This document shows, piece by piece, positions 1 to 32,414 of a DNA stretch of 32,414 bases. Position numbers and translations under genes: made by a program. The notes beneath the pieces were generated by a model. That model had not been told where the DNA came from. It was given only the letters and a program-made list of their open reading frames with translations, and did no database searches. Positions within the stretch are counted from its first letter, which is position 1; each line of letters starts with the position of its first letter. The DNA comes from Thermoproteales archaeon (lineage in GTDB: Archaea > Thermoproteota > Thermoprotei > Thermofilales > B69-G16): contig JAGGZW010000003.1 of NCBI GenBank assembly GCA_021161825.1, positions 1 through 32,414 on the forward strand, written 5' to 3'.

Positions 1-86
1 AGACTTTTGATTTGAGGATATCAATCAAATATATCCACACATTGCCTAGATATTATATATACCAGAGTTTTTTACATTTTAACAGT

Positions 87-833
87 ATGAAAACAGTTGC
101 GGTAATCGGTTATAGTGGCTCCGGTAAAACAACCCTAATTGAAGGAATTATTAAGGAGTTGAGAGACAGGGGTTATAGTGTAGCATCCATAAAACACGTG
201 CATGGTGGAAAAATCGATTTGGCTGGAAAAGACACGTGGAGGCACGTTAGCTCAGGCTCTCAGCTTACAATAGCATTGTCTGATAATGAAACTTTAGAAT
301 TTAAGCCTGTAAAAACCGAGTTGTGGGAGGCTTTGTGGAAATTGTCAGGCTTCGACTTTGTAGTAGTCGAAGGTTTCAAAGAAATTTTTTACGGCGCAAA
401 AATAGTAGTCGCCAATGAGTTGGATGAAGCCGATAAGCTTTTTGATCCCTTAGTAATAGCTTTTTCGGGGAAAATAGCCGATTCTGGTTTAAAAGAATAT
501 AAAGGTATACCCGTGGTTAAAACAGAGAACTTTAAAGAAATAGTTAATATCATAGAAAAACGCGCGTTTACTCCCCCGGCTGGATTAAATTGTGGGAAAT
601 GTAGTTTTTCGAACTGTAAGAGCTTATCCATAGCCATTTTAAAAAATGAGGCGACTATCGATGAATGCTTGTTAATGAAGCAGCTAGAGACTAGGTTATT
701 CGTAAACGGTACAGAGGTCAAACTTAATCCGTTCGTGTCTCTAGTATTTAAAAATGTTATAATGGGATTAGTGAATTCGCTAAAGGGTGTAGAAAAGCCT
801 AGCGAAGTTGAAGTTAAAATAAAGCTTATCTAA
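87..833 (+). CDS. mobB: MobB-type GTPase with C-terminal Fe-S cluster domain
   Basis: Predicted MobB, the P-loop NTPase that helps deliver nucleotide to molybdenum (or tungsten) cofactor. The 248-residue protein begins MKTVAVIGYSGSGKTTL; an upstream in-frame ATG at 12 would add 25 residues before the conserved beta strand, so the ATG at 87 is preferred. The Walker A motif is at residues 8-15 and a Walker B-like strand FVVVEGFKE lies near residue 92. After the MobB domain comes C169-x2-C172-x4-C177-x16-C194, the spacing of the FeS family [4Fe-4S] motif (PF04060). The final 50 residues are unassigned. MobB-FeS fusions occur in archaea as far as I recall. The 3' end overlaps the convergent acetyl-CoA synthetase gene by 8 bases. 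No other cofactor gene is in view. Confidence 0.85.
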   Translation: MKTVAVIGYSGSGKTTLIEGIIKELRDRGYSVASIKHVHGGKIDLAGKDTWRHVSSGSQLTIALSDNETLEFKPVKTELWEALWKLSGFDFVVVEGFKEIFYGAKIVVANELDEADKLFDPLVIAFSGKIADSGLKEYKGIPVVKTENFKEIVNIIEKRAFTPPAGLNCGKCSFSNCKSLSIAILKNEATIDECLLMKQLETRLFVNGTEVKLNPFVSLVFKNVIMGLVNSLKGVEKPSEVEVKIKLI

Positions 834-839
834 TAAGCT
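823..839. repeat. inverted repeat over two convergent stop codons
   Basis: AGCTTAT and ATAAGCT form perfect 7-bp arms around a 3-base loop. They cover the stop codons of both the rightward MobB gene (831-833) and the leftward synthetase gene (826-828). A stem here could mark a shared bidirectional transcription end, but the arms are short and AT-rich, so chance is possible. Confidence 0.4.
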
Positions 840-1533
840 CAACTCCTATCCTTGCATCTGCAATTTTTAATCCTTTCTCGTATACGAAAACGGGGTTCAG
901 GTCTATTTCCGTGATGTATTTTCTATATGCCCATATCAACCTAGAAGTTTTTACGAGCAAATCTGTTATCGCCTTTATATCGTAGGGTCCTTTACCTCTA
1001 TACCCGCTTAATATCTTATAGGCTTTAGTGTTCTTTATCATATCTAATGCCTCATGTTCGTCTACGGGCGCTATACCATATGATAAATCCTTGAAAATTT
1101 CGACAAATATCCCGCCTAAACCAAACGCCACTATAGGCCCGAATTGCCGATCGCGTAACCCTCCAACAATAACCTCAACTCCAGGTTGGAGCATTTCCTC
1201 GACCAGCACACCTTCAATTCTAGCGTTAGCAACTTTTTCCTGAACGTTTTCTATTATCGACTTATAAGCTTTGACTACCTCCTCTTCATTCTTTAAATCT
1301 AAGACTACACCTCCTACATCCATTTTGTGAACTATATCAGGAGATACTATCTTAAGAACAACTGGAAAGCCAATTTTGCGAGCTATATCTACAGCTTCGC
1401 TCTCGCACCTAGCCAGTCCCATCCGAGTTACCGGAAGCCCTGCAAGCTGCGCTACTAGCTTAGACTCGTATACCGTTAAGAAACGCCTATTTTCTTCAAC
1501 GGCTTTTTCCAAAATTTCAATAATTTCAACCAC
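826..1533 (-). CDS. acdB: ADP-forming acetyl/acyl-CoA synthetase, beta subunit (ATP-grasp)
   Basis: Beta subunit of ADP-forming acyl-CoA synthetase, which conserves energy by making ATP from acyl-CoA, ADP and phosphate. At 235 residues it matches a stand-alone beta subunit (ATP-grasp_5 fold). Visible motifs are KIGFPVVLKIVSPDIVHKMDVGGV with H69, the expected phosphorylated His of the beta subunit, then a glycine-rich FGLGGIFVE strand and DLNPVFVYE near the end. Translation starts at a GTG that directly abuts the TAA of the upstream PRC-barrel gene, with AGGTGA about 8 bases before it, so the two are co-transcribed and probably translationally coupled. The alpha subunit, with the CoA-binding domain, is not in the window and must be encoded elsewhere. 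Confidence 0.88.
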   Translation of the reverse strand: MVEIIEILEKAVEENRRFLTVYESKLVAQLAGLPVTRMGLARCESEAVDIARKIGFPVVLKIVSPDIVHKMDVGGVVLDLKNEEEVVKAYKSIIENVQEKVANARIEGVLVEEMLQPGVEVIVGGLRDRQFGPIVAFGLGGIFVEIFKDLSYGIAPVDEHEALDMIKNTKAYKILSGYRGKGPYDIKAITDLLVKTSRLIWAYRKYITEIDLNPVFVYEKGLKIADARIGVELIR

Positions 1534-1827
1534 TTACTTTTCACCTTTAACAAGCAAATCTTCTAGAGCGATTTTTAAAATCACGTAATCGCTAACGGCT
1601 TGCACATAGCTTACCGGTATAACAAGCTCGGACTTCTTTTTAACCTTGCTAAATAATTTTTTAAACCCGGTCTCAGCTTCCTTCCTCGTAGCTGTAATGC
1701 TGACAACTATGGAGTCGATTATCATGCTTTTTAAGTCCACTTCTACATCGACTATGCTTCCAATACTTTTACCTTTAGAATCTATAACAGCTTTTCCAAG
1801 TAAATCCTTTTTAACTCTTACGACCAT
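1534..1827 (-). CDS. PRC-barrel domain protein
   Basis: A 97-residue protein with a PRC-barrel: V-x-K-D-LLGKAVIDSKGKSIGSIVDVEVD is the classic opening of this domain, followed by conserved IP-x-x-x-V strands near the end. PRC-barrels occur in RNA-processing and photosystem proteins; short archaeal versions have no firmly known role. The ATG at 1827 is chosen because GGTGA sits five bases ahead of it; a GTG at 1836 is also in frame but lies inside that ribosome site. It is the first gene of a two-gene leftward unit with the acyl-CoA synthetase beta subunit, which starts at the base after this stop codon. Function unknown. Confidence 0.75.
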   Translation of the reverse strand: MVVRVKKDLLGKAVIDSKGKSIGSIVDVEVDLKSMIIDSIVVSITATRKEAETGFKKLFSKVKKKSELVIPVSYVQAVSDYVILKIALEDLLVKGEK

Positions 1828-1918
1828 TAAAGTCACCAGCTATCACTAAGGTATATTGTCGCAAACTTATTAAAATATTAACTTAATACCAGACAAAATC
1901 ATTTCATGAGGCCTATTT

Positions 1919-2624
1919 TTAATCTAATTCAACCTCGAGATCAGGATCGTCAAGAAAAACTGCAGAAGCTTGAGGATCGTAATATAGGCTTATAGCCTTC
2001 ACCATAACCCCCAGCTTCATATGCTCGACGTATAAACGTTGGAACCTCAGGATCCCCGCACTCATACGGTTTAAAAGCTTTGACATAGGGCATTGCCGCT
2101 ATGAACACTATCGCTCCCAACCCTCCATTCAAAACATAATTTATGATTTCGTTTATGTGTTTTCGCCCTCGCATCGTTGGACAGTCTGGATACATAGCGT
2201 AGTGCTTGCCACCTCTAAGAACCGCACTTTTTACCTCAACGTAGATTCGACTACCCATACAGTCAAATAAGTAATCAATACGCGATGATCCTAGCTTCGC
2301 ATTTCTCCTAATAATTTTACATCCTTTAAGCCACGGTATCATGTTCTTATACACTGCTATTTCAAAAGCTTTCATCTGCATTCGAGTATCGATGAGAACC
2401 GCCAAATCTTCCTCACTGACCGCAAACAGTTTATATCCTGTTTTTCTACCGGGATTATTTCTAACACAATAGGCTTTTCTGCCTCTAACAATATATCCCG
2501 AAAGCCTGCCAGTATTGTTTATATGAGCCATTGCATGGCAATTTTTAACCAATACCTCGACCACAAACCTGTTTACGCGTTTGATAATCGAACATTCAAC
2601 GACGTCTTCTATTCCATCAAGCAT
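1919..2624 (-). CDS. sfsA: SfsA-family protein, interrupted by a one-base frameshift
   Basis: SfsA family (sugar fermentation stimulation protein; PD-(D/E)XK nuclease-like fold, precise role uncertain). The N-terminal half has the RVNRFVVEV and H-x-NNTGRL motifs; the centre has IYVEVKSAVL and a PTMRGRKH-I-EI segment typical of the family. As read, the frame ends at 1950 with an unrelated tail. If the run of five C at 2008-2012 (five G on the coding strand) were four, the protein would continue VMVKAISLYYDPQ and run to a TAA at 1919-1921, giving the normal family ending. So the gene carries a +1 slip, either a homopolymer sequencing error or a genuine disruption. The start is taken at the ATG at 2624 because the 2633 alternative is a TTG with no clear ribosome site. 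Confidence 0.82.
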
Positions 2625-2684
2625 GATGCTCAATCTTGAACCCCAACAGATATTTTAATTTTGAACTTATTGACGCACCAAGCC

Positions 2685-3815
2685 CTATCCCACTTCCACC
2701 CCAAATAACATGGATAATACTCTGCCAATGATGAACGTTACTCCAGCTGATCCTAACCCAGCAAGTATCATCTCAATCACTTTCTTTTTCACAGTTAGGC
2801 TAGCTGAAATAGCTATTATAAATCCCGTAAAAGCAAGCGCGGCTCCAGCAAATATCAATGATAAAAGCATGGCTATAGATATGGGAATACCGATAAAGTA
2901 AGGCACTAAGGGAACAAAAGCTCCAAAAACATAGGCTAACCCAGTGTATAATCCCGCGCGAAACGGGTTTTCCAATGTTTCTTCTTTAATACCATATTCT
3001 TCTTCAGCTATAACCTTCGATAGTAGTTTATGATTTTTAGAAGATTCTTCAGCTATAGCCTCAGAAATTTCCTTGCTATACCCCTTTTTTATCATATAAT
3101 TGACTACTCTATCCTTGAATACGTGGCCTACGTAACGCGATGCCACGCTTATTCTTTGAAGAACTCCCTCATGGACTTGCCTTTGCGCTCTAACGCTAGC
3201 GAGCGCGCCTATACCCATCGACAGCGCTCCGGCAGCGCCAACTATAAGTCCGCCTAATGCCACGTGAAAAGGACTACCATATACGCCTGCCAGTCCAGTA
3301 GTAACGGATAAAACTTCTACCAGACCATCGTTCATGCCTAGTATAGTATCCCTGACATGTTCGAGAAACTCCTCAAACTTGGATTCCTCCTCGGCAAACT
3401 CCTGTTCGTGAACAAGCTCGTCTTCGAGAATTTTCCGCAATTTATTTTTCTCATAATCATCTAGTTCTTCGCTTTCAAGCATTCTCGAATAAAGCTCAAT
3501 AGCTTTATTCTCGCCCATTTCAAGTATGCGAAGCGTGAGACCCAAACCGATCAATCTAAAAATTATCGTATATAGCGCTAACTTCAACTTGCTAACTTTA
3601 ACATTTGAAATGTCAAAACCTCTCCTTTTAAGGAATTCCTGCCAGAAGCTAACATGTTCGCCTTCCATCTTTGATATTTTGATAAGCTTCGATTTTATAG
3701 ATTCGCCGGCATATAGCCCCGCTAAGCGACTGTAAATAACTGATGCGAATAGCTCATCGACTAGAGCCTCCCTAGCTAATTTAACAACTTCTTTTTTAAG
3801 TAAAAAATCTTTCAA
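2685..3815 (-). CDS. ferritin-like domain fused to VIT1/CCC1-type metal transporter
   Basis: A membrane protein of 376 residues in two parts. Residues 1-150 form a rubrerythrin/ferritin-like helical domain with acidic and His pairs (DELFASVIY, K-MEGEHVSFW, EDELVHEQEF) suitable for a di-iron centre. Residues 150-376 are a VIT1/CCC1 iron-manganese transporter with the hallmark GMNDGLVEVLSVTTGLAG and about five membrane segments. The family moves Fe(II) or Mn(II) out of the cytoplasm, and the ferritin part probably captures or oxidises iron. The start is a TTG with GAGGTGT five bases upstream; the next in-frame Met is well inside the domain. It follows the flavodiiron gene by 32 bases on the same strand, which suggests a joint iron and oxygen-stress role. 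Confidence 0.87.
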   Translation of the reverse strand: MKDFLLKKEVVKLAREALVDELFASVIYSRLAGLYAGESIKSKLIKISKMEGEHVSFWQEFLKRRGFDISNVKVSKLKLALYTIIFRLIGLGLTLRILEMGENKAIELYSRMLESEELDDYEKNKLRKILEDELVHEQEFAEEESKFEEFLEHVRDTILGMNDGLVEVLSVTTGLAGVYGSPFHVALGGLIVGAAGALSMGIGALASVRAQRQVHEGVLQRISVASRYVGHVFKDRVVNYMIKKGYSKEISEAIAEESSKNHKLLSKVIAEEEYGIKEETLENPFRAGLYTGLAYVFGAFVPLVPYFIGIPISIAMLLSLIFAGAALAFTGFIIAISASLTVKKKVIEMILAGLGSAGVTFIIGRVLSMLFGVEVG

Positions 3816-3847
3816 GTTTACACCTCAGCTATCTGTATACTCTTGAA

Positions 3848-5050
3848 TTAATCGATTTTTATCAATGACTGAACGCTTCTCTTTACATTTTCCAAATCGC
3901 TCTCTGACGGTTGCCCATGAAACTCGATCTTATCCACTACTTTAAAACCAGATTCGCTTAGTTTCTTCGAAATTTTTAATCCTGCAACTCCACCCCACCC
4001 ATAAGACGATATCACTAGAACAGGCTTCTCTAATTTAACTTTCTTATCCAACAAGTCAAGCAAATATTTAATGTACGGAAAAACGTCGCCTTCATAGGTT
4101 GCTGCACCTATAATTACCGCCTGCGCATCGACAATATTGGAGATAACATCGCCTATATTGGATTGCTCAGTATCGGTAAATTTATAGATTACCGGCTTAA
4201 AGTTGTTTTTCTCTAGCTCTTCCACCGCTGCCAAAATTGCCTTCTCTACAGAACCGTACATTGAGCTATATACGACAACTATCTTATTTTTTTCAGGAAT
4301 CCCCTTTGCCAACTTTACGTAATAATCAACTATTAAGCCTGGATTGTTTTTAAACACTAAGCCGTGGGCTGGCGCGATAATTTTAAATGTTAAACCGCTA
4401 GTGCGAAGTTTTTCTACAGCTTTTAAAATATGTTCACTGTAGTGACCGACTATCGTTACAACATATTTGCGAACATGCTCTAAGTACTCAGAAACTACTT
4501 TTTCATCGTCAATTATCGTCGGCGGCGTTGAAAATCCTCCAAAAGCATCACCTGAAAGGAGTATTTGATCATCGGATATGAAAGTCATTATAGTCTCCGG
4601 CCAGTGCAGCCAAGGGGTATGGATAAACTGAAGCTTTTTACCGCTGACAGAAATCTCTTCGCCATCTGCAAGAGCCTTAAATTTCGGACTGATACCATAA
4701 AACGACTCGAGCATTTTCTTAACTAGCGGATGCCCCCATACCTCAGCTTTATTACCGTTTATTTCGAGAACTTTAGGTATAGCGCCGCTATGATCTTGCT
4801 CCATATGGTGAATGACTATATAGTCTATATCCTTTAGATCAACCACTTTTTCTAAACATTTGATAAATTCGTTTTCGTAAGTTCGCTTCCAAGAATCAAA
4901 CAACACTACTTTATCACTCGTTATCAACAGGTAGGCATTATAAGTTACTCCTTCCGGAATACTCCACAACGCCTCGAAATATTTAGTTTGATCATCGTCA
5001 ATCCTAAGCAGGTAAAGGTCTTCGGTTATCTTTTTTACAAACGTTCTCAT
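3848..5050 (-). CDS. fprA: flavodiiron protein (FprA/ROO type)
   Basis: Flavodiiron protein that reduces O2 to water or NO to N2O, protecting an anaerobe. The 400 residues match the minimal two-domain class. The N-terminal metallo-beta-lactamase-like domain carries the di-iron ligands H82-x-E84-x-D86-H87, a His near residue 150 (LHWPETIM), D in SGDAFGGF, and the final His in PAHGLVF near residue 230. A flavodoxin domain starts near residue 257 (VVVYSSMYGSVEKA, the FMN phosphate loop) and has the later glycine-rich SSYGWGGVAG loop. There is no rubredoxin domain, so a separate electron donor is needed. GGGATGA precedes the ATG. The metal transporter gene lies 32 bases downstream, probably in the same transcript. 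Confidence 0.93.
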   Translation of the reverse strand: MRTFVKKITEDLYLLRIDDDQTKYFEALWSIPEGVTYNAYLLITSDKVVLFDSWKRTYENEFIKCLEKVVDLKDIDYIVIHHMEQDHSGAIPKVLEINGNKAEVWGHPLVKKMLESFYGISPKFKALADGEEISVSGKKLQFIHTPWLHWPETIMTFISDDQILLSGDAFGGFSTPPTIIDDEKVVSEYLEHVRKYVVTIVGHYSEHILKAVEKLRTSGLTFKIIAPAHGLVFKNNPGLIVDYYVKLAKGIPEKNKIVVVYSSMYGSVEKAILAAVEELEKNNFKPVIYKFTDTEQSNIGDVISNIVDAQAVIIGAATYEGDVFPYIKYLLDLLDKKVKLEKPVLVISSYGWGGVAGLKISKKLSESGFKVVDKIEFHGQPSESDLENVKRSVQSLIKID

Positions 5051-5304
5051 AATTTTTCATCCCAAGATTTTAAATTCTGCAACTGTTCTATTATTCGTTT
5101 CTACCAAAAAATAACTGCAAAACAACTCCCATTGCTACATTAAAGGAAAATTTGAAAGATTAAAATGCTGAAATATGCAATAAAGAGTTGCTTAAAAGAA
5201 AGCCCAGTATTACAAAGTCTCCTCTACAGTTTAATCTTAATATAAGAAACGAGAGAGCTGATTCTTTAAAACGATATTACTTATTAAAATCTTCTTATTC
5301 AAGT

Positions 5305-6468
5305 TTAGTAGTAATCTCCGAGAAGCCAAATATTTCCTATAGATACGTTTTCTAATCCTTCCTCTTTTGCGATTTTTACAGCGTTCATAGCGTGCTTTTT
5401 GCTTGTAGGTGGCAGATCGACTAGCATGTAATCTGGATGAAATGCGAGAAGCCTATAGGGTATCGACGGGTCTAATCTTGCTATAAACCTTGATATCATC
5501 CTAATTTCATACTCGTCAACGTAACCCGGTACTAGCAGAGTACTAGCCATAAATAGGGGGACTTCCGGTCTATCCTTTATATGCTCCGCAATAAAGGCTA
5601 TGTTATCGAATAGTTTCCTGTTGCTCACACCGGTTAATGCTTTATAAATTGGCTCAGACCACGCTTTGACATCAAATTTTATTATTCCACCACTTTCCAG
5701 CGATATTTTCACAATTTCCTTTAGCAGGTTTTTGCTCATTAACCCGTTAGTCTCCCAACATATTCTCATAACACGATTTTCTTGCTTCGCTCTTTCCAAA
5801 GCCTTTTTAGCAACGAGAAATGCATGAGACAGCTGCGGAGTGGGATCCCCTCCGAAAAAGCATATACAAGTAACTCTTCCATCTGCGGCATTAACCAATT
5901 CTTGGTAATTTTTTACGGGAGAAAGCTTTAGCGTGTTATTTCTGTACGTCCAATTTTGGCAGAAAATACAGTCCAAATTGCAGGCACCATAAAAGACAGC
6001 TAAGTTATAGTATCCATGCTCACCTCTAGGTGCTTTAGCGTATTTTGGATATCCCACCCCCGTAGTCGCTGGACAAAAATCTCCCGCGACGCAGTTTGTT
6101 GGTATAGGATCGTAATACCAATCAACCACAGCTTGATAAGGCAGTTTTATCCTCCATCTCAATCTACCCTTTCTATTTTCCACTAAGCCGCAAAAGCCGA
6201 CATTGCCTTCACCTATTGAACACTCGTTTGCGCAGTTTCTACACACGACACCTTTTTCATCTCTTGGAGGCTCTCCTGGCAAATTGTACAATTTTTTGCT
6301 TTTATAATGCGCTTTAAGAGCTATCTTTAGAGAATCGGTGGGATTGCTTCTAAGACAAGTAGCGCAAACTCCTATAACTTCCGATATTGTAACTGATTTT
6401 CCACCACACAGCTTACACGTTTTCTCCTTTCTCCATTTCCTAGGATCAAAAGCCAAAAGCTTCCACAT
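5305..6468 (-). CDS. radical SAM protein with N-terminal zinc-ribbon and Cys-rich domains
   Basis: Radical SAM enzyme of 387 residues, related to the PflA/AmmeMemoRadiSam-like branch. The cluster-binding motif is C163-x3-C167-x2-C170 in ACNLDCIFCQNW, followed by a glycine motif FFGGDPTP and later ICWETNGLMS. Before it are two further Cys sets: C18/C21/C35/C38, which looks like a zinc ribbon, and C76/C79/C83/C93 in a segment with CSIGEGNVGFCG as seen in activating-enzyme relatives. Substrate unknown. The single-cluster ferredoxin gene 58 bases upstream on the same strand is a plausible reductant for the SAM cluster (inference). The ATG at 6468 opens the conserved N-terminus. Confidence 0.82.
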   Translation of the reverse strand: MWKLLAFDPRKWRKEKTCKLCGGKSVTISEVIGVCATCLRSNPTDSLKIALKAHYKSKKLYNLPGEPPRDEKGVVCRNCANECSIGEGNVGFCGLVENRKGRLRWRIKLPYQAVVDWYYDPIPTNCVAGDFCPATTGVGYPKYAKAPRGEHGYYNLAVFYGACNLDCIFCQNWTYRNNTLKLSPVKNYQELVNAADGRVTCICFFGGDPTPQLSHAFLVAKKALERAKQENRVMRICWETNGLMSKNLLKEIVKISLESGGIIKFDVKAWSEPIYKALTGVSNRKLFDNIAFIAEHIKDRPEVPLFMASTLLVPGYVDEYEIRMISRFIARLDPSIPYRLLAFHPDYMLVDLPPTSKKHAMNAVKIAKEEGLENVSIGNIWLLGDYY

Positions 6469-6526
6469 AATGTAATAGTATATTAAAAGGATAAAAATTT
6501 AAGGTTACTAAAACAGTTTTTGAATT

Positions 6527-6769
6527 TTATTCCTGCACCTCTTCTATAGATATTATCGTTACCGGGCAAGCGTTAGCCGCTTCTTCCGCGCATCCCTTTA
6601 AGTTTTCAGGAATAACGCCTTCTCCCGGATTATCTCCCACCCTATAATTTGCAACTATTTGTGTTTTACCATCTTCCTCGTTCATTTCGAAAATGTCTGG
6701 GCATAGAGCGACACACGACATGCATGAAATACATTGATCCCTATCAATCGTGACTTTATACTTGACCAT
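6527..6769 (-). CDS. [4Fe-4S] ferredoxin
   Basis: An acidic 80-residue ferredoxin with one cluster site: C13-x2-C16-x2-C19 and the distal C68-P. Two further cysteines, C23 and C60, match the positions that form a disulfide in Pyrococcus-type and Desulfovibrio gigas ferredoxins. The ATG at 6769 is preferred over the GTG at 6778 because GGTGA lies six bases before it and overlaps the GTG. A T/A-rich TATA-like stretch near 6805-6815 suggests its own promoter. It lies between the helicase and the radical SAM genes and probably supplies low-potential electrons, perhaps to the latter. Confidence 0.9.
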   Translation of the reverse strand: MVKYKVTIDRDQCISCMSCVALCPDIFEMNEEDGKTQIVANYRVGDNPGEGVIPENLKGCAEEAANACPVTIISIEEVQE

Positions 6770-6851
6770 TGATGTCACCTGCGTGTATTTCTTCGTAGAG
6801 AGATTATTAAACTTTTTGAAAGATTCAAATTATAATTTAAAACGTCATCTA

Positions 6852-9800
6852 CTATTTTTCGTTTAGATGTTTAAGGACTAGGAATAGCTTATATATCGTT
6901 TCGAGGTTCTCAGCTACGTAATTTCCCAGCTTCCTCTGAAGAAATTTTGAAGACCTTAGCCATTTCGAATAAGGCTTATCCCTTACATATCTCCGAACAT
7001 CTTCCCATTCAATTCTTAAATCCTGTAAATGCACACTTCTTTCCCATCTTAAAGCCCACTCTAGCTCTTCCAGCGCGAGCTTCTCTATTCCAAGTTTTTC
7101 AATAGACAGCTTATGAACATCCACAACTCTATCCATATGTTCCAAGCCTAGTAAAGTAGCTGCTAACGAGTTAAGGTTATTACTGCGAAGAACTTTGACC
7201 ACTTCTTCAAAATTGTAAACTAGTATCTGGAAATCCTTATCTAACAATTCTCTAATTCTATCTTCCACTTCTCTAATTTCACGTCCTAAAAGATAAAACT
7301 CCTTGAAAGTGCTTCTAACCACTAATTCTTCCCCATCAAAAACTCCAGCTGTGATCAACACTACTCTCCCCTCGTCATCCAAGGGTAATCCAAGAATATC
7401 AAAAGAAGCTAATCTGAGCGCTTTTGAAGGCTTCGGCACATATATCTCCTTGTCTTTAAATTTTAAGGCTATTTTTTCTCTTGAAACCAGATACTCTAAA
7501 GCTCTTACAGCAGCTTGCTTAGCTATATCCCATCTTAGCCCACTCGAGACAAATTCTAAATGAGCGTTTTCGTCCACAACTTGAAGTAACACCTCCGTTA
7601 AATCATCGGGCTGATAATTCTCTACTTTTCTTATTATATCGAGCCAATCCATTTTTTCCAACAACCCCGCGCTTTCAGGCTCGTGTAATATCATCAGCTT
7701 TTTCTCACCAACCTTAGCTAAATCATACATTATGGTTTCGAAAGCTATCTGATATTCAAGCCTCAAAACTATCATTGTTAGTGCAAGGCCTATGCGTAGC
7801 CAAGTAAGATCCTCATCTGGTTCAAGCTCTATTGATAACCCGTAGGTATAATCGTTATACTTGCCGTACGTGCTCGTAGGAACTTCTACAACTTTCACAT
7901 CTTTTAGCGTTATAGTTCTTCCATTTGCTCGAACTAATCTGCTTTTTCTACCATAAATTATCCAGTTGACTCTGTTCGGTATTTTAGTATAAACGCCGAA
8001 ACCCCTCAGCGGAGGATGAACCACGCAGATTACTTCAGAATGCAATCTTCCAATAACATAATCTTTAAAAATGTTAGGCTCCTCTCCCCATCTATACTTC
8101 GTCTTTTGGTATTCCTCGTAGGCATATGCCAGAGCATCGTTTCCCCATATGACTCTCTCGCTCAGATGATCTTCAATCACAGCCGTTACGACTCTACCCG
8201 ATCTTCCTCCTAGCCTATGAGAAACTACTATTGCGTCCTCGGTGTAATCGATGCATCCAGGCTGGAATTTTTCAACCAGATCGCAGAAGGAGATATCTTC
8301 GAGATAATGCTCTTCGCCATATTTAGTTTTAATCCTTTTAATTCCATATGGTGGAGAAAATTCGTAAAAGTTGAGTTTTGTCCATGCGCTTTTCCCCCTT
8401 CTCGTCAGCTCGCCTTCCTTAACTAATCCTAAGCTTTCCAGGAACTTGTATTCTTCCCTGGAAAGAGTTTTTCTTAAGGTAGGAGAAACAAACTTGTATA
8501 ACGATTTGAAAAGCAGTGAATACTTGTTATCGGGGTTCACTATTACGCGCTCTAAAGGCAATTCCAGCCATTTTTTAAAAGTCCTTAATCCTCGGGTCAG
8601 TAATTCCCTATCCCATCGCAGCAATGGCAGTATAACGCTTTCAGTAAACTCGATGTCCTTTCTTCTTCCCTTCCTACCCTCTCTCTGATAGTATTCCCTA
8701 ACATCATCAGGCAATCCAATGTGGACTATGCGGATTATAGTTCCAATGTCTATTCCCTGAGCTAGCGTTCTCGGAGTAAATATTATTTTGACAAAGCCTT
8801 CTCGTGCTTTTTGCTCAACAATTTCCCGCTTTATCTTTGATACCAAATGGTGATGCGTTGCTATTTTTTCACAATGTTCTTTTGCAAGTTTATATCTGAG
8901 CTTTCTAGCAAGCTCCTCCGCCTTTGATATGCTTCTAGTGAACACCAAAGTTACGCCTTCATCATCTACATACTTTTCCAGTATCTCGACCGGATCAAAT
9001 TCTATTTTAGGTATTTCAATATCGAAAGCTTCGAGAACTTCTAGTACTTTATACGTATTTTCTTTGAAAAGTTCAAAGTTAATTAGAGATTCTTTAACAT
9101 CTCTTCCTACGTTCTCTGCTGATTCTATAACATGCCTATACTTTTTGACCAGCTCCCACGTTTGCCTCAGATTTTTGCCCAGAACTATATACGTTTTATT
9201 CGGAACGCGGAACGCTTTACCATATATTACGGCGGTCTGTCTGTTATTAACTCTTGTAAGAAACTTACCAAGTTCTTCAGGATTACCTAGCGTAGCGGTT
9301 AAAACTACTATCTGGAAGTTTTTAGGCGATAAATCTCTTAAAATTTCAATGATCGATAATAGCAAAGCTATTTCTCTAGGAGAATAGAAATCTAGTTCAT
9401 CAATAATTAACACGTCGATTTTCGGTATCAGCTTTGACAGCGTTACGCTCCTGCTACCAATAGCCTGTCTTTTAAGATCCATCAACAGGAAAGCGGGGTT
9501 GGTTATCAATATTTGCAAATTCCCCAGGTAATCTCTTAGTTTGGCGCTTGTAGCCCCCTTAACCTTGTAGAACTCGTCTCTTCTCTTGGCATCGATAGCG
9601 TCTGCTGAAATTCCAGTAGCTTGAGCATAGTTACGGATCCTATTTATTTGATCATTAGCTAGCGCTAGCGTCGGATACAAAACCATAGCCTTTTTCCCTT
9701 TTTTAACAACGTAAAGAAACCATGCCTCCGTTTTTCCAGAGCCGGTACCCGATCTCAAGATTATGTTCTTACCCTCTGAAAGCGCATTATAAGCCTCATA

Positions 9801-9977
9801 TTGATGCTTGTAAAGCTTTTTAGACGCTAGAATTTTCGCATGACCCTTGGCTTTTCCGAATTCAGGAATTAAATCTCTAAAATAGTAATCTGCAAACTCA
9901 GGCTCTTCGCCTTCTTCCTCATACGAGTAGTATTCGTAGCCTAGACTTTCCATTATTTCGCGACTATCTATGGGCAC
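6852..9977 (-). CDS. SF2 helicase (YprA/MrfA/Hrq1-like) with C-terminal degenerate RNase H/DnaQ-like domain
   Basis: An SF2 DNA helicase of 1041 residues. Motifs: LYKHQYEAYNA (Q-like), Walker A SGTGSGKT at 76-83, motif II DELD near 193, TATLG (motif III), LVFTRS (IV), FTPRTLAQGIDIG (V) and YYQREGRKGRR (VI). The large central and C-terminal part contains LHEPESAGL, reminiscent of DUF1998, but without its four-Cys zinc site. Residues 856-1041 resemble the RNase_H_2/YprB exonuclease fold: FDILGLPLD where FDIETTGL is expected, VYNFEEV, VVDVHKL, and NYVAENLETIYKL in place of YNREDV. Several acidic catalytic residues are lost, so nuclease activity is doubtful. In Bacillus, MrfA helicase and MrfB exonuclease are separate proteins that act together in DNA repair. 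Start is GTG with GGGGAT upstream. Third gene after PAC2 and DUF2085. Confidence 0.8.
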   Translation of the reverse strand: MPIDSREIMESLGYEYYSYEEEGEEPEFADYYFRDLIPEFGKAKGHAKILASKKLYKHQYEAYNALSEGKNIILRSGTGSGKTEAWFLYVVKKGKKAMVLYPTLALANDQINRIRNYAQATGISADAIDAKRRDEFYKVKGATSAKLRDYLGNLQILITNPAFLLMDLKRQAIGSRSVTLSKLIPKIDVLIIDELDFYSPREIALLLSIIEILRDLSPKNFQIVVLTATLGNPEELGKFLTRVNNRQTAVIYGKAFRVPNKTYIVLGKNLRQTWELVKKYRHVIESAENVGRDVKESLINFELFKENTYKVLEVLEAFDIEIPKIEFDPVEILEKYVDDEGVTLVFTRSISKAEELARKLRYKLAKEHCEKIATHHHLVSKIKREIVEQKAREGFVKIIFTPRTLAQGIDIGTIIRIVHIGLPDDVREYYQREGRKGRRKDIEFTESVILPLLRWDRELLTRGLRTFKKWLELPLERVIVNPDNKYSLLFKSLYKFVSPTLRKTLSREEYKFLESLGLVKEGELTRRGKSAWTKLNFYEFSPPYGIKRIKTKYGEEHYLEDISFCDLVEKFQPGCIDYTEDAIVVSHRLGGRSGRVVTAVIEDHLSERVIWGNDALAYAYEEYQKTKYRWGEEPNIFKDYVIGRLHSEVICVVHPPLRGFGVYTKIPNRVNWIIYGRKSRLVRANGRTITLKDVKVVEVPTSTYGKYNDYTYGLSIELEPDEDLTWLRIGLALTMIVLRLEYQIAFETIMYDLAKVGEKKLMILHEPESAGLLEKMDWLDIIRKVENYQPDDLTEVLLQVVDENAHLEFVSSGLRWDIAKQAAVRALEYLVSREKIALKFKDKEIYVPKPSKALRLASFDILGLPLDDEGRVVLITAGVFDGEELVVRSTFKEFYLLGREIREVEDRIRELLDKDFQILVYNFEEVVKVLRSNNLNSLAATLLGLEHMDRVVDVHKLSIEKLGIEKLALEELEWALRWERSVHLQDLRIEWEDVRRYVRDKPYSKWLRSSKFLQRKLGNYVAENLETIYKLFLVLKHLNEK

Positions 9978-9999
9978 GCGCTACATCCCCTAGCCTAAC

Positions 10000-10578
10000 T
10001 TAAATAGTCGAATGTTTTAGCTTGTGTCTTATAATTAAATATACGACGCTTGCTGGAATAAATACGTTATTTAGATATGCCAATACTGTCAATGTAATAG
10101 CTAGAATGTAATAAGCTATTACATCGCCCAAAACAACTATTGCTTTCAAAAATAAATAAACGATACTTACGTCTAAAAAATTAATGAATAGGCATTCCGC
10201 AAGGCCAGTTTCTTCATAATCTATGTTCTTTAATCTAAGAATAACATATCCTAACGCATTAGCTAAAGCCGCCCCGGCGAGCGCTCCCGTCAAAATCCGA
10301 ATATCGTTTGTACTCTCTCTAAAGCCTAGAAATTGTGTTAGACCATCAATAGCTAACGGTGAAATTAGCGCTAATGTCAAGTTAAAATTATAGTAGAATC
10401 TTCGACGCTTGACGCTGTAAAATATCCAAGTATAGCCGACTGCAAAACCTAGATTTAATGCTGTACATCGCGAACATAAGGGTAGTTGCAAGCCAGTTAT
10501 AAAAAGCGATCTAGAAGGATTTTGATGACAAAAGAAACTGTTAAGTAAAAACAGTAGATCGATTAAATCGTTAGACAT
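10000..10578 (-). CDS. DUF2085 membrane protein
   Basis: A 192-residue integral membrane protein of the DUF2085 family, function unknown. Diagnostic motifs are C17-H-Q-NPSRS, then the segment G-LQLPLCSRCTALNLG with C35 and C38, and PLAIDGLTQFLGFRESTNDIR, where the ID-G-TQ and RxSTN residues are family-conserved. About five hydrophobic segments are visible. The Cys/His pairs could bind metal. The start ATG lies inside the end of the PAC2 gene (8-base overlap), so translation is probably coupled; the helicase gene follows 22 bases downstream. Confidence 0.78.
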   Translation of the reverse strand: MSNDLIDLLFLLNSFFCHQNPSRSLFITGLQLPLCSRCTALNLGFAVGYTWIFYSVKRRRFYYNFNLTLALISPLAIDGLTQFLGFRESTNDIRILTGALAGAALANALGYVILRLKNIDYEETGLAECLFINFLDVSIVYLFLKAIVVLGDVIAYYILAITLTVLAYLNNVFIPASVVYLIIRHKLKHSTI

Positions 10579-11338
10579 ACCAAGGCTGCCTAGGCTCTTC
10601 CCTTCTTCTCTCCCCGACTCTCTCCCAAAGCTCTCTTAGCTTAGCCATCTCCTCTTCTTTCTTCTTAAAATCTTCTATCATTTTGTCAAGATTTTCCAGG
10701 TTAATTTCTATTTTTAATATCCTAGTTAAAGCTTTAACTACTTCCTTAGCAGCCTCTGGATCAAGATAAGTCCTGTGGACAGCGCCCATGATGATAAACG
10801 ATTTCATACCGCGTACTTTCGCGAGTCCCGGCAATACTCCACACGCGCCAGTAACCGAGCCGCCTGACGATACTTTAAAACCGAAATTCTGTAAAAACTT
10901 CAACGTTTCAACATCATCAGCTGTACAATAGATCTTTTCTTCTCCAGCCGCAGCCGTTGTGCCGCATACAGCAATCACTGTTTTACCGCCGAGTTTTTCG
11001 AAATAATCTAGGATTATTTCAGCTGTCTCATATTGTCCCCAAGCAACAGGCTGAGTATTACCGGCTAAAAATACAACATCGCTTTCTTCTCCCTTATACA
11101 GGTATAGTTCGTACTTAGGCAAGTTAAAGGTTCCGTTTATGTCTATAAATATTCCTGCATTTCCCTGAGGTAATAACAGATACGAAGAATAAACTTCAGC
11201 AAGTTTTGGAAGTTTTAGCTCTCCTATGATATAATCTACCGCGAGCTTGCCGACTAAACCAATTCCCGGAAGTCCCTGCACTAGAACAGGGTTTCTAACT
11301 TCCGGCTTTTCAAACTCTATAAATTTAAGGAACGCCAT
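10571..11338 (-). CDS. PAC2-family proteasome assembly chaperone with HbYX-type C-terminus
   Basis: PAC2-family protein of 255 residues, like archaeal PbaB. The fold is shown by PVLVQGLPGIGLVGKLAVDYII near the start, VIAVCGTTAA, and VTGACGVLPGLA followed by a MGAVHRTYLDPEAA helix. A charged coiled-coil-like segment (about 212-245) ends the protein, and the last three residues are W-Y-V. This matches the hydrophobic-Tyr-any (HbYX) tail with which proteasome activators and PbaA/PbaB dock into the 20S alpha ring. Role inferred: assembly or activation of the 20S proteasome. First gene of a leftward group with DUF2085 and the helicase, divergent from the HerA-like gene. Confidence 0.85.
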   Translation of the reverse strand: MAFLKFIEFEKPEVRNPVLVQGLPGIGLVGKLAVDYIIGELKLPKLAEVYSSYLLLPQGNAGIFIDINGTFNLPKYELYLYKGEESDVVFLAGNTQPVAWGQYETAEIILDYFEKLGGKTVIAVCGTTAAAGEEKIYCTADDVETLKFLQNFGFKVSSGGSVTGACGVLPGLAKVRGMKSFIIMGAVHRTYLDPEAAKEVVKALTRILKIEINLENLDKMIEDFKKKEEEMAKLRELWERVGERRREEPRQPWYV

Positions 11339-11411
11339 TTTACATGCCCAATCGTTAAACGTCTAATTAATTATTAAATATTGCCGTGTTACTATATATT
11401 TGAGCATTTGG

Positions 11412-11463
11412 GTGATGAGATTGTCCCAGTGCCGATATTATGAGACTTCTTCCCCTTTACTGA
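11412..11463 (+). ncRNA. candidate C/D-box guide RNA in the leader of the HerA-like gene
   Basis: Box C GTGATGA (11412-11418), a 13-base segment, D'-like CCGA (11432-11435), C'-like ATTATGA (11437-11443, one mismatch to RTGATGA), a 16-base segment, and box D CTGA (11460-11463). Order and spacing fit an archaeal C/D sRNA, but D' is imperfect, the D'-C' gap is only one base and no terminal stem is seen. The same bases allow another reading: GGTGAT as ribosome site for a TTG at 11421 opening a 23-codon leader frame that overlaps the ATG at 11482. Confidence 0.25.
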
Positions 11464-11481
11464 TAACCTCGAGGCGGGAAA

Positions 11482-12708
11482 ATGAAAATTAAGTCCAAGC
11501 ATAGAGACGAGGTTAGGCTTTACTATAATCTAGGAGAAAGGGTGGAGATTGGCGATCTTCTAGAAATTTCTGAAGATGATCGAAGCGTTATAGTTCAAGT
11601 TGTGGACATAGAGCAAAATACTGAGCTTATGCTTTCCGGGGACAAAGGCTTAGAAGTACTAGCGAAAATTAGGCTTGAAGGTTTTGGAGGCGAGTTCAGA
11701 ACCTATAGAGAGTGGAGTGGATGGTTTCCCTCCTCTCCCATGCTCATAAAAAGAATAAATGCAAGCAGCGTCCTATCCCCCGATATTGCTCAGGAAAGGC
11801 TTTTCATAGGATACGAAAAAGGAACTAAAGCTCCATTTTTCATCCCTCTAACAAGCTTAAAAACCTTAAATGTTATCGCCGGCTTAGATAGTGAAGAACT
11901 GTTGGCTGTTTTAACCTCGATATTATACATAAAAAACAATGATATTCTAGTAATAGATCTTACCGGCAGATTTCATAAAATACTTAAACTAGTGCTAAGA
12001 AGCAGTAAAATAAAAACGTCCTATTTCAAACTTGGTAAAGATTTTAAAATTAAAGGCAAAGATATTCCTGTCGATGCTTTGGCTAAATACCTTAATTTCT
12101 TTGAAATAGACGCATTAACAATTAACTTAATCGATAATATTTTCAAAAATATAATTAACTCGGATAAAGTTCTGAACAGTCTGGAAAAAATTGCAGAAAT
12201 AATCTCGGCTAGGAAAGATATGGAATTTCTAGCAGACTTAATATCTTCGCTAAATGAAATCACAACATGGTATGGCGAATCTTTTTATCCAGAAGATTTC
12301 ACTGTTATCGATGCATCAGAATGCAGTAATACTTCGGCTTTATTCGCAATACTTTATTATCTACTAAATTCTGGACGTTTTATCCTCGCTGTAAATGGCA
12401 TTCAAAACTTGGTCATTAATGAAAAAGAGCAACTTGCCCGGCTAATCTTAGCAAGGAAAAAACCCGTATTCGTTAACATTGACGTCGATAGCGAGACGAG
12501 CGTATATTTGAGACACGCGGTAAACATCTTTTTCACAGGACCATACAATAGAATATTGGATGATATTTTACCGCTAGTTGAAAACGAGGAACCTTTAATA
12601 CGTAAGCTGTCTATAGGAGAATTTCTAGTTAACGGACTGGCGACGAAAAACACGCCCATAATATTATTAACTCCTCAAGTAGAAGACGCATTAACCGTAA
12701 GAGGATGA
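11482..12708 (+). CDS. HerA-like protein with degenerate P-loop
   Basis: A 408-residue protein whose layout follows HerA/DUF87 hexameric translocases. Residues 1-60 look like the HAS-barrel (DEVRLYYNLGERVEIGDLLEI). PFFIPLTSLKTLNVIAGLDS (119-137) aligns with the strand that leads into the P-loop, but the GxxGSGKS residues are replaced by AGLDSEELL. DILVIDLTGRF (154-164) parallels the VIDPKGEY segment. The DEA/H region reads ILAVNGIQNL, without acidic residues. The end, IGEFLVNGLATKNTPIILLTP, matches the HerA C-terminal strand pair. No ATPase motif survives, so it is probably a structural or partner subunit. Its stop codon lies four bases before the DUF72-SWIM start, so the two form an operon. 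The HerA assignment is a fold-level reading; a distant relative is possible. Confidence 0.55.
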   Translation: MKIKSKHRDEVRLYYNLGERVEIGDLLEISEDDRSVIVQVVDIEQNTELMLSGDKGLEVLAKIRLEGFGGEFRTYREWSGWFPSSPMLIKRINASSVLSPDIAQERLFIGYEKGTKAPFFIPLTSLKTLNVIAGLDSEELLAVLTSILYIKNNDILVIDLTGRFHKILKLVLRSSKIKTSYFKLGKDFKIKGKDIPVDALAKYLNFFEIDALTINLIDNIFKNIINSDKVLNSLEKIAEIISARKDMEFLADLISSLNEITTWYGESFYPEDFTVIDASECSNTSALFAILYYLLNSGRFILAVNGIQNLVINEKEQLARLILARKKPVFVNIDVDSETSVYLRHAVNIFFTGPYNRILDDILPLVENEEPLIRKLSIGEFLVNGLATKNTPIILLTPQVEDALTVRG

Positions 12709-12712
12709 TAAA

Positions 12713-13882
12713 ATGCTATTGTCTAGGCTATACATAGGTACTTCCGGATGGGATTATGACGATTGGATAGGCCCTTTTTACGCTGAAGATAAACGATTAT
12801 TCTCCCAATATTACGAAATATTTAACACTGTAGAGATAAACTCAACATTTTACTCATATCCAACCTTAAATTTCATGAAAGGCTTGGCTAGAATTGCCCC
12901 GTGGGGTTTTAAGTTTTCGGCAAAAATTCCAAAAGAAATAACACATAAGAAAAAAGTAAACACAAAGCTGGGAGTTGAAAATGACTTAAACCGATTTTTA
13001 GGTTTATTGCAACCTTTAAAGTCTGAGAGAAAGCTAGGTGCTCTTCTAATACAACTTCCTCCTCTCGCTCGAAACGAAATACCCTATTTTGAAGATTTTT
13101 TAAATATTCTTCCATCTACCAAGTATAGATTTTCTATAGAGTTTCGTCACGATTCGTGGCTATGCCAAGAGATATACTCTATGCTCGAAAAATACAACAT
13201 AGCATTTACAATAGTCGACGAACCTTTACTTCCGCCGATAGTCAAGGTAACTGCTGGGTTTGCCTATATAAGGTGGCATGGAAGGGGAGAACGCCCATGG
13301 TATTACTATATGTATACTCTAAAAGAGTTAGAAGAGTGGGTTCCAAGAATTAAGGAAATTATGAATTCAGTAGGCATCGTTTTTGGATATTTCAATAATC
13401 ACTTTAGAGGCTATGCTCCTCGAAATGCTCTTCAAATGTTAAGTTTGCTGGGACTCATTAACAAGAGCCAACGCTTGAAGCTGCAGGAGATCGACTACTA
13501 CTTTAGTAGAAAGGCTATAGAAATTACAAAAGAAAAAGCGAAGAAAATTACTCCTGAAAAAGCCGAGCTAGAAGAGTTACTCCTGCTTTTCTTAAACGAA
13601 AAGCGTTTAGAAAGAGCGAAAGGAATACCCGACAGCCAAGTTATTTTAGAGAAAGTAAGTGATAACTTGATAAAGGCGAGGGTAAAAAATTATAGAATAT
13701 TAATTGATGTGGAAAAGAAATTAATTAAGCATGATTGCGAAGATTGGAAAAAGCGCTGCATATCGATGCAATTCTGTAAGCATATGGGGAAGCTCTTCCT
13801 CGTTTTACCTAAAAAACTAGGAAAATCTTTACTTTTAAAAATTATTGACGAAATAGACGAGTGGGAATTCAAAGAATTTTAA
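12713..13882 (+). CDS. DUF72 protein with C-terminal SWIM-like zinc motif
   Basis: Residues 1-245 are a complete DUF72 TIM-barrel domain: LYIGTSGWDYDDW at the start, FNTVEINSTFYSYP, FKFSAKIPKEITH, IEFRHDSWL and YIRWHGRGERPWYYY, ending FGYFNNHFRGYAPRNAL. DUF72 is widespread with no firmly established activity. About 145 extra residues follow, ending with H340-x-C342-x6-C349-x5-C355-x-H357, which resembles a SWIM zinc finger (CxC...CxH) with the first Cys replaced by His, in the context DCEDW...FCKHMGKLFLVLP. SWIM domains mediate DNA or protein binding, often in recombination mediators. GAGGATGA precedes the ATG and overlaps the stop of the HerA-like gene. Confidence 0.8.
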   Translation: MLLSRLYIGTSGWDYDDWIGPFYAEDKRLFSQYYEIFNTVEINSTFYSYPTLNFMKGLARIAPWGFKFSAKIPKEITHKKKVNTKLGVENDLNRFLGLLQPLKSERKLGALLIQLPPLARNEIPYFEDFLNILPSTKYRFSIEFRHDSWLCQEIYSMLEKYNIAFTIVDEPLLPPIVKVTAGFAYIRWHGRGERPWYYYMYTLKELEEWVPRIKEIMNSVGIVFGYFNNHFRGYAPRNALQMLSLLGLINKSQRLKLQEIDYYFSRKAIEITKEKAKKITPEKAELEELLLLFLNEKRLERAKGIPDSQVILEKVSDNLIKARVKNYRILIDVEKKLIKHDCEDWKKRCISMQFCKHMGKLFLVLPKKLGKSLLLKIIDEIDEWEFKEF

Positions 13883-13947
13883 AGAATCTAGCAGTTTTAT
13901 AATAGATTAACAATTAACCGCACCGTGATCTGTAAGCAACGTGTCAG

Positions 13948-14658
13948 CTATAGAATCCTGGAAGAACGTTCTTGGAGACCGATACTATGCATCATTTTAT
14001 AGAATATTTGCACAAGCTTGTAGTGGACATAGTCTTTGCTCGAGTTTTCATCGATACTAGATATCGTAAACGGAGCGCCAAAGGTAGGAAGCAAAAGTTG
14101 TGAAATATAGCCTTTTTCACCCTTCGCCACGATTATCAGTCGTTGTTTATCATCGTGGAGAGCGCCGTAGACTTCGAAAACCTTTAGGTTATCCTCATAA
14201 CTTTCAGCTGGAAAAGATACCTTAACTACATCGCTTTGATTTAAAGCTTGCATAACATCGTGTATGATCTTGTTGCTAGTTGGAGAATCATTGTAATCTA
14301 TCGACGCCAAAAGGAAAACGTTATTCGTTAATATCTGGTCGACTATTTCAGGATATTTAGCTATATTTTTATACTCCATTTCCACATAAAAAGGTCTAAA
14401 CTCTATAATCTTTTTTAACGTTGAAAAGCCCTGTCTTTCGTTTAGCAAAGGTTTAACGATAACCTTAGGAGCATATTTTCTAACTAATCTCTCGAAATCT
14501 TCAACGTTCTTACCCGTTATCGGCACTTTTATCTCTGCCAAATCAACCTCTCTAGCAATCAGTCTCTGCAATATTTTATCTAGCAGCCAGGGACTTATGG
14601 TTTCGACGCTGGCGCATATTCTAACTCTTTCAACGGAAGACATAGCTACCAGCCTCAT
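13948..14658 (-). CDS. type I 3-dehydroquinate dehydratase-like protein lacking the catalytic His
   Basis: A 236-residue TIM-barrel protein related to AroD (shikimate pathway step 3). Recognisable parts are the DLAEIKVP strand, YVEMEY, the strand VVKVSFPA holding the expected Schiff-base lysine K146, and AKGEKGYISQLLLPTFGAPFTI, equivalent to the MGxxGxxSR...GS.lTY segment. The S-x-H-D-F-x-x-TP motif that provides the general base reads ASIDYNDSPT, so the His is Asp121 here, and the phosphate-binding SR is SQ. The APGQ motif is not seen. It may be an inactive or repurposed homologue. No other shikimate gene is nearby; the neighbours are a convergent DUF72 gene and a divergent transporter. Start could be 14658 or the ATG at 14643. 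Confidence 0.6.
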   Translation of the reverse strand: MRLVAMSSVERVRICASVETISPWLLDKILQRLIAREVDLAEIKVPITGKNVEDFERLVRKYAPKVIVKPLLNERQGFSTLKKIIEFRPFYVEMEYKNIAKYPEIVDQILTNNVFLLASIDYNDSPTSNKIIHDVMQALNQSDVVKVSFPAESYEDNLKVFEVYGALHDDKQRLIIVAKGEKGYISQLLLPTFGAPFTISSIDENSSKDYVHYKLVQIFYKMMHSIGLQERSSRIL

Positions 14659-14762
14659 CTCCCAAATAGAAGGTCAAATATAAGCCTTTCTAAAAATATT
14701 ATAAACAACGATAAAAAAAGATTTATTGTAAATATTTTTTAACAATCAAGGTGCATCCTAAC

Positions 14763-16292
14763 ATGCCAAGAGTTTCTCGAGAAAGAATAGGTTTAATTCT
14801 CGGTCCATTAACCTTCCTATTTTTAGCTCTCGCACCGCCGCTACCAGGCGTTGAAAAAGCAGCGCTAGAAGCTGGAGTAGCATCTCCTATTTATCCACAG
14901 CTGGCTCTAGGCGTTATGTTATGGACTGCAATATGGTGGATCACAGAGTGCGTTCCATTAGGCTTAGCATCCCTAATTCCGCCTATAATATTTTCTTTCA
15001 GCGGCATCTTAGCCTGGAAACAGGCGCTTATGATGTTTACTCATCCACTGATATGGATTTTTATGGGAGGATTTGTGATAGCGAAGGCTTTCCAGGTATG
15101 GGGGTTAGATAAGAGGATAGCTTTAACCTTGTCTAGCCTTTACAAAGGTAATAATCCAATGCTAGCAACCTTTTTCATAGCCTGCCTACCAGCATTCCTT
15201 TTAACCATAACAGGATCTATCACAGCTTCAACGTCAATAGTTTACCCGATAGTTCTCGCCTATTTAACCTCGATGGGATTTGGGAAGGGTAGTAGGTATG
15301 CTGAAGCCACTATGCTAGCTCTAGGCCAAGCCGCTACGGCTGGCGCTATGCTATTATTGATAAGCACACCTCCAAATTTAATCGCTAAAGGAGTTATCGA
15401 AGAAACCGTAAAAGGAGTAACAATAACCTTTTTTGACTGGTTTATCGTAGGAACGCCTCACGCTATTATAGGATTACTGATAACTTGGGTGATCGTATTC
15501 GTATTGCTGAAGCCTGAAATCAAAGAGCTTAAAATATCCAGGGAAATGATTTTAGAAGAAAAGAAAAAACTGGGACCTATTAAGAAACAAGAAAAAATAA
15601 TATTGACTATATTTATTTTAACACTTCTTCTCTGGATGACGCCTGGAATAGTAATGATACTAGCGTCAATAAATCCTCAATACGTCCAATTAAGCGAGAG
15701 CATAGCCAATATACTCCCTGAAGCCGCACCAGCCGCCTTAGCTATATTGTTACTAGGCTTAATAAGCGTAGAAGGAAAGTCAATCTTAACGTGGAAAGAA
15801 ATAGAGACTGGTATTGACTGGAACGTTGTTTTTCTATTCGGAGGAGGATTAGCTATGGGAAGCGGATTATATAAAAGCGGTTTCTCGGAGTGGCTTGTTC
15901 TTTTGCTAACTGAAGGTTTCGCGTTGAAGATGGATTTATGGACTGTTACGGCGTTTGGAGCAGTATTGGGATTCGCTATAACCTATCCAGCTTCGAATAC
16001 TGCCTCAACTATTATATCGGCGCCAATAGCTGCTACCATGTCAATAGCTGCTGGAATAAATCCTGTACCAGCAGTTATAGCAACTGGCCTTGCATGTTCA
16101 ATTTCTAGCGCTTTACCGAGTACGACGCCACCGATGGCGATAGTTTACGGATCAAAGTATATTAAGCTATGGAACATGTTTAAGGTAGGAATGGTGGCAG
16201 ATTTTCTGAGGCTCGTAATATTACTATTGTTGACTCCTTACCTGACTATGCTACTAATGCAGGTGAAAAGTATACCGCTATATCTACCCTAA
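14763..16292 (+). CDS. DASS (SLC13) family sodium:anion/dicarboxylate transporter
   Basis: An integral membrane transporter of about 509 residues and 11-12 hydrophobic segments in the divalent anion:sodium symporter family. Both inverted-repeat signature regions are visible: TGSITASTSIVYP with the following LLISTPPNLIAKG hairpin, and YPASNTASTIISAPIAATM with ALPSTTPPMAIVYG. Likely substrates are C4-dicarboxylates, citrate or sulfate; the sequence alone does not decide. Start at the ATG at 14763, preceded by AAGGTG nine bases upstream; a GTG at 14751 overlaps that site and is less likely. The stop overlaps the convergent GalT-like gene. Confidence 0.88.
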   Translation: MPRVSRERIGLILGPLTFLFLALAPPLPGVEKAALEAGVASPIYPQLALGVMLWTAIWWITECVPLGLASLIPPIIFSFSGILAWKQALMMFTHPLIWIFMGGFVIAKAFQVWGLDKRIALTLSSLYKGNNPMLATFFIACLPAFLLTITGSITASTSIVYPIVLAYLTSMGFGKGSRYAEATMLALGQAATAGAMLLLISTPPNLIAKGVIEETVKGVTITFFDWFIVGTPHAIIGLLITWVIVFVLLKPEIKELKISREMILEEKKKLGPIKKQEKIILTIFILTLLLWMTPGIVMILASINPQYVQLSESIANILPEAAPAALAILLLGLISVEGKSILTWKEIETGIDWNVVFLFGGGLAMGSGLYKSGFSEWLVLLLTEGFALKMDLWTVTAFGAVLGFAITYPASNTASTIISAPIAATMSIAAGINPVPAVIATGLACSISSALPSTTPPMAIVYGSKYIKLWNMFKVGMVADFLRLVILLLLTPYLTMLLMQVKSIPLYLP

Positions 16293-17515
16293 TTAACTAC
16301 TATATCGCTTACTATCTTTCTAAGCTCAACAGCTACTTTTTCAGGTGCTACTCTCGCAACTCTACACGAGTCCAGCATTTCTATACCGCCTATACGCTCG
16401 AACGGTATGATATCTATGAAAAGGTGAAATAGTGAGTTGTAGCCTATAGGGTTAGAGTACACCAGTAAATTTCTGTGAGAACTAACTCCTAATGCGTCTA
16501 ACCCTTTCGATATTCTTATTAAAATTTCAGCTAAACCTTCTAGTTCTATCTCGTCTAGGTCTGTAAATCTTTCAACGTGTCTTTTCGGCGTTACTCTCAA
16601 ATGATAATTTCTGCGTGGTGAAAGCGATGTCCATGCCAGCCAAGTGCTATTTTCGTATACTATTCTACCATCATGTTTACTAGTGCATAGATAGCATATC
16701 CCTCTTCTCTTCATTTCATCAAATGCTTGCAAAATCTGCTCCATGAAAGCTCCATGACCGTCAAGGTTAAGATCGATGTATATTTGCGAGTGTAGTCTTG
16801 GCTGGCTGCCTCCAGCCATAACACCTATGTTGAAAAACGGATATACCGGAACTAACGTGAAACCTTTTTTCTTGGCAGCATCAGCCACGCTAAGTATGGA
16901 GTTCTTCATAGATTTTAGGATCGCAAGTAAGTCTTTAAGTCTAACATCGCTAAGCGTTTCGCTATAGTTAACAGGGAACGTGACTAAGTTTATTCCATAA
17001 GCTATTCGCGTGAACTCGTCTTCAATCGCTGATTTCACCTCGTCTAGTATCTCCCTGTCTATATACCTTACTGTCGCAGGATAGCGGTTTATTATAGTTG
17101 CAACTCTACTATCTTCTATGTTTAAACATTCTGGAGTCAGAGAGAAAGGATCGCTTCTCCGCACACAGTCAATGTCAACAAATATAGCGTAGTCGTTGCC
17201 CTCTATTATAGGTTTGAAAACATCTTTAGCCCTTTTTTGATTTTTCATTTTCTCTTCGCTTATAGGTCTGGCCCCCCTTATCGGGCTTATATACGAAAAA
17301 TGCCCTTTACGCTTGCCAATGCCTACGAGTTTCCTGCTAATCTCATCGTATAATTTAATTTCAACCGAGGTTAGAGGATCCCATCTCTTGCGTGGAATAT
17401 ACCTTACGTATTCTGGTGAAAAGTTATACTTTGTTATTATACCCCAGTGCATAAAAGGTATTTTTTCGAGTTTCATGACAGAATAAGGCCTCTTTTCTGT
17501 CGATAGGTTCGTCAT
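16289..17515 (-). CDS. GalT-like nucleotidyltransferase (HIT superfamily)
   Basis: A 408-residue protein resembling galactose-1-phosphate uridylyltransferase and related HIT enzymes. In the first half, N-ATVRYI and a region resembling the nucleotide-binding strand lead to PRLHSQIYIDL, where the nucleophile motif HPHGQ would lie; one His and the Gln are kept. The second half has a CYLC pair, a short YHLRVTPKRHVERF strand typical of GalT (resembling the I-P-x-x-H region) and NSLFHLFIDIIP, equivalent to the second HIT repeat. It is about 60 residues longer than E. coli GalT. Substrate uncertain; it may be a phosphorylase or nucleotidyltransferase other than GalT. It lies 59 bases after the membrane AAA+ gene on the same strand. 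No clear ribosome site precedes the ATG at 17515; an ATG at 17476 is an alternative. Confidence 0.7.
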   Translation of the reverse strand: MTNLSTEKRPYSVMKLEKIPFMHWGIITKYNFSPEYVRYIPRKRWDPLTSVEIKLYDEISRKLVGIGKRKGHFSYISPIRGARPISEEKMKNQKRAKDVFKPIIEGNDYAIFVDIDCVRRSDPFSLTPECLNIEDSRVATIINRYPATVRYIDREILDEVKSAIEDEFTRIAYGINLVTFPVNYSETLSDVRLKDLLAILKSMKNSILSVADAAKKKGFTLVPVYPFFNIGVMAGGSQPRLHSQIYIDLNLDGHGAFMEQILQAFDEMKRRGICYLCTSKHDGRIVYENSTWLAWTSLSPRRNYHLRVTPKRHVERFTDLDEIELEGLAEILIRISKGLDALGVSSHRNLLVYSNPIGYNSLFHLFIDIIPFERIGGIEMLDSCRVARVAPEKVAVELRKIVSDIVVN

Positions 17516-17574
17516 GAGTATTCAAGTTATCCCTTTAGCTAACATCGATATATAAGGATTTAGTAAAGAAAACG

Positions 17575-20217
17575 TCAGCTATCGTTATCTCCTTTTTCTA
17601 TTTTATAAGGAATAGAAAGCTGAATTGATCTTCTATGTTTTAGATAAAACTCGTAACATTCAGCCATCATATCATCGGTGATACTTGGACTGGTCGACTC
17701 GATAATCGTGACTAAATCAGCATAAGTTACCTCTGGATCACCGCCTTGTAATGATCGCTTAGCAGCTCTCATTTTTGCCTCGTTGCAAATATAAACTATG
17801 TCGGCAGCTGAAAAACCTTGAGTTAGTTCAGCTAGCCTTTCGTAATCTAGGTTTTTAATAGCTACATTTTCTAGTTCTTTTTTGAACAACTCCATTCTTG
17901 CAGCCTTGGTGGGTGGGGGTATGTAAAGTATTTTATCAAATCGGCCAGGTCTAAGTAGCGCCGGATCCATACTTGAAGGTTTATTTGTTGCAGCAAGTAT
18001 CACGACGTTTTTTAAATTTCTGATACCATCCATCTCGACTAAGAATTGTGCTAGAAGCCTACGGGTTTTCTCGGAAGACTCTGAACGAGAAGGAACTAAA
18101 GCATCTATTTCGTCTAGGAAGATTATAGCTGGCGCGTTTTCTCTAGCTCTGGCAAAGATCTTTTTAACATTTTGCTCGGGGTTATCACCTACTGTTATCT
18201 CGCTGCACTGTACTTCGATGAACTGCACTTGAAGCTCGTTAGCTACAGCTCTAGCTAACATTGTTTTTCCGCATCCTGGAGGGCCAAAAAGTAGTATACC
18301 CCTGGGCTGCCGTATGTTATATTTCTCTAGAAGTTCTGGATGCTTTAAAGGTATTATGATGCTGTCCAATATTTCCGATTTAGCATATTCGAGATCAACT
18401 ATATCATCCAGCCTTACGGGAGAGATAAGAGATTCTCTATGGGCGGTAGTTTTAACTCTCTCATAATCCATTCTAAACTTCTCGTATTTCTCTAACATTT
18501 CGTAGGTTATGCTGGGCTTAAATCTTCTGATTACAGCTATAAAATCTCCAAGCCCAATTAGTCTTTTCCTACCTTTTATAGAATCTCTTGCAGCTCTTCT
18601 AGCAGCTTCCCTAACAACAGCGGCGATATCAGCTCCGCTGAAGCGCTCAGTCATTTCAGCCAATATAGCGAAATCGACGTCTTTAGCTAATGGTAAACCT
18701 CTGCAATGTATTCTGAAAATTTCCTCCCTGGCTTTCTTATCGGGGGGAGGCACGTACAAAACCTTATCAAATCTTCCCGGTCTTAGCAATGCATCATCTA
18801 AAACATCGGGCATGTTCGTAGCACCTACTACAAGCACATTTTCTGAAGACTCCAATCCGTCCATTTCGCTCAATATAATGCTGAGAAGCCTAGGGGCAAC
18901 ATCGTCTGTTGAATATGAATCTCTCTTTCTAGCGATAGCATCGATTTCATCGAAGAATAAAATGCATGGAGCCTCTCTTCTGGCAAGAGCAAATATCTTT
19001 GCAAGTTTTTGCTCGCTTTCTCCATACCACTTGCTCATTATATCGCTGCACTTTACGTGTATAAACTTCATTTTTAAACGAGAAGCTAGTGCCTTCATTA
19101 GAAGCGTTTTTCCACAACCTGGAGGCCCGAAGAGCAATATGCCCTTTGGAATAGATAAATTAAACTCTTTTGCTAGCTTAGCCTTTTCCAGAGGCAATAA
19201 TATAGATTCTTGAAGCTCAAACTTTATATTATCTAATCCTCCTATATCTTCAAACCTGACCTTTTGCCTTTTTGACGGCGTAAACAATCCTATTTCGCTT
19301 AATGTTGTGCTGAACTTTTCTTCTTCTCTAAATCTGTTTACGATTCCGGCAATACTACCAAATACTATAGAAAATGATGTCGTCATAAGAATAAAGGGTA
19401 GATAGAAATCGAAGTCTATTGGTTGCGCGAACATAACGTTAATCGTGCTCGAGAAAATCAACGCGATAATGCTTGAAACAAGCAGTGAAGTAAGAATTAT
19501 TCTTATTCTAGAATAATTCTTACCAGCAAGAGATGCTAAACCATACGGAGCTACAGTATAAGCTATTAAGAGACTCAATGGCATCATACCATAAGATAAG
19601 AGGTTAAAATACAAACATTGAAGCATCGAAGAAGCTTCTTTAACGGCTTGAGACGAAAAAACAGGCGTTAGGTATTGAGCTATATCGAAATTCTCTGGTA
19701 TAGGCCTGGGATATGTTACAAGACCATATGCTTGAGACAGTATAAATCCTCTATTGATTATCCCCGCTGGAAAAATCCATGTTAAGAGAGAAAACACTGT
19801 CAGAGAATACATAAGCCCCAGCATAGAAGCTGTTACGGGATCGAAGAAAATGGCGGAAGCGATCAAAGCCGACGCAACGAATTGTCCCATAAACTGCTCG
19901 GTAATGCCTATTCCAACCGATATTAAGTAAATAGCCCCAGCAAGCCAATGTCTTCTAGTTAATGAGAAAAACGGTATTGTCAGAATAAGATGTAGCAACC
20001 CTAGTCCTGGACTGTAATATGCCATTGCTGGAACAGCAATCAACCATATTAGAATTAGAGCCAGCTTTGGATGTCTTAATGACACCAGAAGAACCGCAGA
20101 GAAAAGAGCTACTTGGACGTAACCAGAATAAAATGGTAGAAGCTTCATGACAGAATAAAACGCGAAAGAGATAATGATGGATTGCACTAAGCTTTTCACG
20201 ATGTCCCTACTTATCAT
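17575..20217 (-). CDS. membrane-anchored double AAA+ ATPase (Cdc48/VAT-like)
   Basis: An 880-residue protein. Residues 1-300 hold about seven or eight hydrophobic segments. Residues 318-590 are the first AAA+ domain: Walker A GPPGCGKT at 364-371, Walker B FFDEID at 421-426, GATN sensor and LLRPGRFD arginine-finger motif. Residues 600-850 are the second: Walker A 645-652, Walker B FLDEID at 700-705, and the same finger motif. The first pore loop has KWYGESE; the equivalent position in the second reads TVGDNPEQN and lacks the aromatic residue. No HExxH protease motif and no Cdc48 N-domain are present, so it is neither FtsH nor classical Cdc48. Likely a membrane-bound unfoldase or remodeller, perhaps feeding the proteasome (inference). 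GGGGAT precedes the ATG closely. Confidence 0.88.
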   Translation of the reverse strand: MISRDIVKSLVQSIIISFAFYSVMKLLPFYSGYVQVALFSAVLLVSLRHPKLALILIWLIAVPAMAYYSPGLGLLHLILTIPFFSLTRRHWLAGAIYLISVGIGITEQFMGQFVASALIASAIFFDPVTASMLGLMYSLTVFSLLTWIFPAGIINRGFILSQAYGLVTYPRPIPENFDIAQYLTPVFSSQAVKEASSMLQCLYFNLLSYGMMPLSLLIAYTVAPYGLASLAGKNYSRIRIILTSLLVSSIIALIFSSTINVMFAQPIDFDFYLPFILMTTSFSIVFGSIAGIVNRFREEEKFSTTLSEIGLFTPSKRQKVRFEDIGGLDNIKFELQESILLPLEKAKLAKEFNLSIPKGILLFGPPGCGKTLLMKALASRLKMKFIHVKCSDIMSKWYGESEQKLAKIFALARREAPCILFFDEIDAIARKRDSYSTDDVAPRLLSIILSEMDGLESSENVLVVGATNMPDVLDDALLRPGRFDKVLYVPPPDKKAREEIFRIHCRGLPLAKDVDFAILAEMTERFSGADIAAVVREAARRAARDSIKGRKRLIGLGDFIAVIRRFKPSITYEMLEKYEKFRMDYERVKTTAHRESLISPVRLDDIVDLEYAKSEILDSIIIPLKHPELLEKYNIRQPRGILLFGPPGCGKTMLARAVANELQVQFIEVQCSEITVGDNPEQNVKKIFARARENAPAIIFLDEIDALVPSRSESSEKTRRLLAQFLVEMDGIRNLKNVVILAATNKPSSMDPALLRPGRFDKILYIPPPTKAARMELFKKELENVAIKNLDYERLAELTQGFSAADIVYICNEAKMRAAKRSLQGGDPEVTYADLVTIIESTSPSITDDMMAECYEFYLKHRRSIQLSIPYKIEKGDNDS
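19490..19523. repeat. perfect 14-bp inverted repeat inside the AAA+ gene
   Basis: Arms at 19490-19503 (GTAAGAATTATTCT) and 19510-19523 are exact reverse complements with a six-base loop. The repeat lies in the part of the AAA+ gene encoding the loop before a membrane segment (around GKNYSRIRIILTS). In mRNA it would form a stable AT-rich hairpin. It does not interrupt the frame and there is no flanking transposon sequence. Confidence 0.75.
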
Positions 20218-20339
20218 TTAATCCCCTGATTGATTTAATATTATTTCATAAAAATGAACATCGGTATTCTATAGAAAACGCAATACGCTTAAAATACTAG
20301 GATACTAATTACAGTAAAACACTATATCAGGGATAGATT

Positions 20340-20618
20340 ATGAAAGTATCAGTTAAACTTGTGGAAGGACTAACTTTTCTAGCGGAAACCGAGTCGGGAC
20401 ATGGTATCGTGATAGATGTAGAGCCGGAGTACGGTGGAAGCAATTTAGGAGCATCTCCTATGGAAGTCGTGCTGGCTGGAATAGCAGCGTGTACAGCATT
20501 CGATATAGCCGTCATACTTCGTAAAATGAAACAAGATTTTCACAGGATAAATACCGCTCTGCAAGTAACATGGTTAAAAATGGTGGATTGGAAATATCTA
20601 CAAGCTATAAAATTATAA
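20340..20618 (+). CDS. OsmC-family protein, C-terminally truncated
   Basis: Only 92 residues against roughly 135-140 for OsmC/Ohr-family proteins, which reduce organic peroxides with two cysteines. Residues 1-70 are clearly OsmC: FLAETESGHGIVIDVEPEYGG, ASPMEVVLAGIAACTAFDIAVILRKMKQ, with the first redox Cys in AACTAFD. After about residue 72 the similarity stops and the second-cysteine half is missing. I checked the other forward frames downstream for the missing half and did not find it, so this looks like a 3' deletion rather than a simple slip. It may be a decaying gene or a minimal domain. It precedes an unknown 143-residue gene by nine bases, and its promoter faces that of the AAA+ gene. 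Confidence 0.65.
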   Translation: MKVSVKLVEGLTFLAETESGHGIVIDVEPEYGGSNLGASPMEVVLAGIAACTAFDIAVILRKMKQDFHRINTALQVTWLKMVDWKYLQAIKL

Positions 20619-20627
20619 AGTGAGAAT

Positions 20628-21059
20628 ATGAACGAACTTGGAGTATATCGCGAATTTATGACAGTAAACGTGTGTTCAAAGTATATCAAAAAATTTAACA
20701 AGTTACTGATTTATGGGACATGTGTCCGTGACGAATATCCACGCATTTTCCAAGATTTTTCTAAAGGGAGAGCGCCATTGGCTGTTTGCCTGGAGAAAGA
20801 ACATATAAACATGGTTGGTTTTAAACTTGCTGGATTACTTGCTAGACTTGACGTAGAGGAAGTAGTTATATTGACAGTTGACGGTTCGCCTCATTGCGTT
20901 CAGCTTCATTTCGCAATCGAAGAAGTAGAGAAAATACTTGGTAGGCATATAAACAGAAAACATTACGTCATCGAAGACGGTAAACCAATAGAGATTTCTA
21001 AAACTTCGGTTAAAAAAGCGAGATATTTATCGTTTGTAGAAAAATGTATAAAACGCTAA
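20628..21059 (+). CDS. conserved-looking hypothetical protein with Cys residues
   Basis: A soluble, basic 143-residue protein that I cannot assign. It has five cysteines (C16, C32, C54, C90, C140) and a striking block VVILTVDGSPHCVQLHFAIEE at residues 79-99, followed by HYVIEDGKPIEIS, which looks like a conserved family core. The alternating beta strands and helices suggest a small alpha/beta domain, and the cysteines could bind a metal or Fe-S cluster. AGTGAG precedes the ATG. It sits between the truncated OsmC and the MtnA-type isomerase, all rightward, which hints at redox or sulfur metabolism but proves nothing. Confidence 0.6.
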   Translation: MNELGVYREFMTVNVCSKYIKKFNKLLIYGTCVRDEYPRIFQDFSKGRAPLAVCLEKEHINMVGFKLAGLLARLDVEEVVILTVDGSPHCVQLHFAIEEVEKILGRHINRKHYVIEDGKPIEISKTSVKKARYLSFVEKCIKR

Positions 21060-21099
21060 ACGTCAGTAATAATCTACGCTAGTACGGGAGGTAAAAATC

Positions 21100-22140
21100 T
21101 TGGAGTTAAATCTCCCAAGAACAATAGAGTGGGATGATGGAAAAGTTAGATTGATAAATCAGCTAAAATTGCCTCATAGGCTAGAATATATCGAAACTAG
21201 AAATTGGCGCAGAGTAGCCGAAGCAATTAAAGTCATGGAAATCAGGGGGGCGCCAGCTATAGGAGTGGCTGCTGCTTTTTCGCTCGCATTATTCGTTCAG
21301 GAGCTTTCCACTAGCGATGTTAGAGATGCCTTGAATAAGTTTGAAAAAGCCGCGGAATACGTCGAGAAGACCCGCCCAACAGCCGTTAACTTATTCTGGG
21401 CTGTTAAAAGGATTAAGAAAGTAGCCTACGGTGCTGAAACTATCGACGATTTAAAGCGGTTAGTCGTTGACGAAGCTTTAAGAATATGGAGGGAAGACGA
21501 GGAAACTAATAGGAAAATCGGCGAAGTTGGAGAAAAGCTGATACCAGATGGCGGAACGGTTATTACCGTTTGCAACGCTGGCTCTTTAGCAACAAGTTAT
21601 TATGGAACCGTTACCGCGCCAATATATACCTCGTATTTGAGAGGTAAAGAGGTAAGCGTTATAGCTATGGAAACTCGCCCATACTTACAAGGGGCTAGAT
21701 TAACAGCTTGGGAACTTAATAAAGTGGGTATACCTGTTAAAATAATAACGGACAATTCGATAGGAATTGTAGTTATGAAAGAAAGGGTCGACGTAGCGCT
21801 TGTAGGTGCCGACAGGATAACGAGAAAAGGCTACGTAGCGAATAAAATAGGCACCTATCCATTAGCCTTGGTTTGCCGCGAGCAGAAAGTGCCATTCTAT
21901 ACAGTAGCCCCTACTAGCACGATCGACTTATCTTTAGAGGATGGTAGTCAAATAGTCATAGAGAAAAGAGATCCTGAAGAAGTTTTGAGCATATTCGGGC
22001 GGAGAATAGCGCCTGAGGGTGTGAGCGCAATATACTATGCCTTCGACATAACCCCACCCACCTTGGTAAACGGTATTGTTACAGAGCTAGGTATAATTGG
22101 AAAGCCGTTTGAATATAACATAACCAAACTTTTGTCTTGA
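21100..22140 (+). CDS. mtnA: MtnA-type S-methyl-5-thioribose-1-phosphate isomerase (aIF2B-like family)
   Basis: Sugar-phosphate aldose-ketose isomerase of 346 residues, the size of MtnA. Hallmarks are IRGAPAIGVAAAF, TRPTAVNLFWA, VCNAGSLAT with catalytic C158, ETRPYLQGARLTAWEL, and LVGADRI with catalytic D238, then NKIGTYPLA, PTSTIDLSLEDG and RRIAPEGV. These favour methylthioribose-1-phosphate isomerase (salvage of 5'-methylthioadenosine) over ribose-1,5-bisphosphate isomerase, whose motifs (THCHS, GADSI) differ. HCNAG is the usual motif, so V157 in place of His is a small oddity. Start is TTG with a strong GGGAGGT eight bases upstream. Because form III RuBisCO lies 6 kb away, a role in pentose-phosphate supply deserves testing. 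Confidence 0.87.
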   Translation: MELNLPRTIEWDDGKVRLINQLKLPHRLEYIETRNWRRVAEAIKVMEIRGAPAIGVAAAFSLALFVQELSTSDVRDALNKFEKAAEYVEKTRPTAVNLFWAVKRIKKVAYGAETIDDLKRLVVDEALRIWREDEETNRKIGEVGEKLIPDGGTVITVCNAGSLATSYYGTVTAPIYTSYLRGKEVSVIAMETRPYLQGARLTAWELNKVGIPVKIITDNSIGIVVMKERVDVALVGADRITRKGYVANKIGTYPLALVCREQKVPFYTVAPTSTIDLSLEDGSQIVIEKRDPEEVLSIFGRRIAPEGVSAIYYAFDITPPTLVNGIVTELGIIGKPFEYNITKLLS

Positions 22141-22272
22141 CGTGGTTTTGGTAATTTATGTTTAATTCTAATCTTATAAAATCTTCATTATTTACGGCGG
22201 CTGTAGTAGGATTGGCCTTACGGCATTCCAAGCGCTTGCTTAGTATGAAAAATATTGAAAAATACTCTGAGA

Positions 22273-23061
22273 TTACTTACTGAAAAATTTTGAAAATAAA
22301 AGCGCGCCAGCTACGTTTGCGCCTCCAGTAACTATAAACATAGTCTTCAAAAGCTCTCCGACAATATTCCTATATTTGGAAAATGAGCCCGGTAAGAAAA
22401 ATCCCATAACTTCAGGGCTTATGAAAATAAGTACACCCATTATTAGCATTAAAACACCTGGTATAGCGAGAGAAGCCACAAATTCTTTACTGGGAAGCTC
22501 CCTTTTCAAGCTTGAACTTTTTACTTCATCGGGAACTAACGTGGGGAAAGCAGCTGATATAGCCCTTATAATCAAAGGAACAAACAATACGACGAAAGGT
22601 AGCATAGTGATATACCACCAAATTAGTAGTCCTAGAATAAGCCCTGGCAAGAATTTTCCGAACACGAACACGACGTAAAGCAGTGCAGTAGTGAAGTTGC
22701 CCGCTAGTAAGCTTAAATGAGTAGCTGCTATAAACCTACGCCAGCTAAACTTCTTAATAATTAAACCGTAAACGTATAAAGCTACAATATGACCGGGAAC
22801 CGCGGCTATGAGGCTGGGCAGATATATTTCAAAATGCTTTAGTGAGTCAGCGACAAAAGTGCCTATTGCTCCTCCAACTGCACCCACGAAAGGCCCGAAA
22901 ATAGTCGCGAAAACTACTGGTATTATGATAGCAGGTCTGAACTGCCCCCTCCCCCACGGGCTCGGTATGTAAGCTGTTGCGTAAGCTCCAATAGCGTATA
23001 GTGCTGCACATATAGCTATCGCGGATACTAAAACCGATTTTTTCAACATTGTACTATGCAT
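22273..23061 (-). CDS. ECF transporter S-component-like membrane protein
   Basis: A membrane protein of about 263 residues. The first 180 match the substrate-binding S component of energy-coupling factor vitamin transporters: ALYAIGAYATAYIP, then RGQFRPAIIIPVVFATIFGPFVGAVGGAIG, and about five or six membrane spans. A charged linker (VKSSSLKRELPSKEF) and about 80 more residues with two further spans follow, which ordinary S components lack. Substrate unknown. The start is set at the ATG at 23061 (23049 also possible) because a longer frame to 23151 would overlap the divergent PhoU gene; a TTTAATAA box about 27 bases upstream fits a leaderless start. No ECF ATPase or T-component gene is in the window. 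Confidence 0.7.
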   Translation of the reverse strand: MHSTMLKKSVLVSAIAICAALYAIGAYATAYIPSPWGRGQFRPAIIIPVVFATIFGPFVGAVGGAIGTFVADSLKHFEIYLPSLIAAVPGHIVALYVYGLIIKKFSWRRFIAATHLSLLAGNFTTALLYVVFVFGKFLPGLILGLLIWWYITMLPFVVLFVPLIIRAISAAFPTLVPDEVKSSSLKRELPSKEFVASLAIPGVLMLIMGVLIFISPEVMGFFLPGSFSKYRNIVGELLKTMFIVTGGANVAGALLFSKFFSK

Positions 23062-23142
23062 ACAACAATATTTTGAATATGCGTTATTAAACATAGCTTT
23101 AAAAGAATTAATTATATTAAACAAAGCTAAATTGTTAAACTT
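23062..23142. promoter_or_regulatory. divergent promoter region for S-component and PhoU genes
   Basis: An AT-rich 81-base gap. For the rightward gene, TTATATTA at 23112-23119 lies about 27 bases before the ATG at 23143, the archaeal TATA-to-leaderless-start spacing. For the leftward gene, TTTAATAA (23084-23091, reverse strand) lies about 27 bases before the ATG at 23061. Neither gene has a ribosome site. Confidence 0.6.
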
Positions 23143-24093
23143 ATGGAGCATAGAAAAATCGTAAAGATAGGTGGTTCCTACTACGTTAGCCTACCAAAAG
23201 AGTGGGTAGAGGCCCATAATCTTAGCGAATCTGCTATTGTATCGTTAAATGCTAAAAGAGGAATGCTAGAAATAGTACCTCTAAGAGGAGGAAAGGAATC
23301 CGAAATTACTACTATATTTTTAGATAATTTTGTTGTTCAAAGGCTCGTTACCGCTTATTTAGATGGCTTCGAAGTTATAGAGATTATATCAAATAAAAGC
23401 ATTAATCCTAGTATAGTAGAAGAGATAGAATCGACGTTAAAATTGCTGGTTGGAGCTGAAATAGTAGAAGAATCTCGCAATAAAATAGTGGTGCAGTGCT
23501 TTTTAAGAGAAGAATACGATATCTCGTCTCTAGTATATAGAATAGATAGAATAACGAAAACGATGTATGTTGAAGCTGTTAAAGCAGTCTCTCAAAACGA
23601 CAGAGAACTCGCAGAATCAGTAGTGTCGAGAGACGATAAGGTAGATAAGCTATTCTTTCTCATAGTCAGGCTAATTAGAAGCAAGCTAAAGAAAGCATGC
23701 TCTCCTGCAAAAGACGTGCTAAAACTACTAGACTGTAGACTAGTAATAAGAAATTTGGAAAGAATAGGCGACTATAGCGAAGAAATAGCAAAATTAGCAT
23801 TCAAGCTAGAGGATAATTATAATCCAGAATTAATCGACTTCTTCGATAAGCTTAATCAGCATGTAAATAAGATGTCGACAATACAGCATACAATAGTAAA
23901 GAGCTTCTTAGAGGAAGATATGGCGAAAGCTATCAGAGGAGAAAGACAAATAAGCAAGATATACTCCGGCTTGATCAATCTAAGAAATACTGCATTAGAT
24001 AAAAGGCTTCCACAAGTAATTCATTTAACCGTGGATAGGGTTATGAGAATTGCAGAGGAGCTTGCAGATATTGCTGGTTTAACAGCAGGTTAA
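23143..24093 (+). CDS. phoU: AbrB-PhoU fusion, phosphate-uptake regulator
   Basis: A 316-residue protein. Residues 1-45 are a SpoVT/AbrB swapped-hairpin DNA-binding domain (KIGGSYYVSLPKEWVEAHNL). The rest is a PhoU helical domain; its metal-binding signature appears near residue 205 as NLERIGDYSEEIAKLAF, with a weaker first copy around EAVKAVSQNDRELAESVVSRDDKVDKL. Archaeal AbrB-PhoU proteins are thought to regulate phosphate transport. Transcript probably leaderless. The stop overlaps the convergent DUF99 gene by four bases. No pst transporter genes are nearby. Confidence 0.85.
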   Translation: MEHRKIVKIGGSYYVSLPKEWVEAHNLSESAIVSLNAKRGMLEIVPLRGGKESEITTIFLDNFVVQRLVTAYLDGFEVIEIISNKSINPSIVEEIESTLKLLVGAEIVEESRNKIVVQCFLREEYDISSLVYRIDRITKTMYVEAVKAVSQNDRELAESVVSRDDKVDKLFFLIVRLIRSKLKKACSPAKDVLKLLDCRLVIRNLERIGDYSEEIAKLAFKLEDNYNPELIDFFDKLNQHVNKMSTIQHTIVKSFLEEDMAKAIRGERQISKIYSGLINLRNTALDKRLPQVIHLTVDRVMRIAEELADIAGLTAG

Positions 24094-24662
24094 CCATACA
24101 AGCTTTTTAATATGGCTCTAGCTATGTTATTTGCTAACTTTAAAGGTTCTGGTTGTTTTCCAGAAAAAGTAAAGTTGTTTAATATAGCTCTCGCCTCTTC
24201 TTTATTTAATCCTAAAAACCTAATATAAACAGGATATTGACCTTTGATATAAACGAGCTCTCTTTCTCCAAGGCGTCTATAGATCTGAATCCTTCTTTTA
24301 TAATCGTTCGGAAAATACTTAACTATGAATTTTTCAATGCCCTTCGATTCTTCGTAAGTGACGCAGATAAGGGGTATATTCGTCCTGTTATAAATTTCAT
24401 TTAAGTCTATAATATTAAACCAAGAAATTATACAACCGTTCAACATTATAACGCTAATATCTTTGCGATTTAACATTTCTAAAATTCTAAAAACTCCATT
24501 TGTAGCATCTAAACCTCCAACAGTTATTGTGGTTACGGCGATGCCGTCAACCAGCTTATCCCTACGCATCACGACTCCAACGAGAATCGATTTCTCTTTA
24601 TTTTTTCGAAAGCTTTCGGCAATACCAAGACATCTAATTCCCTTTTTATGGGGAGAAACCAT
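24090..24662 (-). CDS. DUF99 protein (endonuclease V-like fold)
   Basis: A 190-residue archaeal DUF99 protein; the family is structurally related to endonuclease V but its function is not established. Recognisable motifs are KGIRCLGIAESFR at the start, VGVVMRRDKLVDGIAVTTITVGGLDAT, MLNGCIISWFNIIDL and the later PLICVTYEES, with R-AR-ILKSLYG at the end. AGGTGC lies five bases before the ATG. The gene follows the M24 peptidase by 14 bases, so the two probably share a transcript. Confidence 0.85.
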   Translation of the reverse strand: MVSPHKKGIRCLGIAESFRKNKEKSILVGVVMRRDKLVDGIAVTTITVGGLDATNGVFRILEMLNRKDISVIMLNGCIISWFNIIDLNEIYNRTNIPLICVTYEESKGIEKFIVKYFPNDYKRRIQIYRRLGERELVYIKGQYPVYIRFLGLNKEEARAILNNFTFSGKQPEPLKLANNIARAILKSLYG

Positions 24663-24676
24663 TAAAGCACCTAAAG

Positions 24677-25798
24677 CTAAAGATTCTTTTCGAATTTTGT
24701 TAAAACCTCACTTCCATCTTTCGTGACTAAAATCATATCTTCTATTCTAACTCCTCCAAATCCATCAATATAAACTCCAGGTTCTATTGTCACAATCATA
24801 CCCTCAAGTAGGATGTCTTTGCTCGTTGGGTTCAAGTAAGGAATCTCGTGCACTTCAAGTCCAACGCCATGTCCAAGTCCATGATTAAAGTACTGAGACA
24901 GCCCTGCATTTTTCAAGATTTCTCTAGCCTTTTTATCCACCTCCTTAGCTTCGATTCCGGCTTTTACGTACTCAATAGCTTCTGCTTGAGCTTTCAAGAC
25001 GATGTTGAAGATTTTCTTTTGCTTCTCCGATGGTTTGCCATAGATAAAGGTTCTCGTTATGTCACTACAGTAGCCAGCGAGCCTTGCTCCCAAATCAATT
25101 ATTACAAAATCTCCATTTTTTAATTCTCTGTGTCCAGGCTTTGCGTGAGGATAGGCTGCATTAGCCCCGAATGCTACAATAGGGTCAAACGAGCGGTCTG
25201 AAAAATTATGTCTTAAAACTTTATCAATTTCAGCAGCGACCTCGCTTTCCGTAATACCCTTATCCAAGCTTTCAATAGCTTTTTTCATGGCTTTTTCTGC
25301 CACATTTATAGATTCTCTAATAATCTTCACTTCCTCTTCTGATTTTATAGATCTTAGCTTTGCTACGGTTTTTGTAATGTCAACAAATTCAGAATCCAAA
25401 ATTTTTAATGATTCATTATAGCTATCTACCTTAAACTCAGCCTTATCTATACCGATTTTTCCATCGACACCTTTTTCTTTTAATATTTTTTTAGCTAGCT
25501 CCCATGTTTTACCAGTATAAATTTTCTCGTAAGAACTTAAATCCGCCTCGTAAGGGCTTATGCCTATAACATCTCCATACGCTATGGTATCTCTAGCTCT
25601 CAAATATTCTAATCTTGGCACAATCACGATAGGCTTTTCTTCCTTCAATAATACCGTGACAATAGCTCCATCAAAACCAGTGAAATATAAAATGTTATAA
25701 GTTCCCGATAATATTAAAGCATCTATATCTTCTTCGACTTGTGAAAATAACGTGTTTACGCGTTTTTCGTAAATTTTCTTCGTGAACATGTGTATCAT
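24677..25798 (-). CDS. pepQ: Xaa-Pro dipeptidase (M24 family)
   Basis: Proline dipeptidase of 373 residues. An N-terminal creatinase-like domain (LILSGTYNILYFTGFDGAIV) precedes the pita-bread catalytic domain. The five metal ligands are visible in DLGARLAGYCSDITRTF (two Asp), HGLGHGVGLEVHEIP (His), TIEPGVYI (Glu) and GGVRIEDM (Glu). The role is cytoplasmic peptide turnover. A TATA-like AAAATATATTTTTT box is centred about 25 bases before the ATG at 25798 and there is no ribosome site, so the message is probably leaderless; an ATG at 25789 is the alternative. Confidence 0.92.
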   Translation of the reverse strand: MIHMFTKKIYEKRVNTLFSQVEEDIDALILSGTYNILYFTGFDGAIVTVLLKEEKPIVIVPRLEYLRARDTIAYGDVIGISPYEADLSSYEKIYTGKTWELAKKILKEKGVDGKIGIDKAEFKVDSYNESLKILDSEFVDITKTVAKLRSIKSEEEVKIIRESINVAEKAMKKAIESLDKGITESEVAAEIDKVLRHNFSDRSFDPIVAFGANAAYPHAKPGHRELKNGDFVIIDLGARLAGYCSDITRTFIYGKPSEKQKKIFNIVLKAQAEAIEYVKAGIEAKEVDKKAREILKNAGLSQYFNHGLGHGVGLEVHEIPYLNPTSKDILLEGMIVTIEPGVYIDGFGGVRIEDMILVTKDGSEVLTKFEKNL

Positions 25799-25955
25799 TA
25801 ACCAATTCTAAAGCAAAAATATATTTTTTGGTAATGAATCTTAAGATTACGCTTCTTGAACATTAAATCTAGTCGGTTGAGGTTTATTATTAAGATATTT
25901 TAAAATGAGAACAGCCCTGAGTAAAGCATAGATTTTTGCGGACGAGAATTTACCA

Positions 25956-25973
25956 TAAAATAAAAAGAAAAAG
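25956..25973 (-). terminator. T-rich terminator after the FBP aldolase/phosphatase gene
   Basis: Immediately after the stop codon, on the coding strand, runs of T (ATCTTTTTCTTTTTATTTTA) fit the oligo-T signals at which archaeal RNA polymerase stops. No stem is needed or seen. Confidence 0.45.
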
Positions 25974-25976
25974 ATT

Positions 25977-27113
25977 TTATTCGTGTATTTCAACGTCTTT
26001 GATTTCTGCCTTAGTCTCCTCTGCAGGCACGAATCTATCTTTAAGTTTTTGTAAAACACCTGGCAGAGTAGTGTATTCCATTTCAGCGCTTGGTAATCTA
26101 TGAGGCTCGAATGGACCGTGGCGTCGAATATAATCCGCGATTTCCTGAGCAACCCTTCTTGTGTAGTCGTAGGCTGGATCGTCAAACATATCTCTAGGAC
26201 CTTCTAGAATACCGTTGTGCAGCTGGAAGCCAAGACCGACAACTCTTGGAGGCCCATCAAATCTTGTACAATTAGCATCTTTTAGACTAACCGGCATTAA
26301 TGGACCCACGTGAGAACCGCGCATCCATCCCTCTACCAAATGTGGGAACGCGAAAGCTTCTAACACTTCCCCAACTGCTGGTAATCCATGCTGAGCTCTC
26401 ACAATTAATACAGGATCGTCCTTTCCAACGTATTTTCCTGCTATTAAGCTTAGCCTAGTCACACTTGCAGTAGCAGCTATGAGACCATCTTTTCGCCATA
26501 CTCTCCTTATTACATACCTTTCGTATGAGCCTATTAACGCGAGCAAGTCATATAATTCTTCGGGAGTATTCAGGATTACAACTTTGTTTTCCAGTGTATC
26601 CATGACCTCAAATTTGAAGCCTTCATGCATGCTCGGATCGATTACCAATCCAGCCGTGTTGAATGGATCTGCAAACATTTTATAAAGTGGTAAATTCCAT
26701 GCCGATGGTGCTGTTTTGTCGGCTGCAAATACCAATACCGGCTCGCTTTTTCTTTCCTCTATTTCCATTTCGGCAACTCCAGGACCCATCCCTCTCACGT
26801 TACCACTAAACGCCTCTGCTAGCAAATCCTGGCCAGCACCGTATAGCTTTAAAGGCTTGCTTACTTTCTCGGTTACTTCTACAAAAGTATCCCATGCTAG
26901 TTTATGAATTTCTGGGTTCGATTCTCCCTTAGTATGAGTCATAAGCAGTTGCAGGTCGTCACCAACGTTAAATACGTAGAAATCGATTATCAATCCCGAT
27001 TCTTTTGCTTCTTGTAATTTTTGCTTGGCAAATTCTATCTGTTTAGGATGGACAGTGCTATGTCCGACCCATCCTCCAATGTCTGCTTTTATCAAGCTTA
27101 CCGTAACTTTCAT
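25977..27113 (-). CDS. fbp: bifunctional fructose-1,6-bisphosphate aldolase/phosphatase
   Basis: Class V archaeal FBP aldolase/phosphatase, the gluconeogenic enzyme that joins dihydroxyacetone phosphate and glyceraldehyde-3-phosphate and then removes the 1-phosphate. The 378 residues match the family length. Conserved blocks are SLIKADIGGWVGHSTVHP, VGDDLQLLMTH, GMGPGVAEMEIEERKSEP, FAADKTAPSAWNLPLYKMFADPFNT and GLVIDPSMHEGFKFEV, covering the metal-binding Asp clusters. AGGTGT lies eight bases before the ATG. It is divergent from the TrmB regulator, and a copy of the TrmB half-site GTAGTA overlaps its TATA box (27132-27137), suggesting sugar-responsive control. It may supply hexose and pentose phosphates alongside the nearby RuBisCO. 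Confidence 0.95.
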   Translation of the reverse strand: MKVTVSLIKADIGGWVGHSTVHPKQIEFAKQKLQEAKESGLIIDFYVFNVGDDLQLLMTHTKGESNPEIHKLAWDTFVEVTEKVSKPLKLYGAGQDLLAEAFSGNVRGMGPGVAEMEIEERKSEPVLVFAADKTAPSAWNLPLYKMFADPFNTAGLVIDPSMHEGFKFEVMDTLENKVVILNTPEELYDLLALIGSYERYVIRRVWRKDGLIAATASVTRLSLIAGKYVGKDDPVLIVRAQHGLPAVGEVLEAFAFPHLVEGWMRGSHVGPLMPVSLKDANCTRFDGPPRVVGLGFQLHNGILEGPRDMFDDPAYDYTRRVAQEIADYIRRHGPFEPHRLPSAEMEYTTLPGVLQKLKDRFVPAEETKAEIKDVEIHE

Positions 27114-27431
27114 ATTTTACACCTTGTGAGGCGATGTTCTCGTAGTATATATTCTTATCTAAAGATTATGCTACCTAAAGGTAGTACTAATGGTTCGTTT
27201 AAAGAAAACGCTACGCGCGCACATATTTCTATGTTATAAAATAACTAGCAAACCGTATAGGAATCAAGATGCATTATTTTAAATTAGCCCGTTTACCTAC
27301 AGATAAACTTACAGGTAGAGACTATACTCTCAAAAATTTTATGATATTCCTATCTTCAATCTCTGCGAAATTTCATTTTTTACTACTATTCAGTAGTAAA
27401 ATTTAATTAGAAACGCAAAGTTTTTTCTTTT
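27114..27431. promoter_or_regulatory. 318-base divergent control region between fbp and trmB
   Basis: No coding frame of note. Leftward signals: AGGTGT ribosome site at the fbp start and a TATATATT box near 27136-27143. Rightward signals: an AAATTTAATTA box about 27 bases before the trmB ATG, fitting a leaderless transcript. Symmetric elements: CTACCT-AA-AGGTAG (27171-27184), palindrome TAGTACTA (27182-27189), TACCT/AGGTA arms near 27293-27316, and the perfect repeat at 27378-27401. The GTAGTA half-site occurs in three of these places. Confidence 0.6.
27378..27401. promoter_or_regulatory. candidate TrmB operator (perfect 10-bp inverted repeat)
   Basis: TTTTACTACT and AGTAGTAAAA are exact reverse complements separated by four bases (ATTC). 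The core TACT...AGTA resembles the TACT-N7/8-GAGTA site described for Halobacterium TrmB. It ends at the start of the trmB TATA-like box, so occupancy should block transcription factor binding and give autoregulation (inference). Confidence 0.6.
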
Positions 27432-28172
27432 ATGGAAGAAAGTTTATCCAAACTTGGCTTCTCTCCGAGAAAAGCCAAGATATTGTCGATATTACTTAAA
27501 CATCCTCCTCTAACGGTACATCAACTAGTGGATCTCTCGGGGATTCAGAGACCTCACGTGTATACTGTGTTAAAAGAGTTAAGCAATCAAGGATTTGTAG
27601 TAAAGATTAAAAGCAAACCACATCGTTATACAATTACTTCAGATAAAAAAATCTTTGAAGAGTTAGTAGAGCGTAAAATGGAAGAATTTAATAGTATACT
27701 ACACAATATAATTAGCCTCATTAATTCAAAAAGTCTTAGAGGGACGGTGTATTTTTCTGAGGGGGCGTCTTTAAAAAGAGAATTTGAAAACGGCATTAAA
27801 TTATGCGAGGCAAGATTATGGTTTTATATACCCTTTCTTGACCTACTAGGTAGGACGGAAAAGGATATCATAAAAATTGCTAGGAGAGGCGTAGATGTTA
27901 GAATTGCGGTTAGCGACGATTATTATATCAGAACATACGTAGAATCACCGAGCTATATCAGATACATCGAGCCGGCTAGACCCTTTTTCATTGGCATTAT
28001 TGACTCGAACCTTTATTTTGGATTCATTGTTAAATCGAAGATAGAGGGGGGTTTTATGTCTAATGAAGAAGACGTGCTGAAACAGTATTCTACGATGTTT
28101 GAGCATATATGGATTGACGACTACGCTGGAACTTTATACAGAGTTAAGAGCAGGGTAATAGAACCCTACTAA
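27432..28172 (+). CDS. TrmB-family transcriptional regulator
   Basis: A 246-residue regulator. Residues 1-75 are a winged helix-turn-helix of the TrmB type (LGFSPRKAKILSILLKHPPLTVHQLVDLSGIQRPHVYTVLKELSNQGFV). A short coiled-coil helix follows (about 75-105), and the remainder is the phospholipase D-like effector domain found in TrmB proteins, including FYIPFLDLLGRTEKDIIKIARRGVDVRIAVSD. TrmB proteins bind sugars or sugar phosphates and control glycolytic, gluconeogenic and sugar transport genes. Its position between fbp (divergent) and the RuBisCO gene (same strand) suggests it controls both. The inverted repeat at 27378-27401 overlaps its own promoter. Confidence 0.85.
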   Translation: MEESLSKLGFSPRKAKILSILLKHPPLTVHQLVDLSGIQRPHVYTVLKELSNQGFVVKIKSKPHRYTITSDKKIFEELVERKMEEFNSILHNIISLINSKSLRGTVYFSEGASLKREFENGIKLCEARLWFYIPFLDLLGRTEKDIIKIARRGVDVRIAVSDDYYIRTYVESPSYIRYIEPARPFFIGIIDSNLYFGFIVKSKIEGGFMSNEEDVLKQYSTMFEHIWIDDYAGTLYRVKSRVIEPY

Positions 28173-28270
28173 TTTTATTATATTATCTAATTTAATGCGC
28201 AATCTTGGTTTCAATTGCTTAAATTTATATCCATCATAGTTAGATGACGTTTCCCTAATTTTATTTCACA

Positions 28271-28292
28271 TTCTCTTTTCTATTAAAGAGAA
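28271..28292. repeat. inverted repeat upstream of the RuBisCO gene
   Basis: TTCTCTTT and AAAGAGAA are perfect 8-bp arms around a six-base loop, 100 bases after the trmB stop and about 100 bases before the RuBisCO ATG. It could be a terminator hairpin for trmB or an operator for the RuBisCO gene. Its sequence differs from the candidate TrmB site. Confidence 0.45.
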
Positions 28293-28393
28293 GAATATAG
28301 TTGGATATTATAGCCTTGTAATACTCTTACGAAATAGTTCAAAACTTGATTAACTTTATTATTGTTCCAGGTATTAAGTTATCAGGTGTTCGA

Positions 28394-29680
28394 ATGGTAT
28401 ACTTAGAGTTTATTGATAAAAGTTACATACCTTCCGAGGATGAGCTTATAGCGCTTTATAGAATAGAACCCGCTAAAGGGTTTAGCATTGAAGAGGCTGC
28501 AGGTAGGGTAGCCAGTGAAAGTAGTGTCGGCACATGGACTGAAGTTACTACAATGAAAGACCATGTTATGGCGATACGCGCGCTTGCATACGATTTTAAT
28601 GGTTACTATGTTAAGATAGCTTATAAATTAGATCTCTTCGAACCTGGGAATATATGTCAGATAATAAGTGCTATCGCCGGTAATGTTTTCGGAATGAAAG
28701 CTGTCAGGAATTTAAGATTGGAAGATATTTACTGGCCTCCTGGTATAGTTAGAGAGTATAACGGTCCCCTTTTCGGAATAAAGGGAGTTAGGGACTTGTT
28801 TAAAGTCTACGATAGACCTTTAACAGCTACTGTTCCCAAACCTAAAGTCGGATTGTATCCAGATGAGTACGCTGAAGCATCGTATGAAATAATGATTGGG
28901 GGCGTGGATCTGGTAAAAGATGACGAGAATAATACAAGCATGAAATTCTGTAAATTTAAGGAAAGAGTGGAGAAAGTGCTTAAAATGCGGGATAAAGCTG
29001 AGGCAGAAACTGGTGAAAAGAAGGGATTTCTAGCTAATATCACGGCTCCATTTGGCGAGATGGTGAAAAGAGCTAAGTTCGTTAAAGATTTGGGTGGAGA
29101 ATACGTGATGATAGATATCTTGACGGTAGGCTGGTCGGCACTACAGGAATTTATGAAAATAAACCAGGATCTTAAGCTTAGAATACACGCTCATAGAGCG
29201 TTCCACGCGGCATTTACTAGAAAGAAAAAACATGGAATGTCGATGAAAGTTGTTGCCGAGTTTGCCCGATTATTAGGTGTAGATCAGCTCCACGTGGGAA
29301 CAGTCATCGGCAAACTTGAAGCAGAGAAAATGGAAGTACTCGCCTTAACAGATATTCTTAGAAAAAACAAAGTTAGAGAAAAGCCTAGGCTTAAACTATT
29401 AGCTAAAAACTGGTTATCGCTTAAACCCGTTGTGCCAGTAAGTTCCGGCGGATTACATCCGGGTTTAATGCCCTATATCATAAAATTGTTCGGCGTCGAT
29501 CTGCTAATACAAGCTGGGGGCGGAGTTGTAGGACATCCGAAAGGTCCAAGAGCAGGTGCTGCAGCTTTAAGACAGGCAATAGATGCTGCTATAAAGGGTA
29601 TTGAGTTAGAAGAATATGCAAAAACTCACTGGGAGCTTCGCGAAGCTTTGAAAAAATGGGGATATATGCGACCTAAATAG
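28394..29680 (+). CDS. rbcL: form III RuBisCO large subunit
   Basis: Ribulose-1,5-bisphosphate carboxylase, archaeal form III, 428 residues. Catalytic residues are present: KPK (K149, K151), carbamylated Lys and metal ligands in GGVDLVKDDEN (K175, D177, E178), HAHR (H267, R268), LHVGTVIGKLE with H300 and loop-6 K307, SSGG (from S351) and the phosphate site GGGVVGHP. The active site is therefore complete, unlike form IV. GTVIGKLE, without an extra residue in loop 6, and the TWTEVTTMK start resemble methanogen-type III-a enzymes more than Thermococcus III-b. A TTG at 28346 would add 16 residues, but the ATG at 28394 has AGGTG eight bases before it and matches the family start. It likely acts in nucleotide salvage or a reductive hexulose phosphate-type pathway. 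Confidence 0.95.
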   Translation: MVYLEFIDKSYIPSEDELIALYRIEPAKGFSIEEAAGRVASESSVGTWTEVTTMKDHVMAIRALAYDFNGYYVKIAYKLDLFEPGNICQIISAIAGNVFGMKAVRNLRLEDIYWPPGIVREYNGPLFGIKGVRDLFKVYDRPLTATVPKPKVGLYPDEYAEASYEIMIGGVDLVKDDENNTSMKFCKFKERVEKVLKMRDKAEAETGEKKGFLANITAPFGEMVKRAKFVKDLGGEYVMIDILTVGWSALQEFMKINQDLKLRIHAHRAFHAAFTRKKKHGMSMKVVAEFARLLGVDQLHVGTVIGKLEAEKMEVLALTDILRKNKVREKPRLKLLAKNWLSLKPVVPVSSGGLHPGLMPYIIKLFGVDLLIQAGGGVVGHPKGPRAGAAALRQAIDAAIKGIELEEYAKTHWELREALKKWGYMRPK

Positions 29681-30043
29681 ATGATTAAAATGTGGGGTAA
29701 AAGCTTAATTATAATAATTTTAGCTCTTGGCTTCGCATCCATACTCGTATTGACCGGCCTCATATTCACAATTGCAGCGTTTACCCCAGGTAAAACTTAT
29801 CGGCTGTTTATAGGAGTCCCATTGCTAGCAGCTGGACTAGGCATTGTGATATATGCCTTAAAGCCTGAACCTAAGATTTTAACAATATCCGTGAAATGGG
29901 ATCCTTCCGGTAAAATCATAACTGAAGAGCTTAAATGTCCATACTGTAATGCCCCATTACCTCCACCCAAGCCTGGAGCAGATATAATTAAATGTCCATA
30001 TTGTGGAAAGACTATTAAAATAACTGAAGAACCTATATGGTAG
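29681..30043 (+). CDS. small membrane protein with C-terminal zinc ribbon
   Basis: A 120-residue protein with two hydrophobic segments (about 8-33 and 42-60) and a cytoplasmic zinc ribbon formed by C86-x2-C89 and C105-x2-C108 (CPYCNAP and KCPYCGKTI). Its ATG follows the RuBisCO stop codon with no gap, so it is co-transcribed; an ATG at 29690 is also possible. Function unknown. Its 3' end overlaps the convergent rhomboid gene by 11 bases. Confidence 0.7.
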   Translation: MIKMWGKSLIIIILALGFASILVLTGLIFTIAAFTPGKTYRLFIGVPLLAAGLGIVIYALKPEPKILTISVKWDPSGKIITEELKCPYCNAPLPPPKPGADIIKCPYCGKTIKITEEPIW

Positions 30044-30653
30044 AAACTATTGTAAAGCTGTAAGTCCTTCTGTTTTTCTCTAATCTTCTAGAGTAAAGAT
30101 AGCCAATTAAAGCTCCGCATATAATCCCGCCCAAATGCCCCAGAATATCAACGGACGGCATTATAGAATTTATGAGAAAAAGCGAGAAAATAGTCAGCAA
30201 ACCTGATCCTGTTCCTCGTCCAGCCAGCCTTCTACCGATCATTATCTCGACGGCTGCCAAGCCTAACACTCCACCGGAAGCCCCAACTGTCACCATGCTA
30301 GGTCCCCAGAGAAGGCTAAGACAGTTTCCAGCTAATCCGCTCGCTAGAAATGCGAAAACCAGGAATGCCGGTCCATGCTTCTTTTCTATTCTTTGTCCTA
30401 TTGCGTAGAGATATATCATGTTAAAAGTTAAATGTAGTAAATTCGCGTGCACGAATAGAGAAGTTATCATTTGCCAATACCATCCATAAAAAATTATATA
30501 GTAGTTACATTGTCCATAAAGAGCTAATAGAGAAAAATCTATGAAAATAAAGTTCCGACTTTTTATCGCTAAAAACGCGTAAACTAACAGATTTGCTACC
30601 ACTAAAAGCTTTACTAGACTCGGCTCTTCAAGAGCTTTCAATCGGATCACCAT
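30033..30653 (-). CDS. rhomboid-family intramembrane serine protease
   Basis: A 206-residue protein with about six membrane segments. The catalytic Ser is S126 in VGASGGVLGL and the catalytic His is H173 in DILGHLGG. Oxyanion and gating residues lie in WQMITSLFVHANLLHLTFNMIYL (H69, H74, N78). Rhomboids cut membrane proteins within or near the bilayer; the substrate is unknown. The ATG lies inside the end of the RMD1-like gene (7-base overlap), so the two are probably translated together and may act on the same membrane process. Confidence 0.9.
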   Translation of the reverse strand: MVIRLKALEEPSLVKLLVVANLLVYAFLAIKSRNFIFIDFSLLALYGQCNYYIIFYGWYWQMITSLFVHANLLHLTFNMIYLYAIGQRIEKKHGPAFLVFAFLASGLAGNCLSLLWGPSMVTVGASGGVLGLAAVEIMIGRRLAGRGTGSGLLTIFSLFLINSIMPSVDILGHLGGIICGALIGYLYSRRLEKNRRTYSFTIVSTI

Positions 30654-31519
30654 TTGAAGAAATACTCTGCTAACGTTAAGATAATCTCCACTATAATGAG
30701 CAGAATTATTAGAGATTCTAGAAGAAGCTCCCTCGAAGCCGAGGCTAAATCCGAGATAATCTGCCCCATTTCAAGGATATCCTCTAGCTTTTTATCGACC
30801 GCTCTAAATCTTTCATCTATTTCGAAAATATCTCTTAGCTCTTCATAGAGAACGTCAAGCTCTGGTTCCTCCCAGAGTATTTCAGGTTTTTCCAAGACCA
30901 TAACATCTGATAATGCATCGAATCTTGTCCTTAGAACAGATATCAAGGATTTTACGGCAGGTTTTATCCTAAACAATACCCTACTTTTTTCGAATCGTTC
31001 GAGGATATTTTGCGCCTTATCGAGTGCCGCATCAACATCTTTTTCTATTCTCTCCAAGGCTAGTGATTGGGCAAGAGTAAACGTCACTATTTTAGTTACG
31101 TCTCTGTTAAGGCGAACCCCGTTAAGTATGCATGCGCTGTCTGTAACGATTATCCTCTCATTTTCCAACTCCCTCATTTTATTCGTTAACTCGCCTAAAA
31201 TCTCTTTAAGTTCCTTTTTATCTTGTACAACTATAATTTCATATCTTTCTGTATACGGTTTTAATGGATTTTTAACATATTTCTCTAAAACTTTGTATAT
31301 TTCTTGAAAAATCCCCTTATATGGGTTTACGACGACAAAGGATCCGAAGGAGTAAATGTACACTTCTCTACCTTGATGATAGAACAACAACGGCTCTTCC
31401 CAAGAAATTCTAGTTCTATGCTTTAAGTATTCCCGTGAGAACTTTTTCACGTCAATTTCTCTTCCAACATTATACGCTACGATGCTATATCGGATCAAGT
31501 TATCAGTCCCTGATACCAT
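30647..31519 (-). CDS. RMD1/YagE (DUF155) family membrane protein
   Basis: A 290-residue protein of the RMD1/DUF155 family, known from mitochondrial inner-membrane proteins and scattered bacterial and archaeal homologues. It shows the FTLAQSLALERIEKDVDAAL helix, the segment EIDERFRAVDKKLEDILEM, and a C-terminal membrane anchor SLIILLIIVEIILTL followed by a short tail, the standard layout. Eukaryotic relatives support mitochondrial translation or membrane architecture; the archaeal role is unknown. No ribosome site is evident, and an inverted repeat fills the short gap upstream. Confidence 0.82.
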   Translation of the reverse strand: MVSGTDNLIRYSIVAYNVGREIDVKKFSREYLKHRTRISWEEPLLFYHQGREVYIYSFGSFVVVNPYKGIFQEIYKVLEKYVKNPLKPYTERYEIIVVQDKKELKEILGELTNKMRELENERIIVTDSACILNGVRLNRDVTKIVTFTLAQSLALERIEKDVDAALDKAQNILERFEKSRVLFRIKPAVKSLISVLRTRFDALSDVMVLEKPEILWEEPELDVLYEELRDIFEIDERFRAVDKKLEDILEMGQIISDLASASRELLLESLIILLIIVEIILTLAEYFFKW

Positions 31520-31520
31520 T

Positions 31521-31549
31521 CAACGAATGAATGAAATATATATTCGTTG
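31521..31549. repeat. inverted repeat filling the gap between ccdA and RMD1-like genes
   Basis: CAACGAAT (31521-31528) and ATTCGTTG (31542-31549) are perfect 8-bp arms around a 13-base AT-rich loop. It occupies nearly the whole 30-base gap, directly after the ccdA stop and one base before the RMD1-like ATG. It may be a processing or termination hairpin or an operator; the AATATATATTTC inside could serve as a TATA box. Confidence 0.5.
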
Positions 31550-32410
31550 CTAGAACGCGGGAATATAGGAAAGCAGTTGTTTACCATATCCACTCAACAT
31601 AAGCAATCCGAGACCTATGAGTAGTATTCCTGCTATTTTTTCCAGTAATCTGCCTCGACGCGCCATTTTCCTCCTCATAATCTTCTCTTCCTTTTTTCTT
31701 TTTCTGCTTTTGATTTTTTGGTCAGCCTTTTCTATTATTCTTGCAAGTATAAAAATAGACGCTGCAAACCCGATAGCGTAAACTAGCATTATTAAAAATC
31801 CTTCTAGAGCACCCCCTATGATAATAACGCATGCTAAAACTGATCCCAGCATAGGTCCAATGCAGGGAGACCATAGAAAACCCAATAGAAAACCTGTCAT
31901 AAATCCTCCTGCATAACCTCCGGTTTTCTCAAGTTTTTTACCTGCAATACTGGTTAAGAAGAAGGTGGTTTTTATGAAGTAACGATTCAACTTATCGCTT
32001 ACGAGTAAGAACCCCATAGCAATAATAACAATGTAGGCGATTCGTTCAAGCGTCGATTGCATGGGAAGCAGTATGTTTCCCAAGTTTCCGATTAACATGC
32101 CTAAGATTGATAAATTGATTATAAAGCCTGCGTTTACTAGTAAAGCCATTTTGCGGTCGCTTCTCAGCTGTAATGACACAAAAATAGGCAATAAAGGAAG
32201 TATACAAGGAGAAAACGCGGATACTACGCCTGCTCCAAAAACTAAAGGAAGCGTTAGCAAAAGAGATGTTTTCCTATCTTGTATATGTCGTTCAACAGCT
32301 GTAGCATTTTCAGTTGGTTTTTGAAAATTTTGATCTTCAATTTTTAAACCAGTATCTCCTGCTATTTCTAGAGATATTAGCAAGTACTCTTTTAATTCTT
32401 CAACCGTCAT
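31550..32410 (-). CDS. ccdA: CcdA/DsbD-type thiol-disulfide transmembrane protein, 5' end possibly outside the window
   Basis: Moves reducing equivalents from cytoplasmic thioredoxin across the membrane. Six or so membrane segments carry the paired cysteines C69 in AFSPCILPLLP and C183 in LWSPCIGPMLG, both defining the family. A basic loop (RKRKKEEKIMRRKMARR) precedes the last segment. There is a 45-residue hydrophilic N-terminus before the first membrane span, longer than in ordinary CcdA. The frame remains open upstream of this ATG to the window edge, so the gene may be longer and carry an N-terminal thioredoxin-like domain (inference). Internal start uncertain. Confidence 0.82.
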   Translation of the reverse strand: MTVEELKEYLLISLEIAGDTGLKIEDQNFQKPTENATAVERHIQDRKTSLLLTLPLVFGAGVVSAFSPCILPLLPIFVSLQLRSDRKMALLVNAGFIINLSILGMLIGNLGNILLPMQSTLERIAYIVIIAMGFLLVSDKLNRYFIKTTFFLTSIAGKKLEKTGGYAGGFMTGFLLGFLWSPCIGPMLGSVLACVIIIGGALEGFLIMLVYAIGFAASIFILARIIEKADQKIKSRKRKKEEKIMRRKMARRGRLLEKIAGILLIGLGLLMLSGYGKQLLSYIPAF

Positions 32411-32414
32411 GTAG

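Follow-up and report, generated by a model that had tools for sequence, protein, structure and literature searches.

HerA is usually regarded as a motor supplying a nuclease with DNA. In the HerA-NurA system, the nuclease is bound by a face of the HAS-barrel (PMC9960219), and the K154A Walker A mutant of Sulfolobus HerA is also impaired in double-stranded DNA binding (PMC5715905). The literature that we searched holds no description of a HerA pseudo-ATPase, with an earlier mention possible in the 2004 FtsK-HerA survey by Iyer and colleagues. The DUF72 family lies near polB2 and is structurally close to UV-damage endonuclease (PMC11791011); we found no demonstration of a nuclease or other activity for it in the literature searched. 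Here we report a gene pair in which a HerA homologue without ATPase motifs adjoins a DUF72 gene. The window, that is, the whole stretch of 32,414 nucleotides that was analysed, is one contig of an archaeal draft genome that totals 1.67 Mb.

Results

A HerA homologue in three genomes of one genus

The open reading frame under study (11482-12708, forward strand) is complete, starts with ATG and encodes 408 amino acids, with coordinates exactly as given in a preliminary description of the window (Table 1). Its product, hereafter the window protein, has no Pfam or NCBIfam match up to an E value of 1 and no meaningful match to PADLOC or PDB profiles. A scan of the genome contigs with the window protein as the single query returned zero matches. 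Scanning the contigs with an alignment yielded two orthologues, on QMRG01000051.1 (Thermoprotei archaeon B69_G16) and JALURF010000152.1 (Thermofilaceae archaeon), and these two genomes of the same genus (G005 and G006) are the only ones in which orthologues were detected; viral contigs gave zero matches. The orthologues share 48-49% identity with the window protein and 73% with each other. Our sample of this protein, which we call pseudo-HerA, comprises three draft genomes of one genus of heat-loving archaea.

Table 1 Features of the pseudo-HerA locus, in window coordinates.
Feature	Position	Strand	Remark
Pseudo-HerA gene (408 aa)	11482..12708	+	HerA2 homologue; without Walker A and without canonical Walker B
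HAS-barrel-like N-terminal segment, residues 1-114 (MKIKSKxxDEV...WSGWFPSS)	11482..11823	+	E 1.5e-11 to HerA2 alone
Former Walker A region, residues 130-142 (NVIAGLDSEELLA)	11869..11907	+	3 residues shorter than HerA2; without the GKS lysine
Beta-2 strand ILVIDLTGRFH, residues 155-165	11944..11976	+	D159 invariant
Former Walker B strand, residues 299-308 (RFILAVNGIQ)	12376..12405	+	Zero acidic residues; placed by strand order
Conserved C-terminal segment, residues 331-395 (FFTGPYNR ... EFLVNGLATKNTP)	12472..12666	+	Collinear with LPPRTFLVVGTATRDYP of HerA2
DUF72 + SWIM-like gene, putative partner (389 aa)	12713..13882	+	PF01904 E 1.9e-57; PDB 1vpq E 2.1e-32
SWIM-like HxC...CxH of the DUF72 protein (H340, C342, C355, H357)	13730..13783	+	All four invariant, 20/20

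Several other genes in the window were also inspected. An 880-residue protein (17575-20217, reverse strand) has two AAA domains, the first preceded by an N-terminal region of about 315 residues, and does not reach the NCBIfam cut-offs for either CDC48 or PAN. A gene at 16289-17515 (reverse strand) encodes a 408-residue protein that has a HIT domain at its C terminus and is weakly similar to GalT. A RuBisCO large chain (28346-29680, forward strand) and an IF-2B-family protein (21100-22140, forward strand) are encoded in the same window; such proteins occur together in the archaeal nucleotide-salvage (AMP) pathway.

Descent from HerA2

We compared the three pseudo-HerA proteins, as a profile, with several sets of HerA-related proteins. 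A match was found to a HerA lineage for which we coined the label HerA2. With hhalign, the full-length trio matched 58 HerA2 proteins with an E value of 1.4e-15, a probability of 98.6% and a score of 119, far above the maximum score of 21 reached by 20 column-shuffled decoy profiles. The HerA relationship proposed in the preliminary description is thereby upheld by HMM comparison. Individual HerA2 proteins from G034 and G269 matched the three-protein profile with E values of 1.4e-5 and 3.6e-7. The sequence-level significance comes mainly from residues 1 to about 200: residues 1-114 alone gave 1.5e-11 (best decoy 0.023) and residues 115-408 alone 5e-5, and the non-significant score of 20.7 for residues 266-408 (decoys up to 18.6) still had its best match at the collinear place. 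In contrast, the trio showed no significant similarity to canonical HerA1 of the same order (hhalign E 0.07), and no profile-profile match to other DUF87 paralogues or to NurA. The window protein is thus derived from HerA, specifically through HerA2, and at the level of sequence we regard the derivation from HerA as secure. A WSGW/WTGW-P motif is common to the window protein and the HerA2 members of G034, G269 and G381; in a tree the trio has a branch length of 7.5, and we take its placement only as nearest to these same members. The window protein is about 80 residues shorter than HerA2, without a loop in the barrel region and without the C-terminal GETRxFF tail.

HerA2 was present in 117 of 398 sampled Thermoproteota genomes, about 30%, in a search with the G034 protein (G034:C63/P0002). 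This protein and its counterpart on G269:C41 (ORF L102) both carry an intact GKKGTGKS and adjoin a NurA-like gene, and Pfam assigns P0002 to DUF87/HerA and P0003 to NurA. In each of the 20 HerA2 loci that we inspected, the gene directly upstream encodes NurA. The strict pattern G[KR]K[GE]xGKS is found in 57 of the 58 proteins, the exception reading GMKGMGKS. We searched the three pseudo-HerA genomes for an orthologue of the cognate NurA2, which is absent from them. The window's genome also encodes, on another contig, a canonical HerA with Mre11/NurA-like genes. As a separate observation, HerA2 combines an unusual GKK[GE]xGKS P-loop with an adjacent divergent NurA, and strong canonical DUF87 matches are found in three of six HerA2 genomes checked (G034, G399 and G096), the other three having none.

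Loss of the ATPase motifs under purifying selection

Aligned with HerA2, the window protein has LNVIAGLDSEELL at the P-loop site where HerA2 has INIIVGKKGTGKSHL. The loop reads AGLDSEELL in the window protein and AGIRSDALL or AGMRSDALL in the orthologues, such that GKKGTGKSHL of HerA2 faces GLDS---EELL, GIRS---DALL and GMRS---DALL. The Walker A signature GxxxxGK[ST], present in 58 of 58 HerA2 proteins, occurs in none of the trio, and a search for GK[ST] in all three family members found it in none. At the Walker B strand, AEEA (57 of 58 HerA2 proteins) is replaced by VNGI in the window protein (P0001), LTNI in L100 and ITNI in L101, with no acidic pair on the strand. Both losses had been read from the window sequence in the preliminary description, and both are borne out, with the alignment at the DEA/H position being less certain than that at Walker A. 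The Walker B call derives from a gap-free alignment fitting the predicted order of strands and helices; MAFFT places the invariant helix residue E316 there, and we treat the loss of Walker B as slightly less certain than that of Walker A. The beta-2 aspartate D159 is kept and invariant in the trio; the beta-2 acid has a role in ASCE ATPases (PMC9960219). From these motifs we strongly infer that pseudo-HerA has lost ATPase activity.

The landmarks that flank the lost motifs could each be located in HerA2. PL-S-LKTL corresponds to its I-a-dL lead-in, ID-TG-F to FDINDEY and the end motif GEFLVNGLATKNTPIIL to TFLVVGTATRDYPFIV, all as originally recognised. The degenerate loop is kept throughout the trio (3/3). 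Homologues with an intact P-loop exist only as the parent HerA2 lineage, which does not refute the preliminary reading.

Both orthologues are open frames. The Nei-Gojobori dN/dS for the two closest pseudo-HerA orthologues is 0.086, pairs with saturated synonymous sites having been left out, and comparison values in the genus are 0.05-0.07 for canonical HerA1 and 0.06-0.09 for DUF72. Identity within the genus is 62-80% over residues 1-90, 63-75% over residues 331-390 and 17-45% in the middle. This uneven pattern agrees with the barrel and the C-terminal segment, and not a catalytic site, being under selection. Since the frames are open, dN/dS is about 0.09 and conservation is highest in the HAS-barrel and the C-terminal segment, these genes are not pseudogenes, and the sequences place pseudo-HerA under purifying selection.

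Two AlphaFold runs from three sequences gave pLDDT values of 41 and 44, too poor for a test of the fold. For the first model, the top PDB matches include the HerA chains 8wod and 4d2i at a TM-score of 0.24-0.29, while the second gave no significant match to the PDB; neither pointed to an unrelated fold.

The DUF72-SWIM neighbour

A DUF72-SWIM-like gene stands next to pseudo-HerA on the same strand in all three genomes, separated by a gap of 4 nt in the window and overlapping by 14 nt in both relatives. The pairing first noticed in the window therefore holds in every genome that carries pseudo-HerA, and the two-gene operon is kept despite about 50% protein divergence. Gene order is the basis on which we propose a partnership between the two products. 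In the DUF72 protein, residues K71, H78, Q114, R145 and R187 and the aromatic pair F46-Y47 are invariant in 20 of 20 relatives, and they align respectively with K72, H79, Q114, R145, R191 and Y47-Y48 of TM1631, the proposed phosphate site and lesion-wedging pair of that protein (PMC3828134). The SWIM-like segment reads HxC...CxH rather than CxC...CxH, again invariant in 20/20; the Pfam SWIM model gives no match at E<=1, and the SWIM assignment is one at motif level.

DUF72-SWIM genes are found without pseudo-HerA in many other Thermofilales, often beside DNA-repair genes, and the pairing with pseudo-HerA is thus a genus-level innovation. Their neighbours elsewhere include FEN1 with an SMC/RecF-like ATPase; DUF429, dCTP deaminase and an EndoIII-type glycosylase; or SPFH-like proteins. 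No divergent pseudo-HerA was found beside DUF72-SWIM in other Thermofilales, the adjacent frames encoding SPFH/stomatin-like proteins, FEN1 and other proteins. These neighbourhoods suggest a DNA-repair role for DUF72-SWIM. With FEN1/SMC-like and base-excision-repair contexts and no pseudo-HerA, they make lesion repair at least as likely as recombination.

The individual loci differ in detail. FEN1 beside DUF72-SWIM is confirmed by Pfam in L079, where an SMC/RecF-like ATPase follows it, is clearly similar in L081 and L085, and is assigned by ORF length and position only in L082 and L086. In L077 the gene lies near DUF429, dCTP deaminase and an EndoIII-like glycosylase. A second DUF72 type exists in the order, as tandem short genes (about 260 and 310 residues) without the SWIM-like segment in G005:C62 and G012:C8 (L092 and L099).

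Discussion

We give roughly even credence to the reading that pseudo-HerA is a lineage-specific HerA pseudo-ATPase, an offshoot of the NurA-linked HerA2, providing the DUF72 enzyme with a platform that has no motor function. The simplest reading of a conserved barrel combined with a dead motor is a ring or clamp for docking, in which DUF72-SWIM has taken the place of NurA as the partner, since the HAS-barrel binds NurA in the described system. Pseudo-HerA would then neither hydrolyse ATP nor translocate DNA. Its conserved HAS-barrel would dock the DUF72-SWIM protein in place of NurA, and its conserved C-terminal segment may hold the core or the oligomer together. The DUF72-SWIM protein, presumably a TIM barrel with a phosphate site, would be an endonuclease acting at DNA lesions or DNA ends and touching DNA through its SWIM-like zinc module, and the assembly could form an ATP-independent ring or clamp that positions this enzyme on DNA for repair. 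We infer, rather than show, that the two proteins dock, that a ring forms, and that DNA is bound and cut. A DNA-end or recombination complex containing pseudo-HerA, as originally suggested, is plausible, and the whole ATP-independent repair assembly, a dead HerA ring that has exchanged NurA for a DUF72-SWIM lesion endonuclease, is a tentative and somewhat doubtful proposal. Against the platform, DUF72-SWIM manages without pseudo-HerA in most Thermofilales, and the K154A phenotype implies that a HerA without its P-loop may no longer hold DNA.

Pseudo-HerA might instead act outside DNA metabolism, binding another ligand or partner, with the DUF72 adjacency reflecting shared expression. The very divergent C-terminal half, the low-confidence structural models, the putative function of DUF72 and a divergent neighbour of the PAC2 family, which has no known DNA-repair role, would all accommodate this. 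Yet the HAS-barrel is the best conserved part, and the partner family elsewhere sits among DNA-repair genes; we consider this reading unlikely. Improbable as well is a regulatory or structural subunit that tunes the canonical active HerA-NurA or another DUF87 ATPase, the DUF72 link being co-regulation only. Sulfolobus HerA-NurA loads two of six ATP sites, making mixed rings with dead subunits conceivable (PMC5715905), and the same genome does encode a canonical HerA with Mre11/NurA-like genes. That locus, however, lies on a different contig, pseudo-HerA forms its tight operon with DUF72 and not with HerA, and it does not descend from canonical HerA1.

There is a slim chance that only the N-terminal 200 or so residues are HerA-derived and that the remainder is a domain of other origin, unrelated or brought in as a replacement. 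Taken alone, residues 266-408 show no significant similarity to HerA2, and the second AlphaFold model, in the 41-44 pLDDT range, has no HerA match, but the alpha/beta order, the length and the C-terminal strand motif EFLVNGLATKNTP are at the expected collinear places in all three proteins, and the first model does retrieve HerA chains, though at low TM-scores. That the gene is a decaying pseudogene or an assembly artefact of an intact HerA is hardly credible: motif loss, a shorter protein and draft genomes would suit it, but three independent assemblies agree in the degenerate loop and in the operon, with open frames, zero internal stops and constrained dN/dS.

If the platform reading is true, a selected, motor-dead HerA with a different putative nuclease would mean that the docking or clamp role of the HAS-barrel is separable from ATP-driven pumping. 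The locus would offer a natural HerA pseudo-ATPase platform and the first partner protein for DUF72, and the pairing would be a natural handle on the function of this widespread family.

Among known systems, HerA2 is collinear with the window protein, and each shares an operon with the gene for a putative nuclease; the motifs MxIxSKxGDE and WSGWxP of the G034 and G269 members also recur in it. HerA2, however, has GKK[GE]xGKS, AEEA, about 80 further residues and a NurA neighbour, whereas the window protein has a DUF72 neighbour. With canonical archaeal HerA-NurA (Sulfolobus 4D2I; PMC5715905), the locus shares the domain order of HAS-barrel then putative RecA-like core and a small operon with a putative DNA-processing enzyme, but lacks the ATP-binding motifs and NurA, and the canonical HerA1 of its own order has no significant direct sequence similarity to it. 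HerA-effector systems (SIR2-HerA, 8wod and relatives) and HerA/FtsK capture systems (PMC10853773) likewise couple a HerA ring to varied enzymes; their HerAs are described as translocases or ATPases, and the window locus, unlike them, has no PADLOC match and no mobile or defence context. Finally, the putative partner is a DUF72 member that keeps the proposed phosphate-site residues of TM1631 (PDB 1VPQ; PMC3828134; PMC11791011), and it differs from TM1631 in carrying an additional SWIM-like zinc segment at the C terminus and in sharing its operon with a HerA-derived gene.
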